Below, one piece after another: positions 1 to 64,000 of a DNA stretch of 64,000 nucleotides. The notes beneath the pieces were generated by a model. That model did no database searches. It was not told the DNA's origin and worked only from the letters and a program-made list of their open reading frames with translations. Positions within the stretch are counted from its first letter, which is position 1, and each line of letters begins with the position of its first letter. Source of the DNA: a virus; the IMG/VR virus record IMGVR_UViG_3300007513_000015, positions 35,127 to 99,126 of that record; one strand, written 5' to 3'. Made by a program: the position numbers and the translations under genes.

Positions 1-735
1 CCTACTACAACAACAGAAACAGTAGAAGATTTGACAGAAAGAAAGACATTCGTTAATGGAATTCTTCAGGCGAATAACCCGCCTGTTATTTGGATTCAGC
101 CATCATTTATTGATGGAGAAGGTTCACACGACCACTTATTATATGATGGCTGTACACTTGACTCAGAAGGTCAATATGCAGGCAGAATCTGTGAACCAAT
201 TACACTTTCACAAGCAAATGAATTAATCAATGCTCAGGATATTAATTACGGATTCATTTTCTTCGATTCGCCTAATGGGGCTGACGCTCATTATCACGGA
301 TATACAATTAAGTTTAATCCTAATATTGGGCCAGATGGTGAGTTTGTTGTAACAGGAATCACTCAGTTTGATAGAATTCCTGGTACTGGTGAGACTGTAC
401 ATAAATTCAAGTTGTCTGGTGGTTATCACGATCACGATTATTGGATGAGCGTTTCTGAATACACTTCTCTTCTTTCTGGAAATCTCGTTATAACTCCTCA
501 GAGAGATATGATTCACGCAACTCAATATACACACGAATTGACAGTTTCACATACGACTGGACAATATAACATTGTATCACAAACTAGCGACTATGACAAT
601 CACAATTTGTTGACATATTTAGGTAGTGTTGCATTAGGTGGAGAATGGACACAAAACTTTGAAGGCGGCGGTGCAGGCGATCATATACATACTACAATCA
701 TTGATGATTCAAATGTGTGGCCTGTCCCAGTATAA
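1..735 (+). CDS. Tail fibre protein, C-terminal part (5' end outside window)
   Basis: The reading frame is open from base 1 and ends in TAA at 733-735, so this is the last 244 residues of a longer protein whose start lies upstream. It is rich in His pairs spaced as HxH (SHDH, HYH, YHDH, DHIH) set in short beta-like stretches, and it has a Cys pair near residue 53-67. The same HxH-spaced blocks occur in the two giant fibre proteins at 7764 and 15379, so I infer a distal tail or fibre role. In T4 gp37, HxH motifs in the trimeric fibre tip hold iron, and a similar metal-stabilised fibre is plausible here. No enzymatic motif is seen. The function is inferred from composition and neighbours only. 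Confidence 0.7.
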   Translation, partial: PTTTTETVEDLTERKTFVNGILQANNPPVIWIQPSFIDGEGSHDHLLYDGCTLDSEGQYAGRICEPITLSQANELINAQDINYGFIFFDSPNGADAHYHGYTIKFNPNIGPDGEFVVTGITQFDRIPGTGETVHKFKLSGGYHDHDYWMSVSEYTSLLSGNLVITPQRDMIHATQYTHELTVSHTTGQYNIVSQTSDYDNHNLLTYLGSVALGGEWTQNFEGGGAGDHIHTTIIDDSNVWPVPV

Positions 736-759
736 TGTAACGATAATTATTTTTAGATG

Positions 760-767
760 TATAAATA
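760..767 (+). promoter_or_regulatory. T4-type late promoter (TATAAATA) before gp8
   Basis: Exact TATAAATA, the -10-like element read by T4-type gp55 with clamp gp45, lies 50 bases upstream of the gp8 start. A small palindrome (772-785, 5-bp arms) follows it in the leader. Confidence 0.75.
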
Positions 768-817
768 GTTCTGATTATTTAATCAAATATATTAAAAAAC
801 TTTAAGGAGTATTCAAA

Positions 818-1828
818 ATGGGTGCAATTGTAACCAGTAAATTTAGAACACAGAACTTGATGGTATTTATTGACCAGTTCAAAACTACTGGTTCTGTTGA
901 TGATAACTTCCTGTATCTAGGCTTCGGACGTTCACAAGCGTGGGCTGATGATGCTCAAGGAAATGACGAATCTTCAGGTAACTTCACATTACCTGATCCA
1001 CTTGATGAAGATGAAGGACAATATTGGGCTGACATTGTTGGCGCAAAGCGTATTCAGAATGATGATATATCACCTGTACTTCCACGTGTTGACTGGGAAG
1101 GCGGTGATACTTTAGCATTCGATGGTGATACTACTAATGGTATTGTAGGTATCGCTGAGCCCGGTCGTTCTTTCGTTTCAAAGACTGGATATCATTCAGT
1201 TATAATGAATTCAGAGTATCGTGTTTATATGTGTACTGGTGAACCTACTGGTGGTAAGTGTTATATTGGTGGTGTATTTGATGGTGGTACTGCTACTTCA
1301 CGTACAACTTGTGAGAACACTACTGGTGGATTATGGCTACCTACTGGTGCTTCTGAGGAACCAACTGGATTTACAGGTGATGCGGCAGGACTAACTTCAC
1401 AAGCAATTACTACTGCTGATGGTTATGTGTGGACTTTCCTTTATAAGCTAGAATTGAATGATATTATTAACTCAACTACAAATGACTGGATGCCTGTTAT
1501 TTCTGGTACTGGTGTTCTTTCTGGTTCTGAGCAATCAAACTTTGGTGATGTTGATGCTATCTTTACGGCAAAATGTCATCACGGTTTGATTCACGTTCGA
1601 CTAGAAACTTCTGATGGATTCCCAGAAAATGATGACTTCCGTCAAATTGGTCTGTTACGTAATCCTGAATTGGCGGGCGGTGGAACAAAGGCACAATCTG
1701 CGGTATATGCTGATGCTGTTACATCACTTGAACAAGATTCAGGACAGTTAATTTATCTTGAGAATCGCCGTGCGATTACTCGTGCTTCTGATCAGATTGA
1801 AGATTTGAAACTTGTAGTTGAATTCTAA
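818..1828 (+). CDS. gp8: Baseplate wedge protein gp8
   Basis: 336 residues, close to T4 gp8 (334). The N-terminus MGAIVTSKFR, the early FLYLGFGRSQ-type strand, the paired-acid/DYW-like region and the KRIQNDDISPVLPRVDW block match the gp8 family of T4-like marine phages, and the central GYVWTFLYKL block is also typical. gp8 dimers help join the baseplate wedge to the sheath and fibres. An AAGGAG site 8 bases upstream supports the start. Odd feature: residues about 148-173 hold a Cys/Trp segment (C...C-x7-W) of the kind dispersed through other virion proteins here. Confidence 0.88.
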   Translation: MGAIVTSKFRTQNLMVFIDQFKTTGSVDDNFLYLGFGRSQAWADDAQGNDESSGNFTLPDPLDEDEGQYWADIVGAKRIQNDDISPVLPRVDWEGGDTLAFDGDTTNGIVGIAEPGRSFVSKTGYHSVIMNSEYRVYMCTGEPTGGKCYIGGVFDGGTATSRTTCENTTGGLWLPTGASEEPTGFTGDAAGLTSQAITTADGYVWTFLYKLELNDIINSTTNDWMPVISGTGVLSGSEQSNFGDVDAIFTAKCHHGLIHVRLETSDGFPENDDFRQIGLLRNPELAGGGTKAQSAVYADAVTSLEQDSGQLIYLENRRAITRASDQIEDLKLVVEF

Positions 1829-1846
1829 ATCTGTAAAAGCTATACT

Positions 1847-1894
1847 GAATATCCCTATTCTGTATATAAGATAAATATACGAATAGGGATATTT
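1847..1894. repeat. Inverted repeat with late-promoter-like loop
   Basis: Arms 1847-1860 and 1881-1894 are complementary over 14 bp (one G-T pair). The 20-base loop holds GATAAATA (1870-1877), one base off the late consensus. It lies between gp8 and the DUF4815 gene. There is no U-run after the stem, so it is a weak intrinsic terminator candidate; it may instead be an RNA processing or regulatory hairpin. Confidence 0.55.
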
Positions 1895-1921
1895 CATAAG
1901 AACAAACTGTAGGATAAGATA

Positions 1922-4900
1922 ATGGCGTATAATTTTAACACTTCACCATACTATGACGATTTTAATGCAGATGATAGATTTCTAAGGATTCTATTCAATC
2001 CAGGTCGTGCTGTCCAGGCAAGAGAATTAACGCAAATTCAATCCATTCTACAGAATCAATTGCAGTCAGGCGCCAACCATATTTGGAAGAACGGTACTCC
2101 AGTAATTGGTGGTGAAGTATCAATTAATACAAGAGAATGGTTACAATTAGCTGATGTTGATTCGACCTGGTTGAATCGTGTTGTTTATGGAGAAACATCA
2201 AACGCGGTTGCGATAATTGAGCAACTACACGATGATGAAACTCAGCCAATTTATTATTATAGAGTTCTTTCAGGAAATTTTGCTGATACTGAAAATCTAC
2301 ATACATATGATACGGTTTGTGATGGTGGTTTCGATGAATCTGGTAATTGCGCGGACAACTCTTGGTATGATGCTACTCAAGCATACAAAGCGGGTGTTAT
2401 TACAGCAAAGGGTCAAGGTCTTGAAGCTAAAGTTGGGAATGGAATATACTGGTTGGATGGATTTTTCACTCCAGTATTAGAACAAACAATTTTTCTTTCT
2501 CCAACCTCTCCAACACCAACAACAAAAGTTGGTTTTGATATTGGAGAGAATATCATTGAATCTACAACTGATCCGAGACTTCTTGATCCTGCTTCAGGAT
2601 TCTATAATCAGAATGCTCCTGGTGCAGACAGATATCAAATTGCTTTAACCTTAGTAAAAGAAGAGGATTCTGCTGAATCTAATAAATGGATTTGGTTGAT
2701 GGACATTTCTGAAGGTAAAATCACAACTACATTTGAATCAACTACATATTCCCTTCTAGCAAATGAATTGGCACAGCGTACATATGATGAGAGTGGTAAC
2801 TATACACTAAATCCATTCCCATTAGAGATGAAAGAGAGTGCTGATTCTAGTAAATTTATAATTAAAGTAGAACCATCAAAAGCATATATTAATGGCCATT
2901 CTCACGAATTATTAGTTCCTACTGAACTTGAATCTAATAGAGCAAGAACATCAAGGCACGTGGCAAATGACCACATCACTCCTGAATTTGGTCCATATTT
3001 TGAGATTGAAAGTGTTAATGATTTACACGGTGTATTTAATGTAGTTAATAAGGAATATGTTAATTTTGTAACTGATGAAAATTATACTTCTGCTATTGCG
3101 AATCCAACAACTGTAGGTCAGAAACAAAGAATTACCCACGTTACTAAAGAGGATACCTCTTTTAGAATCTATGTTGAAAATGATGATGGTTTAGATGCTA
3201 TTTCACCAGCACGTTATATTGTTTCAGAAAGTGATCCTGATGTATATGCTAAACTATATCGTCCAACGGGAGTAGCAACCCGCAATGGGGTTAATTATCC
3301 TTGGATATATAAAATGACGGATATTGTTTCGTCTGTTACTCTTGGACAGGTAACATTCTCAACACAAAAGAATTTCAGTGCAACATTAACCTCTGATACT
3401 GCTTCTGTTCCTGCTGTATTTAATGATATGCATTGGGAACGTGTTTTATACATTTTCGATGATACTACAGGAAGTATTATTCCTAAATCTGGCACGGTCG
3501 CTTCTGGTGATATGTGGACTGCTGACTTATCAGGAAACACAAACGCTATTATTAATATAGTTGACCAGGATGGTAATGTTAGCACTAATTTAAGTGGACA
3601 CCATATTAGCATTATGGCTGATATGTATATGAGTAATGCCCAGTGGAGGTCAATTGGTCAAGATGCTGCCGCATCTGGTGACTTCATTCTTTCCGATGAA
3701 GTGTTGACTCTTCCACACGGTGTAACTAAAATTGTTTCTGTAATTGCTCCTGATACAACAAATGTTACTAACTCTTTCACTTTCCTTTATGGTGAGACTG
3801 ACACCACATATGGCAATGCCACACTCACTTGGACAGATACAGTAAACGCCTCTCAACCGGGCACATATACAGTTACATATGAAGTATATAACTTCGGCAA
3901 CATCACAACAGCAAACTATTTCGCTGTAAACTCATATACTGATGCTGGTTTATCATATGAGATTATTCCTGCATATAGAGGAAATGTTAATCAGGAAATT
4001 TTTTCACTAGCAGATACACTTGATTTCAGAACATCGGAGGATGATTATGCTGTGGGTACATATTTACCACTTCCTTCATCTAATATTTCTGTTTCATATG
4101 ACTACTATCTTCCTAGAAAGGATAGACTTGTAATTGATGATGATGGTATTATTTCAATCAAAGAGGGATTCCCTTCTGATGATCCGATTCTTCCTACAGA
4201 AGAACCAAATGAAATGACACTATATACAATGTTTGTTCCTGCTTATACATTTGAACATAAAAATGTTAATGTCACTCACGTTAAAAACAAACGATACACA
4301 ATGCAGGATATTCGAGGCATTGAGAATAGACTTGATAAATTAGAATATTACACCGCACTAAATCTACTAGAACAAGAAACTGCGGCGATGCAGGTTATTG
4401 ATGAGAGTGGTTTAATGCGTTATAAGAATGGTATGCTAGTGGATCCATTCGTAGACCACGGCATTGGTGATATCAATGATGAAGAATACTATGTTTCGAT
4501 TTATCCAGAAGCAGGTATTTGCACAACTCCATTTGAAATGAGTGGTCTTGATTTTGAGGGTGGTGTTGTCTCTGGAATGAGAAAGAATAACATTACATAT
4601 ACACTTGATTTTGATATTATCGAGAGTTGGATTTCTCAACCATATGGTTCACAAGTTATCAATCTAAATCCTTACGCAAGAAAATCTTGGGTTGGATTCG
4701 TAACACTTACTCCTTCAACTGATACTTGGTTTGAAGAAGAATATATGCCTGATGTTATTATTCAAAATGAAAATAATAATGCAGTTCTACAACAAGTAGA
4801 GACTTATGGCACTCAAACTCGCTGGGGTAATTGGCAGACAACTTGGAGTGGTTGGAGAGATACTGGCGGAAGATTTGGAGTAACCAGTGGTGCAGAACAA

Positions 4901-7330
4901 ACATTCGGCGGTTGGGGTGGTGCTGGTACAGCAAGAAGAGTTTTCAATGGAACCCAAGGAAGACTTGGTCGTCAATCAGGCGGTATCTCAAGACAGGTTA
5001 GTGTTTGGAGAACTATTGTTAATAGAGAAAGATGGCAACAGGCTCAGCAACAGCAAAGTTCTCAAGTTCGTACAGGTGAAAGAAGTTGGATGGAAACCAA
5101 TGATATCAGAACAGAAGTTGGTGACCGTTTAGTTGATACTTCTGCTATTCCTTGGATGAGATCAATACCTATCACAGTGGAAGCAGATAAATTACGACCT
5201 AATACTGTAATACATTTTAAATTTGACGGTGTCGATGTTGATGCTTATATGACTCCTGAAGGCGGTTCAATGGGTGATGCTGTTTCTACGGATTCTATGG
5301 GACGATTAAGAAATACTATATTCACTGTTCCTTCCGAAGGTTCCGATGGCGTTAGATTTAGAACTGGCACAAAAATACTTGATATGAAAGATTCATATGA
5401 GTCTGATATGACGACTCAAGCAATTGCACCATTCACCTCTGCTGGAACACTTCACACCAGACAAAAAGATATTCTTTCGACTCTCGAATCATATACAGTC
5501 ACAGAATCTATTAGAGATGATAGATCAATCCTTGGACCACGCAGAACTGTTTCGAGAAGTAGAGTAATTAATTCCTCTACATCAAGGATGAATGTTTCGT
5601 TGTGGTATGATCCAGTAGCAGAATCATTCCTTGTTAATGATATGGAGGGCGGGGTATTTATTGATTCAATTGATCTTTACTTCTGGTCAAAAGATGACGA
5701 ATCAACTCCAGTTCGTGTTGAACTTCGTACAATGGAGAATGGATATCCTACGGCTTCTGAAATCCCATTGGCTTCTTCTATGCTATATCCTGAAGATGTT
5801 GTAACAGCTTCAAATGGTACTGCTAATACTCGTTTCACCTTTGCTGATCCAATTTATCTAATGAACGGCACAGAATATTGTTTCGTTGTTATTTCCGATT
5901 CACTTAAATACAATTTGTTTATTTCAGAATTAGGAGAAACAGATTTAGCGACAGGAGAGTATATATCTTCACAACCTTATCTTGGTTCAATGTTCACTTC
6001 ACAGAATAACACAACTTGGACTGCCGAACAAAATAAAGATGTTAAGTTCCGGATTAACAGGTGTGATTTTGATACTGGTTCCGAAGGAACCATTCAATTG
6101 AATATGAAGGGATTTGATGGAACTAAAAAGATTACCAGTTTTACGCCAAACTTCCAGCCTATGGTTCTAACTGGAACTGATTTCACTCTTGAAGGAATTA
6201 TTAACGGTAATACGAATAATACTATTACCGGTATTCTTGATAACGAGAACGAGTTCCTTGAACAACAAGAAACTATTGATGGATCTCATACAATTGAAGG
6301 TGGTTATCAATATACCCCAATTTCTTATATAGCAACTGTTTCTTCTGAAAACTCAAATATATCTCCCGTTATTAACACAGAGAGAATGGGCACTATTATT
6401 CAAAACAATGTTGTTTTTGATAATGCAACTGAGGAAAAGAATCAGAAAGGTGTTTATCTTTCTAAAGATATTAAACTCTCAAATCCAGCAATGGATTTAG
6501 TTATGTGGCTGTCTATTCAAGCAGTTCCTAATACATATATTAAAGTGTTCTATGACACAGGTAAAGTGATTCCGCGTTATATTACTACTAAATCCTATAC
6601 AAACACGATTACACACGGTGATTATAATGTGAATGATTTTGAGGAAGAATATGCTTATGTATATCCTGCTGGAACTAATAGTCCTGAGAATACAATCACT
6701 AATAATGGCCAAGGTATTGCGTCTTGGACTGGTGTGATTGGATCCACACCTGCTTCTACTCACGTTTCAACAGCATATGTTGATGGTGATGATAATCCAG
6801 ATAATACAACTATGATGCATATTGCTGATATATCTAATATGAAGAGTATTGTTAAGTCTTGTTTCATTTCAAGATATGACCTTGATACTGTAACTGCTGA
6901 TGTTACAAGTGCTGGTATTGGTACTGATATCTCTAATTATGAAGTTGGAGATATTTGGTTCGGTATTTGGGATAATGACTTGGATAGAAAGTTCTATCGT
7001 AAAATTCTGATGGCGGATGGTTCTATGAGTAAGGAAGAAGTTCCTGTTCTTGAAATTGATTCTGAGGTTCCAGAAGAGCATCCTGATTTTGGTATTAATC
7101 TTGCTGTTATTGAAGAAGATGCAGTCACTTGGAGAGAAATGAAAGACTCAGGTACAGGTATTACAAACTCTTCTATTGTTACTGATATGGAGTTTGTTGA
7201 ACATACTTTCTCTCCATTGAAGAAAATTGTTGATGAGTTTGATCACTTTAGAGTTAAGATTGAACTTCACACAACTAATCCAGTTTATCTTCCTGCTGTA
7301 CGTGAATTACGTGTAATGGCAGTAACATAG
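1922..7330 (+). CDS. DUF4815-family virion structural protein (large baseplate/tail protein)
   Basis: 1802 residues. The first 60 residues (YNFNTSPYYDDF, then RILFNPGRAVQARELTQIQ and a GTPVIGGE turn) are the signature of the DUF4815 family, a large structural protein of T4-like marine phages encoded near gp8. About residues 1000-1060 are Trp/Gly/Gln-rich and look flexible; the rest reads as repeated beta domains with no catalytic motif. It sits directly after gp8 and before the fibre genes, and an AGGA ribosome site supports the start. It is most likely a baseplate wedge or fibre-attachment protein. Equivalence to T4 gp7 or gp10 is possible but I cannot show it. A short Cys/Trp segment (C-x8-C-x4-W) occurs near residue 131. 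Confidence 0.8.
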   Translation: MAYNFNTSPYYDDFNADDRFLRILFNPGRAVQARELTQIQSILQNQLQSGANHIWKNGTPVIGGEVSINTREWLQLADVDSTWLNRVVYGETSNAVAIIEQLHDDETQPIYYYRVLSGNFADTENLHTYDTVCDGGFDESGNCADNSWYDATQAYKAGVITAKGQGLEAKVGNGIYWLDGFFTPVLEQTIFLSPTSPTPTTKVGFDIGENIIESTTDPRLLDPASGFYNQNAPGADRYQIALTLVKEEDSAESNKWIWLMDISEGKITTTFESTTYSLLANELAQRTYDESGNYTLNPFPLEMKESADSSKFIIKVEPSKAYINGHSHELLVPTELESNRARTSRHVANDHITPEFGPYFEIESVNDLHGVFNVVNKEYVNFVTDENYTSAIANPTTVGQKQRITHVTKEDTSFRIYVENDDGLDAISPARYIVSESDPDVYAKLYRPTGVATRNGVNYPWIYKMTDIVSSVTLGQVTFSTQKNFSATLTSDTASVPAVFNDMHWERVLYIFDDTTGSIIPKSGTVASGDMWTADLSGNTNAIINIVDQDGNVSTNLSGHHISIMADMYMSNAQWRSIGQDAAASGDFILSDEVLTLPHGVTKIVSVIAPDTTNVTNSFTFLYGETDTTYGNATLTWTDTVNASQPGTYTVTYEVYNFGNITTANYFAVNSYTDAGLSYEIIPAYRGNVNQEIFSLADTLDFRTSEDDYAVGTYLPLPSSNISVSYDYYLPRKDRLVIDDDGIISIKEGFPSDDPILPTEEPNEMTLYTMFVPAYTFEHKNVNVTHVKNKRYTMQDIRGIENRLDKLEYYTALNLLEQETAAMQVIDESGLMRYKNGMLVDPFVDHGIGDINDEEYYVSIYPEAGICTTPFEMSGLDFEGGVVSGMRKNNITYTLDFDIIESWISQPYGSQVINLNPYARKSWVGFVTLTPSTDTWFEEEYMPDVIIQNENNNAVLQQVETYGTQTRWGNWQTTWSGWRDTGGRFGVTSGAEQTFGGWGGAGTARRVFNGTQGRLGRQSGGISRQVSVWRTIVNRERWQQAQQQQSSQVRTGERSWMETNDIRTEVGDRLVDTSAIPWMRSIPITVEADKLRPNTVIHFKFDGVDVDAYMTPEGGSMGDAVSTDSMGRLRNTIFTVPSEGSDGVRFRTGTKILDMKDSYESDMTTQAIAPFTSAGTLHTRQKDILSTLESYTVTESIRDDRSILGPRRTVSRSRVINSSTSRMNVSLWYDPVAESFLVNDMEGGVFIDSIDLYFWSKDDESTPVRVELRTMENGYPTASEIPLASSMLYPEDVVTASNGTANTRFTFADPIYLMNGTEYCFVVISDSLKYNLFISELGETDLATGEYISSQPYLGSMFTSQNNTTWTAEQNKDVKFRINRCDFDTGSEGTIQLNMKGFDGTKKITSFTPNFQPMVLTGTDFTLEGIINGNTNNTITGILDNENEFLEQQETIDGSHTIEGGYQYTPISYIATVSSENSNISPVINTERMGTIIQNNVVFDNATEEKNQKGVYLSKDIKLSNPAMDLVMWLSIQAVPNTYIKVFYDTGKVIPRYITTKSYTNTITHGDYNVNDFEEEYAYVYPAGTNSPENTITNNGQGIASWTGVIGSTPASTHVSTAYVDGDDNPDNTTMMHIADISNMKSIVKSCFISRYDLDTVTADVTSAGIGTDISNYEVGDIWFGIWDNDLDRKFYRKILMADGSMSKEEVPVLEIDSEVPEEHPDFGINLAVIEEDAVTWREMKDSGTGITNSSIVTDMEFVEHTFSPLKKIVDEFDHFRVKIELHTTNPVYLPAVRELRVMAVT

Positions 7331-7339
7331 GAGAATAAA

Positions 7340-7549
7340 GTGAAAGAACTAAATTACACCAAAGATAGAAAAACAGGTGCTGTTATCTTCAATGATGTGG
7401 ATGCTTATGCTCAAAGAAAAAAAGTAATTGAGAAACAGAAAATCACTAAGGCTGTAGAGAAAGATTCTAAAAAAGTTATAAATAGTCTTAGAAATGAAAT
7501 TAATGGGCTGAAACAACTCCTAAAAGGTTTGATTGAAAATCAAGGATAA
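7340..7549 (+). CDS. Small charged coiled-coil protein
   Basis: 69 residues from a GTG start with an AGGAG site 6 bases upstream (7329-7333). The Lys-rich helical sequence has heptad-like spacing near the C-terminus (VINSLRNEINGLKQLLKGL), suggesting a coiled coil. It lies 9 bases after the DUF4815 gene and is followed 4 bases later by the next small gene, so it belongs to the tail operon. I do not recognise the family; an assembly cofactor or small structural protein is a guess. Confidence 0.65.
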   Translation: MKELNYTKDRKTGAVIFNDVDAYAQRKKVIEKQKITKAVEKDSKKVINSLRNEINGLKQLLKGLIENQG

Positions 7550-7553
7550 TTCT

Positions 7554-7745
7554 ATGATTGGAACTACTGAAATACCATACGTAAGAAAGGACGAAACTTT
7601 CAAAACTTGGCGTGAACGTACAAATCAAATGATTCAGCAACAAAATAATTTCGTTAGAATGCAGGAATTTGAGATGCTGGGAGTAAGTGATCCATATGTT
7701 ACTACTTCAATGCAGTTAAATTACGCAAGTGAAACAACTGATTAA
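7554..7745 (+). CDS. Small conserved-looking tail-operon protein
   Basis: 63 residues from ATG 7554, chosen because AAGGA lies 7 bases upstream; a TTG at 7533 would overlap the preceding gene and has no ribosome site. The protein starts MIGTTEIPYVRK, has a GDETFKTWRERTNQM-like helix (DETFKTWRERTNQM) and ends in a Thr/Ser-rich tail. The 'W-R-x-x-T-N' start followed by Gln-rich helix resembles short N-terminal fibre-attachment segments in marine myophages, but there is no clear family. It sits between the DUF4815 protein and the 2511-residue fibre. Confidence 0.6.
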   Translation: MIGTTEIPYVRKDETFKTWRERTNQMIQQQNNFVRMQEFEMLGVSDPYVTTSMQLNYASETTD

Positions 7746-7763
7746 TATTTAGGAAGAATAATA

Positions 7764-10700
7764 ATGGCACACTATACAGGTCACAAATTCACTTTAACTG
7801 AATTAAATACAATAGAACAACAGAAGAGTGATTTTCTCAACTCTCTGAATATTAAATTATCTGCTCCTGATCTGTTAGTTAAGGATCTATCTCTGATGTT
7901 GAAGTCTCTGGAAGTAATGGAGAATCTTGAGCATTTACCAGAGTATAAAGACTTTCTGATTAATGTTGCTAATCGTTCTGCAACATTTGTTAATCCAACA
8001 GAAATGATTCCTAATGGTGGTTTTGATGTAACATATAACACAACAAACCTTGTCACCAATTCGTCTTTTTCTGCTGATGCTTTTGAACTTGAAATAATTA
8101 AAAACTCTGGTTTTGATGTTCCTGTTGACCTTGCACGTCCTTGGGCGAATGGTATTGCATATAAGTTTGATACATTATTTACAGAAGGCACTCAAATTGT
8201 TCAAGCATTCACTGATGGACAACAGACTGCTCTTACTTGGTTCGAGACTGAATTAAAACCCAATACACAGTACAAGTTTTCTTATGACTTGACTGTAAAT
8301 CCAGTTAATTGGGATTTACTGAGTGGTGGCTTCAATATGGTTGATATACCATCTTCTGATAAAGCAGTATTCTCGGAGACTGGCGGCGGCCCTGATCCAC
8401 AAACATTCATTTGTTCTGTAATTGAAGATGCATCTTTGGTTCGTCCTACTTGTGATGGCGTTGCCATCGAGTGGAATACTTCTATTGAACAAATGGCTAT
8501 TGATTGTCAATCTGGCGGCGGCGTTTGGGATGAAGGCGCTATTAATGATCCACAAGCACAAAATCACATACTGATTCCTTATCATATTAATGCTCGGGAA
8601 GGCGACACAATCATTTTCACTAATCCATCTACATCTATTCTGGTTCACAATGCTGTATCTGATGATAATATTGCATTCATTTCACCAGACTTAAATCCAG
8701 GAGAATCTTGGTCTTGGGTAGTTGACGGTTATCACGACTTGTATTTCCACTGTACATTCCACCCACTTGAAGAAGGTCGTTTAACTTCCACAACTAATCA
8801 TAGATACGTTTATGCTATCGACCACGGTTTGAATCCGGGCGATACAGTTAAGATTCCTATTAATTATGGTGCGAATGTTGCATTACCATCATTATCAAAT
8901 TCTTATGCTATTAACTTAGCATTACCACAATCTTGTACTTCACTTGGTGGTGCGGGCGACCAAAATGTAGTTGAGTCTCTATATCACGATTTATCAATTG
9001 GTAATATTGTTTCCTTCCAGTCTGGTGAAGTTGAAACGAATCCTGATGCTGGTGTTCCTGTTGATGTAGTTTTTCAAGGCGGCACTGGTTCAGATACTGC
9101 TAATGCGTCTGCGAGTGTTCAAGTCACTGGCGGTGTTGTTTCTGATATATCACTAACAAGTGGTGGTTCTGGATATATTGAAATTCCTACAGTTTATATT
9201 GTGGGTGGAGGCGGTGCTGGTGCTACTGCATCAATTAATTTCTCTGGCAACATAACATCTATAAGTATTGATGATATCGGTTCTGGTTACCAAACTGCTC
9301 CTACTGTTCAAATATCTGCTCCAGATGTAGCAACAATTCCTGATGGTATTGGTGGCACAATACCAACAACTCCAGCAACTGCTATAGCAACAATTAATGC
9401 CTCTGGGTCAATAGATTCTATTACCATTACGGAGAATGGTAGTGGTTACCATTCTCCTCCAACTATTACACTTGTAGGTGGTACACCTACAGTAGCAGGT
9501 AGTGTTAGTGGAGAAATTAACGGTTCTGTTCTTGGTATTACACTTATATCAGGTGGCTCAGGTTATGGTTCTGGTGATGGTTCTGTTGGAGTAGGCGAAC
9601 GTAAATGGGAAGAATATATTATTACTGCTGTTCAAAAGGGCGATGCTCGTGTAGATATATTCTTTGATGATGTTAATGTTATCGGACACTTGCATACTGC
9701 TGAATTAACTCCTGCTGAATATCAACAGATTAAGAATGGCACACCTACAGTTATTATGACTTCTACTGATGGTGAAGGTTCTGGAGAGAATTCTCCTCAC
9801 TCACACTCTGCAACTTTCGATTGGGATCCTGCATTAAATAATGGCGACGGTGGTATGTACCTTGTTGGTATGACAGGTTCACACACTCACGGAATGCAGA
9901 ACTATTATGATATTACTGGCGGCACTAAGGTAGAACTTACTAACTTCGGTCACTATCACGAGATTCTAATTTCTCTTGATGATGAGGCTACTCTTAAGGC
10001 CGCTCCACTACAGAATGTAACACAGGATACTGACGGTACTTGGAGTGCTACTTCAGGCAATACACTGATTCTTACTTCTGACTACGGTACTTCTGATCCT
10101 CAGCATTTCCATACTCTTGAGATGGGGTGTTTGGATCCAGACAATGATACTTACTTAATCATTGCTATTGACCAGCATATCCACGATTTCGATAGAGTTT
10201 GGTACCCTGGTTCTTCACAGTTTACACTTGGTCAGTATAATTTTGCGTTAGGTGGAGATGATACTAATCCCACATCTATTAATCTTCCATTTATTGATAT
10301 TATTGGATATGTTAAGAAAGATAAAGGTATCGAATGTGATGCTCACGGCTTGAAAGCTGGCGATAAAGTTCATTATCAGAATGTTTATAACGGCATTCAT
10401 CACGGTAATACTAACTACTTTGTTGACTATGTTATCGATTGGGATCACTTTGTATTAACCGAATCTGTTATTTATCCGCTTGAAAATGCTCCTGGCACAA
10501 CTCCAACACAATTCGATGTTGTTGAATCTTATGAAGTTGTTGCGGATTTAGCATCATATAGATTTGAAGTAGAAAGAGATTTAACAAATCACGTTGGTTC
10601 TCCATTTATTGAAGGCGTAGAGATTCATTGGTCACGTCCTAGAACAGTAAAATCAACCAATCACGGACTTTCTGTTGGCGATGTTGTTCAGTTACCTTCT

Positions 10701-13700
10701 GGACCACAACCATATACACCATCTGAATTACCTGGTGCTATGAACGACCATACTGTTGTTGCGCTTGGTGATGGTTATGGCCCGACTGACAATATGGAAA
10801 TCACTGTAGATACGCAAACTACATTAACATTTGTTGATCCAGACACCACTACTGTTGAAGGCGCACAAGACTCACCTTGGTACTGGACTTGGTGGGATCA
10901 TTCTGATCCATCATATGCTCCTTATCAAGTAGATGAAGCAGTGGCAGCATCATTTGGTGGTAACGAAGGAACAACAGGTGGTTTTGACTTATATCGTGGT
11001 GGTACATATAAATTCACTAATAATGCTTGGAATCCATCAGGTCATATCGTACAGCCTGATCCATTCACTGGACTCCCTACTCCAATGTATATGCACGCGG
11101 CTGGTGTTAAAGCTATTCTCGGCGCAGGGTGGGATAATCTAGTTGAAGCGGGTATGGTACAGAATGATGGTAAGAAGTGTGTTTCTATGAGAGCAGATCA
11201 CGGTCTAACTATCGTTGCTGGTGATCATAATCCATTCAACAATCTTGAAGAGGAGCCAGGCAACTGGACTTCTACAGAAACATTCCCGGTTTGTATGGGG
11301 TTAAATGGTTGGTGTGAAGAGTTAGACGTTGATGGATGGTACTACAATGGCGAAGATGATAAACAGACTTGTTTAGATTTGAATCCAACAAGTGAGGTTG
11401 GATTAGCGCAATGGAGAGAATCACAATACATTGGTAACTTCTCTAAAGAATTCACTTGGAAGATTCCTGAAGATTTCGGTCTTACTGGTTCTGATGGTAA
11501 TTCTGGACTTGGTCCATTTGTTGCGCCTGGCGAAGTAAATGGATACTATGCTGTAGAAGCTGATGGTGGTCTATATAAATTTGATAAAGAAGGTATGATT
11601 GAAGGTACTAACAGAACAGTCAACCTTTATCGTGGTGGCACTTATCGCTTCCGTGTGAATGCGGCTGGTCACCCAATGTATATTACAACTGATGATGGTT
11701 CACACTTTACTCCAGGTGCTTATTTTGGTGAGTATCTACTTGGTGTAAATGGTTCAAGAGCAGAAGAGGGAGCTGGTGACCAAACATACGCTGATTCTTC
11801 TAACTTTGGTCTTGATGGGGCAGGCGTTCCTAAATATGAAATTTTAGAATTCACTGTACCATCTGTCGCTCCTGATACACTTTACTATCAGTGTGCTTGG
11901 CACGCTTCTATGATGGGACAATTCAATATTATTGACTTGCCTGTTGTTAATGCTGGTGAAGATATTGTTGTTTACTACCATCACGGTCAGGACAATATGT
12001 ACACTCCTCTACATATTAAGGATAAGATTGTTGTTGATAACGGCACTTCTACTGACTACTTCCAGGTACAGCCTGAGCCAGTAAATTCATTCCCAGTAAA
12101 AGGAACTCAAGCAGACGTACTTAATGAAGGCAATCTGTTAACTGCTACAGGTGAAGGTGCAATTCCAAAGATTCAAGCAATGAATATTGAACTTGGCACT
12201 ACATCTTATATTGATCCACTTGTGATGATTCCAGGAATTGGTTCTGAGCAATTCCTTGTAACAAACAATGAAAGTGGTCTTGCTAAGGTTTATATCAGTG
12301 TTGATATAGATAAGCGTTCTAATATCTCTCTTGATAACGTAACATTCAAGGAAGTTGTATGGACAGAATCTGGTTCTTGGCAGATTCAAGGTGGTACTGC
12401 ATTTACGAATACTACTGTTGCAGGATATATTGAGCAGATTGTTACTGGTTCAATTGTTGAAGGCACAACATACGAGATCCAATACGATATCGTAGAATCA
12501 TTCAAGGATGACTTTGATGCGGAAGTTGGAACAGTTCAAGCAGTTCTTATTGGTGATACTATTGTTGAAGGCACATCTAATACTACAGTTGGACACTACT
12601 CCGAAACAGTAATTGCTCCTGCTAATACAAATATATTGAGACTAAATAACACAGGTAAGGGTAAGATTGATAATGTTTCAATCCGTGAACGTGTAACTGG
12701 TCAAAATGCTTGGTATATGGGTGAAGGCTGGAATTCAGTCGGAGGTAAAGCATATATTGACGGCACTATCTCTTCTAAAACAGAAGTTAACCAGACTGTT
12801 GATATTGAGACTGGTAAACTATATGAAGTTAAGTATAATTTAGCAGACCTCGACCCTAATGATAACGGTATGTCTGGTAGATTACGTGTTACTCTAGGTA
12901 CTAATCCTGAGAATTTAATTTCAAATTGGAACTTTGATTTCACTGATCCTGTTCTAGTTAATTGGACAACTTCTGGTCCTGATGTACAGATTGTTAATGA
13001 GAAGTTAATTTTCAATTCTTCTACAAATGGCACTGCTACATACACCTTAGCTAATGCTCTTGTTAAGAATGAGAAGTATGAAGCAACTATTGATTGTGAT
13101 GTGTTTGATGAAAATATCTTGAATTTCCAAGTTGGGCCTGGGCCTGCTGGAACTCACGCTCATACATTCCAAATGACTGAAACACAGAGTAATTGGTTAC
13201 AAGAGAATCCATCTGTTAATACGCTATCATTTGTGCAGACTGATGGTTATCACGCAGAAACATATACACACATCTTTACAATTGCTTGGTCTCAAGATAT
13301 TATGAGTTATGTGTTAGTTTCACAAACAATTCCTGAAGGTCACGATGAATTAACTCTAGTGTCAACTACTAATAACAATCCTACAATTGATGTGTTTGTT
13401 GATGGTGTTGCTCAACATACTATTTCTACAACTGGTATCCATCACATTGATTTAGTTGGAGAGGCTTCATCTACATTTATGCTACAGATGAATGGTTCAG
13501 GTTCTATCAACTCCGTTAAGCTAGTTGAAGAAGAAATACCAGCAATTGATTATGACTCTACTGGTGTTGTTCCTAATGGTGAACAATCTTACTATACGAG
13601 AGCTGGTTCACACGACTCTAAGATTCACTTCATTGCTGATGTGGACAATAATCGTCCTGAAGAAAATAATCCTTACTACACTAATATTGGTTTTGAAGGA

Positions 13701-15299
13701 TCTATTGATAATATTTCAGTTCGTGAAGTGGAAGAGAATTGGACTTTCGCTTCTCAAGAAGGTGGTAATTCATATGTTGACCAAACTTCACAACAGATTT
13801 ACACTTCTGGTGTTGGTACTGGTGCAAGAGGAATCGCACATATCTCATTTGAAATCACTAATGAAATGAACTATCGTGTAGGCTTCAATATTGATAGACC
13901 TACTGATTCTATTGTTAAGATTGGTCCTACTCCAGATTCAGACACGTATGGTAGTTTTGAAATCACTGCTAATGATAATGATGGAGATAAAGACTTTATA
14001 TTCACTGCACCAGTTACTGGTGTTGCGTACATAACACTTTCTACTACTGGAAATGGCTTCACTTATTGGGATAATGTTTCTGTTAAGACTATTCCTAATC
14101 TTTCTTCTGATGAGTATCTATTGCTTGCACGTTCTTTGAATGTGTTTGGTGTACCTATCGGTGGAGAAGAAAGATGGAAGAGTGTCCATCTTGATATGGA
14201 AAATGCAGACTATACAGGTCAGCCTATCTCTGGTATGCGTACACTGGAATCATTTGGCGAATCAGTGATTGAAAATTACTATGATGTTAACAGACGTTCT
14301 AATGATATCTTGAATCCACCTGTATCTCTGACCGGTATGAATATTGAGTTTGGTACAAGAGCGGTTACAGCAATTAATCCTTCTTGTTCTAATGATCTAT
14401 ATAATAATCAAGTAGATTGTGAGACACCTAACGGTACTTGGTTCGATACAGTAGTATCCTTCTGTTCTGATTCAATCTATCCAGATGAAGTGTCTTGTAT
14501 TGAGCCTAATGGTACTTGGACTGCTGGTTCTTGTTCTAATCCAATATATGGAGATGTTTCATCTTGTGAAGATGCGGGAACGTGTTCTGATTCACAGTTT
14601 AACAACAGTGAAACACAGTGTACTACTTCTGGTGGAGTTTGGACTTCTGATAATAATACTTGGACATTTGGTGTTTGTACTGACTTATCTTTCAATGACC
14701 AATCTTCTTGTGAATCACCAAGAGGAGTTTGGACACCTGAGAATCCAGCTCATTGTACTGACTTATCTTTCAATGACCAATCTTCTTGTGAATCACCAAG
14801 AGGAGTTTGGGATGCTACTGTAGTTGAGGCAATGACTGGAGACACAATCGAAGTAACTGGTGCTGGTATTGATCCAAACTATATTATCACTATTGGTGGG
14901 GTTGAACAATCATCTTCACCAATAAATCTACCAACTAAGGTTAACTTTATATTAAATGCTGATACTCCACTAGGAATACAAGAATTTAAGATTACAAATA
15001 TTGACGGTGATTTTGCTATACTTGATGTGCCATTCACTGTACTTGATCACTTGAGAATCATTACTGTTACTGATAATCTTGATGGCACTTATGGAGTTAC
15101 AGGAGCATCATTTGAATCTACTACAACAGTAACACTTATTGACCAAGCAACTACAACTGATTATCCTCAAACGGTAACATTTGTTGATGCTAACAATATT
15201 TCATTTACTGATGTTGTAAATCCTGGTACATATGATGTGAGAGTTGATAATTCTGATGGATCAACATTCACTGAAATTGATGCAGTAGTTATAGCATAA
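7764..15299 (+). CDS. Giant multidomain tail fibre protein
   Basis: 2511 residues with no enzymatic motif; this is a mosaic of adhesion-type modules. In order: a helical N-terminus (1-90); a cupredoxin-like domain about 267-345 with VHNAV and FHCTFH; GSGY beta repeats 433-612; a His-rich HxH block about 640-810; a YRGGTY segment near 1076; a second cupredoxin-like domain about 1283-1392 containing CAWHASMMG; several jelly-roll-like carbohydrate-binding-type domains (1480-2130, each opening with an N-x-x-x-N-x-x-F-like line); another HxH block near 1795; an array of Cys/Trp modules 2208-2349; and Ig-like domains to the end. An AGGA site precedes the ATG. It is probably a host-contacting fibre. 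The modular make-up suggests growth by domain capture and duplication. Confidence 0.8.
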   Translation: MAHYTGHKFTLTELNTIEQQKSDFLNSLNIKLSAPDLLVKDLSLMLKSLEVMENLEHLPEYKDFLINVANRSATFVNPTEMIPNGGFDVTYNTTNLVTNSSFSADAFELEIIKNSGFDVPVDLARPWANGIAYKFDTLFTEGTQIVQAFTDGQQTALTWFETELKPNTQYKFSYDLTVNPVNWDLLSGGFNMVDIPSSDKAVFSETGGGPDPQTFICSVIEDASLVRPTCDGVAIEWNTSIEQMAIDCQSGGGVWDEGAINDPQAQNHILIPYHINAREGDTIIFTNPSTSILVHNAVSDDNIAFISPDLNPGESWSWVVDGYHDLYFHCTFHPLEEGRLTSTTNHRYVYAIDHGLNPGDTVKIPINYGANVALPSLSNSYAINLALPQSCTSLGGAGDQNVVESLYHDLSIGNIVSFQSGEVETNPDAGVPVDVVFQGGTGSDTANASASVQVTGGVVSDISLTSGGSGYIEIPTVYIVGGGGAGATASINFSGNITSISIDDIGSGYQTAPTVQISAPDVATIPDGIGGTIPTTPATAIATINASGSIDSITITENGSGYHSPPTITLVGGTPTVAGSVSGEINGSVLGITLISGGSGYGSGDGSVGVGERKWEEYIITAVQKGDARVDIFFDDVNVIGHLHTAELTPAEYQQIKNGTPTVIMTSTDGEGSGENSPHSHSATFDWDPALNNGDGGMYLVGMTGSHTHGMQNYYDITGGTKVELTNFGHYHEILISLDDEATLKAAPLQNVTQDTDGTWSATSGNTLILTSDYGTSDPQHFHTLEMGCLDPDNDTYLIIAIDQHIHDFDRVWYPGSSQFTLGQYNFALGGDDTNPTSINLPFIDIIGYVKKDKGIECDAHGLKAGDKVHYQNVYNGIHHGNTNYFVDYVIDWDHFVLTESVIYPLENAPGTTPTQFDVVESYEVVADLASYRFEVERDLTNHVGSPFIEGVEIHWSRPRTVKSTNHGLSVGDVVQLPSGPQPYTPSELPGAMNDHTVVALGDGYGPTDNMEITVDTQTTLTFVDPDTTTVEGAQDSPWYWTWWDHSDPSYAPYQVDEAVAASFGGNEGTTGGFDLYRGGTYKFTNNAWNPSGHIVQPDPFTGLPTPMYMHAAGVKAILGAGWDNLVEAGMVQNDGKKCVSMRADHGLTIVAGDHNPFNNLEEEPGNWTSTETFPVCMGLNGWCEELDVDGWYYNGEDDKQTCLDLNPTSEVGLAQWRESQYIGNFSKEFTWKIPEDFGLTGSDGNSGLGPFVAPGEVNGYYAVEADGGLYKFDKEGMIEGTNRTVNLYRGGTYRFRVNAAGHPMYITTDDGSHFTPGAYFGEYLLGVNGSRAEEGAGDQTYADSSNFGLDGAGVPKYEILEFTVPSVAPDTLYYQCAWHASMMGQFNIIDLPVVNAGEDIVVYYHHGQDNMYTPLHIKDKIVVDNGTSTDYFQVQPEPVNSFPVKGTQADVLNEGNLLTATGEGAIPKIQAMNIELGTTSYIDPLVMIPGIGSEQFLVTNNESGLAKVYISVDIDKRSNISLDNVTFKEVVWTESGSWQIQGGTAFTNTTVAGYIEQIVTGSIVEGTTYEIQYDIVESFKDDFDAEVGTVQAVLIGDTIVEGTSNTTVGHYSETVIAPANTNILRLNNTGKGKIDNVSIRERVTGQNAWYMGEGWNSVGGKAYIDGTISSKTEVNQTVDIETGKLYEVKYNLADLDPNDNGMSGRLRVTLGTNPENLISNWNFDFTDPVLVNWTTSGPDVQIVNEKLIFNSSTNGTATYTLANALVKNEKYEATIDCDVFDENILNFQVGPGPAGTHAHTFQMTETQSNWLQENPSVNTLSFVQTDGYHAETYTHIFTIAWSQDIMSYVLVSQTIPEGHDELTLVSTTNNNPTIDVFVDGVAQHTISTTGIHHIDLVGEASSTFMLQMNGSGSINSVKLVEEEIPAIDYDSTGVVPNGEQSYYTRAGSHDSKIHFIADVDNNRPEENNPYYTNIGFEGSIDNISVREVEENWTFASQEGGNSYVDQTSQQIYTSGVGTGARGIAHISFEITNEMNYRVGFNIDRPTDSIVKIGPTPDSDTYGSFEITANDNDGDKDFIFTAPVTGVAYITLSTTGNGFTYWDNVSVKTIPNLSSDEYLLLARSLNVFGVPIGGEERWKSVHLDMENADYTGQPISGMRTLESFGESVIENYYDVNRRSNDILNPPVSLTGMNIEFGTRAVTAINPSCSNDLYNNQVDCETPNGTWFDTVVSFCSDSIYPDEVSCIEPNGTWTAGSCSNPIYGDVSSCEDAGTCSDSQFNNSETQCTTSGGVWTSDNNTWTFGVCTDLSFNDQSSCESPRGVWTPENPAHCTDLSFNDQSSCESPRGVWDATVVEAMTGDTIEVTGAGIDPNYIITIGGVEQSSSPINLPTKVNFILNADTPLGIQEFKITNIDGDFAILDVPFTVLDHLRIITVTDNLDGTYGVTGASFESTTTVTLIDQATTTDYPQTVTFVDANNISFTDVVNPGTYDVRVDNSDGSTFTEIDAVVIA
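14385..14810 (+). repeat. Array of C-x10-C-x6-W modules (last two copies are DNA repeats)
   Basis: At least five short modules of the form C-[ST]-[DN]-x8-C-x6-W, plus degenerate ones, lie in tandem in the giant fibre. The last two copies share an identical 58-base DNA block (14675-14732 and 14753-14810, period 78), showing a recent duplication. Each module has two Cys and an invariant Trp, which fits a small disulphide- or metal-stabilised turn. Confidence 0.85.
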
Positions 15300-15308
15300 A
15301 GAGATACT

Positions 15309-15342
15309 AAACTATTATAAATAGTTTTAATTATTATAAATA
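15309..15342 (+). promoter_or_regulatory. Two late promoters, the first inside a palindrome
   Basis: TATAAATA occurs at 15316-15323 and again at 15335-15342, both upstream of the 1196-residue fibre gene. The first lies in a palindrome with perfect 7-bp arms (15309-15315 and 15321-15327). Confidence 0.7.
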
Positions 15343-15378
15343 TAATCAGAAATAGATTTAATTTGGAGATAAACTAAA

Positions 15379-18300
15379 ATGTCCGTAACACTATCAAACA
15401 TAACAACTGCGGTTGATCCGTTTAACGATATTCCAGATATTACATTTGATAGTATCGACATCACGGCTTTCACCGAAGAAGTAGAAATTTATACTAACAC
15501 TCCTGCGGTGATGATTCCAACTAAGTTGAACGCAATGGCTGGTTCAATGAAAACTTGGTTGAATGATAATATTAGTGCGCCACTAGAGAACCAACAAAAC
15601 ACATTCAAGAATGAAGTGATTATAAGAACCAACACTGCTATGAATGCTGTTGAAACCTATATGAATGATGAAGTTCAAGGTTTCGTTAATACAGTATTTG
15701 TGCCTTGGGCAAACGATGCTGGTAATATTCTTTCAAATCACGCAAACATTCTTGAAACTAATGTGACTGGAACAATATCACAGTTACAAAGTGACTACAC
15801 TCTTCACGTTGAATCTCAGGATGCTATTATCCAGCAGGCCCTTGATGATATATTATCTAATATTGCTCAATATACTTCTGGTGCGGCAGATTCTGGTTAT
15901 TCTATTCATCAAACCAATGAATTACTTGCCGATGTTACGATGACTCGTGAGATTGGATTTGATAACTACAAATACAATGCAGAAGGTCAGATCACATTCG
16001 CAGAAGAAGGACCAAATAGAACACATCATATTTCATATAACAAATCAACTGGCGCTATTCAGGCATTTGGTGAGTCAATGCAAATCGAAGGTGAGCCTCG
16101 TCCATTCGTTCAACATCTTAAACTTGAACAAGAGGCTTCTACTGGCTCAACTTCTGTTACTAAGATTAAAGCATATGATATAAACAAGTATGTATCCACT
16201 ACTAATGTTAATTCATTCAGAGGAACTGGACACGAAGAAGATGGCACACCGGCTGTTGAATTAACTATTCTTAATAATACGTCTATTGCTGATACTGATA
16301 ATCCTGAACTTGTCTTGAGAAGAGGTATTGATTCAGCTATGATGTGGGGTAGTCTTGATGATGGTGATTTTATTACAATCACAAATCTTGATGGTTCTAT
16401 TTACAATGAAGGTATTGTTGGCCAATATGCACAGAACTATGATACAACTTTATTTAAGCCTTATTCTTCCTATTGTCACGATTCAACATCATCCGTAACT
16501 GGATGGGGTGTGGATGCTAGTATGAATGCTATTGATATTGATTCTTCTGGCGGCCTATATGACACTCCTGTAAAATGTGAAATGTATAAAGATTCTAATG
16601 TTGCTCTTTTAGATGATTTAAGTCGTTCTTATGAGTTTAATATTGCTGGTGAATCTTATGATTCTGATTTATCTGATGGTCTTATCTATAATGTATACAT
16701 TAATGATGATTCCGGTTTCATTGATTCGTATGCATACACAATTGATGCTAATGGCAAACAAGATACTGGTGCAATCTTAAATGCTGTTTATGATAATGGT
16801 GTTTCAGATGTTACAATCACTAATAGAGGTACAAAATATTCTAAAAACTCATCTGCAAGAGCATTTGATTTAGGTGCTGTTGATGTTACAGGTTCCATTG
16901 AAACAAAAGCAGTAGCAACTCATACATTAAAGAATGGTATGGTTGATGAGATTTTAATTACTAATGCTGGTGCAGGTTATACCGGATATTATGAAATTAT
17001 CGTTCCTGAAGTTCCGGGTGGTGATGGTCATACTCATACATTACAATTTTCACAAGCAATAATTAATCAAATTAAAGCAGGAACTCCTCAAGTCGGCGCA
17101 ACCGTTGAGGCAGGTCACTCACACGATATTACTGTTGCTTGGAATGATTTTAACAATTCATTCATTCTAACACAAACAGTTGGCGGTGGTCACGACCACG
17201 AAATGACTATTACAACACATAATGTTAATCCAACAATTACAGTAGCATTCACAACAAATACTGGTGGTCTTGCTGATGGTTATGTTGTATTAGCAGAAGA
17301 TGGAACAGTAGATGAAGTTATTATAACTAATGGTGGTGCTGATTATGGAGTAGGAGATACAGTCTCTATTAGTGGTGGAGCCCCTGCTACTCCTGCGCAA
17401 GTATCAATGAATCTTGCTGATGGTGGTATCGCAAGTATTGCAGTTTCAGATCAAGGTACTGGATATACTGATAATACAGCAAAGACTGTTCAGGTGGATA
17501 TTCAAAACAATACTTTCACTCCGTCCGTTATTTCTGTAAATGTTGGAGATACAATCGACTTTACAAATCTTGATATTCAAGCGCATACAGTAACACATAC
17601 TGATGGAATGTTTAATTCTGGTGATATTCCACAAAATGCTACATTCTCATATACAGTCACAAAGGACACTGAATTAACAGATAGATATGATATTGTTGAT
17701 GAGAATAATACTGAAACTACTGCTACTCTTTGGGTTCGTGAAAACACGGTATTTGTTGAAATGAACACAACAACTGGTGGTGGTCTGAGAGGTCTTGGTA
17801 CTATTAATGCATCAGGAAACTTAATTGATATTGCTGTTGATAACCCAGGAAAAGGATATAATGCAACAGATACAGTTCGTATTATTGATGTATCTGGCCC
17901 AGGAGAAGGAGCATATGCTTCTGTAGAAACTAATCGCTCTATTGGTGCTGTTACTGTTGTGAATAAGGGAACTGGTTATTCTGAGAATACTCAAATTCTT
18001 GCGTTTGATCCTACTGGTACTCCTATCATTGATTCTGCTACTGGATTAGAAACAGGAAGAACATATGGTTCTGGAGCTATTTTGAGACCAAATTTAACAA
18101 CAGAATACGTTCCAGCTGTTTGTTCTGATTCGCAATTTCTCGTTCAAGCGGATTGTGAAGGGGCCGGGGCAACTTGGAGTGCAGAAATCACTATAGGTGA
18201 AATAATTGATGTTACTGTAGCTGATGGCGGCTCTAATTATAATGATATTCAACTTATTATTAATGATCCTGCTGGAACTGGTGCAGGTGGTTCATTGACA

Positions 18301-18969
18301 CCAGATGTTAATAATATAATCTCTGATGTAAGTTTGACTAATCGAGGTTCAAATTACAATGAGCCTATCATAATTATATCTGATCCTTCAGGTAAGATTG
18401 GTACTACTTTAGATAGCACAATTGGCGGTGGATTCGCTGGAACAGTCACACTTAATAATGGTATCGGCTCGGCTACAATCGTTGAAGATTGGCAAAATTA
18501 TATTGATGGACAAACAAGAGTTATAGTAGTTGATGCAGATCCTATTCCTACTGGTTACGGTGCTACTGGCACAGTTCAACTTGGAGCGGCAGGCAATGTT
18601 TCATCTATCACATTCACTAATCCTGGAACTGCTTATAAGCAACCTGTAGTGGTGGTTGCAGGACCAGTTAGTTATACTGGTGCTTCTATCAATAATGTTA
18701 ATACTGATTTAGCACTGTATGGGCCAGAAGGAAATACAGATAATAGCCCATTTTCTGCTAATAACACAGCCGGAACAAACTTTAAGAATGGTATTATGAT
18801 TCAGTTTGAGAATCCAAATGGTCATTCTATGGATGATTATTGGACATTCAAATGCCAGTCTTGGAAAAAAGGAACGCCAGATTCACTACTATACACTTCT
18901 AGTAGATATGATGGTAATAATGAAAATATGCGTGGAATTATTACATTGAAAGATGTATGGGACGTTTAA
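15379..18969 (+). CDS. Large tail fibre protein with GxGY beta-repeats
   Basis: 1196 residues. Residues 1-190 are helical and coiled-coil-like. The rest carries many repeats of the form 'G-x-[IV]-x-x-[IV]-x-[IV]-x-x-x-G-x-x-Y-x-x-x-x-x-[IV]-x-[IV]', known from large structural proteins of marine T4-like phages. A His-rich HxH block lies at about 548-615 (GHTH, GHSH, GHDH), a cupredoxin-like domain at about 705-774 (NNTFTPSVISVNVGDTI, then AHTVTHTDG), and one C-x10-C-x6-W module at 915-933. There is no enzyme signature. GGAG lies 10 bases upstream of the ATG. It shares modules with the 2511-residue fibre just upstream and is likely part of the same distal tail apparatus. Confidence 0.8.
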   Translation: MSVTLSNITTAVDPFNDIPDITFDSIDITAFTEEVEIYTNTPAVMIPTKLNAMAGSMKTWLNDNISAPLENQQNTFKNEVIIRTNTAMNAVETYMNDEVQGFVNTVFVPWANDAGNILSNHANILETNVTGTISQLQSDYTLHVESQDAIIQQALDDILSNIAQYTSGAADSGYSIHQTNELLADVTMTREIGFDNYKYNAEGQITFAEEGPNRTHHISYNKSTGAIQAFGESMQIEGEPRPFVQHLKLEQEASTGSTSVTKIKAYDINKYVSTTNVNSFRGTGHEEDGTPAVELTILNNTSIADTDNPELVLRRGIDSAMMWGSLDDGDFITITNLDGSIYNEGIVGQYAQNYDTTLFKPYSSYCHDSTSSVTGWGVDASMNAIDIDSSGGLYDTPVKCEMYKDSNVALLDDLSRSYEFNIAGESYDSDLSDGLIYNVYINDDSGFIDSYAYTIDANGKQDTGAILNAVYDNGVSDVTITNRGTKYSKNSSARAFDLGAVDVTGSIETKAVATHTLKNGMVDEILITNAGAGYTGYYEIIVPEVPGGDGHTHTLQFSQAIINQIKAGTPQVGATVEAGHSHDITVAWNDFNNSFILTQTVGGGHDHEMTITTHNVNPTITVAFTTNTGGLADGYVVLAEDGTVDEVIITNGGADYGVGDTVSISGGAPATPAQVSMNLADGGIASIAVSDQGTGYTDNTAKTVQVDIQNNTFTPSVISVNVGDTIDFTNLDIQAHTVTHTDGMFNSGDIPQNATFSYTVTKDTELTDRYDIVDENNTETTATLWVRENTVFVEMNTTTGGGLRGLGTINASGNLIDIAVDNPGKGYNATDTVRIIDVSGPGEGAYASVETNRSIGAVTVVNKGTGYSENTQILAFDPTGTPIIDSATGLETGRTYGSGAILRPNLTTEYVPAVCSDSQFLVQADCEGAGATWSAEITIGEIIDVTVADGGSNYNDIQLIINDPAGTGAGGSLTPDVNNIISDVSLTNRGSNYNEPIIIISDPSGKIGTTLDSTIGGGFAGTVTLNNGIGSATIVEDWQNYIDGQTRVIVVDADPIPTGYGATGTVQLGAAGNVSSITFTNPGTAYKQPVVVVAGPVSYTGASINNVNTDLALYGPEGNTDNSPFSANNTAGTNFKNGIMIQFENPNGHSMDDYWTFKCQSWKKGTPDSLLYTSSRYDGNNENMRGIITLKDVWDV

Positions 18970-18977
18970 TAAATTAA

Positions 18978-18985
18978 TATAAATA
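18978..18985 (+). promoter_or_regulatory. Late promoter before adhesin cassettes
   Basis: Exact TATAAATA 36 bases upstream of the first Cys-rich adhesin gene. It probably drives the four-gene block that ends at the 22461 terminator. Confidence 0.7.
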
Positions 18986-19020
18986 GAAGTAAATAAAAGA
19001 ATTTCTGGAGATAAACAACT

Positions 19021-19983
19021 ATGGATATTTTAACACTTGGTAAGATGAACCAGATGGCAAAAGAAGTTGACCAAACTATGGAATATCTTGCCAATGCGAC
19101 ATTCTCCGCACTGAAAGATATTTGTACAGTTCAAGATGAACAACTAACTTGCATCAATCAAACAGTCGCCGAAGGTGTAACAAATCTTGAAGATATGGGC
19201 GGTGGCGGAAGTGGCGTTCAAATTGTAGATTTTTACAATGAAAACGATATAGGCTGTCATTGTTTTACTGGTTGTAACACTACTTGGACTGTCCCTGATG
19301 GCATAAAATCTATTACATTTGAAGCCTGGGGTGGAGGCGGTGCTGGCGCTGGCCACTGTTGTCACGGGTGTTGGTGTGATATGGCATCGTGCGGTTCTCA
19401 AGGTGGCGTATATGCACGAAAAACTGTTTGTTGTATTGCTGAGGATTTTGTAGCAGGTGATGTTTACTCACTTTGTATGGGTGACGGTGGTAATGCGGCC
19501 GGTGGAGGCGGTTGTTGGACCGGTTGTTGTGATGCTCCACGAGGGTGTATGTCATATATCACTGGCCCAGGATTGGATAATTTCTGTGCGCCTGGTGGTA
19601 GGGGTGGTTATAATTTATACTGTAGTTGTAGGTGTAATATGAACCATTGTTGGTACGAAACTCCACAGTGTTTAGGTCTTTGTGTTGGTCAAAATGTTGA
19701 TTTTGCCGCAACAGCGACTGGTCACCAATTCTTCAAGGGCCGCCGTAATTGTGATTGTAACTCACGTTACACACAAACAGGCTCTTCTTATGGTTTAAGA
19801 AATGATTTTATGCAACATATTGAGGATTCTATGAGCTGGTGTGGTTGCGAAACAAATTGTCACGCATATCGACTGGCAGGCGGCGGTATGAATGTTCAAA
19901 AATCATATTGCGGAAACGCTCTTTGTGGTGGATGCTTAGGCAGCCCAGGACATTCTGGTTTAATTAGAATCACATACGCATAA
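19021..19983 (+). CDS. Cys- and Gly-rich tail adhesin-like protein, copy A
   Basis: 320 residues with 32 cysteines (10%), many as CC or CxC, plus runs of glycine. The N-terminus (MDILTLGKMNQMAK, helical to about residue 60) is nearly the same as in copy B at 20695 and probably attaches to the fibre. The remainder resembles the 'W-x-V-P-x-G-x-x-x-I-x-F' start and GGGG loops of phage glycine-rich receptor-binding domains, such as the polyglycine-sandwich gp38 adhesins. Copies A and B share a TGPGLxNFCAxGGxGG core. The cysteine density points to disulphides or bound metal. It is followed by a chaperone-like gene. The receptor-binding role is inferred. Confidence 0.72.
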   Translation: MDILTLGKMNQMAKEVDQTMEYLANATFSALKDICTVQDEQLTCINQTVAEGVTNLEDMGGGGSGVQIVDFYNENDIGCHCFTGCNTTWTVPDGIKSITFEAWGGGGAGAGHCCHGCWCDMASCGSQGGVYARKTVCCIAEDFVAGDVYSLCMGDGGNAAGGGGCWTGCCDAPRGCMSYITGPGLDNFCAPGGRGGYNLYCSCRCNMNHCWYETPQCLGLCVGQNVDFAATATGHQFFKGRRNCDCNSRYTQTGSSYGLRNDFMQHIEDSMSWCGCETNCHAYRLAGGGMNVQKSYCGNALCGGCLGSPGHSGLIRITYA

Positions 19984-19999
19984 TTTAGGAGTTATAAAA

Positions 20000-20692
20000 A
20001 TGAGTGAAACTTGGCAAGAAACAGTAAATGTAGAATATACATACGACTGTCCAACAGACAATTATCTATCCGGGAAGATAAATGAAACTATTACTGAAAA
20101 TTATAATGGTCCAGCTAGATTAGTTTCCCTAGTCGATAAAGAGACTAATGTTCCTGAAGTTGTTTTAAGGGAATGGGAAGCATATGACGGCAGACCCGAT
20201 AGGTTAAATTGTTATAGTGTTGTTATTGACTGTTCTGAAAATGCTTTAGTGTGTGAGGTTCTTTCTGACTATCATAACAACCATTTAGATGATGAAAACT
20301 TAGGTATTGAAGGAAACGAAGATACTAGAGAAATGAAATCAATTTCTACTCCTGACGGTTATAATGAATTCACTTATCCATATCCAATTCATCCTGATGA
20401 ACTTTATGATGATAAACGGTCTACATATAATAAAGAAACAGAAACTTGGAATCTTCAAAAGAATACAAATGTTGATATTTTAGGTGAAAGTAATTGGGAT
20501 GAAATTCGTATTTTGAGAAATGAAATTCTTCAAAATACTGATGGAATGATGAGTTCTGATGTACCAGAAAATATTAAAACAAATGTTGGTGCTTTAAGAC
20601 AAAAATTAAGAGATTTACCAGAAGAACTCGCAGGAATTGATGAAGTATTTGTGCCATCTTCTTTCCCCAGCACTTCTATTTTGGAGAAATAA
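20000..20692 (+). CDS. Tail fibre assembly chaperone-like protein, copy A
   Basis: 230 residues. The C-terminal third holds a helix-rich region ending in LRQKLRDLPEEL, which matches the YRQxLRDLP-type signature of phage tail assembly chaperone (APC) domains. The N-terminal part (ending in a 'YNGPARLVSLVDKET' strand) is shared with the protein at 21696. It follows the Cys-rich adhesin by 16 bases with a good AGGAG site, an order typical of an adhesin with its dedicated chaperone. Whether it remains in the virion is unknown. Confidence 0.65.
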   Translation: MSETWQETVNVEYTYDCPTDNYLSGKINETITENYNGPARLVSLVDKETNVPEVVLREWEAYDGRPDRLNCYSVVIDCSENALVCEVLSDYHNNHLDDENLGIEGNEDTREMKSISTPDGYNEFTYPYPIHPDELYDDKRSTYNKETETWNLQKNTNVDILGESNWDEIRILRNEILQNTDGMMSSDVPENIKTNVGALRQKLRDLPEELAGIDEVFVPSSFPSTSILEK

Positions 20693-20694
20693 AA

Positions 20695-21666
20695 ATGGAT
20701 ATTTTAACATTAGGTAAAATGAATGAAATGGCCAAGAGCAACAATGTGGCTCTTGAGTTGATGGCAAATCACGTTTATGATGCGCTTTCAGATATTAATA
20801 CAGTTCAAGCTGGTAATGTCAATTGTGTTAATAGTGTTGTTCAAGAAGGTGTTGACAATTTAAATGAAATGGGCGATTCTTATCTACAGGAGCCTCAAAA
20901 ACACTTTTATATTTACAACACAAATCACTGGTCAGTAACGAACGGTGGATGTTGCCTACAATGGACTGTTCCTACTGGAACTCGATTAATTACATTTGAG
21001 ATTCTATCTGGTGGCGGACCGGGTGGTTCTTCAGGACACGACTATGACTCAGGTCACGGTGGAGCAGGCGGTAACTATAATGAAAAAACACTCTGCCTAG
21101 AAGCAGGTAACTTTAACTCTACAGCAGGAAGTGAATCAGTTTATACACTTTGTTCTGGTGGAACATCTCAGTGTAATTGTTGTGCTAGTTGTAACAGGTC
21201 TTGTAGACACGGATGTACGTCCTATGTAACCGGACCGGGACTATCAAACTTTTGTGCGATAGGTGGACACGGTGGTTCAACTTCTTGGGATGTTAACTCT
21301 CATTGTTATAACTGTCATATCGGTAACCAACAGTGTGACTTAGGTAACTACAACGCAGGTTGGGTATCAAATAACTGTAACGAGGCAACGCAAGGTGGAG
21401 ATATGTGTTTCAGAGGAATTTCTGGCTCACATACAAAACAATACGATTGTTGTTCAGACACGAACTCATTTGCGGGTGGACCTTCGGGACCATTTACAGT
21501 ATCAGGCACTTCTGTTAATAAGCACTGGTGTACTGGGAATATGGCTTGTTGTAATGCTCACGCGGCCTTCCCGGGCGGTGGTGGAAGTGGACACGCATCT
21601 GGTTCTGGCTCGGCTTGTTGGGGAAGTTTCGGTGCAGGTGGATTAGTCAAAGTGACTTACCAATAA
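20695..21666 (+). CDS. Cys- and Gly-rich tail adhesin-like protein, copy B
   Basis: 323 residues with 23 cysteines. The N-terminus MDILTLGKMNEMAK matches copy A, and the mid-protein TGPGLSNFCAIGG core and the C-terminal GGLVKVTYQ-type strand correspond too, so the two genes are paralogues. Between the conserved blocks the sequence differs strongly, as expected for receptor-contacting loops. The GGAG ribosome site overlaps the end of the preceding gene, so translation may be coupled. Receptor-binding function is inferred from glycine-rich architecture and position. Confidence 0.72.
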   Translation: MDILTLGKMNEMAKSNNVALELMANHVYDALSDINTVQAGNVNCVNSVVQEGVDNLNEMGDSYLQEPQKHFYIYNTNHWSVTNGGCCLQWTVPTGTRLITFEILSGGGPGGSSGHDYDSGHGGAGGNYNEKTLCLEAGNFNSTAGSESVYTLCSGGTSQCNCCASCNRSCRHGCTSYVTGPGLSNFCAIGGHGGSTSWDVNSHCYNCHIGNQQCDLGNYNAGWVSNNCNEATQGGDMCFRGISGSHTKQYDCCSDTNSFAGGPSGPFTVSGTSVNKHWCTGNMACCNAHAAFPGGGGSGHASGSGSACWGSFGAGGLVKVTYQ

Positions 21667-21695
21667 TAAATATGAATTTTAGGAGATAGAATAAA

Positions 21696-22439
21696 ATGGC
21701 AAATGTACAAAAAGTCGTAACTTATGACTTGCCTGACGAGTTTGAACAGGCTGTCCCAACAACTGCGTTAGGTAAAACGTCAACGCAAAGTTATGATGGG
21801 CCTGAAACTCTAATCCTGTGGATTGACAAAGAGTCACAAGACATCGAACAAACTTGGAACAAGGATGAATATACAGAACGTCCTGTTCCTTTGAATTGCG
21901 AAGTTAAAGAACTACACGCTGACACAGATGAGAATACGATTAAAATCGGAATGCTCTTCGGTGGATTTGAAGAAGTAATTAAACTTTATGAAGTTCAGGT
22001 AGGACCTGCTGAAGATGATAATGCGGTTCTCAGAGACCCATCTGACCCACGTCAAATCTTTTCAGAAAATGACATCATTGATGACTACACTAAGCCTCTA
22101 GTTTTTAGAACTGACTGGCGTAGGTATGATGATGCGTTCGTCCGTAGTGAACGTAATGCTAAATTGAAGCAGTCTGATTCCAGAATCGCTGAAGATATGC
22201 CTGACGAAGTTAAAGCAAAATGGTTAGCATATAGACAGAAATTGAGGGATATTCCTGCGGATTGGGCGGCTGTTCCAAATCATATGATTAAATGGCCTAC
22301 TGACCCTGACGGAGAGTATGATGAACCTTTGGTTCGTGGAGAAGATCCAGATAACCCAGTAATTATGATTGCAGACAGAGGGCCATCTGATGCAGATGCT
22401 ATCGCTCAGTTAGCACCTATTAGTGGCGTTGATGAATAA
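21696..22439 (+). CDS. Tail fibre assembly chaperone-like protein, copy B
   Basis: 247 residues, paralogous to 20000-20692: both have a 'YDGPETLILWIDKES'-type strand in the N-terminal half and the YRQKLRDIPADW signature of the phage tail assembly chaperone (APC) domain towards the C-terminus. It ends the late tail block, 21 bases before a strong terminator. With copy B adhesin it forms the second of two tandem adhesin/chaperone cassettes. Confidence 0.66.
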   Translation: MANVQKVVTYDLPDEFEQAVPTTALGKTSTQSYDGPETLILWIDKESQDIEQTWNKDEYTERPVPLNCEVKELHADTDENTIKIGMLFGGFEEVIKLYEVQVGPAEDDNAVLRDPSDPRQIFSENDIIDDYTKPLVFRTDWRRYDDAFVRSERNAKLKQSDSRIAEDMPDEVKAKWLAYRQKLRDIPADWAAVPNHMIKWPTDPDGEYDEPLVRGEDPDNPVIMIADRGPSDADAIAQLAPISGVDE

Positions 22440-22456
22440 GATTTAAAGATACACCA

Positions 22457-22494
22457 AAAGAGGCTCTGTTTCTTCCTGAAACAGAGCCTTTTTT
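22457..22494 (+). terminator. Strong intrinsic terminator after the tail block
   Basis: A perfect 12-bp stem (22461-22472 with 22478-22489), a 5-base loop and a T run. It separates the tail genes from the sugar cassette. Confidence 0.92.
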
Positions 22495-22499
22495 ATGCG

Positions 22500-22537
22500 T
22501 ATAAATACTTGACAAATAGAGCGAACTATAGTATAAT
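22500..22537 (+). promoter_or_regulatory. Tandem late and sigma70-type promoters for the sugar cassette
   Basis: TATAAATA (22500-22507) is followed immediately by TTGACA (22509-22514), a 17-base spacer and TATAAT (22532-22537). The block sits between the terminator and the GT9-like gene, so the cassette can be read by the host polymerase early and by the gp55 form late. Confidence 0.82.
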
Positions 22538-22577
22538 AGTTCCAATTATAGATTATTAAAACAAGTGAGGTGAAACA

Positions 22578-23627
22578 ATGAGTCGTTCCAAGGCTTTCTT
22601 TATTAATGGTGGTGCCGGTCGGGTACTATGTTCAATTCCTGCTCTCGAAAGATATGCAGAGGACTCAGGTGATGAGGACTTTGTAATTGTTTGTGAAGCT
22701 GGTATGGATTTCTATCGCGGTCATCCAATTCTTCATAAACACGCATATGAAGTGTGGCATAAAGGTCTTTTTGAGAATCATCTAAAAGACAAAGATATTG
22801 TTACTCCAGAGCCATATCGAGTTCACGATTATTTCAATCAAAATTGTAATCTTACTCAAGCGTTTGATATTGAAATTAATGGTCTTGAAGAGCCAAGAGT
22901 AGTGAATGATCCTTCAATTAAACTCAACAAAATGGAATTGATTGTAGGATTTCAAACTATTCAAGAAATCAAGGCTACCACAGGAAAAGATAAGGTTCTT
23001 GTTGTACAACCATTTGGTAGAAGTGTTACACAAATGGGAGAATTTATTGTTGATCCCTCTTCTAGGTCTTTTGAACTTCAAAATATCATTAACATCATTC
23101 AAGGTCTACGAAAAGAATATGCTATCATTATGATGAGTGAGTTGAAAATTCCTCTACCAACTGATGAGAATAATATAATTGCGGCACCACAAGAGCCTGA
23201 TTTAAGAAAATGGGCAGCAATGATTAATTCAGCGGACCATTTCTTAGGATGTGACTCTGTTGGACAGCATATCGCAAAGGCACTTGGTAAAACTGCAACA
23301 GTAGTAACAGGATCAACAGTGCCTGAAAATATCAGTTATCCAGATTTCGTAGATTTTGATGTTATAGATATTGGTGAAGGTAAAAGAAAATATTCTCCTA
23401 TTCGTATAGCTATGGATGATGAATGTGATAGAGTAAATGATGAGGTTATGATGATGGATGAATATCAAGAGAAAGAGGTTATCGACTCTTGTAAACAATT
23501 CCTAGGTGAAGGAAAGAAGTTTGAAGGTTCTTTTACTCCAACACAACAGGGCGGTTGCGGAACTTGTGGCACAAGTGAATCTCTGCCTAAGTATGATTTT
23601 AATACTACTAACCTTCTGGAGAATTAA
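22578..23627 (+). CDS. Putative glycosyltransferase family 9 (heptosyltransferase-like)
   Basis: 349 residues with a GT-B outline: N-terminal FINGGAGRVLCSIPALERY, like the G-x-GD-x-x-x-x-P-x-L start of WaaC/WaaF, and a C-terminal nucleotide-sugar half with VVQPFGRS (near 140) and an ADHFLGCDSVGQHIAKALGK segment like the 'a-D-x-x-v-g-x-D-[ST]-G-x-x-H-x-A-x-A-L-G' core of GT9. GT9 enzymes transfer heptose from ADP-heptose. The same locus encodes HldE and HldD, which make that donor, so heptose transfer is a reasonable inference. The C-terminal tail has a CGTCG motif that could bind metal. The acceptor (host LPS, virion protein or DNA) is unknown. Confidence 0.62.
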   Translation: MSRSKAFFINGGAGRVLCSIPALERYAEDSGDEDFVIVCEAGMDFYRGHPILHKHAYEVWHKGLFENHLKDKDIVTPEPYRVHDYFNQNCNLTQAFDIEINGLEEPRVVNDPSIKLNKMELIVGFQTIQEIKATTGKDKVLVVQPFGRSVTQMGEFIVDPSSRSFELQNIINIIQGLRKEYAIIMMSELKIPLPTDENNIIAAPQEPDLRKWAAMINSADHFLGCDSVGQHIAKALGKTATVVTGSTVPENISYPDFVDFDVIDIGEGKRKYSPIRIAMDDECDRVNDEVMMMDEYQEKEVIDSCKQFLGEGKKFEGSFTPTQQGGCGTCGTSESLPKYDFNTTNLLEN

Positions 23628-23630
23628 ATT

Positions 23631-25367
23631 ATGAGTCAGTGGATTGCGGGAATTGCTCTAGGGCATAATGCTGGCGTTTGTTTATTAAAAGATGGTGAAA
23701 TTATTTTCTCTGTTGAGGAAGAAAGACTATCAAAGTTTAAGCACGACGGTGGTCCTCTTCTCAGTATGATGAAAATCTTAGACTATACAGATAAACTTGA
23801 TTATCTGATAATCTCTCATTTAATAGCTAATCCACAAGACATAAAAGAATACACGGTTTTAGAATATACTAGAGAACCTCTTTATCAAGGATTTGCCAGA
23901 AGATTAGGATTAATTGAACAATCAAAACCACTTGAAGAACAATCACCACAAGTTATCAATATGGTTGATAACCATCATCAATGTCACTCCGCAATTGCTT
24001 TTTACAATTCTGGATTTCAGACAGCGGCGAGTGTTATTGTAGATAGCAATGGAAGTTCTAATATGTTGACGCCAAACGGAGAAATATATTATGAAACAGA
24101 ATCTATTTTTGATTGTTCTTATACAAAAGGAATAAAAACATTATATAAAAAGGTTCATTGTACTAAGGGGAAAAGTTATTTATTACCAGACAATCATAAT
24201 GCAGATTTGAACGAAACGTTTGAGTTAGAGGCTGATGAAGGTCCGGGCATTGGTAAAGTGTGGGATGCGGTCACAGAGTTTTGTGGATTTCACGTAAACG
24301 AATGTGGAAAGACAATGGGATTATCTGCATACGGCGCACCAAACCCAAACTTACCAGACTTATTTCAAAATGATACTGCTAATAAAGATTTGATAAAAGC
24401 ATTTTATCCATACAGATCCGAACTGAATACAAACAAATATAATATTTTAGATGTTTTGGAATCAGCCGATCAGGATATGGCTTTCAAAGTACAAAAGGAA
24501 ACCCAAGAACAAGTCTTAAAGTTAATTATCAAAGCATCCGAGATGAGTAACAATAAGAATGTGGTATTAAGTGGAGGCTATGCTCTCAATTGTGTTTCTA
24601 ATTATTATTACTTGGATAAACTGAAAGAACACGATATTAATTTGTATGTAGAACCAAATTCGTCTGATGCTGGAACTGCAACTGGTGCCGCCTTGTTATA
24701 TCATTATCGAAAAGGTGATATAAATAAACGAAAAAGAATTGAGAGTTTATATCTAGGGCCGGAACAAAAGTATACCGGTTACGATGTTTTTCAAATTATT
24801 GACAGTTACAATGGACAAGTGAATGATGCTTCATATAAAGAAATTGCCGAACTAATTAAAGAAGGAAATATAGTTGCTATATTTCAGGGTAGGTCTGAGA
24901 TTGGACCTAGAGCATTAGGAAATAGAAGTATTTTGTTCAATCCAACCATAAAAAATGGCAAAGATATCGTAAACAAAGTAAAGAAACGGGAATATTTTAG
25001 ACCATTTGCCGCTTCAGTAATGAAAGAATATGCTCACGATTGGTTTGATATGAAAGGTTTAAAGGAGTCTCCTAATATGATGTATGCTGTTAATGTTAAA
25101 GAAGATAAGAAAAATTTAATACCAGCAGTTTTACACGTAGATGATACTTGCAGAATACAGACCGTTAATAAAAATGTAAATGAACATTATTATAATCTCA
25201 TTGAGGAGTTTTATAAATTAACAGGTATACCGTTATTGTTCAATACTTCATTGAATCTAGCAGGAGATCCTTTAGCGGAAACTCTTAATGATGTGATGGA
25301 AATTTTAACCGATTCGGAAATAGAATATTGTTATATGCCCGAACACGCAACTTTAATTAAATTATAA
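23631..25367 (+). CDS. NodU/CmcH-type carbamoyltransferase, paralogue 1
   Basis: 578 residues, the usual size of NodU/TobZ-type O-carbamoyltransferases, which activate carbamoyl phosphate with ATP and pass the carbamoyl group to a sugar hydroxyl. Visible signatures: an N-terminal LGHNAGVCLLKDG ASKHA-like start; metal-site HHQCH near residue 115; GGYALNCVSN in the kinase-like half; and the YrdC-like C-terminal GRSEIGPRALGNRSIL plus REYFRPFA. It follows the GT9-like gene by 3 bases. It appears more A-rich than paralogue 2, and the two differ widely except for an identical 28-base start, so they probably have different substrates. Confidence 0.9.
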   Translation: MSQWIAGIALGHNAGVCLLKDGEIIFSVEEERLSKFKHDGGPLLSMMKILDYTDKLDYLIISHLIANPQDIKEYTVLEYTREPLYQGFARRLGLIEQSKPLEEQSPQVINMVDNHHQCHSAIAFYNSGFQTAASVIVDSNGSSNMLTPNGEIYYETESIFDCSYTKGIKTLYKKVHCTKGKSYLLPDNHNADLNETFELEADEGPGIGKVWDAVTEFCGFHVNECGKTMGLSAYGAPNPNLPDLFQNDTANKDLIKAFYPYRSELNTNKYNILDVLESADQDMAFKVQKETQEQVLKLIIKASEMSNNKNVVLSGGYALNCVSNYYYLDKLKEHDINLYVEPNSSDAGTATGAALLYHYRKGDINKRKRIESLYLGPEQKYTGYDVFQIIDSYNGQVNDASYKEIAELIKEGNIVAIFQGRSEIGPRALGNRSILFNPTIKNGKDIVNKVKKREYFRPFAASVMKEYAHDWFDMKGLKESPNMMYAVNVKEDKKNLIPAVLHVDDTCRIQTVNKNVNEHYYNLIEEFYKLTGIPLLFNTSLNLAGDPLAETLNDVMEILTDSEIEYCYMPEHATLIKL

Positions 25368-25376
25368 GGATAAAAT

Positions 25377-27149
25377 ATGAGTCAGTGGATTGCGGGAATT
25401 GCTCGAGGACATAATGGCGGTATTTGTCTTTTGAAAGATGGTGAAATTGTTTTTGCTATTGAAGAAGAAAGACTATCCCGAAGAAAATATGATGGTGGAC
25501 CATTTGCATCTATAGTCAAAATTCTTGATTATACAGATAAACTAGATTATCTTGTAATATCACACACACAATCAGATGAAAGTCGTGTTGACTTTTCTGG
25601 TGATAATGTATATGCTGGTCTAGCGAGAAAACTTCGATTGATTGAATCAGAAGATCAAATTATTGATATGCATAAATGGCATCATAAAATGCACGCCGCT
25701 TGTGCTTTCTATCGTTCTGGTTTTGAATCCGCAACAGCATTGATTGTTGATGGAGCTGGCACGTTTATTCCAATGAATATTAATATGCAACAAGAAATGA
25801 CTTGGGAACTTGAAACGATTTTTGATTGTAAGTATCCGGCAGACTTCAAAACTCTTTATAAGCATCAAGGCGGGAGAGGCCCTTGGACATCTGCTCATTA
25901 CACTGATATGGATTCAGAAAGAGAAGGTGAAGAAGGCACGCACGAAATGATTCTTGATGATAGTGCAGGTATTGTAAAAGCGTATGAAGCAGTAACACAA
26001 TATTGTGGCTGGCAACCAATCGAGGCGGGTAAGACTATGGGGCTGTTTCCGTATGGTAAGCCGAATGATAATATTCCTGATATCTATACAGATGGGAATG
26101 GTGGTGATTGGAAAACAACAGATAGAAATGTAATTATTCCAACATATCCCAATGGCGCGCTTGTTAACGCAGGAAGATATAAAGAATTGAGAGAGTGGAA
26201 TGATGGGGATGTAACATTGCTCCAAAATCGTAGAGATATGGCATATGCGATTCAAACTGAATCGCAAGCTATGGTTCTTGATTTGATTCGTAAAGCAGTC
26301 GATAAGAGTGGAAATAAAAATGTAGTTCTTTCTGGTGGATATGGTTTGAATTGTGTAGCAAATTATTGGTATCTTGAGCAATTGAAAGATGAAGATATCA
26401 ATCTATATGTTGAACCAATTTCAAATGATGCAGGAACAGCAGTTGGAGCGGCAATGTTAGCATATCATTCTATAACAAAAGATAATAATGTACGTCCTTT
26501 TGGTGAGTCATTATTCCTTGGTCCTGTACAGAAGAACACTACAGAAGAGATTGTTGAGATTGCAAAGAATTATGGTGCAACTGGTGTATTTGATAAGCAG
26601 TATGCTCCTGATGCAGTTAAGTTGATTTTGAAAGGGAATATAGTAACACTATTCCAGGATAGATGTGAGAATGGGCCGAGAGCATTGGGCAACCGTTCTA
26701 TTCTCTTTGATCCTCGTACGCTTGATGGTAAAGACTACGTGAATAAAGTCAAGCATAGAGAATACTTCCGCCCATTTGCTGGTTCAATCTTACACGAACA
26801 CGCACACGAATGGTTTGATATGAGAGGGCTTGAAGAGTCTCCACATATGATGTATGCTATGAATTGCGCTTCTGATGAATATGCAGAACAGATTCCAGCA
26901 ATCATTCACGTTGATGGTACTTGTAGAATTCAGACTGTAAAGGAACATCAAAATCCAGTCTATTATGAAATGATTGACCACTTCTACAAAGAAACTGGAG
27001 TACCAATTCTTTTCAATACTTCTTTCAATCTTGGTGGTGAACCGCTTGTTGAAACGATTGATGATGCGATTCGTACCCTTGCTAATAGTGATATTGAATA
27101 TCTTTATATTCCAGATAATGATCTAATAATTGAGGTGAAAAACAAATGA
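25377..27149 (+). CDS. NodU/CmcH-type carbamoyltransferase, paralogue 2
   Basis: 590 residues with the same domain order as its neighbour: an N-terminal RGHNGGICLLKDG start, metal-site HHKMH near residue 100, GGYGLNCVAN, and the C-terminal CENGPRALGNRSILFDP and REYFRPFA segments. All the NodU/TobZ catalytic landmarks appear present. The gene overlaps hldD by 4 bases (ATGA), so translation is probably coupled to heptose synthesis. The likely product is a carbamoylated sugar; the acceptor is not shown by the sequence. Confidence 0.9.
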   Translation: MSQWIAGIARGHNGGICLLKDGEIVFAIEEERLSRRKYDGGPFASIVKILDYTDKLDYLVISHTQSDESRVDFSGDNVYAGLARKLRLIESEDQIIDMHKWHHKMHAACAFYRSGFESATALIVDGAGTFIPMNINMQQEMTWELETIFDCKYPADFKTLYKHQGGRGPWTSAHYTDMDSEREGEEGTHEMILDDSAGIVKAYEAVTQYCGWQPIEAGKTMGLFPYGKPNDNIPDIYTDGNGGDWKTTDRNVIIPTYPNGALVNAGRYKELREWNDGDVTLLQNRRDMAYAIQTESQAMVLDLIRKAVDKSGNKNVVLSGGYGLNCVANYWYLEQLKDEDINLYVEPISNDAGTAVGAAMLAYHSITKDNNVRPFGESLFLGPVQKNTTEEIVEIAKNYGATGVFDKQYAPDAVKLILKGNIVTLFQDRCENGPRALGNRSILFDPRTLDGKDYVNKVKHREYFRPFAGSILHEHAHEWFDMRGLEESPHMMYAMNCASDEYAEQIPAIIHVDGTCRIQTVKEHQNPVYYEMIDHFYKETGVPILFNTSFNLGGEPLVETIDDAIRTLANSDIEYLYIPDNDLIIEVKNK

Positions 27150-27991
27150 TAGTTGTTACAGGTGGTGCAGGCTTCATTGGAAGTCGATTGATTAAAGCAT
27201 TAAATCAAGAGGGTATTGAAGATATTCTTTTAGTTGATGATTTGACAGATGGTTCTAAAGTCAACAATATTAAAGACTTGAAAATATTTGAATATACTGA
27301 TAAAGATAAATTTATTGAACTTTTACCACTATTAACGGGTCAGAAATTAATAGATTGTATATATCATTTGGGTGCTGAATCTTCAACTAAATGTACTGAT
27401 GGTAAATATCTAATGGATAATAATTATCAATACACTTGTAGTATATTGAGTATATGTTCTTCTGAAAACGTGCCAGTAGTATATGCTTCGTCTGCTAGTG
27501 TGTATGGTAACAGCACAACATTTAATGATAAATCTGATGATTATCAACCAAACAATATGTATGGTTTTTCTAAACTTCTCGCTGATAAATTTGCCAGACG
27601 TTTAATGAATAATAGTAAGATTATTGGACTTCGATATTTCAATGTGTATTCAGATGGTGAGTTTGAAACCCATAAAGACGGAATGAAATCACCAACTGCT
27701 TGGTTGAAAGATCAATATGAGTCAACAGGTAAGGTTCAATTGTTTGAAGGATCAGATGAGTTCAAACGAGACTTTATAAGCATTGATATGACAATCAATA
27801 AAACCATTCAGATGATGAATTCTGGTAATTCAGGAATCTATAATATCGGCACAGGTACAGCAAGATCCTTTGTTGATATGGCCAAAACTATAGATGAAAA
27901 TATTGAAATTGAATATATCCCTATGCCAGAAGATTTGAAAGAACATTATCAATCATTCACTGAGGCTGATATGACAAATTATCCTTTTTGA
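27146..27991 (+). CDS. hldD: ADP-L-glycero-D-manno-heptose 6-epimerase (HldD-like)
   Basis: 281 residues of an NAD(P)-dependent short-chain epimerase: Rossmann GGAGFIGS at residues 6-13, the YASSASVYG serine, and YGFSK (Y-x-x-x-K). It follows E. coli HldD closely, including GKYLMDNNYQYT, a RYFNVY block, LFEGSDEFKRDF and a TEADMTN end, so the specific epimerase is more likely than a generic dehydratase. HldD converts ADP-D,D-heptose to the L,D form. The protein stops about 25-30 residues before the usual C-terminus, exactly where it overlaps the convergent cupin gene by 13 bases; the missing part is a C-terminal helix, so activity is probable but not certain. Confidence 0.87.
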   Translation: MIVVTGGAGFIGSRLIKALNQEGIEDILLVDDLTDGSKVNNIKDLKIFEYTDKDKFIELLPLLTGQKLIDCIYHLGAESSTKCTDGKYLMDNNYQYTCSILSICSSENVPVVYASSASVYGNSTTFNDKSDDYQPNNMYGFSKLLADKFARRLMNNSKIIGLRYFNVYSDGEFETHKDGMKSPTAWLKDQYESTGKVQLFEGSDEFKRDFISIDMTINKTIQMMNSGNSGIYNIGTGTARSFVDMAKTIDENIEIEYIPMPEDLKEHYQSFTEADMTNYPF

Positions 27992-28335
27992 GAATCCCCA
28001 GGTCTGATACGGTAATTATCTTCGGTAGTATCCTCACTTGATGCTTCGATAATTACCGTATCGTTTTCTAAACAAGTCACCTGATGTGGAGTCATTGGTT
28101 CAATATGAATAGTTCCCCCTTGATTCACAATCATAACTCTTGTGGATGAATCTCTCATATCCATTAATTCAACCTCAATTGCACCACTCTGGACCAACCA
28201 CGTTTCAGTCTTATTCTTATGAAAATGCATTGATGATTGATGGCCCCTTCTATGAAAGTGAAGTTCTTTCATACAATATTGCTCATTACTTTCAATGATT
28301 CGTTCGTGTCCCCATCCTTTTTCAATCTTTTCCAT
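27979..28335 (-). CDS. Cupin protein (mannose-6-phosphate isomerase type II-like fold)
   Basis: 118 residues forming a single cupin barrel. Motif 1 is HQSSMHFHKNKTETWLVQSG, i.e. H-x-H, then E and G at the standard spacing, and motif 2 is PMTPHQVTCLEND. These give the His/Glu/His metal ligands. The WGHERI-type start is common in small sugar isomerase-like cupins. It lies after hldE on the minus strand with a 14-base overlap, so the two are probably co-translated. It may isomerise or epimerise a sugar phosphate feeding the cassette; the substrate is unknown. Confidence 0.82.
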   Translation of the reverse strand: MEKIEKGWGHERIIESNEQYCMKELHFHRRGHQSSMHFHKNKTETWLVQSGAIEVELMDMRDSSTRVMIVNQGGTIHIEPMTPHQVTCLENDTVIIEASSEDTTEDNYRIRPGDSQKG

Positions 28336-29572
28336 TCTTCACTCTCTCAATCGTATTAGTTGTACTCTTACCCTCAATCGTTGGAATTATCACAACATTT
28401 TCTACTAAGTCATTACCAATAACTTCATCAAAAGTGTAATCTCCTCCCTTTATCAGTATATCAGGCTCTAATGTTTTAATCAAGTCATATGGAGTATCAT
28501 CTTCAAAAATAATTACACTATCGACCCCATCTATTGCTTCTAATACAGCCTTTCTCTCATACATATCATTCACTGGTTCACGCTTGATACGTCTTACTGA
28601 ATTATCACTATTCAATCCTACAATCAATCTATCACCAAATCGACTTGCTTTCTGTAGAAGAGCAATATGGCCAGAATGGATGATATCAAAACAACCATTA
28701 GTAAATACCACTGTTTCTTTTACGGCAGCTTTGTCTGGGGTAGCAGTTCCTAATTTACTCACAACATTTCCAGCCGCTTTATTGGAATACTTCATTGCAT
28801 TCTTAACCCCCTTCGGTAAGAAAAGAGCAAACGTAGCAATCACGGTATCTCCAGCTCCAGTAACATCTATCACTTCCTTTGCTTCTGTAGGCAAATAGAT
28901 TGATGATGCATCCCTGCCAATCCAGTGCATTCCTCCTGCACCTAGAGTGACAAGAATTCCATCTAGTTTCAGTTCTTTCACTACACGAAGAGCATTCATT
29001 GCAGTAAATACTCCATATGTTTCCTCAAACTCTTTCTTATTTGGGGTTAAACAGAATGCCCCACGATATTTATTCCAATCTGTACCCTTAGGATCAACTA
29101 AAACGGGGCAAGTATTATTATCAATAATATCTTGAATATATGATTCTGATAAGGTTCCTTTATTGTAGTCCGATAGTATTATAACGTCAGGAGACTGCGT
29201 AGGAGCGTTGGCCTCGTCTTTAATCACTCCAGAATCTATTCTGCATAGTTGATGCTCGTTCGCAAGGATACGGGTCTTTTTAAGCGTTTTGGAGTTACAA
29301 CCATATTTAAGATTATATTCAATTCCCTCGTCTGCTAGAATAGCAGTGATTATTTCAGAATCTTTATCATAACCAACAGAACTGTAAAGAGTAACATCTT
29401 TAGTAAACACACGCACGTTTTGAGCAACATTACCAGCTCCACCAAGATGATGTGTCTCTTTTACAGAATCAACCACTGGTACTGGAGATTCGGGTGATAT
29501 CCGATTAGCCACCCCATTACAGTATTCATCTAACATCAAATCACCGATCACGATTACTTGGTTATTCATCAT
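28322..29572 (-). CDS. hldE: Bifunctional heptose-7-P kinase / heptose-1-P adenylyltransferase (HldE-like)
   Basis: 416 residues from ATG 29572. An upstream in-frame ATG at 29701 would add 43 hydrophobic residues that do not fit the family, so I reject it. The N-terminal PfkB kinase has GDLMLDEYCNG, the GGAGNVAQN loop and the VTGAGDTV catalytic/anion-hole motif. The C-terminal nucleotidyltransferase has FTNGCFDIIHSGH (HxGH) and NSDNSVRRIK. HldE phosphorylates D-glycero-D-manno-heptose 7-phosphate and later adds AMP to the 1-phosphate; HldD at 27146 finishes the route. It is shorter than E. coli HldE (477). GmhA and GmhB are not in the window, so host enzymes or other phage genes would be needed. 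Confidence 0.9.
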   Translation of the reverse strand: MMNNQVIVIGDLMLDEYCNGVANRISPESPVPVVDSVKETHHLGGAGNVAQNVRVFTKDVTLYSSVGYDKDSEIITAILADEGIEYNLKYGCNSKTLKKTRILANEHQLCRIDSGVIKDEANAPTQSPDVIILSDYNKGTLSESYIQDIIDNNTCPVLVDPKGTDWNKYRGAFCLTPNKKEFEETYGVFTAMNALRVVKELKLDGILVTLGAGGMHWIGRDASSIYLPTEAKEVIDVTGAGDTVIATFALFLPKGVKNAMKYSNKAAGNVVSKLGTATPDKAAVKETVVFTNGCFDIIHSGHIALLQKASRFGDRLIVGLNSDNSVRRIKREPVNDMYERKAVLEAIDGVDSVIIFEDDTPYDLIKTLEPDILIKGGDYTFDEVIGNDLVENVVIIPTIEGKSTTNTIERVKNGKD

Positions 29573-29588
29573 ATCTAATTTCCATTCA

Positions 29589-29596
29589 TATAAATA
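29589..29596 (+). promoter_or_regulatory. Late promoter of the neck-terminase operon
   Basis: Exact TATAAATA on the plus strand, 33 bases before the first small membrane gene, between divergently read hldE and the late block. It probably drives 29629 through gp17. Confidence 0.72.
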
Positions 29597-29628
29597 TATC
29601 AATATTGTAAATATATATAAGGTAAAAA

Positions 29629-29904
29629 ATGAACGATAACACAGAAGTAGTTTCAGAACGACTGTGGATTGCCGTTGATAATATGAAAGAACGAATAACA
29701 AGACTCGAGGAACAAATGAAAACTGTCTACAACAAGACAGAGAGAATCGAATCGAAGTTGGATAAGTTGATTGAGCAAGGCACAGATCACGAGGTTGACA
29801 TAGCCACTAATCAAATTCAGATTAGTAATGGCGAGAGGATATTTTGGCTTATTATTTCTGCCACGATTGGTTTAATTATGTATTGGGTGAAAGGTGGAGT
29901 ATAG
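29629..29904 (+). CDS. Small coiled-coil membrane-anchored protein
   Basis: 91 residues: a charged helix (about 10-60) with heptad-like Leu/Ile/Met spacing, then one C-terminal membrane segment (about 71-87, FWLIISATIGLIMYWV). This layout resembles XhlA-like or other tail-anchored phage membrane proteins. It is first in the late neck operon, after a TATAAATA promoter. A role in membrane association of assembly or lysis is possible, but no family can be named. Confidence 0.68.
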   Translation: MNDNTEVVSERLWIAVDNMKERITRLEEQMKTVYNKTERIESKLDKLIEQGTDHEVDIATNQIQISNGERIFWLIISATIGLIMYWVKGGV

Positions 29905-29907
29905 TAT

Positions 29908-30312
29908 ATGGAAATATTGATAGAGGTTGAGAGATTTTTCTTAATATTTGTTACTGCAATTTCAATCGGTGGATTTTTATTCACATTGAGGCATAGAGGA
30001 TATTATAGTGTTTGGGCAAGGTCATCTATTTTGATGGGAGCTATTTCATCATTTTTTTTGACATTTACTTGCAATTTTGATGTTGTTTCTCATACAAATT
30101 TAAATGAATATTCAGAACCATTGTTTGCTTCAATTCATATATTAACATCTTTGTCTTTGTTATTGTTCACATACACAATTTTAAGATTTAAGTGGAAATG
30201 GCATACAGAATGTAGGTTATTTTCTAATGGTAAAGTTTATTGTGAGGATATTCCAGAATGTAAATATAATCTTGACATAAATAGTGAGGAAGAGGTAAAA
30301 AATAATGGCTAA
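29908..30312 (+). CDS. Membrane protein of unknown function
   Basis: 134 residues with about three hydrophobic segments (near 10-26, 42-58 and 78-95), followed by a polar Cys-containing tail that ends in acidic residues. It starts 3 bases after the previous gene and overlaps gp13 by 8 bases, so it is tightly coupled to late genes. I do not recognise it. Two membrane proteins in front of the neck genes are not part of the T4 gp13-gp17 order. Confidence 0.62.
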   Translation: MEILIEVERFFLIFVTAISIGGFLFTLRHRGYYSVWARSSILMGAISSFFLTFTCNFDVVSHTNLNEYSEPLFASIHILTSLSLLLFTYTILRFKWKWHTECRLFSNGKVYCEDIPECKYNLDINSEEEVKNNG

Positions 30313-31117
30313 AGTACAATCAGCAGAAGAATTAAGGGATTACGCATATCGTAAATTAGGATCTCCAAAAGTAGAGATTCAAGTTGATGATACTCAGGCG
30401 TATGATAGAATTGATGATGCTCTCCAACTATTTATTGAAAGACACTTTGATGGTGTTGAAGAGAAATTTGTTACTATCGAATTCACTGCTATAGATGAGG
30501 CAAATCAATTTATAACACTTGATGATGATATCATTGCTGTTACACGAATCTATGAGCCTGGGAAGTATTCTTCTGAGGCGATGGCTGATGTGCGTTATAG
30601 AATTATGTATGATGAAATGTTTGATATGACTAAGGTTAGTATGCAATACTACGAAATAACGATGGAACATCTGGAGATGGTCAATAGTTATTTTAATCTC
30701 GATAGAACTTTCACATTTAATAAAGCAACCAATCGCCTCTATTCGCATTCTGGAAAGATTATAGGCCCTAAGTGTTCTGATGTATCATATACAGATAAAA
30801 CAGCCTGTGAAGCGGCTGGAGAGACTTGGAGCGTTGGTAATTCAATGCTTGTGAGAGCGTGGAAAGCAGTCGTTCCTGATGAAGCCAATAGTTATGCAAT
30901 TGATGTATATAATGATGAGTGGGTCAAGAAATATGCTACTGCATTGATTAAACAACAGTGGGGAGCAAATATGAAGCAGTTTGACGGTATGCCTCTTCCT
31001 GGTGGTATCACTATAAATGGTCAGCAAGTTTGGGATGAAGCAAAAGAAGAGATTGAAAAACTCGAAGAAGAATTTTCACTTAATTACGAACTACCTGTCA
31101 ACTTCATTGTAGGATAA
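30305..31117 (+). CDS. gp13: Neck protein gp13
   Basis: 270 residues. The start (AEELRDYAYRKLGSPKVEIQVDD, then DRIDDALQLFIERHFDG) and the MNSYF-x-LD-type helix match gp13 of T4-like phages, and the gene precedes gp14-gp15-gp16-gp17 as expected. gp13 forms part of the head-tail neck ring with gp14. T4 gp13 is about 309 residues. Odd feature: residues 157-175 carry a complete C-x10-C-x6-W module (30773-30829) inside the otherwise conserved protein, the same module found in the fibres and in gp18. Confidence 0.88.
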   Translation: MAKVQSAEELRDYAYRKLGSPKVEIQVDDTQAYDRIDDALQLFIERHFDGVEEKFVTIEFTAIDEANQFITLDDDIIAVTRIYEPGKYSSEAMADVRYRIMYDEMFDMTKVSMQYYEITMEHLEMVNSYFNLDRTFTFNKATNRLYSHSGKIIGPKCSDVSYTDKTACEAAGETWSVGNSMLVRAWKAVVPDEANSYAIDVYNDEWVKKYATALIKQQWGANMKQFDGMPLPGGITINGQQVWDEAKEEIEKLEEEFSLNYELPVNFIVG

Positions 31118-31121
31118 TAAA

Positions 31122-31736
31122 ATGGGTATGTTTGATAATATGTCCAAATCACCAATGATTAAGGATATGATCGAAGAAGTAGTTGCTGTTGTGGGGTTTG
31201 AAGCAAAATATCTACCACGCAAGTATGGTGCAACTGTTGATCCTATTTTTGGTGAAGATCCAACAAGCAAATTTGACACTGTTTGGACACTAAATATTCT
31301 CGTAGATGAATACCAAGATTATGGTGATGTAGGAGATTTCTATTCTAAATTCGGAGTTCAAGTTACTGATGAAATGAAGGTGACTTTCACTAAGAAAGAA
31401 TTTGCTGAGGAAACCACGGACACTTCTGATGATACTCCTATCGCTGGAGATTTACTATTCTTCACTGATGCAGAAGCATTATTTGAGGTCACATTTGTTG
31501 GAAATGATTCTATGTTTTATCCAACTCCCGATGGACCACAACACGTTTGGCAACTAACTCTTAAACCTTGGGAATATGGTCACGAAAATATTGATGTTGT
31601 TGATACTGAAATTGAAGCACTTGAGGCAGATATTCAAAGTTCAATTGACAAAGAACTAGGCACTCCGGATTGGGACGTAGAGGATGATGAAGTTCTTGAC
31701 TTCACAGAAATGAATCCATTTGGGACGGTGAATTAA
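31122..31736 (+). CDS. gp14: Neck protein gp14
   Basis: 204 residues. YLPRKYGATVDPIFGEDPTSKF, followed by W-x-x-x-x-x-x-x-x-Y-x-x-Y and FYSKFGVQVTDEM, corresponds closely to T4 gp14 (YVPREY...DLIFGEDLKNKF...FFSNFGMQVQDE). gp14 joins gp13 in the neck that closes the head and receives the tail. It sits 4 bases after gp13 and 1 base before gp15. Confidence 0.9.
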   Translation: MGMFDNMSKSPMIKDMIEEVVAVVGFEAKYLPRKYGATVDPIFGEDPTSKFDTVWTLNILVDEYQDYGDVGDFYSKFGVQVTDEMKVTFTKKEFAEETTDTSDDTPIAGDLLFFTDAEALFEVTFVGNDSMFYPTPDGPQHVWQLTLKPWEYGHENIDVVDTEIEALEADIQSSIDKELGTPDWDVEDDEVLDFTEMNPFGTVN

Positions 31737-31737
31737 T

Positions 31738-32538
31738 ATGTTTGGAACTACTTTTTATCACGGAACCGCAAGAAAACTAATCGTTGCTTTTGGATCGGTA
31801 TTTAATAACATACACGTCCAGAGGAAAGAGGACGATGGATCATTAATTAAAGATATCAAAGTTCCATTAGCATATGAATCACAAAAGAAATATTTGGCGC
31901 GTTTAATAAAGGATGCTAAAAAGAATAAACAAGTTCCTAGAATGGGATTTGTGATGAATGATATTCAAGCGGACCTATCAAGAGCCACAAATCAGATGAA
32001 TGAATTAAGATTCTCTCATACTGATGTTAATAAAGCTCATAAAATATATTCGCCTATTCCATACAACTTCGGATTTTCGCTTGATATCTATGTTGATTAT
32101 ATGGATGATGGGTTGCAAATTATAGAACAAATATTACCATACTTTCAACCAGATTTCAACATTGTTATTGAAGAAATACCTGAATTGGATATGAAGAGAG
32201 ATATTCCTATTGAATTATCTGGCGTTACTATGACAGATGAATTTGAGGGAGAATTTGGTGAACATAGAATTGTAAACTGGACACTTGATTTTATTGTTAA
32301 AGGATGGATGTATCCGCCTATTAGAGAACAAGGAATAATCAAGAAAGTTACTGCAAATTATATGATTGGGGATTTTGATCCAAATGCACCAATTGTAGAA
32401 CAAGTCAAAGAAACTGTAAATCCGTGGACTGCGGACGTTACTGATGATTGGACAACTACAATCGAGGTCGGTCATCCAGACGATCCAACCGATCCATCTG
32501 ACACTGATACAATGAGTGAAGTCAAATGGCCATTATGA
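31738..32538 (+). CDS. gp15: Proximal tail sheath stabiliser / tail terminator gp15
   Basis: 266 residues. IVEQILPYFQP-like (IIEQILPYFQPDFNIVI), FSLDIYVDYMDD and WTLDFIVKGWMYPPI match T4 gp15 well, in the expected gene order. gp15 hexamers cap the tail tube and sheath and join the tail to the neck. The C-terminal about 40 residues are Asp/Pro/Thr-rich and look disordered. Confidence 0.93.
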   Translation: MFGTTFYHGTARKLIVAFGSVFNNIHVQRKEDDGSLIKDIKVPLAYESQKKYLARLIKDAKKNKQVPRMGFVMNDIQADLSRATNQMNELRFSHTDVNKAHKIYSPIPYNFGFSLDIYVDYMDDGLQIIEQILPYFQPDFNIVIEEIPELDMKRDIPIELSGVTMTDEFEGEFGEHRIVNWTLDFIVKGWMYPPIREQGIIKKVTANYMIGDFDPNAPIVEQVKETVNPWTADVTDDWTTTIEVGHPDDPTDPSDTDTMSEVKWPL

Positions 32539-32550
32539 TGAGAATACAAT

Positions 32551-33036
32551 ATGACAAAGAAATCTGTAGACGAACGGTTAGATGCTGAGTTAGATATAGC
32601 CGAAAATATAATTGACGAATTTGAGCATCCTGAAATAGTAGAGGGTGAAGAAACTCGTATTGTTAATACTAGAAGAGAACGTGGACTTGCTCCTCGTGCT
32701 AGTGTAAATTCAAATCCTGATACTGGCGACCTAGATAATGACTATTCATACGCCAGAGACAATCTTTACAATCTCATAGAAAGAGGTAATGATGCTCTTG
32801 AGGGAATTCTTGAGTTAGCAAAAGAGATGGAGCATCCTAGAGCCTATGAAGTTGCTAGTGGACTAATCAAAACTGTAGGTGATACAACAATGGAGTTGTT
32901 GAAGATGCAGAAAGAATTGAAGTTGATGAAAGACGAGACACAATCACCAAACGGCACAACAAATAATAATCTATATGTTGGATCTACTGCTGATTTACAA
33001 GAATTATTAAAAGGTAAGACACTCGATGGACAATAA
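32551..33036 (+). CDS. gp16: Small terminase subunit gp16
   Basis: 161 residues between gp15 and gp17. The central helical block (SYARDNLYNLIERGNDALE, then ELAKEMEHPRAYEVASGLI) is the gp16 oligomerisation region, and a variable polar tail (NGTTNNN, then VGSTADLQELLKG) ends the protein as in other T4-like gp16. It helps choose DNA for packaging and controls gp17. It overlaps the following small membrane gene by 11 bases. Confidence 0.87.
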   Translation: MTKKSVDERLDAELDIAENIIDEFEHPEIVEGEETRIVNTRRERGLAPRASVNSNPDTGDLDNDYSYARDNLYNLIERGNDALEGILELAKEMEHPRAYEVASGLIKTVGDTTMELLKMQKELKLMKDETQSPNGTTNNNLYVGSTADLQELLKGKTLDGQ

Positions 33037-33277
33037 AACAATAAGAATTCAGAACTTTAGCCTAATTACTATTATCGCTATTGTTATGTTCACTGCTATG
33101 ACATTGATGGATTTAGTGCGTGATGTGAATAATATCAAACACTTTATTACGGAGCGACAAGAAATGCCAAATAAAGTTAAAGCGTATGCTAGACAACAGA
33201 TTAATCTTCATATCGAAGAAGATAAAATTTGGCAGAATAGAATTGAACAGAAGATAGATAGATTAATAAAAGAATAG
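33026..33277 (+). CDS. Small membrane protein between terminase subunits
   Basis: 83 residues with one N-terminal membrane segment (about 12-31, FSLITIIAIVMFTAMTLMDL) and a charged helical tail. It overlaps gp16 by 11 bases and ends 15 bases before gp17, so it is made with the packaging proteins. I recognise no family. In T4, genes 16 and 17 overlap directly, so this is an insertion relative to T4. Confidence 0.62.
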   Translation: MDNKTIRIQNFSLITIIAIVMFTAMTLMDLVRDVNNIKHFITERQEMPNKVKAYARQQINLHIEEDKIWQNRIEQKIDRLIKE

Positions 33278-33292
33278 AAGAAAAATTATATT

Positions 33293-34867
33293 ATGGCAAC
33301 AACAACTTATCTCGGTAATCCTCTTCTAAAGCGAGTAAATGTCCCGTATGAGTACACCGAAGAAGAAATCAAAGAGTATGTAAAGTGTAGAGATAATCCT
33401 ATTTACTTTATTAAGAACTATATTCACATTGTTAATGTAGATAAGGGACTGATGAAGTTTGAGTTATATCCATTCCAAGAAAAACTTGTGAAAGGTCTTT
33501 ATGCTAATAGATTTTCAATCGTAAAATGTCCTAGACAGTCTGGTAAATCACAGACAAGCCTAGCGTTTATGCTCCACTACATTCTTTTCAATGATCAGAA
33601 GAATGTTGCTATTCTTGCTAATAAGGGAGCCACTGCTAGGGAACTTCTTGGCCGTGTTCAAATGGCATACGAAAGACTTCCTAAATTTCTTCAACAAGGA
33701 GTTGTTGAGTGGAACAAAGGCTCAATAGAACTTGAGAATGGTAGTCGAGTATTAGCTGGTTCTACATCTTCAAGTGCTATTCGTGGATACTCTTTCAATC
33801 TAATCTTTCTTGATGAGTTTGCATTCATCCAACAGAATATGGCAGAGGACTTCTTCCGATCTGTATATCCAACAATCTCTTCTGGTCATTCATCAAAAGT
33901 AATTATCGTTTCTACTCCGAATGGTATGAATCACTTCTATAAGATGTGGATTGATGCAGTTGAGAAGCGTTCTAATTATATGGCATTTGAAATTAACTGG
34001 TGGGATGTACCTGGACGTGATGAAGAATGGAAGAAGCAAACCATAGCAAATACAAGCGAAGAGCAATTCAGACAAGAATTTGAATGTGAGTTCCTAGGTT
34101 CTTCTGGTACACTAATTACTCCAGGCAAGATTGCCGCAATGGTGATGAAAGAGCCGTTGAGAAGAAAAGACAATCTTGATGTATATGAAGAAACATTACA
34201 CGATCATCAATATTTTTTAACTGTTGATGTTGCAGAAGGTAGAGGACAAGATTATTCAACAATAAATGTTGTGGATGTCACTGAATTACCTTTCAAACAG
34301 GTTGCTAAATACCGTTCAAATACAATATCACCATTACTATTTCCAAGTATCATTCTACAATTAGCGAATGCTTATAATGAAGCAACTGTATTGATCGAAT
34401 CGAATGGGCCAGGTGGCGAAGTGGCCAATATTCTCCATTATGATTTGGAATATGAAAACACGATTAATGAATCAGGGGTTTTTAATAAATTAGGTCATAA
34501 AATGACGAAGAAAGTTAAGGCAGTTGGTTGTTCTAATTTAAAAGACTTGATTGAAAATGACAAACTGATTATTAATGATTTGGAGACTATTTCAGAATTG
34601 TCTATGTTTATCGTAAAAGGCAAATCTTGGGCAGCGGAGGAGGGAGGACACGATGATTTAGTAATGGGGCTTGTGATGTTCTCGTGGTTCTCCACACAAC
34701 CTATGTTCAAAGAACTTAATGATATTGAGTTGAGAACAAAATTATATGATGGTCATATTAAAGAAATTGAGGATGATTTAACCCCGTTTGGATTTATTGA
34801 AGATGGACACGATGAGATTGAACAGGTTGTTGTTGAGGGAGGCGAAATCTGGCAAGTAGTGGGTTAG
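33293..34867 (+). CDS. gp17: Large terminase subunit gp17 (packaging ATPase and nuclease)
   Basis: 524 residues. The ATPase half has an adenine-binding YPFQEKL near 59, Walker A CPRQSGKS at 79-86 and Walker B LIFLDEF at 170-176. The nuclease half begins with VDVAEGRGQDYSTI (acidic D312) and has IESNGPGG and the late GGHDDLVMG acidic motif (Asp pair). It cuts concatemeric DNA and pumps it through the portal. It follows gp16 and precedes gp18, as in T4. Confidence 0.96.
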   Translation: MATTTYLGNPLLKRVNVPYEYTEEEIKEYVKCRDNPIYFIKNYIHIVNVDKGLMKFELYPFQEKLVKGLYANRFSIVKCPRQSGKSQTSLAFMLHYILFNDQKNVAILANKGATARELLGRVQMAYERLPKFLQQGVVEWNKGSIELENGSRVLAGSTSSSAIRGYSFNLIFLDEFAFIQQNMAEDFFRSVYPTISSGHSSKVIIVSTPNGMNHFYKMWIDAVEKRSNYMAFEINWWDVPGRDEEWKKQTIANTSEEQFRQEFECEFLGSSGTLITPGKIAAMVMKEPLRRKDNLDVYEETLHDHQYFLTVDVAEGRGQDYSTINVVDVTELPFKQVAKYRSNTISPLLFPSIILQLANAYNEATVLIESNGPGGEVANILHYDLEYENTINESGVFNKLGHKMTKKVKAVGCSNLKDLIENDKLIINDLETISELSMFIVKGKSWAAEEGGHDDLVMGLVMFSWFSTQPMFKELNDIELRTKLYDGHIKEIEDDLTPFGFIEDGHDEIEQVVVEGGEIWQVVG

Positions 34868-34879
34868 AAAAGACAATTT

Positions 34880-34887
34880 TATAAATA
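34880..34887 (+). promoter_or_regulatory. Late promoter of gp18
   Basis: Exact TATAAATA 64 bases upstream of the tail sheath gene. A 6-bp hairpin (TGATTG...CAATCA) follows in the leader. Confidence 0.75.
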
Positions 34888-34950
34888 GTTGCAATGATTG
34901 AAGAATAAATCAATCAGAAACGAATAATTTTTAATAATAGGAGAAAAACG

Positions 34951-36663
34951 ATGGGATTTCAATTAAGCCCAGGCGTACAAACGAAAGAAATCGATTTGTC
35001 TACGTCTATTCCTGCGGTTGCTACCTCTTTAGGTGCTACAGTTGGTCGTTTTACTTGGGGACCTTGCGATGAGCCTTATCTTTGCACCTCAGAAAATGAT
35101 CTAGTTAGTGTTTTCGGTCAGCCAACCAATGATACATATCCAGCGTTTCTTTCTTCTGCGGCCTTCTTGAAGTATGCTAATTCACTTCAAGTTATGCGTG
35201 TTGTTGATGAGGGTGCTATGAATGCTGCCCCTTCTGGTAACGTAACACAAATTAAGGGACAAGAAGATTTTGAAACACAACAAGATTCTGGTACTTTGAC
35301 AGAGGGATTTTATGCCCGCTATCCTGGTACATATGGTAACGGAATTTCAGTAGAAACTCATTCAGGTGATGGTACTTGGAGTGCTTGGTCACTTGCAAGT
35401 GCATTTGATGTACAACCTGATCCATCTAATAATGAAATGGCTGTTGCTGTTATCGTTGGTGGTGAAGTGGTAGAATCTTATCTTGTAGGTACTGCCGAAG
35501 GTACAAGAGACACTATGGGTGTTAATATCTTTGCCGAAGAAGTTATCAATAAACAATCTAAGCTAGTATGGGTTAACGCAAGTGAGGTAACTAATTCTGG
35601 ACCAGGCACTGTTGCATTTAGTGGCGGTATCGCTGTTTCTGCTGGTGTTGATGCACACTGTGACGATGGTTCTGCTGATGATCAGACTGCTTGTGAAGGT
35701 GCTGGAAACACTTGGGTTCCTGCTGTTGCGGCTGGTACTGTTGGTATTAACGAATATCAAGCTGGCTGGGACAAGTTTGTAAACGCTGATGAAATCAATG
35801 TTAGTCTATTGATTGCTGGCGGTGTTTCTAACGAGCCTACTGCTACCGTATCTGCTGTTGAGAAGTATATGGTAGAGTCTATTGCAGAAGCACGTAAAGA
35901 TTGTATTGCCGCTTTATCACCTCCAAAAGAGCAGGTTGTTAATGTTGGTGGTGCTACTAATGCTGTAAATAATGTACAAGACTGGAGAGTTGATGTTGGT
36001 TTCAATGTTGCATCTTCATATGGTACTCTTGACGGTAACTATAAGTACACATACGATAAGTATAATGACACATATCGCTGGATTGGATTCAGTGCTGATG
36101 TTGCTGGCCTTATGGCTCATACTGATTCAGTTCGTGATGCTTGGTGGTCACCAGGTGGTCTGAATCGTGGTAAGATTAAGGGTGTTGTTAAGTTAGCATA
36201 CCAGCCAACTCAAGCACATAGAGACCAATTGTATATGCTTCCTTATGGAATCAATCCAATTGTAACTTTCCCTGGTCAAGGTACTGTTCTTTGGGGTGAT
36301 CGCACACTACTGACTAAACCTTCTGCATTTGATAGAATCAATGTACGTAGATTGTTTATCATTCTTGAGAAAGCGATTGCAATTTCTAGTAAATACTTCT
36401 TGTTTGAATTCAATAATGAATTCACTCGTACTAATTTCAGAAATATGGTTAATCCATATCTTGCTGGCATTAAAGCGAAACAGGGAATGTATGACTTCTA
36501 TGTACAGTGTGATAGCACTAACAATACACCAGAAGTTATTGACGGTAACGAGTTTGTTGCTAGTATTTTCATTAAACCATCTAAATCAATTAACTTTATC
36601 ACACTAAACTTTGTTGCTACAAAGACTGGTGTTGATTTTAGTGAAGTGATTGGACAAGTATAA
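34951..36663 (+). CDS. gp18: Tail sheath protein gp18
   Basis: 570 residues. The N-terminus LSPGVQTKEIDLSTSIPAVATSLGATVGRFTWGP is the classic contractile sheath start, and the C-terminal NVRRLFIILEKAIAISSKYFLFEFNNEFTR block is the conserved sheath core. It contracts around the tube during injection. Length is below T4 gp18 (659). Odd feature: residues 237-255 (35659-35715) form a full C-x10-C-x6-W module within a loop-rich central domain, the region most exposed on sheaths. Confidence 0.95.
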   Translation: MGFQLSPGVQTKEIDLSTSIPAVATSLGATVGRFTWGPCDEPYLCTSENDLVSVFGQPTNDTYPAFLSSAAFLKYANSLQVMRVVDEGAMNAAPSGNVTQIKGQEDFETQQDSGTLTEGFYARYPGTYGNGISVETHSGDGTWSAWSLASAFDVQPDPSNNEMAVAVIVGGEVVESYLVGTAEGTRDTMGVNIFAEEVINKQSKLVWVNASEVTNSGPGTVAFSGGIAVSAGVDAHCDDGSADDQTACEGAGNTWVPAVAAGTVGINEYQAGWDKFVNADEINVSLLIAGGVSNEPTATVSAVEKYMVESIAEARKDCIAALSPPKEQVVNVGGATNAVNNVQDWRVDVGFNVASSYGTLDGNYKYTYDKYNDTYRWIGFSADVAGLMAHTDSVRDAWWSPGGLNRGKIKGVVKLAYQPTQAHRDQLYMLPYGINPIVTFPGQGTVLWGDRTLLTKPSAFDRINVRRLFIILEKAIAISSKYFLFEFNNEFTRTNFRNMVNPYLAGIKAKQGMYDFYVQCDSTNNTPEVIDGNEFVASIFIKPSKSINFITLNFVATKTGVDFSEVIGQV

Positions 36664-36678
36664 TAGGAGGGTAAGAAA

Positions 36679-37200
36679 ATGGCTGATTTTAATGTAAGTG
36701 CGTTTACCCAGCAATACGCAGATGATTATGCACGTCCTAATCTATTTGAAGTTGAGATTCAAGATCTTGGCGGCCAAGCAGTATGTAAGGCAGCATCATT
36801 GCCTGCCGCTACTGTAGGTGTGGTTGAAGTTCCATATCAGAATCGTAAACTTAAAGTACCTGGTGATCGTGTATTCCAAGATTGGACTGTCACTATTATC
36901 AATGATGATGCATATTCTTTACGTGATGGATTATTGCAATGGCAGAATGGTATCCAAGGCGACTTGGATATGACACAAGGGAATGGTGGTGTTGGTCCTT
37001 CGCATAGAAGTATCACAGTTCGTCCTTTTGACAGAGATGGCTCGGCAGGTTTAGGTGCTGTTGATTTATATGGGTGGCCATCTGAAATCGGTGCTATTGA
37101 TTTATCTTGGGAAACTAATGATGCAGTGCAAGAATACACTGTAACATTCTCCATCTCTTGGGATAACTCATATAGTGGTGATAATGTTGCGGCCCTATAA
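36679..37200 (+). CDS. gp19: Tail tube protein gp19
   Basis: 173 residues. ARPNLFEVEI, the CKAASLPA segment, VPYQNRKLKVPGDRVFQDWTVTI and the W-L/Q-W-x-N helix are characteristic of T4-like tube proteins, and the length is near T4 gp19 (163). It sits directly after the sheath gene with an AGGAGG ribosome site, consistent with heavy expression. It forms the inner tube hexamers. Confidence 0.94.
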   Translation: MADFNVSAFTQQYADDYARPNLFEVEIQDLGGQAVCKAASLPAATVGVVEVPYQNRKLKVPGDRVFQDWTVTIINDDAYSLRDGLLQWQNGIQGDLDMTQGNGGVGPSHRSITVRPFDRDGSAGLGAVDLYGWPSEIGAIDLSWETNDAVQEYTVTFSISWDNSYSGDNVAAL

Positions 37201-37204
37201 TCAT

Positions 37205-37227
37205 TATAAATAATATTACGATATTAT
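37205..37227 (+). promoter_or_regulatory. Late promoter and hairpin before the portal gene
   Basis: TATAAATA (37205-37212) is followed by a 7-bp inverted repeat (37210-37216 with 37221-37227) with a 4-base loop, 20 bases before the gp20 start. Confidence 0.68.
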
Positions 37228-37247
37228 AAGTAAGGATTATTAACTAA

Positions 37248-38756
37248 ATGGAACTATTCGGATATAAGATTGAGAAGAAGATCGGCTCATCTGTGGTCAA
37301 CAAGAGTGTAAAATCTTTTGTTGCACCAGATTTAGATGATGGTTCTACCGTTGTTGACGGAGGAGGTATTAACGCCTTCTCCGTCAATTTCGACACTGCT
37401 TTTAAGACTCAACAAGAATTAATTGATAAATATCGACAATTCGCAAGACAGCCTGAAGCTGAATCTGCTATTGATGATATTATTAATGAGGCTATTGTAT
37501 TGGACCCCTATAAGGATCCAGTAACAATATTGCTTGATAAGTTAGACACGGTGGATGTTTCTAAGAAAATTAAGGATACTATCCAAGAAGAGTTTAACAT
37601 TATTTCTAAGAAATTAGAATTTAATTCATCAGGGCCTGAAATTTTCAGACGTTGGTACGAAGATGGCGCAATCCATTTTCATATTATTTTCGATAACGAT
37701 AATATCAAGAAAGGTATTAAAGAATTACGCTATATTGATGCAACAAACATCAAAAAAGTGAAAGAAGTTATCAAAGAAAAAGATAATAATGGAGTGGAGA
37801 TTGTTAAGGGTGTTGATGAGTATTGGGTATACTCGAAAGAAAGCAGAGGGATTACACAAACCCTAAAAGTTGCTTTGGAAGCAGTTGCTACTGCTGATAG
37901 TGGACTTCACGACAAAGAGAAAGAGGTAACTATGTCGTATCTCCATAAGGCAATGAAACCCATTAACCAATTGCGTATGTTAGAAGATGCAATGGTTATT
38001 TATCGAATTACAAGGGCTCCCGAAAGACGGGTGTTCTATATTGATGTTGGTAATCTACCGAAATCAAAAGCAGAACAATATCTACGAAACATTATGAACA
38101 AGTTCAAGAATAAGATGGTTTATGATGCTTCAACGGGTTCTGTTAAAGACGGCAAAGATACAATGTCAATGATGGAAGATTTCTGGCTACCCCGAAAAGA
38201 GGGCGGTAGAGGAACAGAAGTAGAGACACTGCCAGGCGGTCAAAATCTTGGCGATATGGAAGATGTTATTTACTTCCAAAAGAAAGTATATCAAGCATTA
38301 CACGTTCCATCAAGTAGAATGGATACAGAATCCTCGTGGTCTTTTTCGAGAAGCGGGGAAATCACAAGAGATGAAATCAAATTCACTAAATTTGTAACAA
38401 AGTTGAGAAAAAAATTCTCTGATTTATTATATTCATTATTAAGAACACAACTCCTTGCTAAGGGTATTATTGATAAAGGCGAATGGAATATATATAAAGA
38501 GAATATTGACTTTGCCTTTGAGGATGATGGTTACTTCACTGAGATTAAGAAAATTGAAATGATGAAAGAGCGTATTGAAATGCTTGACACTATTTCAAAT
38601 AATAATATTATCGGTCGTTATTATTCTGTTGAGTGGGTACGTAAAAATGTACTGATGCAAACAGAAGAAGATATGGAAGCGATGGATAAACAAATGGAAA
38701 AAGAAAAGGCCGCTACACCCAAAAATGATGAAGGTGAATCGGATGATTTCTATTGA
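37248..38756 (+). CDS. gp20: Portal vertex protein gp20
   Basis: 502 residues (T4 gp20 is 524). AESAIDDIINEAIV, RRWYEDGAIHFHIIFD, RAPERRVFYIDVGNLPKSKAEQYL and PRKEGGRGTEVETLPGGQNL are hallmark portal blocks of T4-like phages. The dodecameric portal starts prohead assembly and is the packaging channel. The late promoter at 37205 and the following head genes fit a head operon. The C-terminus is acidic and Lys-rich, as is common. Confidence 0.96.
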   Translation: MELFGYKIEKKIGSSVVNKSVKSFVAPDLDDGSTVVDGGGINAFSVNFDTAFKTQQELIDKYRQFARQPEAESAIDDIINEAIVLDPYKDPVTILLDKLDTVDVSKKIKDTIQEEFNIISKKLEFNSSGPEIFRRWYEDGAIHFHIIFDNDNIKKGIKELRYIDATNIKKVKEVIKEKDNNGVEIVKGVDEYWVYSKESRGITQTLKVALEAVATADSGLHDKEKEVTMSYLHKAMKPINQLRMLEDAMVIYRITRAPERRVFYIDVGNLPKSKAEQYLRNIMNKFKNKMVYDASTGSVKDGKDTMSMMEDFWLPRKEGGRGTEVETLPGGQNLGDMEDVIYFQKKVYQALHVPSSRMDTESSWSFSRSGEITRDEIKFTKFVTKLRKKFSDLLYSLLRTQLLAKGIIDKGEWNIYKENIDFAFEDDGYFTEIKKIEMMKERIEMLDTISNNNIIGRYYSVEWVRKNVLMQTEEDMEAMDKQMEKEKAATPKNDEGESDDFY

Positions 38757-38768
38757 TAGGAGATAAAA

Positions 38769-38927
38769 ATGAGTAATATAGAAAAAATGATCCAATCGGC
38801 TCGTGATAAGAAAGCGAGTGTTTTCAGAGACACATTTAATAGTGAATTAGCAAATCGTGTTGCTGATAAATTAGACATAATGAAATCCTCTATAGCAAAA
38901 ACTCTATTCACTAAATCAGAGGACTAA
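38769..38927 (+). CDS. Small prohead-core-like protein (52 residues)
   Basis: 52 residues from ATG 38769 to TAA 38925-38927, with GGAG 9 bases upstream. The sequence is helical and charged (MSNIEKMIQSARDKKASVFR start, VADKLDIMKSSIAKTLF end). T4 and its relatives encode the small core proteins gp67 and gp68 between the portal and the protease, so by position this is probably a small prohead core component. Sequence similarity is not obvious. Confidence 0.65.
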   Translation: MSNIEKMIQSARDKKASVFRDTFNSELANRVADKLDIMKSSIAKTLFTKSED

Positions 38928-38931
38928 AAAG

Positions 38932-39378
38932 ATGAAATCATTCAAAATATTAAGAGAAGATTTGGAAGAATTATTCGATATTATTGAGTTCTCCGAAGAG
39001 TCTTGGAATGAGCTATCTGAGGAAGAACAAGCAGAGCTTGAAGAGGCCTCTAATGGTGGTGCTGTATGGACTAATACAGACGGCGACAAAGAAAAAGATG
39101 ATGAAGTGTTTGAGGATGAAGATATTGATGAAAATTCACCTAAAAGATATCAAGCACGTAACACACAAAAACGCAGAAAAACCCAACTCAATAAAGATAG
39201 AAACAAATTCAAGGATCGCAGTGTTAAACTAAAGGCGAAGATTGACCGTAAGAAAGGTAGCAATAAAGTTAAACGATTGAAATTAAGAAAGAAATGGATT
39301 CGTAGAAATAAATCAAAAATTGCTAATGCTAATAGAGTATTTGGTGGAAAAATCAAATCAAGATACACCAAGAAGTAG
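38932..39378 (+). CDS. Acidic-basic prohead core or internal protein
   Basis: 148 residues with a strongly acidic first half (ELSEEEQAELEEAS, then an EDEDIDEN stretch) and a strongly basic second half (Lys/Arg-rich from about 70 to the end). It lies between the portal and the protease gp21, where T4 has core proteins such as gp67/gp68. The split charge fits a core protein that binds DNA after processing. The specific family is not identified. Confidence 0.68.
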   Translation: MKSFKILREDLEELFDIIEFSEESWNELSEEEQAELEEASNGGAVWTNTDGDKEKDDEVFEDEDIDENSPKRYQARNTQKRRKTQLNKDRNKFKDRSVKLKAKIDRKKGSNKVKRLKLRKKWIRRNKSKIANANRVFGGKIKSRYTKK

Positions 39379-39387
39379 GAGAGGCGT

Positions 39388-40029
39388 ATGAGACTAATAT
39401 CAGAAGTTAATGAGTCTGTAGAATATATTACTGAAGGTAAGGGAAAGGACCTTTATATTGAGGGAGTATTTTTACAAGCAGACCTAAAGAATCGTAACGG
39501 TCGAGTATATCCTGGTGCGATTATGGAAAAGGAAGTTAATCGTTATACAGAAACATACATTAACAAGAAACGTGCATTTGGTGAGTTAGGTCATCCAGAA
39601 GGTCCAACTATTAATCTTGATCGTGTATCACATATTATCACTGAACTAAGGAAAGATGGTTCAAATTATATTGGTAAGGCTAAGATTACAGACACACCAC
39701 ACGGAAATATTGTCAAGAATCTTATTAATGAAGGTGCCCAACTTGGCGTTTCGTCAAGAGGTATGGGAACACTGAAAGCAAATAAGAAAGGAATTCAGGA
39801 AGTACAGGGTGACTTTTATCTTGCTACTGCCGCTGACATTGTGGCAGATCCATCTGCGCCAGATGCCTTTGTAAATGGTATTATGGAAGGTAAAGAATGG
39901 ATTTGGAACAATGGCATTATTCTTGAAAAAGATATTGCTGAAATGAATAAAACAATCAAAAATACGCCTAAGAGCCAGTTGACTGGGTTAGAAGCACGAA
40001 TTTTTGAAGATTTTATAAACAAGTTGTAG
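39388..40029 (+). CDS. gp21: Prohead core scaffold protease gp21
   Basis: 213 residues. KNRNGRVYPGAIMEKEV, GELGHPEGPTINLDRVSH (catalytic His region), GVSSRGMG (catalytic Ser region) and the ADIVADPSAPDAFVNGIMEG block match T4 gp21, a herpesvirus-protease-like serine enzyme. It cleaves the scaffold and the N-terminus of gp23. Its place before scaffold gp22 and capsid gp23 is the T4 order. Confidence 0.95.
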   Translation: MRLISEVNESVEYITEGKGKDLYIEGVFLQADLKNRNGRVYPGAIMEKEVNRYTETYINKKRAFGELGHPEGPTINLDRVSHIITELRKDGSNYIGKAKITDTPHGNIVKNLINEGAQLGVSSRGMGTLKANKKGIQEVQGDFYLATAADIVADPSAPDAFVNGIMEGKEWIWNNGIILEKDIAEMNKTIKNTPKSQLTGLEARIFEDFINKL

Positions 40030-40049
40030 ATTTGCTACAATGTTAAAGT

Positions 40050-40091
40050 AATTAGTTTTATAAATAATATTAATTAGCATAAAAACTAATT
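40050..40091. repeat. Perfect inverted repeat around a late promoter
   Basis: Arms 40050-40059 and 40082-40091 are perfectly complementary over 10 bp. The late promoter TATAAATA (40059-40066) lies in the loop. It sits upstream of scaffold gp22 (start 40123). Confidence 0.7.
40059..40066 (+). promoter_or_regulatory. Late promoter of gp22-gp23
   Basis: Exact TATAAATA 57 bases upstream of the scaffold gene; it likely gives high late expression of scaffold and capsid. Confidence 0.75.
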
Positions 40092-40122
40092 TTGATTAAT
40101 CAATAATGTTAGGAGAACCCTG

Positions 40123-41217
40123 ATGAAGTTAAAAACAGAAACTGGCGAAATGTTGGTTTTAGATGAGGAGCAGAACGCTTGGATTAGCGCAGATGCTTCG
40201 TCTGATACTTCTATCAATGTGTCAGAGGCTGAGGAACTTTTAGAAAAAGGGGAACTAGAAATGGTTGCTGAGGATTCTGAAATTACTGAGGCTGACTCTC
40301 TTGAAGAAGCAGAAACACCTAAAGCTAAAGCGTTGAAAAAGAAAAAGATTAAGGCAGATGGTTCTGGCGAAGTCGAAGTAATGGAAGACGAAGAAGAAGA
40401 TGGTGATGAAGCGGATGAAGATGATGACGATGAAGTAGAAGAAACCAAGAAAGCAACAAAAGAAGAAGTAGAGATTGAAGTAGATGTTACTGAGGACGTG
40501 GATGCACTATTCGACGGCCAAGAGTTGACGGAAGACTTCAAGGCTCGTACTACTTTAGTATTTGAAACTGCGGTTAAAGCGAAGGTTAAAGAGAATATTT
40601 CTAAGATTGAAGAGTCTATGGAAGCAAAACTTGCCGAGCAAACTGAATCTATGTTGGAAGATATCACTGCAAAACTAGATGGTTATTTAGACTATATGGT
40701 TACTGAGTGGGTTGAAGATAACAAGGTTGCCGTAGAGAATGGATTAAAGAACGAAATCCTTGAGGGTTTTGTTGGCGGTCTACAAACTCTGTTTGCTGAA
40801 AACTACATTGAAATTCCAGAAGAGAAATACAATGTTGTAGATGAGCAGGCTAAAGAGATTGAAGGTCTGAAAGAAGAGTTAGATGCTGAGATGAATAAAA
40901 ACATCGAAGTTAAGGCTCAACTTGCGGAGACTACTGCCGAAAAGATTTTCAGTGAAGTAACAGAAGAATTAACTATGTCACAGGTAGAGAAGATGAAATC
41001 TCTTGCTGAAGGTGTAGAATTTGATTCTGCTGAAACATATACTGAGAAGTTGAACACTCTAAAGGAAACGTACTTTCCTGGCGAGGCAGAGAAAGAAAAA
41101 GTAATTGCTGAGGATAAATCTGATGCAAAAGCGACTGATGAAGAAATGTCTGCTTCTATGAAAGCAGTAATGGATTCACTTTCACAATCAAGAGAAACAA
41201 GCATTTTAGGTGCTTAA
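40123..41217 (+). CDS. gp22: Prohead scaffold protein gp22
   Basis: 364 residues, acidic and predicted largely helical. An acidic, low-complexity segment (about 85-115: EEDGDEADEDDDDEVEE) precedes the TEDVDALFDGQELTEDFKARTTLVFE block that is conserved in T4-like scaffolds. The C-terminal helices (KSLAEGVEFDSAETYTEKL, MKAVMDSLSQ) also fit. It lies between protease gp21 and capsid gp23. It forms the prohead core and is degraded by gp21. Confidence 0.93.
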   Translation: MKLKTETGEMLVLDEEQNAWISADASSDTSINVSEAEELLEKGELEMVAEDSEITEADSLEEAETPKAKALKKKKIKADGSGEVEVMEDEEEDGDEADEDDDDEVEETKKATKEEVEIEVDVTEDVDALFDGQELTEDFKARTTLVFETAVKAKVKENISKIEESMEAKLAEQTESMLEDITAKLDGYLDYMVTEWVEDNKVAVENGLKNEILEGFVGGLQTLFAENYIEIPEEKYNVVDEQAKEIEGLKEELDAEMNKNIEVKAQLAETTAEKIFSEVTEELTMSQVEKMKSLAEGVEFDSAETYTEKLNTLKETYFPGEAEKEKVIAEDKSDAKATDEEMSASMKAVMDSLSQSRETSILGA

Positions 41218-41245
41218 CATTTATATTTAATAGGAGAAAACGAAA

Positions 41246-42448
41246 ATGTTTTTATCAGAAGAAATTAAAGATAAGTGGCAGCCAGTAATGGAGCACGAGG
41301 ATTTACCAAAAATCCAGGATGCTACAAAGAAGGCAATTACACTTCGTCTTTTAGAAAATCAAGAAACTGCTTTGCAAGAAGCAAACGTAACTGGCGCTAA
41401 TGTTGATAATTGGGATCCAATTCTAATTTCATTAGTACGTAGAACTATGCCACAGCTAATGGCTTATGATACTATCGGTGTTCAACCAATGTCAGGTCCA
41501 ACCGGTCTAATCTTCGCTATGAAGAGTCATTATACTGGTGAGGCTTCTACTGGCGCCGAAGCACTTGCGCTTCCGGCTGGTCAGCCTGATGTTGACTTCT
41601 CAGGTAATGATGGTGCATCACCAGCTACTACTACATACACAACTGCTGATGGCGAGGCTCTAGGTGGCTTTGTTGCAGGTGGTGGAGATTTCAAAGAAAT
41701 GTCTTTCTCAATCGAGAAGTCTAGCGTAACTGCTGGTACTCGTGCGCTTAAAGCCAAGTATTCTTTAGAGCTTGCTCAGGATCTTAAGGCTATCCACGGT
41801 CTGGACGCTGAGTCTGAATTAAGCAACATCCTTTCTGCTGAAATTCTTGCTGAAATCAATCGTGAAGTAATTGAGAAGATTAACTCTCAAGCAACTGCTG
41901 GTGCCGCTTCTGGTACTACTACTGCTGGTACTTTTGATGTTAATGATGCCGCTGATAATCGTGGTGCTCGTTGGGGCGGAGAGCGTTATAAATCTCTTCT
42001 TATCCAGATCAATCGTGAAGCTAACCAAATTGCCTTGAACACTGGACGTGGTCGTGGTAACTGGTTAATTTGTTCACCAGATGTTGCTTCTGCACTTGAT
42101 ATGGTTGCAGGTTTAGCTGAGCCTAATATGTCACTTGATAATGGTATGCAGCCTGACGTTACTAACAACACTTTTGCTGGTGTTCTTGGTGGTAAGTTCA
42201 AGGTATTCATTGATCAGTTCGCAACTAGCGACTATGTGACTGTTGGTTATAAAGGTGCTAATATGTATGATGCAGGTCTTTTCTACTGCCCATATGTACC
42301 TCTACAGTTGATGAAGTCAATTGGTGAGGAAGACTTCCAGCCACGTCTTGGCTTCAAGACTCGTTATGGTCTTACTCATAACCCATATGCTACTGGTGCC
42401 GCTGGTGCTAATCCTTACTTCCGTAAGTTCACTGTTACAGACCTGTAA
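41246..42448 (+). CDS. gp23: Major capsid protein gp23
   Basis: 400 residues. LVRRTMPQLMAYDTIGVQPMSGPTGLIFAMKSHY and the C-terminal MKSIGEEDFQPRLGFKTRYGL / NPYFRKF block are diagnostic of T4-like HK97-fold capsid proteins. It is shorter than T4 gp23 (521), mainly in the insertion domain. A probable gp21 processing site is ALQE|AN at residues 45/46, matching the T4 I/L-x-E|A rule. A good GGAG precedes the ATG and a strong terminator follows. Confidence 0.97.
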   Translation: MFLSEEIKDKWQPVMEHEDLPKIQDATKKAITLRLLENQETALQEANVTGANVDNWDPILISLVRRTMPQLMAYDTIGVQPMSGPTGLIFAMKSHYTGEASTGAEALALPAGQPDVDFSGNDGASPATTTYTTADGEALGGFVAGGGDFKEMSFSIEKSSVTAGTRALKAKYSLELAQDLKAIHGLDAESELSNILSAEILAEINREVIEKINSQATAGAASGTTTAGTFDVNDAADNRGARWGGERYKSLLIQINREANQIALNTGRGRGNWLICSPDVASALDMVAGLAEPNMSLDNGMQPDVTNNTFAGVLGGKFKVFIDQFATSDYVTVGYKGANMYDAGLFYCPYVPLQLMKSIGEEDFQPRLGFKTRYGLTHNPYATGAAGANPYFRKFTVTDL

Positions 42449-42494
42449 TAGAGTAGCGAAATAGATTTTCCTTTACCTTAGGAAAACCGTTAAA

Positions 42495-42516
42495 CCCCTC
42501 TTCGGAGGGGTTTTTT
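42495..42516 (+). terminator. Intrinsic terminator after gp23, overlapping the next ribosome site
   Basis: Stem CCCCTC-TTCG-GAGGGG (42495-42510) with a UUCG tetraloop and six T. The 3' arm GGAGGGG is also the best Shine-Dalgarno match for the ATG at 42518. Confidence 0.92.
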
Positions 42517-42517
42517 A

Positions 42518-43045
42518 ATGGATCAAGGATATATAAATAACAGTATGACTACAAGAATTACACCAAACAAAATCAACCAAGCGAAGCCAACTAATTTTAT
42601 GTTGAATATACACGCTTTGCCTGATACTTCATTCTGGCTAACAACAGTAAATATACCTACTATATCTGCTAATGAGGTGCCTATTCCTAATCCTGTTCAC
42701 GGATACAAATATCTACCAACAAATACAATCGTTTGGGCTCCAATGACTCTGACATTCCTTGTAGATGAAGATTATGCCAATTATTATGAATTAATGCAAT
42801 GGATGAATCGACAGGCAGGCGGTGATATATCAAAAAGAGATAATGACGTTTCAAATCTTGTCACCACGGGAAGTATACATATACTATCAAATAATAAAAA
42901 TGTATCTGAAACGATCTTCACGTTTCATAATTTGTTTCCTACGATTATTGGTGAACTACAAATGCAGACTGATACGGCTGAACCTCTTCTCACTGATGTA
43001 ACTCTACAATACGACTGGATGGAAATGGAGAAGAAAAACATTTGA
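42518..43045 (+). CDS. Tail-tube-fold protein (gp19/gp54-like; gp3 by position)
   Basis: 175 residues from ATG 42518; a second ATG at 42545 is also possible, because a late promoter TATAAATA lies at 42532-42539 inside the first codons. The sequence (FMLNIHALPDTSFWLTTVNIP, TLTFLVDEDYANYYELMQWMN, TLQYDWMEME) has the tail-tube fold pattern of gp19 and gp54, with small strands and the conserved 'F-x-v-D-x-x-x-x-x-x-x-x-x-x-W' helix. In related marine phages a tail-completion gene (gp3) lies between gp23 and uvsY. I therefore call it a tail-tube-fold completion or initiator protein and leave the exact T4 equivalent open. Confidence 0.75.
   Translation: MDQGYINNSMTTRITPNKINQAKPTNFMLNIHALPDTSFWLTTVNIPTISANEVPIPNPVHGYKYLPTNTIVWAPMTLTFLVDEDYANYYELMQWMNRQAGGDISKRDNDVSNLVTTGSIHILSNNKNVSETIFTFHNLFPTIIGELQMQTDTAEPLLTDVTLQYDWMEMEKKNI
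42532..42539 (+). promoter_or_regulatory. Late promoter at the start of the tail-tube-fold gene
   Basis: TATAAATA lies 14 bases inside the reading frame from ATG 42518 and 5 bases before the in-frame ATG 42545. A late transcript could therefore start almost at the second ATG. Confidence 0.5.
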
Positions 43046-43070
43046 CAATCCATTCCAAATGATGTATAAT
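43042..43070 (+). promoter_or_regulatory. Sigma70-type promoter directly at uvsY
   Basis: TTGACA (43042-43047), 17-base spacer, TATAAT (43065-43070). The -10 ends 7 bases before ATG 43078, so the transcript would start at or beside the A of the start codon. Confidence 0.85.
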
Positions 43071-43077
43071 ATACTCT

Positions 43078-43488
43078 ATGAAAATAGAAGAACTTGAAAA
43101 AGCAGTAGAAAAAGACTTATATATAGATGAAACAATTCTAGCAAAAGAATCACTAGCAACACCAACAAAACACAACAAATATCTCAAGATGTTGTTGCGT
43201 GAGAGGTTGAAGTTGAAAAAATTACAGAATGAGTTGTATAAAGTGTCTCTTGGTAGAACTAACTACTATAATGGTAATGATCCTGATCCTTATGAATATG
43301 TTCTAAAGGATAGAGAAGTAAAGGATTATGTTAGAGTTGATCCAGTAGTTGTAGCAGAAGAAGCTAAAGTAACTCTTCAAGAGGAGTTGGTGAAGTATCT
43401 CGAAGAAATATGTAAGATGTTTGAAAGACGTGGTTTTGCTATCAAATCCGCCATAGATTTTATGAAATTTACGCAAGGTGAATATTAG
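43078..43488 (+). CDS. uvsY: Recombination mediator UvsY
   Basis: 136 residues (T4 UvsY 137). The start MKIEELEKAVEKDLYIDETIL parallels T4 MRLEDLQEELKKDVFIDSTKL, and the end RRGFAIKSAIDFMKF parallels SRGFAIKHIQDMRAF. UvsY loads the UvsX recombinase on gp32-coated ssDNA. It sits next to uvsW, as in T4. There is no Shine-Dalgarno before the ATG; the promoter position predicts a leaderless message. Confidence 0.93.
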   Translation: MKIEELEKAVEKDLYIDETILAKESLATPTKHNKYLKMLLRERLKLKKLQNELYKVSLGRTNYYNGNDPDPYEYVLKDREVKDYVRVDPVVVAEEAKVTLQEELVKYLEEICKMFERRGFAIKSAIDFMKFTQGEY

Positions 43489-43491
43489 ATA

Positions 43492-44979
43492 ATGAGTGAT
43501 ATTGTTGTACATCAAAAGGATGATGTATTTCTACAGATAGAAAGTGAGGCTGGAATAGCACACGATTTATCAGACTTCTTCACGTTCAAAGTACCAGGAT
43601 ATAAGTTTATGCCTGCGTATCGTTCAAGAGCGTGGGATGGAAAAATTCGTCTATTCAGTGTATTTGGTGGTGAACTGTATGTTGGTCTACTGCCTTATGT
43701 TATTGAATTTGCAGAACGTAGAAATCTAACGATTGAATATCCGAAGAAAACAGCAAAAGTCACGCCAGAAGAAACTGCTAAATTCTTGATGGGCCTGAAT
43801 CCTCACGTAAATAAGAAAGCAATCACTCCTTATGATTATCAGATGGCTGCGGTCCATCACGCAATCAATCAAGATAGAGCATTGATGATATCACCAACGT
43901 CCTCGGGTAAGTCCTTTATGATTTACGCACTGGTGAATTGGTATCTAACTAAGATTAAGAGAAAGATTCTTATTATTGTTCCCACCACATCATTAGTAGA
44001 ACAACTATATAAAGACTTTGAGGACTACTCAACATCGAATGATGATCATACATTCATCTATAGTAATGACATTACTCATCGGATATACTCCGGAAAAGAG
44101 AAAAACACTACAAAGTCCGTGGTTATCACAACCTGGCAAAGTATCTATAAGTTGAAGAAAGATTGGTTCCAGCAATTTGATGTTGTGATTGGTGATGAAG
44201 CCCATAATTTCAAGGCTAAGAGCCTAACATCAATTCTCACTAAAATGACGAATTGTAAATATAAGTTCGGTTTCACTGGAACTCTTGACGGAACAACAAC
44301 ACACAAACTTGTCCTAGAGGGCCTGTTTGGACCAATCAAGAAAGTTATCACAACCAAAGAATTGATGGACTCTGATACAATCAGTCAATTACATATTGAA
44401 GCTATCACACTGAATTATAAAGACGAAGAAAAAAAGCACGTTAAGAATCTAATATACAAGGATGAGATCGACTGGCTTATAAGTAATACAAAAAGAAATA
44501 AATTCATTTGTGATTTGACCATTTCGAGAGAAAACAACACGCTTGTATTATTTCAATTCGTAGAGAAACACGGAAAGAAACTCTATTCATATCTACAGCA
44601 AATGGCACCAGATAGACCTATATTTTTCGTGAGTGGTTCAATTAAAACAGAAGTAAGAGAGGAAATACGTGAGATTACAGAACGGTCTACAAACGCTATT
44701 ATCGTGGCTAGTTACGGTACTTTTTCTACTGGGATTAATATTAGGAATCTCCATAATATTATTTTTGCTCATCCCTCTAAGTCTAGGATTCGTAATCTAC
44801 AGTCTGTTGGTCGAGTTCTTCGGAAATCCGATGGGAAAAACAAGGCCACCCTATTCGATATAAGCGATGATTTATCTTGGAAAAAGCATAAAAACTTTTC
44901 ACTCAAGCATTTCCTAGAAAGAGTGAAGATATATAATACTGAAAAATTTGATTATAAACTAAGGAGCATTAAATTATGA
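43492..44979 (+). CDS. uvsW: ATP-dependent helicase UvsW
   Basis: 495 residues (T4 503). SF2 motifs: Walker A SPTSSGKS near 137-144, DEAH in IGDEAHNF near 234, GFTGTL motif III, and the C-terminal QSVGRVLRK motif VI. The N-terminal KVPGYKFMPAYRSRAWDGKIRLF block is the UvsW DNA-binding region. UvsW unwinds R-loops and recombination intermediates and shifts replication from origin to recombination mode. Its stop overlaps the next start (ATGA). Confidence 0.95.
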   Translation: MSDIVVHQKDDVFLQIESEAGIAHDLSDFFTFKVPGYKFMPAYRSRAWDGKIRLFSVFGGELYVGLLPYVIEFAERRNLTIEYPKKTAKVTPEETAKFLMGLNPHVNKKAITPYDYQMAAVHHAINQDRALMISPTSSGKSFMIYALVNWYLTKIKRKILIIVPTTSLVEQLYKDFEDYSTSNDDHTFIYSNDITHRIYSGKEKNTTKSVVITTWQSIYKLKKDWFQQFDVVIGDEAHNFKAKSLTSILTKMTNCKYKFGFTGTLDGTTTHKLVLEGLFGPIKKVITTKELMDSDTISQLHIEAITLNYKDEEKKHVKNLIYKDEIDWLISNTKRNKFICDLTISRENNTLVLFQFVEKHGKKLYSYLQQMAPDRPIFFVSGSIKTEVREEIREITERSTNAIIVASYGTFSTGINIRNLHNIIFAHPSKSRIRNLQSVGRVLRKSDGKNKATLFDISDDLSWKKHKNFSLKHFLERVKIYNTEKFDYKLRSIKL

Positions 44980-45290
44980 GTACAGAAGTACAAAAAGCAA
45001 CAGTACATTTGAAACACACTGGCGTAGAATTGATTTGTGACATTGTAGAATTCAATGAAGAAAACAAGGCTATCACAATCAAGGATCCCGCAACACTCCA
45101 GATGATTAGTGCTGATGGAAACTCATCACAAATGGGATTGATGCCATTCCTTTTAACCTGTAAGGATAATGTGATTCATCTAGCACTTCAAGATATCCTC
45201 TTTATTGCAGACACAAAAGATGAAATTGCGGATCAACATACACAAATGTTTAGTCCTATCGATTTACCAAATCAAAAAATAATTACATAA
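44976..45290 (+). CDS. Small conserved phage protein, possible LSm/Hfq-like fold
   Basis: 104 residues. ATVHLKHTGVELICDIVEFNEENKAITIKDPATLQM reads as an Sm1-like strand pattern ('L-x-x-x-G-x-x-x-x-x-x-V-x-x-x-x-x-x-x-x-I-x-[ND]-P'), followed later by MPFLLTCKDNVIHLALQDILFI. Similar small proteins lie beside uvsW in marine T4-like phages. The LSm assignment is tentative and rests on pattern only. The gene overlaps uvsW by 4 bases and ends 61 bases before a large structured non-coding region, so a link to RNA is tempting but unproven. Confidence 0.6.
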   Translation: MSTEVQKATVHLKHTGVELICDIVEFNEENKAITIKDPATLQMISADGNSSQMGLMPFLLTCKDNVIHLALQDILFIADTKDEIADQHTQMFSPIDLPNQKIIT

Positions 45291-45295
45291 AATAC

Positions 45296-45349
45296 TTGAC
45301 ATTCATATAAGTATAGTGTATAATACTTGAAAAATTGTACATATAAATA
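45296..45349 (+). promoter_or_regulatory. Tandem sigma70 and late promoters of the non-coding locus
   Basis: TTGACA (45296-45301), 17-base spacer, TATAAT (45319-45324), then TATAAATA (45342-45349). Both precede a stretch with no plausible gene, so they appear dedicated to an RNA. Confidence 0.85.
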
Positions 45350-45351
45350 AA

Positions 45352-45600
45352 TCTGCCTGGGATACGAAAACCAGGATAGTAGCGAAAGCGAAGTGAGCAG
45401 ACTATAATATCTTAAACGCAATTAGATTGAGGTCTGTGGATTGATGCACCGTACAAGTGCTAGATATCTGAAATAATCGTGTCAGGACTTTCACCACATA
45501 ATGGTATCATATAGTCCAGTAGAGATGGTTGAATTGACAACCAGTGGCAAACAGGATCCCGTAACCTGTCTCTATAAGTCTACCTGTATCTAATGAATTC
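45352..45600 (+). ncRNA. Candidate structured non-coding RNA, 5' domain
   Basis: No reading frame of useful size occurs on either strand, yet many helices can be drawn. TCTG/CAGA (45352-45355 with 45398-45401) closes a junction with hairpin CCTGG/CCAGG (45356-45360 with 45371-45375) and a GCGAAAGC tetraloop (45382-45389). ATATCT/AGATAT (45407-45412 with 45462-45467) encloses GCAC/GTGC (45446-45460). GGACT/AGTCC (45485-45517) encloses ACCA/TGGT. AGAG/CTCT (45521-45524 with 45570-45573) closes a junction with GGTTG/CAACC and ACAGG/CCTGT. It has dedicated tandem promoters. It is not a tRNA, and I cannot match it to tmRNA, RNase P or a known riboswitch. Confidence 0.7.
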
Positions 45601-45631
45601 GAAAATATATAATATGAAAAACAAATAAACT

Positions 45632-45676
45632 GGAGCGAACGAAGTGAGCGACACTGGTCGAACGAAGTGAGACCAG
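45632..45676 (+). repeat. CGAACGAAGTGAG repeats in hairpins
   Basis: CGAACGAAGTGAG occurs at 45636-45648 and 45659-45671; the second is in a hairpin CTGGTC/GACCAG (45654-45676). A related CGAAGTGAG is at 45389-45397. These can pair, with one mismatch and one wobble, with CTCGCTTCGCTCG at 45820-45832, suggesting a long-range or loop-loop contact. Confidence 0.7.
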
Positions 45677-45687
45677 AGTTAGAGAAC

Positions 45688-45772
45688 TGTCCTAAAACTA
45701 TAGGATTGATGTAATAATTTATCCTTACATTGTCCTAAAACTATAGGATTGATGTAATAATTTATCCTTACA
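45688..45772 (+). repeat. Two exact 42-nt direct repeats (period 43)
   Basis: Copies at 45688-45729 and 45731-45772 are identical. Each contains inverted arms (TCCTA/TAGGA, TGTAA/TTACA). A degenerate third part follows (CTATAGGAT near 45777), and TTAGGACA at 45795-45802 is complementary to the TGTCCTAA start of each unit. The repeats could be RNA modules, or DNA iterons if this is a replication origin. Confidence 0.9.
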
Positions 45773-45810
45773 CTTTCTATAGGATCATTACACATTAGGA
45801 CACAACCCTA

Positions 45811-45872
45811 AGAACCAATCTCGCTTCGCTCGATTGGTCCTCCTTCGCTTCGCTCAGTCGGTTTTCTTTGAT
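45811..45872 (+). ncRNA. 3' hairpin of the non-coding locus, possible terminator
   Basis: Stem ACCAATC/GATTGGT (45814-45820 with 45832-45838) has the loop TCGCTTCGCTC, and a second CTTCGCTTCGCTCA (45843-45856) follows. A broken T-rich run (45861-45875) comes after, so this region may end the RNA. The next sigma70 promoter starts at 45880. Confidence 0.5.
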
Positions 45873-45879
45873 TTTAGTA

Positions 45880-45908
45880 TTGACTTTTTCTATATTTTAT
45901 GATATAAT
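45880..45908 (+). promoter_or_regulatory. Sigma70-type promoter of gp55
   Basis: TTGACT (45880-45885), 17-base spacer, TATAAT (45903-45908), 35 bases before the GTG start of the late sigma factor. Confidence 0.82.
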
Positions 45909-45943
45909 TGTATCTAATAACTACTATAAATGGAGATAGGAAA

Positions 45944-46561
45944 GTGACTAAAAAGACTGAAAAACCAGTTGATGAAGATAACAAGAACCATTACATTAAT
46001 AACAAAGAGTTTCTTGCGGCTCTTATTGAATACCAAAAGGACATTAGGGAGGCAGAAGAACAGAACCTTCCTAAACCTTATGTTACTGAGTACATTGCTA
46101 CGTGTTTTCTACAGATAGCACAAAGACTTTCCTATCGACCTAATTTTATTAACTACACTTATAAGGATGATATGATTTCTGACGGATTAGAGAATTGCCT
46201 TGCGTATATGCATAACTTTAATCCCGACAAGTCGGATAATCCTTTTGCGTATTTCACACAAATCATTTACTACGCCTTCCTAAGACGAATCCAGAAAGAG
46301 AAAAAACAACAGTACATCAAGTACAAATACTTTGATGAAGGTGGTGGTTTTGAACAAATGGATGAACTTCAAGAACACGATAAGGATTCTTTTGACTACA
46401 TTAATGACCGGGGTTCAGTGGATTTTCATACACACATTAAAGAATTTATTGATGATATGGAGAAGAAAGAAGCCGAAAAGATTGCTAAACGAGAAGCAAA
46501 GAGAGCGGAGAAAGAAAAACGCGGTTCTTCCCTTGACTTTTTTATGACTCCTGTCGTATGA
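45944..46561 (+). CDS. gp55: Late-promoter sigma factor gp55
   Basis: 205 residues from GTG 45944, chosen because GGAGATAGG lies just upstream; a TTG at 45908 lies inside the -10 box. YINNKEFLAALIEY, the YKDDMISDGLENCLAYMHNFNPDKSDNPFAYFTQIIYYAFLRRI region-2-like core and the C-terminal SSLDFFM correspond to T4 gp55, whose SLDFLYE tail binds the sliding clamp. It directs RNA polymerase to TATAAATA sites such as those listed here. It overlaps gp47 by 4 bases. Confidence 0.93.
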   Translation: MTKKTEKPVDEDNKNHYINNKEFLAALIEYQKDIREAEEQNLPKPYVTEYIATCFLQIAQRLSYRPNFINYTYKDDMISDGLENCLAYMHNFNPDKSDNPFAYFTQIIYYAFLRRIQKEKKQQYIKYKYFDEGGGFEQMDELQEHDKDSFDYINDRGSVDFHTHIKEFIDDMEKKEAEKIAKREAKRAEKEKRGSSLDFFMTPVV

Positions 46562-47601
46562 GTAAGGTAGCAATAATCACAGACACCCACTTTGGTGCCA
46601 GAAATGATAGTCAAGCATTTTCAGATTATTTTTATAAATTTTGGAATGAAATATTCTTTCCTTATTTGATTGAAAATGATATTAAAGAAATCATTCACTG
46701 TGGTGACTTGATGGACAGACGGAAGTATGTCAACTTTGATACTCTCAATAGGATGAGAAAAGAATTCATTCAGCCTATGAAAGATAATTGTATCACTATG
46801 CATACCATTGTAGGTAACCACGATACTTATTTTAAGAATACAGTAGAGGTTAACTCAGTAGAACAATTATTTGATATTTACGATGTTGAAGGCTCTCCTA
46901 TTGTAGCATATAGTAAACCATTCACAGTTAAGTTAATTGATGGATATAAGGTTGATATGATACCTTGGATCAATCAAGAGAACGAATCAGAGGTGATGGA
47001 GTTTATTGATAAAACAAAATCAACTATTTCCTTTGGACATTTTGATTTGAGTGGATTCGAAATGCATAAGGGAGTTAAATCAGCATATCATTCAATGAAA
47101 TCTGACTTTCTGAATGGATACGATACAGTGTATTCAGGTCATTTTCATACCAAAAGTGATAATGGTCATATCTACTATCTAGGTAACACATATGAAATGA
47201 CTTGGTCGGATCACAATGACAAGAGGGGTTTTCACATCTTTGATACAGAAACCCTTGAATGTGAGCATATCATAAATCCATTTATTATGCACTCAAAAAT
47301 TATTTATGATGATAGTGATTTGGGTGACCTAGATAAATATGAGGGAAGAATTGTTAAACTGATTGTTGATAAGAAAGAGGACATTGAGTATTTCAACAAT
47401 GTAGTTGATATTCTCCAGAGAGATTGTGAGAACCTCACAATCATTGAGGACTTCGGATTGTTATCTTCTAGTCAGATTGAATTTGAGGCAGAAGATACAA
47501 TAACCACATTAAATAACTATGTGGATAATTTAAGTATAGATAATGGTAAAGAAGTAAAGAAAATTCTACACGAGGTATATGTGGAAGCACTTGCAATATA
47601 G
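46558..47601 (+). CDS. gp47: Recombination nuclease subunit gp47 (Mre11/SbcD-like)
   Basis: 347 residues (T4 339). Calcineurin-type metal motifs in order: ITDTHFGARND, CGDLMDRR, VGNHDTYF and SGHFHTKS. With gp46 it forms the Mre11/Rad50-type complex that resects DNA ends for recombination-dependent replication. The start overlaps the stop of gp55 (ATGA). Confidence 0.95.
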   Translation: MSKVAIITDTHFGARNDSQAFSDYFYKFWNEIFFPYLIENDIKEIIHCGDLMDRRKYVNFDTLNRMRKEFIQPMKDNCITMHTIVGNHDTYFKNTVEVNSVEQLFDIYDVEGSPIVAYSKPFTVKLIDGYKVDMIPWINQENESEVMEFIDKTKSTISFGHFDLSGFEMHKGVKSAYHSMKSDFLNGYDTVYSGHFHTKSDNGHIYYLGNTYEMTWSDHNDKRGFHIFDTETLECEHIINPFIMHSKIIYDDSDLGDLDKYEGRIVKLIVDKKEDIEYFNNVVDILQRDCENLTIIEDFGLLSSSQIEFEAEDTITTLNNYVDNLSIDNGKEVKKILHEVYVEALAI

Positions 47602-47610
47602 GAGAGAAAA

Positions 47611-47790
47611 ATGAGTAAGTTAAACAACCACGAAATTGATATTCAATTGGAAGAGTATGAAGATGGACAAGAATCAACAGAAGCCATAGATGAGTATGTT
47701 GATGAACAAACAAATCTTGATTACTTGAGTGATATTAATGAAATGAGTGTTGAGTCTATGGCCAAACAAATTCTTGACAAAGAGGTTTAA
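47611..47790 (+). CDS. Small acidic protein between gp47 and gp46
   Basis: 59 residues from ATG 47611 (GGAG upstream) to TAA 47788-47790. It starts MSKLNNHEIDIQLEEYEDGQ and ends MAKQILDKEV, is strongly acidic and has no known motif. T4 also has small genes (46.1, 46.2) in this gap. The promoter of gp46 starts within its last codons. Confidence 0.68.
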   Translation: MSKLNNHEIDIQLEEYEDGQESTEAIDEYVDEQTNLDYLSDINEMSVESMAKQILDKEV

Positions 47791-47802
47791 ATCTGATATA
47801 AT
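47774..47802 (+). promoter_or_regulatory. Sigma70-type promoter directly at gp46
   Basis: TTGACA (47774-47779), 17-base spacer, TATAAT (47797-47802). The -10 ends 8 bases before ATG 47811, and no Shine-Dalgarno lies between, so a leaderless or near-leaderless message is predicted. Confidence 0.83.
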
Positions 47803-47810
47803 ACCTATCT

Positions 47811-49478
47811 ATGATAACATTCAAAACTGTAAGATATAAGAATTTCCTTTCCACAGGAAATAAGTTTTCTGAAATCAAGATTGATAATTCCCGCACCACC
47901 CTAATGATTGGGACAAATGGTGCGGGAAAGTCAACTTTTATGGATGCAATATCCTTTGGGTTGTTTGGCAAACCATTCAGAAAGATCAAACTAGGACAAT
48001 TAGTCAATAGCATAAACAATAAGAATTGTCAAGTAGAACTTGAGTTTTCTGTCGGCAATAAGGATTTTTTAATCAGACGAGGACTCAAGCCAGCAAAATT
48101 TGAAATCTATATTGATGGTGAAATGAAAGACCAAGATGCTAAGGCGAAAGATCAACAAGATTTCCTAGAGCGTTATGTTCTAAAGATGAATGAGAAATCA
48201 TTTAGACAAATTGTTGTGCTTGGTTCTGGATCATTTGTTCCATTTATGAGATTATCAGCAGGTGATAGACGTTCTATTATTGAGGAATTGCTTGATATTC
48301 AGATTTTTTCTGTTATGAATGATTTGGTCAAAAGTCGTATAGGTGACAACAAAGGGGGTATCACTGATGTGGCTCATAGAATAGAGTTGCTTGAACAAAG
48401 TATCCAGATTCAAGAGAACCACCTGAAAGAACTTCAGGAGAATAAAGAAGAGAGTATTATAACAAAACGTGCTGAAATAACCCGTTGTAATGAGCAGATT
48501 GAGGAGATTAATACTGAAATTTCTAAGTTGAAGAGTAGTGTTACCGATTATAAAGTTAAGCAGGAAAAGCATAAGAAACTAAGGAATTACTCAACTTCAT
48601 TCAAAAGTAAAAAACAAAATGTATCTAAACAGTTAGAGTTGGTAACCAATCATAAAGAGTGTCCTGCTTGTAAACAAGATATTGATGATAAGCATAGAGC
48701 TGAGGTGACTAAGAAACTAACTAAAGAGGAAAATGAACTTATCACAGCAATGGAAGATATTGCTAGTGAGATAGAAAAGGTCACTGATCGCATCAATGAG
48801 ATTGAGAGTATCCTTCTTCAAATAACCAATAAAAATAGTTCTATAACGGGTATTAATGAGTATATTAATAGACTCACAATGGATCTTGAAATTGATATCG
48901 AGGAGAAGGAAATTAATGTTGATACTAAAGAAATAGATTCCAAGAAGATACAACTTGACGCTGAGAGGGAAACAAAGTATACTTTACAGGAAAGTAGCCA
49001 TCATCTGAATACTGTTCAGGAGTTGTTGAAGGATTCTGGTATCAAGACTGTTATCATTCGCAACTACTTGCCGCTGATTAACCAATTAATTAACAAGTAT
49101 CTTTCTGAATTGAACTTCTATATCAACTTTGAGTTGGATGAGGCATTCAACGAGACCATCAAGAGTCGTGGTCGTGATGCGTTCCAATACGGATCATTCT
49201 CCGAGGGAGAGAAGTTGAGAATTGACCTAGCACTCTTATTTACTTGGAGAGAAGTTGCTAAGTTGAAATCTTCGGTGGCTACCAATCTATTGATTCTTGA
49301 TGAAATATTTGATTCAAGTCTGGACACAACTGGTATCGAGGACTTCCTAGGAATTCTCAACTCTCTTGGTGAAGAGACCAACACATTTGTCATATCACAC
49401 AAGGGGGACCAGATTCTTGACAAGTTTGGACGTGTGATTTATGTTGAAAAAGAGAAAAATTTTAGCAGAATTTCTTAA
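47811..49478 (+). CDS. gp46: Recombination nuclease subunit gp46 (Rad50/SbcC-like)
   Basis: 555 residues (T4 560). Walker A GTNGAGKST near 34-42, the FGLFGKPFRKIKLGQLVNS block as in T4, long coiled coils either side of a CPACK zinc hook near 284, the FSEGEKLRIDLALL signature and Walker B LLILDEIFDSSLD. It is the ATPase partner of gp47. The promoter placement leaves essentially no 5' leader. Confidence 0.95.
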   Translation: MITFKTVRYKNFLSTGNKFSEIKIDNSRTTLMIGTNGAGKSTFMDAISFGLFGKPFRKIKLGQLVNSINNKNCQVELEFSVGNKDFLIRRGLKPAKFEIYIDGEMKDQDAKAKDQQDFLERYVLKMNEKSFRQIVVLGSGSFVPFMRLSAGDRRSIIEELLDIQIFSVMNDLVKSRIGDNKGGITDVAHRIELLEQSIQIQENHLKELQENKEESIITKRAEITRCNEQIEEINTEISKLKSSVTDYKVKQEKHKKLRNYSTSFKSKKQNVSKQLELVTNHKECPACKQDIDDKHRAEVTKKLTKEENELITAMEDIASEIEKVTDRINEIESILLQITNKNSSITGINEYINRLTMDLEIDIEEKEINVDTKEIDSKKIQLDAERETKYTLQESSHHLNTVQELLKDSGIKTVIIRNYLPLINQLINKYLSELNFYINFELDEAFNETIKSRGRDAFQYGSFSEGEKLRIDLALLFTWREVAKLKSSVATNLLILDEIFDSSLDTTGIEDFLGILNSLGEETNTFVISHKGDQILDKFGRVIYVEKEKNFSRIS

Positions 49479-49538
49479 CAATCATCATATTTCGTTAAAA
49501 ATCAACAACATACACTATAGATTATTTTTGGTAAAGGG

Positions 49539-49582
49539 GTTGACACTGCCTTGAATCCGTGTATAATATGTATTGTTGATTG
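49539..49582 (+). promoter_or_regulatory. Sigma70-type promoter, copy 1 of a 44-bp duplicate
   Basis: TTGACA (49540-49545), 16-base spacer, TATAAT (49562-49567). All 44 bases are identical to 51780-51823. It drives the CobT-like gene. Confidence 0.88.
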
Positions 49583-49600
49583 AGAAAACGGAGACAAAAT

Positions 49601-51748
49601 ATGTCAGTAAATATTGCTTCTAAAAATGTTCTAGCCAAGTTGATGGCTACTGAGAACATTCACGTTGAGCATAGAAAAGTTCAAACTGCTTCGTTTGATG
49701 TGAAAAATCGTGTTCTATCTCTTCCTATGTGGGAAGATATGGATGATTCGATTTATGAGGGATTGATTGGCCACGAAGTTGGCCACGCCCTTTACACACC
49801 ATTTGAAGAGTGGGTGGAGTTTGTAAAAACTAACCCAGGACTTAAAGATTATGCTAATATCATTGAAGATGCTCGAATCGAGCGTAAAATGAAGGTCAAA
49901 TATCCTGGGATGAAAAAAACATTCTTCAGTATGTATGGTCAGTTGAAGAATCGTGATTTTTTCGGAACGAAGGGTCGTGAACTTGATTCTTATGGACTTC
50001 TTGATCGTATCAATATTCACTTCAAACTTGGTGTGATGGCGGAAGTGCCTTTCACGGATGATGAAAAAGTGTTTGTTGGTCGTATTATGAGGGCTGAATC
50101 ATTTGAGGATGTTCTTGCTCTTACCCTTGAGTTGGCTGAAAAGGCTAAGGAAGAACAGGCTGAAATTAACTTTGATAATTTTGATTTTGATGATGAGTCT
50201 GGTGATGAGTCTGAAAGTGAAGAAGAGTCTACTCCACCCCCTCCATCTAGCTCTGGAGACACGGAAGAAGAGTCTGATGAGTCTGAAAGTGAAGAAGAGT
50301 CTGGTGAGTCTGGTGAGTCTGGTGATGAGTCTGGTGATGAGTCTGAAAGTGAAGAATCTCCTCCTGAGTCCGAGACAATGCGGAACTTTGAGGATTCTCT
50401 TTCCCGTCTGAATAATGAAAATGCCAAAGATATCATATATGTTGACTTACCAAATGTTGCGCCTGAGAATGTCATTGTTGGATATAAGGACGTTCTTGGT
50501 GAACTGTCAAATTGGTGGGATAGAGATAGTGCCTGGGGTTATGGGGGTTATGACCGCTGGGGCCAGGGAAGTTTTAGAAAACAATTGAATGAAAACTTTC
50601 GTTCTTGGAAAAAAGATACTCTACCAGTGGTTAATTATCTTGTTAAAGAGTTTGAAATGAAACAGGCCGCTACTGCCCATCGCCGAACTTCTGTTGGCAA
50701 GACTGGAGTTATTGATACTAATAAGCTCCACGCATACAAGATTGATGAGGATATTTTCAAACGTGTTGCTACAGTACGTGATGGACGTAACCACGGACTT
50801 GTTATGTATATTGATTGGTCTGTATCAATGTCAGATAAGATTGTTGATACAATCAAGCAAGCCTTGACTCTGGTGATGTTTGCTCGAAAAGTCGGCATTC
50901 CATTTCGTGTCTATTCATTCACCAATTCAAAATCTACTTTTAATAAAACTACTTCTAAATCTATGTTTAAAAAATCAAATCAAACATCTTCGAAAGTCCT
51001 TGATTTGGGTAAAGTTGCTTTCCACGAGTTCTTTAATGATCGAATGAGTGGTCGTGAATTTAATAAACAAATTGAAAATATGTTCTATTTAGGCAAATCA
51101 CTGGTTTCTTATGGCGAGCCGATCTGTCCTGATGGATTCTCTCTTGGATCAACCCCTTTGAATGAAGCAATCATTGCTTCATATGATATGGTTGCTGATT
51201 TCAAGCGTACTACAGGTAAGGAAAAAATTAATGTGATTTTCTTGACTGATGGCGGCACTGATGGAAACACTGGATATCTGGACTGTACGGAGGATGATTT
51301 AGCTAGAAAATATATCTCATATGGTGAGAAAATGATGCTTCGAGATCCAGTTACCAAGAAAATCATCTGTAAAGAACGATACAATATGACTCACGGATTG
51401 TTGAGTGGTCTTGGTAGTCGCTGTGGAGTTAATGTGATTGGATTCCATATCACCAGTACCAAACACATTCGTAACAATATTGAATACACCTATTCTTGGG
51501 AAGAAGTTGCAAACAAGAAAAAATTCTTGACCAAGAATGGTTATGTTGGAATTCAAGAGGCTGGATATGATACCTACTTTCTGATTAATTCCAAATGTCT
51601 TGATAAGGAAGCCGAGTTTGTAGAGCCTGGTCGTAAGGATGATGGTTCAATTAACAAGGGCAAACTTCGTACTCAATTCCGCAAGTTCACAAAAGCCCGT
51701 AAGGTCAATAAAATGATGTTGAATGAGTTTGTTGCCTTGGTTGCCTAA
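49601..51748 (+). CDS. CobT-like protein: HExxH metallopeptidase-like plus VWA domain
   Basis: 715 residues from ATG 49601 (cGGAGa upstream); a TTG at 49580 is rejected. Residues near 55-75 carry a zinc motif GHEVGHALY (H-E-x-x-H), followed by IIEDARIERKMK, the place of a third acidic ligand. About 195-270 is an acidic Glu/Ser/Asp low-complexity stretch. From about 395 there is a von Willebrand A domain with MIDAS DWSVSMS. CobT of cobalt chelatase has a comparable acidic linker and VWA, and the next gene is a CobS-like AAA+ ATPase. The large chelatase CobN is not in the window, so a chaperone or peptidase role is as likely as cobalt insertion. Confidence 0.75.
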   Translation: MSVNIASKNVLAKLMATENIHVEHRKVQTASFDVKNRVLSLPMWEDMDDSIYEGLIGHEVGHALYTPFEEWVEFVKTNPGLKDYANIIEDARIERKMKVKYPGMKKTFFSMYGQLKNRDFFGTKGRELDSYGLLDRINIHFKLGVMAEVPFTDDEKVFVGRIMRAESFEDVLALTLELAEKAKEEQAEINFDNFDFDDESGDESESEEESTPPPPSSSGDTEEESDESESEEESGESGESGDESGDESESEESPPESETMRNFEDSLSRLNNENAKDIIYVDLPNVAPENVIVGYKDVLGELSNWWDRDSAWGYGGYDRWGQGSFRKQLNENFRSWKKDTLPVVNYLVKEFEMKQAATAHRRTSVGKTGVIDTNKLHAYKIDEDIFKRVATVRDGRNHGLVMYIDWSVSMSDKIVDTIKQALTLVMFARKVGIPFRVYSFTNSKSTFNKTTSKSMFKKSNQTSSKVLDLGKVAFHEFFNDRMSGREFNKQIENMFYLGKSLVSYGEPICPDGFSLGSTPLNEAIIASYDMVADFKRTTGKEKINVIFLTDGGTDGNTGYLDCTEDDLARKYISYGEKMMLRDPVTKKIICKERYNMTHGLLSGLGSRCGVNVIGFHITSTKHIRNNIEYTYSWEEVANKKKFLTKNGYVGIQEAGYDTYFLINSKCLDKEAEFVEPGRKDDGSINKGKLRTQFRKFTKARKVNKMMLNEFVALVA

Positions 51749-51779
51749 AGTAAAAAGTTGAAAAAAAGTCACCAAAAGT

Positions 51780-51823
51780 GTTGACACTGCCTTGAATCCG
51801 TGTATAATATGTATTGTTGATTG
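51780..51823 (+). promoter_or_regulatory. Sigma70-type promoter, copy 2 of a 44-bp duplicate
   Basis: TTGACA (51781-51786), 16-base spacer, TATAAT (51803-51808), identical to 49539-49582. Both leaders then contain AAAACGGAGA before the ATG. It drives the CobS-like gene. Confidence 0.88.
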
Positions 51824-51855
51824 TGAAAATTTGTTGATAAAACGGAGAAAATATT

Positions 51856-53058
51856 ATGAGTAAAAAACGTATTTCAGTTAATGAGTTTGCTGCCGCTTCG
51901 AAGGAAATGTTCGGCACACTTGACATCACTAAAGCTCAAATGAGTGCCATTTCTGAGACATATGGGGTGTTCATCCCGTCTGATGTTAAATATTCAGAAA
52001 AGATTGCAAGGGGTGTTCATCGAATCCCTGCTACTGAGGATGCGGTCACGCCTGCCAAATCAGAGAATACTACTACTGTTCCTAATAAATCTGATATTCA
52101 TACACCAGCGCCCGCACCCACCACTTCTGTGAGTGGAACTTCTGCGGCATCACTTGATTCTACTATTTCATTTATTCCTAAGACTGACCCATCGTTTGTT
52201 TCTTGGGGAAATATCACTGACTTGAAAAAGATCCTCAAGTCTCGCCTGTTCTTTCCTGTTTATCTAACTGGTATGAGTGGTAATGGTAAGACATTTGGAA
52301 TTGAACAAACTTGTGCTTCACTTGGACGTGAAATGATTCGAGTGAATTTCACTGCTGAAACAGATGAGGATGATTTGTTTGGTGGATTCCGCCTTGTGAA
52401 TGGTGAGACTGTTTTCCAGTACGGACCAGTTGTTGAGGCTATGAAGCGTGGTGCTGTTCTTCTGCTTGATGAAGTTGATCTTGCATCATCCAAGGTGATG
52501 GCTCTACAGTCTGTTCTTGAAGGTAAGGGGTACTTCATCAAAAAACGTGCTGAATGGGTTGAGCCTTCACCTGGATTTACAGTGATTGCTACTGCTAATA
52601 CCAAGGGCAAGGGATCGGATGATGGACGTTTTGTCGGTACTAATGTTATGAATGAGGCGTTCTTGGATCGCTTTTCAATCACAATGTATCAGCCTTACCC
52701 ATCTGAGGCAATTGAGAAAAAGATTTTAACTAAGGCGGCCGAGGGTTTTGGACTTCGCTCTGCCGAAGTCGATGCTTTCATTCCAAACCTAACAATGTGG
52801 GGAGATATCATCCGTAAGACATTTGAAGAGGGTGGGGTTGATGAGATTGTTTCGACTCGCCGACTTGTTGATATCTTGAAGAGTTATTCAATCTTCCAAG
52901 ATAAGGGTAAAGCAATCAAGATGGCTATTGAGCGTTTTGATGATGAAACCCGTGAGTCGTTTATGAGTCTTTATGAGAAGATTGATGCTGGAGTTGGAAA
53001 TGAGCAGTATGGCTCTTCTATTGAGGAGTCAGCCACCCAAAATGTTTCTAACTTCTAA
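51856..53058 (+). CDS. CobS/MoxR-like AAA+ ATPase
   Basis: 400 residues. A polar N-terminus to about 100 includes a Pro/Thr/Ser linker. The AAA+ core has Walker A GMSGNGKT near 138, TAETDEDDLFGGF (MoxR-type insertion), Walker B VLLLDEVDL, the VIATANTKGKGS sensor 1 segment and NEAFLDRF arginine finger. The set matches CobS of cyanophages and bacteria. MoxR/CobS ATPases pair with VWA proteins, and the VWA partner is the gene just upstream under an identical promoter. The complex may act as a chelatase or as a maturation chaperone. Confidence 0.88.
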   Translation: MSKKRISVNEFAAASKEMFGTLDITKAQMSAISETYGVFIPSDVKYSEKIARGVHRIPATEDAVTPAKSENTTTVPNKSDIHTPAPAPTTSVSGTSAASLDSTISFIPKTDPSFVSWGNITDLKKILKSRLFFPVYLTGMSGNGKTFGIEQTCASLGREMIRVNFTAETDEDDLFGGFRLVNGETVFQYGPVVEAMKRGAVLLLDEVDLASSKVMALQSVLEGKGYFIKKRAEWVEPSPGFTVIATANTKGKGSDDGRFVGTNVMNEAFLDRFSITMYQPYPSEAIEKKILTKAAEGFGLRSAEVDAFIPNLTMWGDIIRKTFEEGGVDEIVSTRRLVDILKSYSIFQDKGKAIKMAIERFDDETRESFMSLYEKIDAGVGNEQYGSSIEESATQNVSNF

Positions 53059-53098
53059 TGAATACTCCGTGGGGTAGTTGACCCCTCAATCAACGCTT

Positions 53099-53126
53099 CC
53101 TCACCTCTCCGGGGGTGAGGTTTTTT
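53099..53126 (+). terminator. Intrinsic terminator after the CobS-like gene
   Basis: Stem CCTCACC/GGTGAGG (53099-53105 with 53114-53120) followed by six T. Confidence 0.9.
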
Positions 53127-53146
53127 AACATATAGGAGACCTGATA

Positions 53147-53461
53147 ATGTGTGGTGTTTTAGAATTTGATTGGAAATATGGTGAAGGTGATGTACTGTCC
53201 GAATTGGCAGAATATCTAAAGGGAACTTATGGAGCCCACTACACCAACGAAAATAACGATGTGCAGACTCTTGATGTGTTTGCTTCCAGAGGCACTCTGG
53301 CATCAACCTCCATTGATAATGCTATTAAGTATCTAATGAGGTATGGTAAGAAGAATGGTAAGAATAAGATGGACTTGACAAAAGCCCTTCATTATGTTAT
53401 ACTGGCTCTAGCATATGAAGAAAAAACAAATCAGTTTGAAACTGATACGATTTACGAATAA
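53147..53461 (+). CDS. DUF3310-like small protein
   Basis: 104 residues. The C-terminal half, DNAIKYLMRYGKKNGKNKMDLTKALHYVILALAYE, fits the DUF3310 pattern ('A-x-x-Y-x-x-R-x-x-x-K-x-x-x-x-x-D-L-x-K-x-x-H-Y'), found in many phages near nucleotide metabolism genes. The N-terminus MCGVLEFDWKYGEGD is not recognised. It lies just after a terminator and contains the promoter for gp45. Confidence 0.68.
   Translation: MCGVLEFDWKYGEGDVLSELAEYLKGTYGAHYTNENNDVQTLDVFASRGTLASTSIDNAIKYLMRYGKKNGKNKMDLTKALHYVILALAYEEKTNQFETDTIYE
53375..53403 (+). promoter_or_regulatory. Sigma70-type promoter of gp45 inside the preceding gene
   Basis: TTGACA (53375-53380), 17-base spacer, TATACT (53398-53403), 68 bases before the sliding clamp ATG. 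Confidence 0.65.
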
Positions 53462-53470
53462 GGAGAAAAT

Positions 53471-54130
53471 ATGAAGTTAAGTGAAAATACGATTGACGTT
53501 CTAAAGAATTTTGCGACTATCAATCAATCTATCCTCTTCACCGAGGGTAGTGAATTGAATACTATGAGTGTTCAAAAGAACCTATTGGGTTCTGCTACTG
53601 TAAAGGAGACCTTTCCTAAAGAAGTTGCTATCTATGATTTGAATGAGTTCCTTTCAACTGTATCATTGTTTGATGATCCTGATTTGGAGTTTGGTGACAA
53701 ATCGGTCACTATCACGGATGGCAATTCCAGCACCACATATTGGTTTGCTGATAAGGAAATCATCGTATATCCTACATCGAAGATTGAAATGCCTGAGACC
53801 GAGGTAGACTTCACCCTAACATCTGATGTGTTAGATAAACTCAAGAGGGCGACTGGCACACTATCTGTTCCTGATATGGTTATCAGAAACGAAGATGGTA
53901 AGATTATGGCAGAGGTGCTAGATAAACGTAATGATACAACCAACACATATTCGATTGAGGTAGGAGATTATGATGGTGATGCTAACTTCCGCTTCTACTT
54001 CCTAACAGAGCGTTTGAAGATGCTCCAGAATGACTATGTTGTTAATATCAGTTCTAAGAATATTTCCAAATTCACCTCTGGTGACTTGACTTACTGGATT
54101 GCATTAGAGCAGGATTCATCATATGAGTAA
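53471..54130 (+). CDS. gp45: Sliding clamp gp45
   Basis: 219 residues (T4 228). The start MKLSENTIDVLKNFATINQSILF parallels T4 MKLSKDTTALLKNFATINSGIML; VAIYDLNEFL and VGDYDGDANFRFYF are also typical. It forms a trimeric ring that holds the polymerase and also activates late transcription through gp55. The gene overlaps gp44 by 8 bases. Confidence 0.94.
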   Translation: MKLSENTIDVLKNFATINQSILFTEGSELNTMSVQKNLLGSATVKETFPKEVAIYDLNEFLSTVSLFDDPDLEFGDKSVTITDGNSSTTYWFADKEIIVYPTSKIEMPETEVDFTLTSDVLDKLKRATGTLSVPDMVIRNEDGKIMAEVLDKRNDTTNTYSIEVGDYDGDANFRFYFLTERLKMLQNDYVVNISSKNISKFTSGDLTYWIALEQDSSYE

Positions 54131-55067
54131 AGAAGAGTTTCTATGGGTTGAGAAGTATCGCCCACAGAAGATTGAGGAGTGTATCTTACCAGACTCATTA
54201 AGAGATACTTTTGATGAGTTTATTGAAAATGGTGATATGCCGAATCTTCTGTTGAGTGGTACAGCAGGAACAGGTAAGACTACAGTAGCAAAAGCATTGT
54301 GTAACGAACTAGGTTACACAACCTTACTGATTAATGGTTCTCTTGATAGGAATCTTGATACTCTGAGAAACGAAGTGGCACAGTTCGCCTCCACAGTCTC
54401 CTTTGACGGAGGCAAGAAGTGTGTTATATTAGATGAAGCTGATTACCTCAATCCACAATCGTTCCAGCCCGCTCTGAGGGGGTTTATAGAGCAGTTTTCC
54501 AAGAATGTTAGGTTCATCTTGACTTGTAACTATAAAGACAAGATTATTGAGCCTATCCACTCTAGGACTACATATATCGACTTCCGAACTGGTAAAAAGG
54601 ATATACCAGTGCTGATGGGTGCGTTTATGAATCGCATTATAGATATACTTGATAAAGAGAATATCAATGTAGATTCTAAGCCTGCCTTAGCAGAACTGAT
54701 TAAGAGACATTATCCTGATATGCGTAGAACTCTGAATGAACTCCAGAGATATGCCGCAGGTGGAGTCGTGGATAAAGGTATTCTTGCTAAAGTTGGTGAG
54801 ACTGATATTGATGGTTTGATGAACCATCTAAAGGATAAGAACTTCTCTGATATGAGACAATGGGTGGTAGATAATATTGATGCTGATCCAGTTCGTATTT
54901 TCAGACAAGTATATGATAATATGTATAAGTATTTAGCACCACAGAGTATCCCTCAAGTGGTACTATTAATAGCCGACTATCAGTATAAACAAGCATTCGT
55001 TCAGGATGGTGAGATTAATCTGGTAGCATTTTTAACCGAAGTAATGGTGGAAGCAGAATGGAAGTAA
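54123..55067 (+). CDS. gp44: Clamp loader ATPase gp44
   Basis: 314 residues (T4 319). WVEKYRPQKIEECILP start, Walker A GTAGTGKTT near 45-53, Walker B VILDEADYL near 104, sensor 1 ILTCNYKDKI and the SRC-like HSRTTYIDF box. It loads gp45 together with gp62. It overlaps both the clamp gene and the following MazG-like gene (10 bases). Confidence 0.96.
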   Translation: MSKEEFLWVEKYRPQKIEECILPDSLRDTFDEFIENGDMPNLLLSGTAGTGKTTVAKALCNELGYTTLLINGSLDRNLDTLRNEVAQFASTVSFDGGKKCVILDEADYLNPQSFQPALRGFIEQFSKNVRFILTCNYKDKIIEPIHSRTTYIDFRTGKKDIPVLMGAFMNRIIDILDKENINVDSKPALAELIKRHYPDMRRTLNELQRYAAGGVVDKGILAKVGETDIDGLMNHLKDKNFSDMRQWVVDNIDADPVRIFRQVYDNMYKYLAPQSIPQVVLLIADYQYKQAFVQDGEINLVAFLTEVMVEAEWK

Positions 55068-55354
55068 GCGAAAAAATTGATAAGTGGTTTGATGATCGTG
55101 GAATCACTGAGAATGGCAAAGCAATGGGTCAAGCGATTAAGACACTAGAAGAGACTACAGAACTCTTGGATGCGATTAATCATAATGACCGTGATGATAT
55201 TATGGATGCTATTGGTGATATCTATGTGACGATTCGTGGTGTATGTAAAGTATCTGATTTTTCATTTGACGAATGTGCTGAAAAAGCGTATAATGAGATT
55301 AAAGATCGCACTGGTTATCTAACATCTGAGGGTGTATTTGTGAAGGATAAATAA
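55058..55354 (+). CDS. MazG-like nucleotide pyrophosphohydrolase
   Basis: 98 residues, the size of a single-domain phage MazG. KTLEETTELLDAINHND has the E-x-x-E-[LT] metal motif, and DAIGDIYVTIRGV provides the second acidic D-x-x-x-D set. Family members hydrolyse (d)NTPs to monophosphates and may reset the host nucleotide pool or alarmones. It is placed between gp44 and gp62, so it is co-expressed with replication genes. Confidence 0.85.
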   Translation: MEVSEKIDKWFDDRGITENGKAMGQAIKTLEETTELLDAINHNDRDDIMDAIGDIYVTIRGVCKVSDFSFDECAEKAYNEIKDRTGYLTSEGVFVKDK

Positions 55355-55355
55355 T

Positions 55356-55667
55356 ATGAAAACCGTGAGTGAGAAGGCGGCCAGAGAGTTGGTCAAGAAA
55401 CATAAAGATGTTGTGATTGTTCATACGAAAAAGACTTGTCCAGTGTGTGAGTATTTTGTGCCTGAAGTGTTGCTTCCCATCTTCGGAGATGAGAAGTATA
55501 AACACGTTAAGGTATATGAAATTACGGAAGATATGACTTTCCCCGTTGGCTCCCACCCTGTAACATACTTCTTTAAGAATGGAAAATGTGTGCATCATCC
55601 TTCTGGTTCAGCACCAGAGAAAGCAGTTAGAGATTTAATGGATACATTCTATGGCAGACCTGTTTAA
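55356..55667 (+). CDS. Thioredoxin-fold protein
   Basis: 103 residues with a CPVC active site at 28-31 after a VVIVHTKKT strand, and the cis-proline segment SHPVTYFFKNGK. This is the thioredoxin/glutaredoxin pattern. It likely reduces ribonucleotide reductase or other proteins. It overlaps gp62 by 17 bases, so the two are translationally linked. Confidence 0.86.
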   Translation: MKTVSEKAARELVKKHKDVVIVHTKKTCPVCEYFVPEVLLPIFGDEKYKHVKVYEITEDMTFPVGSHPVTYFFKNGKCVHHPSGSAPEKAVRDLMDTFYGRPV

Positions 55668-56073
55668 AGAGATACTACCAGACATCAACTTCGGCCATAA
55701 GAACCTGATTCGCCAAGGAGATATGGACGAGGCAGAATATGGCCGAAGTTGTTTTATGATTAATCGTGCTTTAAGTATGAATAGTGATACCATTCTATAT
55801 GTAAATGATATGAATGAGCATTATCAATTGGACCCGATGTTACAATATGATTATTATATAAATAGTCTAAGGAAGAAAAAGAGGTGGTCAAAATGGGCTA
55901 AAGCGTCCAAAGCAACCTCTAATCTCGAATTAGTTAAAGACTATTATAATTATAATGAACAGCGGGCCAGGGAAGTTTTAGAACTACTGCCCGAAGAGCA
56001 TATTGAGTATATTCGCTCAAAGATGCAAAGGGGTGGTAATAATGCAATTTCAAAACAGGTATCACAAAAATGA
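55651..56073 (+). CDS. gp62: Clamp loader small subunit gp62
   Basis: 140 residues. MLQYDYYINSLRKKKRWSKWAK in the centre matches the FNYLMAAVPRGKRYGKWAK core of T4 gp62, and the helical C-terminus follows. T4 gp62 is 187 residues, so this is a compact version. The gp45-gp44-gp62-regA order is kept apart from two inserted genes. It overlaps regA by 32 bases. Confidence 0.85.
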   Translation: MADLFKEILPDINFGHKNLIRQGDMDEAEYGRSCFMINRALSMNSDTILYVNDMNEHYQLDPMLQYDYYINSLRKKKRWSKWAKASKATSNLELVKDYYNYNEQRAREVLELLPEEHIEYIRSKMQRGGNNAISKQVSQK

Positions 56074-56470
56074 AGATGTGATGTGGACGCCTGCCGATAT
56101 GGTAGAGATTCGTTTTCGTGAATATGATGATTTTTTGAAAATTAAAGAAACACTCACAAGAATGGGTGTAGCGTCCAACAGAGATAAAATACTTTATCAA
56201 TCAGCACATATACTCCATAAGCAAGGTAGATATTATATTGTCCATTTTAAAGAGTTATTTGCTTTAGATGGTAAAAATACAAACATATCTGATGTCGATA
56301 TAGAGAGAAGAAACGCAATCATAAAATTACTACAGGAATGGAATTTGTTGAATGTTCTTGATGAAACTCAACTTGAACCTATGGGTAATGTTGGACAGTT
56401 TAAGATTATATCCTATAAGGAAAAAAACAATTGGGAATTAGTTCCTAAATACAATATAGGTGTAAAATAA
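56042..56470 (+). CDS. regA: Translational repressor RegA
   Basis: 142 residues from ATG 56042 (GGGGTGG upstream); a TTG at 56003 is rejected. FLKIKETLTRMGVASNRDKILYQSAHILHKQGRYYIVHFKELFALDG corresponds closely to T4 RegA, as do the end FKIISYKEKNNWELVPKYNIG. RegA binds the start regions of early mRNAs and blocks translation. The protein has about 19 extra N-terminal residues before the T4-equivalent MVEIRF start. Confidence 0.93.
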   Translation: MQFQNRYHKNEDVMWTPADMVEIRFREYDDFLKIKETLTRMGVASNRDKILYQSAHILHKQGRYYIVHFKELFALDGKNTNISDVDIERRNAIIKLLQEWNLLNVLDETQLEPMGNVGQFKIISYKEKNNWELVPKYNIGVK

Positions 56471-56492
56471 TAAAAAGTTTGGAGTTTATATA

Positions 56493-57836
56493 ATGAGTAA
56501 GAAGTTTGAGAAGATTTGGTCGCTCCCTCACAACGACATATTGAAATGCGTGATGGATGGTCCTGACAATTTTTTAAGATACGATACCACTGACCAAGAC
56601 GATGAGACTTTTTTCTATAATGTAATTGCCAACGCAGACCAATCATACAGAGATGAAATAGACGATATATATTTTGCCAAAGATTTCCATTATAAATTCG
56701 CAGGCACTAATAGGCGATATGGAGATGTTATGGGCAAGAATGCCACTGACTACCAGATAGATAAACTATTCGAGATACAGGAGAAGTGGGGAATCCCCGC
56801 ATCACTGACTCTTAATCAAGAAACACATCCTACCGAAATCATAATAGACCCAGATATCAGAAAACAATTTGTCAATTTTATTGGCGAGTTTTATGAGCGT
56901 GGTCTAAGAGTTTGTACCATCAGTAATATACACTTGATGGGAACTGGAATTCTCCAGAAGAACTTTCCCGAAATGAATTGGAAAAATACTGTTAATCATA
57001 TTGTAGGGAATGCCCAACAAATGGTTGACCTACACGTCCTTGGTTACAACTACATCCAACTTGATAGACAACTTAATAGGAATATATCTCAATTGAGACG
57101 TGTATCCAGAGTGGCAAAAGAGAGGGAAATTAAAACCTTTCTCTTAGCATCCGAAGGGTGTATGCCTTTTTGTCCATTCAAAGAAGAACACGATACAGTA
57201 CAACCGTGGATTGGCTCGAATCAGGGCAAAAGTTATTTTGGTACTCTGAATGCGATATCCTGTAACAAATGGCGATTCCCAGAAAGATGGGGTCAACCTC
57301 CTCGAATTGGTACGTCTTGTGTCTGGGACACTAATGCACGATTTGATATGTATAATGAGTTGGTCGATGTTTTCAAATTATCTGGACGATTGATAAAAGG
57401 ACTACAGGGTGCTTCAGAATCATCACGAGGTGTTTGGTCATATATCGATAAGAAGGCCGATAAGATTTTCATTGCCAAAAACTTTGAAGATGTATATAAT
57501 AATGGTCAAGGATTTTTGAGCAATTGGAATGGACTGGGATATGTTACTATAGACCCTTCCCAAGAACACGACTATTTCCTAGGTTATCCCGGAGTTGGTG
57601 AAAGGTGCAAAGAATATTTCGATTCAATAGACCATCCTTATAAAACCGAGGCGGGGGAGAAAATGTGTAAAGCCCTTCCTAATTGTAAGAACCAGTGTTA
57701 TGATTGTCATTTATGTGAAGATGCCTACGGCTATGACCATTTCGATTCATTAGCACAGGTTAATAGAACAGAAAATTCTGATTATACGAGAGAAAATCTA
57801 AAGAATATTTCAGAGAAAAGCAAAATTGGAATTTAG
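56493..57836 (+). CDS. U32-peptidase-like Fe-S protein (UbiU/TrhP-like), tentative
   Basis: 447 residues. After a barrel-like middle (HVLGYNYIQLDRQLNRNISQLRRV) comes LASEGCMPFCPFKEEH, resembling the 'E-G-C-x-x-x-C-P-[FY]-[RK]-x-x-H' site in U32-family and related proteins that hold an Fe-S cluster and act on tRNA hydroxylation or ubiquinone synthesis. Further Cys follow (ISCNKW), and a C-terminal C-x6-C-x3-C-x2-C-x2-C cluster (around 408-424) could hold a second cluster. It follows regA by 22 bases. The U32 assignment is by motif only, and the biochemical role in a phage is unknown. Confidence 0.6.
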   Translation: MSKKFEKIWSLPHNDILKCVMDGPDNFLRYDTTDQDDETFFYNVIANADQSYRDEIDDIYFAKDFHYKFAGTNRRYGDVMGKNATDYQIDKLFEIQEKWGIPASLTLNQETHPTEIIIDPDIRKQFVNFIGEFYERGLRVCTISNIHLMGTGILQKNFPEMNWKNTVNHIVGNAQQMVDLHVLGYNYIQLDRQLNRNISQLRRVSRVAKEREIKTFLLASEGCMPFCPFKEEHDTVQPWIGSNQGKSYFGTLNAISCNKWRFPERWGQPPRIGTSCVWDTNARFDMYNELVDVFKLSGRLIKGLQGASESSRGVWSYIDKKADKIFIAKNFEDVYNNGQGFLSNWNGLGYVTIDPSQEHDYFLGYPGVGERCKEYFDSIDHPYKTEAGEKMCKALPNCKNQCYDCHLCEDAYGYDHFDSLAQVNRTENSDYTRENLKNISEKSKIGI

Positions 57837-57862
57837 TTCCTAAATATAATATAGGATCACGA

Positions 57863-57881
57863 TATAAATAACACATAAATA
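57863..57881 (+). promoter_or_regulatory. Late promoter for the small late genes
   Basis: TATAAATA (57863-57870), with a CATAAATA variant at 57874-57881, 43 bases upstream of the small membrane protein gene. Confidence 0.72.
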
Positions 57882-57912
57882 ATAGACAATTCTAATATAA
57901 GGAATAGTCTCT

Positions 57913-58308
57913 ATGCAATGTGAAACAAGTAAGTGGTGTGGTTGGTTAACAGCAATATCACAAGTAGCAGTAGCAACAGTTATTGTGTTTGCTGGTTTAG
58001 TTGTTAATACTCATATGGAGTCTTGGACAAAATCATTTGAACGTGGCGCAGATGATTTACATTCTATTAGAGAAAATATGAATTCAATAGCATATTCGAT
58101 GGAGTCAATCAATCAAGATATGGAGGATATTAAGACTCGAATGGAAGTGATGGCAAATATTGGTCACGATATGAATACGAATGTTGCCGCTATTGAGCAA
58201 GATATTACAATACTAAATAACCAGATAAATACAATGAATTATAGTGTTGGTGGAATACAAAGAAGATTCAGCCCTAATGGGATGATGAGAAGTTTTATGC
58301 CTTTTTAG
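57913..58308 (+). CDS. Membrane-anchored coiled-coil protein
   Basis: 131 residues: a short Cys-containing start, one membrane segment (about 13-33, TAISQVAVATVIVFAGLVV), then a long helical region with repeated Met/Ile heptads (ENMNSIAYSMESINQDMEDI...). This layout is like a transmembrane signalling or virion-internal anchor. It is expressed late by its promoter. No family is recognised. Confidence 0.65.
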   Translation: MQCETSKWCGWLTAISQVAVATVIVFAGLVVNTHMESWTKSFERGADDLHSIRENMNSIAYSMESINQDMEDIKTRMEVMANIGHDMNTNVAAIEQDITILNNQINTMNYSVGGIQRRFSPNGMMRSFMPF

Positions 58309-58317
58309 GAGATAGAT

Positions 58318-59025
58318 ATGGCAGATTCAGAACAAGGTGAAATTGAAATTGAAGATTTTGATTGGGGATTCTCATTTTCAGATACAGATGATGGAGATTT
58401 AACCAGTGTAGTTCAACAGACTACAGAACAAGTATCAGCCGACCTTGGGCCGATTATTAAAAAGTTGGATGCTATTATCGCTCTAATTCCTTCTGATGGA
58501 ATTGAGAATTCGGAAACAGTAGATGTTGATTTGAGTGGTCTTGATAACAAACTAGACCAGATTTTAGCGTTGGAAAAGGTTGATGCCTTGACTGCTGGTG
58601 ATATGCCAGATATGACGCCAATCGAAGAAAAGTTGGATGAGATATTAGCGAAAGATACAACCGTTAATGCTCCAGAAGTTAATGTTGATTTAACATCAAT
58701 CACAGAGAAACTTGAAACGATTGAAACACAAGTAGGAGAAGTGCGTGATTTGGATTTTGACGGAAATAGTAGCGTTGATTTTGGGGATGTTAATAACAAT
58801 CTTGCTGATCTCTTGGCGCGACAAGAAACAGTTGAAGAGGAACTTGAGTTAAAGAAGCAAGAATTTGAAGATTTCAAGAGCAAGAAGTTAAAGGCACTCG
58901 AAAAGTTAATTGTACCTCTGTTGAAGAACTTGAAGAGTAATCCTGACAAAGCATATATTCACTGGCCAAATCGTTCTGGTGTAATCGATGCTCAAATTAG
59001 TAAAATATTGAGTATTACAAGATAA
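58318..59025 (+). CDS. Conserved T4-like phage protein of unknown function
   Basis: 235 residues. An acidic N-terminus, then repeated 'L-x-x-I-x-x-K-L-D-x-I-L' helices (three or more), and a C-terminal LKALEKLIVPLLKNLKSNPDKAYIHWPNRS / ISKILSITR segment that recurs at the C-terminus of uncharacterised proteins in marine T4-like phages. It is probably an oligomeric helical structural or assembly protein. It follows the membrane protein by 9 bases under the same late promoter. Confidence 0.75.
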   Translation: MADSEQGEIEIEDFDWGFSFSDTDDGDLTSVVQQTTEQVSADLGPIIKKLDAIIALIPSDGIENSETVDVDLSGLDNKLDQILALEKVDALTAGDMPDMTPIEEKLDEILAKDTTVNAPEVNVDLTSITEKLETIETQVGEVRDLDFDGNSSVDFGDVNNNLADLLARQETVEEELELKKQEFEDFKSKKLKALEKLIVPLLKNLKSNPDKAYIHWPNRSGVIDAQISKILSITR

Positions 59026-59050
59026 TTAATAAACAATAGGAATTTATATT

Positions 59051-59260
59051 ATGGCAGAAAAAATTTATCATTATATGTCAACCGAGCCAAAATTAGAAGC
59101 TAGACATTACCATTCATTTAAAAAAGGTGGTGCAAACTATACCGATTTTGAATGTGGTAAGTGTAGTGGACGCTGGGCAAAACAAGACTTCAACCGCAAT
59201 GCTGTATATAAAATAACTTGCCCAGAATGTGGTCATAGGGAGATTCCATATATTGTTTGA
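59051..59260 (+). CDS. Small zinc-ribbon-like protein
   Basis: 69 residues with paired Cys: FECGKCSGRW (C-x2-C) and ITCPECGHRE (C-x2-C), spaced as in a zinc ribbon. The N-terminal half is basic and aromatic. It could bind nucleic acid or a protein partner. It ends the plus-strand block; the next gene is convergent. Confidence 0.72.
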   Translation: MAEKIYHYMSTEPKLEARHYHSFKKGGANYTDFECGKCSGRWAKQDFNRNAVYKITCPECGHREIPYIV

Positions 59261-59280
59261 GTATAATGCGAAAGTCAAGC

Positions 59281-59303
59281 AAAAAGGGGGAAATTAATCC
59301 CCC
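59281..59303 (-). terminator. Intrinsic terminator for the minus-strand small gene
   Basis: Read on the minus strand: stem GGGGGA/TCCCCC (59286-59291 with 59298-59303) followed by five T (59285-59281), just after the stop of the 59312-59533 gene. Confidence 0.85.
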
Positions 59304-59311
59304 AGTTGATG

Positions 59312-59533
59312 CTAAATTTTCCAGACTCGGATGCCTTTTATACCACTTTCAACACACACTCTTGATGATGTCTTGAAAAGTGGTGTTGCAGGGCGGGACT
59401 TTGGATTAGCCAACTCGTGTTCAGGAACAAAAAAACTATCTCCTGAATTTAGTTGATGCCACGGATACTTGCCTGTGCCAGTTCCGTATTTACTTGCAGG
59501 TATTTTAACACCTGTGTCTACTTGGTATGCCAT
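59312..59533 (-). CDS. Small conserved marine-phage-type protein (DUF7303-like)
   Basis: 73 residues from ATG 59533, chosen because AAGGAGATATA precedes it; an upstream in-frame ATG at 59563 lies beyond this site. The sequence has 'GVKIP' then KYPWHQLNSGDSFFVPEHE, a pattern in small proteins of many marine phages and of unknown function. It has its own sigma70 promoter and terminator, so it is an independent early unit set between late blocks. Confidence 0.72.
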   Translation of the reverse strand: MAYQVDTGVKIPASKYGTGTGKYPWHQLNSGDSFFVPEHELANPKSRPATPLFKTSSRVCVESGIKGIRVWKI

Positions 59534-59647
59534 TATATCTCCTTGAGGCAATTTGCCTCTCATTATACCGTTCTTCTAAAACAAAATTGTCTTAAAAGTA
59601 TATTCAAACAATAAACATATAAACTTTATTATTTAAATATGTAACAT

Positions 59648-59676
59648 ATTATATCATAAACACAAGCACAAGTCAA
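59648..59676 (-). promoter_or_regulatory. Sigma70-type promoter on the minus strand
   Basis: On the minus strand TTGACT (59676-59671), 17-base spacer, TATAAT (59653-59648), 115 bases before the ATG at 59533. The 59564-59731 gap otherwise holds only AT-rich sequence and an AACTA-type simple repeat near 59722-59742. Confidence 0.75.
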
Positions 59677-59731
59677 GCAAATAAACAGGAATAATTAGGA
59701 AAAAATATATTCGTGAAGTAAAACTAACTAA

Positions 59732-60187
59732 CTAACTAATTATTTTAAACAACATACTGTCTGGATTTGATAGCATTAAACCAATGAAAATAGAACCACC
59801 AACGATAATCCATCTCCATTTCTCTAATACTGCAACTCTTTGGTCTAATTGATATCTGATGGCTCGCATTTCGTTGAGCATTTTGTTTTCTGAAATCACT
59901 TGGTGTTCTCTTAATTCTCTAGTATTTGTGGTTATTCTTGAATGTAATTCTTTGAGGTCATTATCCCACTCTTTACGGCGAGATTCTAAAGTAACAAAAA
60001 TATCATTATCAGTTTCTTCTGCCTTTTGAAGTTTAGTTTCTTGTTGAACAAGCATACCCTTTAACGATACTGTTATATCGGTTAATTTTTCAATTGCTAC
60101 TTCTAGTCGCTGGTGAATATGCTCACTTTGTTTAGCCTCTTTTTTGAGTAAAGCAACATCTGTTTGAAGTTTTTGTAAATCTGACAT
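59732..60187 (-). CDS. Coiled-coil protein with C-terminal membrane anchor
   Basis: 151 residues: a long heptad-patterned helix (1-125) and one membrane segment (about 126-142, WIIVGGSIFIGLML). It lies at the distal end of the lysis-like operon, after the o-spanin. A similar helix-then-membrane design is seen at 29629. A role in lysis timing or membrane scaffolding is plausible; no family is identified. Confidence 0.68.
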   Translation of the reverse strand: MSDLQKLQTDVALLKKEAKQSEHIHQRLEVAIEKLTDITVSLKGMLVQQETKLQKAEETDNDIFVTLESRRKEWDNDLKELHSRITTNTRELREHQVISENKMLNEMRAIRYQLDQRVAVLEKWRWIIVGGSIFIGLMLSNPDSMLFKIIS

Positions 60188-60208
60188 AACTATATTTATC
60201 CGTAGTTA

Positions 60209-60592
60209 TTACTCAACTACATCTGAAGCCTCTGTTGTGGGCTGTGGGTCTGATGGCTCATAATATTCTTTATATGCCAATAAGAGTTGTCTTTGTTCTG
60301 CAAGTTTGTTTCTTATGTCAGTATAGTTTATTTGTATTTTTTCATATCCAGTATCTTCTACAGCAAACAGGGCATACTCACCGCCTGCTGATTTGATTCT
60401 TTCAAATATTTCAGCTGCGTTATCTTTTGTGATAACAATCCATTCAATGTCTTGCAATTTTAGTGGGTCTGGATTTGGTAGATTAAGTGGTGTCTTTGAA
60501 ACTTCAATTGTTGTTACTTGTATTTCTTGTACACTCTCTGAACAGCTTGATAAAAATACTGCAAGTAGTCCTAGAAGTAGGATGTTTTTCAT
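60209..60592 (-). CDS. Probable o-spanin-like lipoprotein
   Basis: 127 residues from ATG 60592, which has GGAG 6 bases upstream; ATGs at 60622 and 60604 add no useful signal. A lipoprotein signal ends in LAVFLSSC, giving lipid attachment at Cys17 of this start. The mature part begins SESVQEIQ, with a Pro-rich NLPNPDPLKL segment, then an acidic end. It directly follows the i-spanin-like gene, as in Rz/Rz1 pairs that fuse inner and outer membranes at lysis. It is longer than Rz1, so the assignment rests on lipobox, proline content and neighbour. Confidence 0.68.
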   Translation of the reverse strand: MKNILLLGLLAVFLSSCSESVQEIQVTTIEVSKTPLNLPNPDPLKLQDIEWIVITKDNAAEIFERIKSAGGEYALFAVEDTGYEKIQINYTDIRNKLAEQRQLLLAYKEYYEPSDPQPTTEASDVVE

Positions 60593-60608
60593 TTTATTCT
60601 CCATAATA

Positions 60609-61070
60609 TTATTTAGGTACATAATTCGGGTTTGCCAATCGAGGGCAGTCTAAATTTGCTTGTGATTTCTTTGTAACTGCAATTTCTTCTTCAGTAAGTG
60701 GTGAACCAGAAGCAATCTCCATACACCTTTTTGCGTTACCTCTTTCCTTGTTTACTATCTTTACGACTAATGCTGGTCTTGCCTCTGCGAGTTGACCGAA
60801 ATCGTGTTCTGATAACTTTTTAATTAGAACATCTTTATCTGATTGCAAAGCATCTCTATTATCTCGAACCTCGCCCAATGTAGTTCTGACTTTTTCAAAA
60901 TCTTCGGCTTGTTGTTTGATAGTCGCTTCGTTTTGTTCAACAGCACCTTCTAATTTAGTAGTATTGATTTTTAAAGTAGCATTGTCTGCTCGAAGTTTCT
61001 GCACATACACATATCCGCCGCCAGCAACACTAACGATTAATAAAAAGATTATTAATTTAACTTGAAACAT
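60609..61070 (-). CDS. Probable i-spanin (Rz-like)
   Basis: 153 residues: an N-terminal membrane anchor (about 5-23, KLIIFLLIVSVAGGGYVYV), a coiled coil (25-90), then EHDFGQLAEARPALVVKIVNKERGNAKRCMEIASG with a Cys that could form a dimer disulphide. This is the usual shape of inner-membrane spanins and a pattern common in marine phages. It starts in a TAATG overlap with the ACP gene and ends 16 bases before the start of the lipoprotein. Confidence 0.8.
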   Translation of the reverse strand: MFQVKLIIFLLIVSVAGGGYVYVQKLRADNATLKINTTKLEGAVEQNEATIKQQAEDFEKVRTTLGEVRDNRDALQSDKDVLIKKLSEHDFGQLAEARPALVVKIVNKERGNAKRCMEIASGSPLTEEEIAVTKKSQANLDCPRLANPNYVPK

Positions 61071-61285
61071 TAGTTATTAATGATATCAAAGATATCTTGT
61101 ACTGTTTCAATTGTGCCAGCTTCTTCGTCAGTAATAGGACGATTCCATTTCTTTCCAACTTCAATGATTACTTCTAAATTAGTCCAATCATCTGAGTCTA
61201 AATCGTCTATTAAATGTGAAGTCGGTGATATTTCACTTACATCTACATCTAATTTTTCACTTAAATATTTTATTAATTCTTCCAT
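61070..61285 (-). CDS. Acyl carrier protein-like
   Basis: 71 residues, acidic, the size and helical pattern of an ACP: LSEKLDVDVSEISPTSHLIDDLDSDDWTNLEVIIEVGKKW. The carrier serine would be Ser31 in D-S-D-D, where the standard site is D-S-L; the Leu-to-Asp change is unusual but the Asp-Ser pair is kept. A holo-ACP carries acyl chains on phosphopantetheine. It is joined by TAATG overlaps to the membrane protein before it and the i-spanin after it, and lies two genes from a lipase, so it may take part in membrane lipid remodelling. Confidence 0.75.
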   Translation of the reverse strand: MEELIKYLSEKLDVDVSEISPTSHLIDDLDSDDWTNLEVIIEVGKKWNRPITDEEAGTIETVQDIFDIINN

Positions 61286-61560
61286 TATTTCTCCAATTTT
61301 TCTAATCGTTTTTCAAGTTCATCAATCTTTTTAGTAACATATGGATACTTCTTTCTCCAAGCATCTTCTGGTTGTTCTAACCAAGTCCAACCAAATCGTT
61401 CAACGAGATAGTCTACACTTCTGTCGAACTTAGAATATAACCAAAGACCTATTCTTGTGCCTTTAAAGTATGTTGAAAACGCCAGACCGAATAGAGAACC
61501 AACTAATGCAGTATAAATCCACAGACGATTTGACGCCATTTGTTCTATCATTTCCCACAT
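61285..61560 (-). CDS. Small membrane protein of the lysis-like operon
   Basis: 91 residues with one hydrophobic segment (about 13-31, LWIYTALVGSLFGLAFSTY), then a basic amphipathic part and a C-terminal charged helix (KKIDELEKRLEKLEK). The aromatic EDAWRKKYPYV segment is conserved-looking. TAATG overlaps join it to the lipase upstream and the ACP downstream. It may anchor or regulate the lipase/ACP; a holin or anti-holin role is also possible. Confidence 0.65.
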   Translation of the reverse strand: MWEMIEQMASNRLWIYTALVGSLFGLAFSTYFKGTRIGLWLYSKFDRSVDYLVERFGWTWLEQPEDAWRKKYPYVTKKIDELEKRLEKLEK

Positions 61561-62294
61561 TACTTCTTACCTGCTCTCTCACAAAGTTCGTGATAACCGC
61601 CCATAGAATGGTCAGAGAATCCATCAACTTTACCTTTCAGTAATCCTCTGCTTGTGCCTTTGAACCATTGTGAAATCATATACCAACGACTATATCCTTC
61701 TTTAACATTGCCGTCAATATCAAAATATGTTGTCTTATCACTTTTATGACTGAATCCAAGAAACTCGGGTGGAACTTTTGTAACTATATCGTTATTATTT
61801 CTAAAACGATAAGCAGTAAATAACATTCTCTTTGTTTGTTTTGGGGTTCCTACTCTTGGTGAACCAAAAGTATAACAAACAGAATTTGGGTCGCCTATTC
61901 TATGTGAATATAATGTTGCCAAAGCAGCACCCAAACTATGTCCTGTTACTACTAATTGTTTGCCTTCAGAATTTTTATTATAGTCGTCAAATAAATCATC
62001 CCAAACATCATCTAATGCGGCTTTAAATCCTCTGTGTATTCCGCCTTTCTTACGAAATTGAACATCTGCTTTAATATCTTCCCAAGATGTTGGTTCTGTG
62101 CCTCGAAAAACTACAATATAGTTCTTTGGACAGGTGAGTACATAACATTCAGTACCACCATGAGCGAACATCTTAATAACATCCCAATCTTTACTGAATG
62201 TTTTCTTAAAGTCTTTTAAACCTGTATAGGCGTGTTTACTTAATCTTGCCATAAAGGTTGCAGTCTTCCAAGAAAACTTATTATCCAGTTGCAT
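61560..62294 (-). CDS. Class 3 lipase (alpha/beta hydrolase)
   Basis: 244 residues. YIVVFRGTEPTSWEDI and VVTGHSLGAALATLYS contain the lipase class 3 strand and the nucleophile elbow G-H-S-L-G with Ser120; FRNNNDIVTKVPP gives Asp169, and SDHSMGGYHEL gives a His at 229 or 235. FGSPRVG is also typical. Such enzymes cut acyl esters of glycerolipids. There is no signal peptide, so it acts in the cytoplasm or crosses with a holin. It starts 5 bases after the holin-like gene and is joined by TAATG to the next gene. No muralytic enzyme is visible in the window. Confidence 0.88.
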   Translation of the reverse strand: MQLDNKFSWKTATFMARLSKHAYTGLKDFKKTFSKDWDVIKMFAHGGTECYVLTCPKNYIVVFRGTEPTSWEDIKADVQFRKKGGIHRGFKAALDDVWDDLFDDYNKNSEGKQLVVTGHSLGAALATLYSHRIGDPNSVCYTFGSPRVGTPKQTKRMLFTAYRFRNNNDIVTKVPPEFLGFSHKSDKTTYFDIDGNVKEGYSRWYMISQWFKGTSRGLLKGKVDGFSDHSMGGYHELCERAGKK

Positions 62295-62298
62295 GATA

Positions 62299-62457
62299 TT
62301 AACCTTTAGTTAATGATTGATAAGCGCCATAAGCAATAGCGGCATAAGCTGCTAAATTTGCCCAACTACCTAAAAATAAAATAACTAATCCGACTGCGAT
62401 TAATCCTAATCCACCTTGTGAGGATTTTTCTTTAATTCTTTCTGTTACGAAGTTCAT
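62299..62457 (-). CDS. Small two-segment membrane peptide, holin-like
   Basis: 52 residues from ATG 62457 with AAGGAG about 7 bases upstream, ending at TAA 62301-62299. A charged start (NFVTERIKEK) precedes two hydrophobic stretches (LGLIAVGLVILFLG and NLAAYAAIAYGAY) and a short polar end. This resembles small class II or III holins. It comes directly before the lipase gene and opens the lysis-like cluster. Holin activity is inferred from shape and position only. Confidence 0.62.
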   Translation of the reverse strand: MNFVTERIKEKSSQGGLGLIAVGLVILFLGSWANLAAYAAIAYGAYQSLTKG

Positions 62458-62467
62458 ATTTTTCTCC

Positions 62468-62818
62468 TTAATTGTTGTGTTTACTTGTATCTGTCTTAGT
62501 CCATCTACCTCTTTCCATAAACTTTGCAGATACGGAAACTTTCCTACCAGCTAATTCTTTTGGTGAAAGTATTGTTAAATGATATTTTCTATTTACATTA
62601 TCTGTACCAGTAACTTCTACTTCCATTTTATCGTGTTTCTTACCATCAAAAGTCAGACCATGTCCAGTCATAAACTTATGTACTACTTCTTTTAATTCTG
62701 GTTTTACTGACTCTTTCTTTTTTAATTTCATTGATGCAGTAGGCTTCAAGTAACTTGTAGAAGGAACTAGAAGTCCCATATTATATTCATTTATAAATTG
62801 TTTAAATGTTTTTGCCAT
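62468..62818 (-). CDS. Small basic phage protein of unknown function
   Basis: 116 residues, Lys-rich. It starts MAKTFKQFINEYNMGL, like many short marine phage proteins with an F-K-x-F-I-x-E head. The rest has alternating strands (MEVEVTGTDNVNRKYHLTIL). It overlaps the 62802-63404 gene by 17 bases. No function is assigned. Confidence 0.68.
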   Translation of the reverse strand: MAKTFKQFINEYNMGLLVPSTSYLKPTASMKLKKKESVKPELKEVVHKFMTGHGLTFDGKKHDKMEVEVTGTDNVNRKYHLTILSPKELAGRKVSVSAKFMERGRWTKTDTSKHNN

Positions 62819-63404
62819 GTTCTCTTGCCATATCTATTAGTTGCTGCTTTCGTTTTGTGATTTCATCTTCGGGATATTCTAAGTCTGGAACAGCTCTATC
62901 GATTGCTTCTTTGATGCCCATTCTTTTCATTAACTTGTCTTGTAAAGGTTTCTTCTTCTTTACAACAACTGTAGATGAATCATCGCCCGTTCCTGCAACT
63001 GCTGTGCCTGTTGCGTTTGCTGGCGCATCTTCACTCAATTTCTTCCAATCGTCATATGAAATATACATATCTGTATCGGGATTATAATAATCACCATGAA
63101 TTTTATCATAGTACACAACTTGTCCTGCCTTTGTCATAAATGGACCTTCAAGACCCTTACGAGGTTGATATTTTACCTTATCAAGTCTTGGAAATGTGGA
63201 TTGTTGTGTCTTTAGCTTTAAGTAATCTCTAGCTTTTTGATATCGCACCTTCTTTGATGCTTGCGACATATAAGGTGATTTAGATTCTTTACGAACTTTG
63301 ACATCCGTGCCATATTTTGGGCGTAACCGATGCCATTCAGACCTTGCGTCCTGTTCTTTTTCATGTCTGGATACTTCTTTACCTTTAACAGTTATTATGT
63401 ACAT
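62802..63404 (-). CDS. Phage protein of unknown function
   Basis: 200 residues, basic. The N-terminal half has many Arg/Lys and Tyr (SEWHRLRPKYGTDVKVRKE), a YYDKIHGDYYNPDTDMYISYDDW aromatic strip near 98-120, an Ala/Gly/Thr linker, and a C-terminal charged helix ending in KRKQQLIDMAREHG. AGAGGA precedes the ATG, and the gene overlaps the preceding one by 10 bases. It may be a structural or DNA-binding protein; this is a guess. Confidence 0.68.
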   Translation of the reverse strand: MYIITVKGKEVSRHEKEQDARSEWHRLRPKYGTDVKVRKESKSPYMSQASKKVRYQKARDYLKLKTQQSTFPRLDKVKYQPRKGLEGPFMTKAGQVVYYDKIHGDYYNPDTDMYISYDDWKKLSEDAPANATGTAVAGTGDDSSTVVVKKKKPLQDKLMKRMGIKEAIDRAVPDLEYPEDEITKRKQQLIDMAREHGKNI

Positions 63405-63949
63405 AAATCCTCTGTCGTTAAATAGACACCATTATATTTGAATACATCATATCCCATAATTGTGTCTGTTGTTTCTTTAAATTCGATACTCTCATCCATA
63501 TTTATGACTACATCACCATCTAAATTATAGATATCGTGTTTGACTTTATATGTGCCTTCAGTTAGTGGTTCGCCATAGTTTTCAGAAATTTCAAACTCGA
63601 AACCTTGTTCTTTTATAAACTTATAGACTTCTTTTTCGACTTCAGGGTTTTCACCGTGCTCTTCTTTAAAAAACGCAATTGCAGCTGCAGCCGCAGAACC
63701 TAGAGGTCCACGAATACCAACTTTGGCTAACATTCTTTTGAGATTGAATACAAAACGGATGAGAAGTGTGTATGCGGTTCTGAATTCGGTCCTTTGTGGA
63801 TTGACCATTTTTTTAATGTCTTGCGACTTGATTAAGACCTTACCTTTTTCATCAATAATACCAAGAGCATACGCCTTAGTTTTATTAAAAGGTGTAACTA
63901 ATAATTTTAATACTCTGTATGCCACTAGGGCATCTATTACTCTACTCAT
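63395..63949 (-). CDS. Conserved marine-phage protein of unknown function
   Basis: 184 residues. VIDALVAYRVLKLLVTPFNKTKAYALGIIDEKGKVL is a pattern shared with uncharacterised proteins of marine T4-like phages; a helical middle (TAYTLLIRFVFNLKRMLAK) follows, then Ala-rich, then a beta-rich acidic end. It starts in a TAATG overlap with a gene that runs off the window. No catalytic motif is seen. Confidence 0.72.
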   Translation of the reverse strand: MSRVIDALVAYRVLKLLVTPFNKTKAYALGIIDEKGKVLIKSQDIKKMVNPQRTEFRTAYTLLIRFVFNLKRMLAKVGIRGPLGSAAAAAIAFFKEEHGENPEVEKEVYKFIKEQGFEFEISENYGEPLTEGTYKVKHDIYNLDGDVVINMDESIEFKETTDTIMGYDVFKYNGVYLTTEDLCT

Positions 63950-64000
63950 TAAATTTTTCCTAGTTGTCCCATAATTTCATGGTCGATTGGCACTTCTATT
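63949..64000 (-). CDS. C-terminal end of a gene leaving the window
   Basis: On the minus strand the last codons read ...IEVPIDHEIMGQLGKI and stop at TAA 63951-63949, which overlaps the next ATG (TAATG). Only about 16 residues are visible, so no identity can be given. Confidence 0.5.
   Translation of the reverse strand, partial: IEVPIDHEIMGQLGKI

Follow-up and report, generated by a model that had tools for sequence, protein, structure and literature searches.

A lysis cassette of a marine T4-like phage with a class 3 lipase and a serine-less acyl carrier protein-like gene

The usual phage lysis scheme relies on a holin, an endolysin and a spanin. Why, then, should a lipase gene and an acyl carrier protein (ACP) gene stand among the spanin genes of a virus, with no endolysin beside them? 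This question is raised by positions 60209-62457 of the stretch analysed here (64,000 nucleotides, hereafter the window), for which a first-pass annotation had proposed either that attack on, or remodelling of, membrane lipids is part of lysis, or that the ACP takes up the fatty acids set free. We take up the phage and its cassette, then the lipase with its membrane-protein neighbor, and then the ACP-like protein.

The cassette and the whereabouts of the endolysin

The window comprises bases 35127-99126 of a 99,126-base virus record, which may be a fragment. It carries T4-type genes for baseplate gp8, tail sheath stabiliser gp15, prohead protease, gp32, gp59, UvsY, a sliding clamp and a RegA-type translational regulator; thus, the source phage is T4-like. 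The block of interest is on the minus strand, close to the right end of the window; primase-like and ribonucleotide reductase genes come after it in relatives. All six minus-strand open reading frames reported in the first-pass annotation were confirmed at their coordinates, together with the three TAATG junctions (lipase/MEM, MEM/ACP and ACP/i-spanin). For the five genes tested against two relatives, dN/dS was 0.07-0.27, indicating purifying selection, which means that these genes are real and under constraint. An Rfam search of the region found no RNA. All 15 occurrences of the T4 late-promoter-like motif TATAAATA in the window are on the plus strand (shuffle mean 6.8, both strands); the minus-strand lysis block has none, a point against the mechanism proposed below. 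Elsewhere in the window, positions 23631-27149 hold a tandem pair of carbamoyltransferase-like genes, which code for 578 and 590 aa, are almost identical at their N-termini and adjoin epimerase- and cupin-like genes; the one scanned matches PF02543/PF16861.

Judged by sequence, two of the six genes are a two-component spanin pair. The i-spanin (60609..61070, minus strand) matches PHROG 739 at 4.1e-13 and has an N-terminal transmembrane segment followed by coiled-coil-like sequence, and the o-spanin lipoprotein (60209..60622, minus strand) matches PHROG 812 at 1.5e-8 and has the lipobox LSSC. The likelier start of the o-spanin is the ATG at 60592, giving MKNILLLGLLAVFLSSC with its lipobox; as listed, the two genes overlap by 14 nt. 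A transmembrane i-spanin, an o-spanin with a lipoprotein signal and overlapping genes, the features of two-component spanins, are therefore all present. At the other end of the block, HOL52 (62299..62457, minus strand) is a 52-aa hydrophobic holin-like peptide whose reading frame has a good Shine-Dalgarno sequence and which is hydrophobic from residue 19. Its family, of about 50-65 aa, is found near lipase, MEM or spanin genes in 64 loci. No holin family of Pfam or PHROG matches HOL52, so it is called a candidate holin here; both HOL52 and MEM fit loosely, each being small, having transmembrane segments and belonging to a lysis cassette. Next to the block, a coiled-coil protein with a C-terminal hydrophobic segment (59732..60187, minus strand; PF23831, DUF7201, 2.4e-10) is syntenic in relatives, and its gene is present in 33 related loci, all of which have lipase and MEM.

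Relatives were collected in two IMG/VR scans, one with a lipase query (80 loci) and one with a MEM query (80 loci), and were mapped with profile HMMs; these samples are best-hit sets, partly redundant, and counts from them are descriptive. Cassette orders in the relatives include HOL-LIP-MEM-iSP-oSP, HOL-iSP-oSP-LIP-MEM, GH19-iSP-oSP-MEM-LIP, HOL-MEM-LIP-iSP-oSP and GH24-iSP-oSP-MEM-LIP. With the spanin pair confirmed by its PHROG matches and the lipase recurring beside lysis genes, the lysis reading of the block is borne out: positions 60209-62457 are the lysis cassette of a marine T4-like phage. The first-pass annotation held that relatives with spanins lacking the lipase or ACP in the same place would refute its proposal, and the relatives do so in part: in many of them the spanins stand without ACP (L004-L007 and L010) or without lipase (GH108 cassettes). 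Comparison with related phages shows the lipase and the ACP-like gene to be separate add-ons to an otherwise standard lysis kit.

As first noted, no endolysin was found near the block. None was found in the 99-kb record either, a possible fragment, when most of its reading frames were compared with Pfam (several large structural proteins against part of the families), or when the record was searched directly for GH19, GH108, M15, CHAP, phage lysozyme and TIGR02594. Likewise, two lipase-MEM contigs of more than 100 kb (G010 and G012, maybe incomplete) gave no endolysin match with the families tried. The step from the missing endolysin to a lipase-based alternative does not follow, since relatives carry both enzymes. 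In G001, a relative of 146 kb, the order HOL-iSP-oSP-LIP-MEM is found at about 23-25 kb and the gene for a GH108 endolysin at 137 kb; G015 combines a stand-alone lipase and a GH108 endolysin in one genome; in G011 a lysozyme gene immediately precedes iSP-oSP-MEM-LIP; and in some relatives the lipase is within a cassette that also holds a GH19 or GH24 endolysin. This coexistence rules out the lipase as an endolysin replacement: it adds to the endolysin and does not substitute for it. The endolysin gene of this phage is most likely encoded elsewhere. A CHAP/NlpC-like lipoprotein gene (PF05257, 8.9e-6) was also seen between o-spanin and MEM at 6508-6975 of locus L095, in a cassette already provided with a GH19 endolysin.

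The lipase and its membrane-protein neighbor

LIP (61560..62294, minus strand) is a class 3 lipase of 244 aa, matching PF01764 at 8e-18 with 65.1 bits against a cut-off of 22. Its triad, Ser120/Asp169/His229, is invariant in 30/30 relatives, including that of P-SSM2. Among solved structures, its closest relatives are class 3 lipases of fungi (best 3ngm, 2e-26), and a Pfam search at E up to 0.1 returned Lipase_3 and general alpha/beta hydrolase families and no cutinase family. Neither a signal peptide nor a transmembrane segment is apparent. From the gene context, we infer that its substrate is phospholipid. In the literature searched, the coverage of which was incomplete, we found no report of a phage class 3 lipase tied to lysis.

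MEM (61285..61560, minus strand) is a 91-aa membrane protein with an N-terminal hydrophobic helix and a charged helical C-terminus; its AF2 model is of low confidence (pLDDT 61). It has no match among the known holin families of Pfam and PHROG. XhlA hemolysin scores 14.1 bits, below the cut-off of 34.7, and the MEM family shows weak hemolysin/XhlA similarity to PHROG 1193 (0.004 in 5/27). Relatives occur in at least 524 stretches in IMG/VR; a search of isolated phages gave no match, and a search of bacterial assemblies gave one, a Rhodobacteraceae bin contig of uncertain origin. In other marine phages MEM adjoins spanins and an endolysin of the GH108, GH19 or GH24 family, whether or not a lipase is present, one form being endolysin, i-spanin, o-spanin, MEM. 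Among the sampled loci, 51 have MEM without lipase, and GH108 or GH19 is present in 45 of them and spanins in 42; the MEM of lipase-free cassettes is 80-90% identical to that of the window. Its presence in endolysin-spanin cassettes without lipase means that MEM is a general member of marine phage lysis cassettes and that the lipase is optional. By sequence comparison, MEM is the most conserved piece of the cassette. Strict co-occurrence of lipase and MEM was considered and dropped: it held in 12/12 MEM genomes at first, and then a lipase was present in only 1/18 further MEM contigs, mostly fragments. In the lysis cassettes of L099 (2155-2616) and its relatives, a small protein just after MEM resembles the mechanosensitive-channel beta-domain (PF00924, 0.016, below cut-off).

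When lipase and MEM do occur together, the two genes are closely tied. All 55 distinct pairs in the sampled loci are on the same strand, 47 with a gap of at most 35 nt and 26 with a 1-nt overlap, and both orders are found; such varied gene order means that plain inheritance of a single arrangement does not explain the association. The lipase is thus best described, from sequence, as an optional addition to the cassette that usually adjoins MEM. The suggestion that membrane attack is part of lysis fits these data, as the lipase is near lysis genes in several orders and its triad is intact.

The lipase might instead be an auxiliary metabolic enzyme, which frees fatty acids from host lipids for energy or membrane turnover and has lysis neighbors because late genes cluster. 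We consider this a less likely explanation, yet the strongest of the alternatives. P-SSM2 and P-SSM5 have an annotated lipase, LIP has no secretion signal, and 32 sampled lipase loci have no MEM nearby; in G015 the lipase is also apart from lysis genes. In phages of that kind, with lipase genes away from lysis genes, the enzyme may have another job. Against this explanation, the lipase is repeatedly paired directly with MEM in many gene orders, and no further gene for fatty-acid use turned up in the block.

Two further gene groups were noticed around these loci. In one marine phage group (L014, L018, L041 and L043), four consecutive secreted proteins of about 300, 170, 130 and 145 aa, which by eye resemble pilins or chaperones, are encoded directly upstream of or near the lipase. 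In L082, a minus-strand gene at 4359-4721 encodes a secreted 120-aa protein with the zinc-protease motif HELYH and no Pfam or PHROG match, and its minus-strand neighbors are a DUF1353 gene (4770-5294) and a lipoprotein-like gene (3958-4275). Since DUF1353-like genes also occur in the lysis cassettes of L294 and L325, the L082 group may be a second lysis-related cluster.

An acyl carrier protein without its serine

The ACP-like protein (61070..61285, minus strand) is a true ACP homologue. It matches PHROG 5934 at 4e-6; a profile of 14 relatives matches bacterial ACPs in the PDB at 1.3e-18, with Asp in the column of the DSL serine; and one relative (L107) matches PF00550 at 3.4e-8. Its AF2 model (pLDDT 85) has the ACP fold, with a foldseek TM of about 0.9 to ACP structures. 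The first-pass annotation pointed to Ser31 as the phosphopantetheine site. This is the wrong residue, because an ungapped alignment to bacterial ACPs places Asp33 in that column. With Asp in place of serine, the usual means of carrying an acyl chain is closed to this protein.

The loss is not confined to the window. All 18 ACP loci among the lipase/MEM loci are without the phosphopantetheine serine, and 10 of these have no lipase nearby. To reduce bias, a second IMG/VR scan was queried mostly with serine-bearing ACPs. In the combined scans, the serine column holds Asp (15) or Glu (11) and never Ser in the 26 distinct ACPs encoded directly upstream of an i-spanin, and ACPs in other positions have Ser in 56/73; some Ser- or Pro-bearing ACPs lie directly after the o-spanin. 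In a tree built on few columns (72), the ACPs upstream of i-spanins form three well-supported clades. Three independent origins are not thereby established, as the AU test does not reject a single clade (p 0.11). Five loci (L285, L295, L302, L311 and L313) also have ACP-like genes without the serine (GADDF or GADEF) between two probable tail or baseplate genes, so lysis is not the sole context for such ACPs. The cultivated Serratia phage phiMAM1 (L439, 2384-2656) has an annotated acyl carrier protein with Glu for serine (DLWFDELD), and it is a possible laboratory model. The literature searched, with incomplete coverage, yielded no described lysis system with a serine-less ACP.

Could the ACP-like gene be a passive, drifted remnant, kept because its coupled translation aids expression of the i-spanin? 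In these cassettes the ACP is always directly upstream of the i-spanin and overlaps it, and the serine is lost, as a remnant would have it. We find this doubtful, however, because the gene is under purifying selection (dN/dS about 0.2), the substitute residue is always Asp or Glu across the three clades, and residues D27, D28, L29, D32, T61 and V62 are invariant.

Proposed mechanism and comparison with known systems

We propose, at a probability of roughly 55%, that the block is a lysis cassette to which two functions have been added: a membrane-cutting LIP placed by MEM, and an apo-ACP look-alike that blocks host lipid synthesis. HOL52 and/or MEM would work at the inner membrane, the endolysin would cut the wall, and the spanins would join the inner and outer membranes. 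LIP would be a cytoplasmic lipase, which MEM, presumably by binding it, most likely holds or releases at the membrane; there it would cut phospholipids and weaken the bilayer at lysis. The ACP-like protein would be a protein-binding look-alike, most plausibly a permanent apo-ACP, and by blocking host phospholipid synthesis it may leave the membrane damage unrepaired. The decoy idea comes from published apo-ACP inhibition: glycerol-3-phosphate acyltransferase is inhibited by apo-ACP to a greater extent than by holo-ACP, and E. coli stops growing when apo-ACP is produced together with a thioesterase (PMC3896788). The Asp33 protein may possibly act as an inhibitor of host lipid synthesis of this type.

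A wider form of the proposal is offered tentatively. Marine phage lysis cassettes may carry an unmodifiable decoy ACP, perhaps recruited repeatedly from serine-bearing ACPs and always placed directly before the i-spanin with Asp or Glu, which would shut off host ACP-dependent phospholipid or LPS synthesis in step with the spanins, some phages adding a lipase to cut the membrane now left without repair.

Two alternatives to this mechanism fare poorly. MEM could serve the lipase as a dedicated inhibitor or immunity partner, holding it in check until lysis, and not as a recruiter, as might be expected of a small membrane protein whose gene adjoins and overlaps that of a potentially toxic lipase, but this is unlikely given the 51 lipase-free loci, in which a closely similar MEM sits in standard endolysin-spanin cassettes. 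That lipase and ACP form one fatty-acid unit, with freed fatty acids reloaded on the ACP as first suggested, is very improbable: the two genes do lie together with serial overlaps, both in the window and in some relatives (L086-L088, for example), but neither the window nor any spanin-upstream relative has a phosphopantetheine serine, the same ACP type stands before the i-spanin in lipase-free GH108/GH19 cassettes, most relatives have the lipase without ACP, the block showed no gene for an acyl-ACP synthetase, and the independent distribution of both genes speaks strongly against a functional pair.

Host lipids are here a likely fourth lysis target, reached through the optional lipase and the ACP look-alike, and the lipase is tied to a very common, unnamed lysis-cassette protein, MEM. 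Compared with three-step lysis of gram-negative hosts, the cassette shares overlapping i- and o-spanin genes, small membrane proteins and, in relatives, an endolysin; it differs in its two extra overlapping genes (the lipase and the serine-less ACP), in an endolysin gene that in this lineage is not beside the spanins, and in a holin that is a candidate only.

For the ACP-like protein, the resemblance to bacterial AcpP covers fold and full-length sequence, but the serine of the AcpP DSL motif is Asp here, which precludes the usual conversion to holo-ACP. An ACP gene in a spanin neighborhood is also known from the published description of Eneladusvirus jumbo phages, near a spanin-like gene (PMC7760394), and from Xanthomonas phage XbC2, whose ACP, however, keeps the serine (MDSLD) and lies two genes away from the o-spanin. 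In published work, acpP genes of prophages are counted as metabolic (PMC8224337); such a reading of phage ACPs would be wrong for the serine-less group.

For the lipase, cyanophage P-SSM2 encodes an esterase/lipase, PSSM2_200, a class 3 lipase that shares about 30% identity and has the triad, in the same synteny upstream of gp61-nrdA-nrdB and overlapped by a 70-aa amphipathic ORF; unlike LIP, it has no annotated MEM homologue, spanin or ACP as a neighbor. The nearest known lysis enzyme in role is LysB of mycobacteriophages Ms6 and D29 (PMC6116114), which belongs to another family. Like LIP, LysB is a lysis-cassette serine hydrolase with a G-X-S-X-G motif, additional to the endolysin. LysB, however, is cutinase-like and cuts the mycobacterial mycolyl-arabinogalactan link (PMC6116114), whereas LIP is a class 3 lipase encoded beside spanins.
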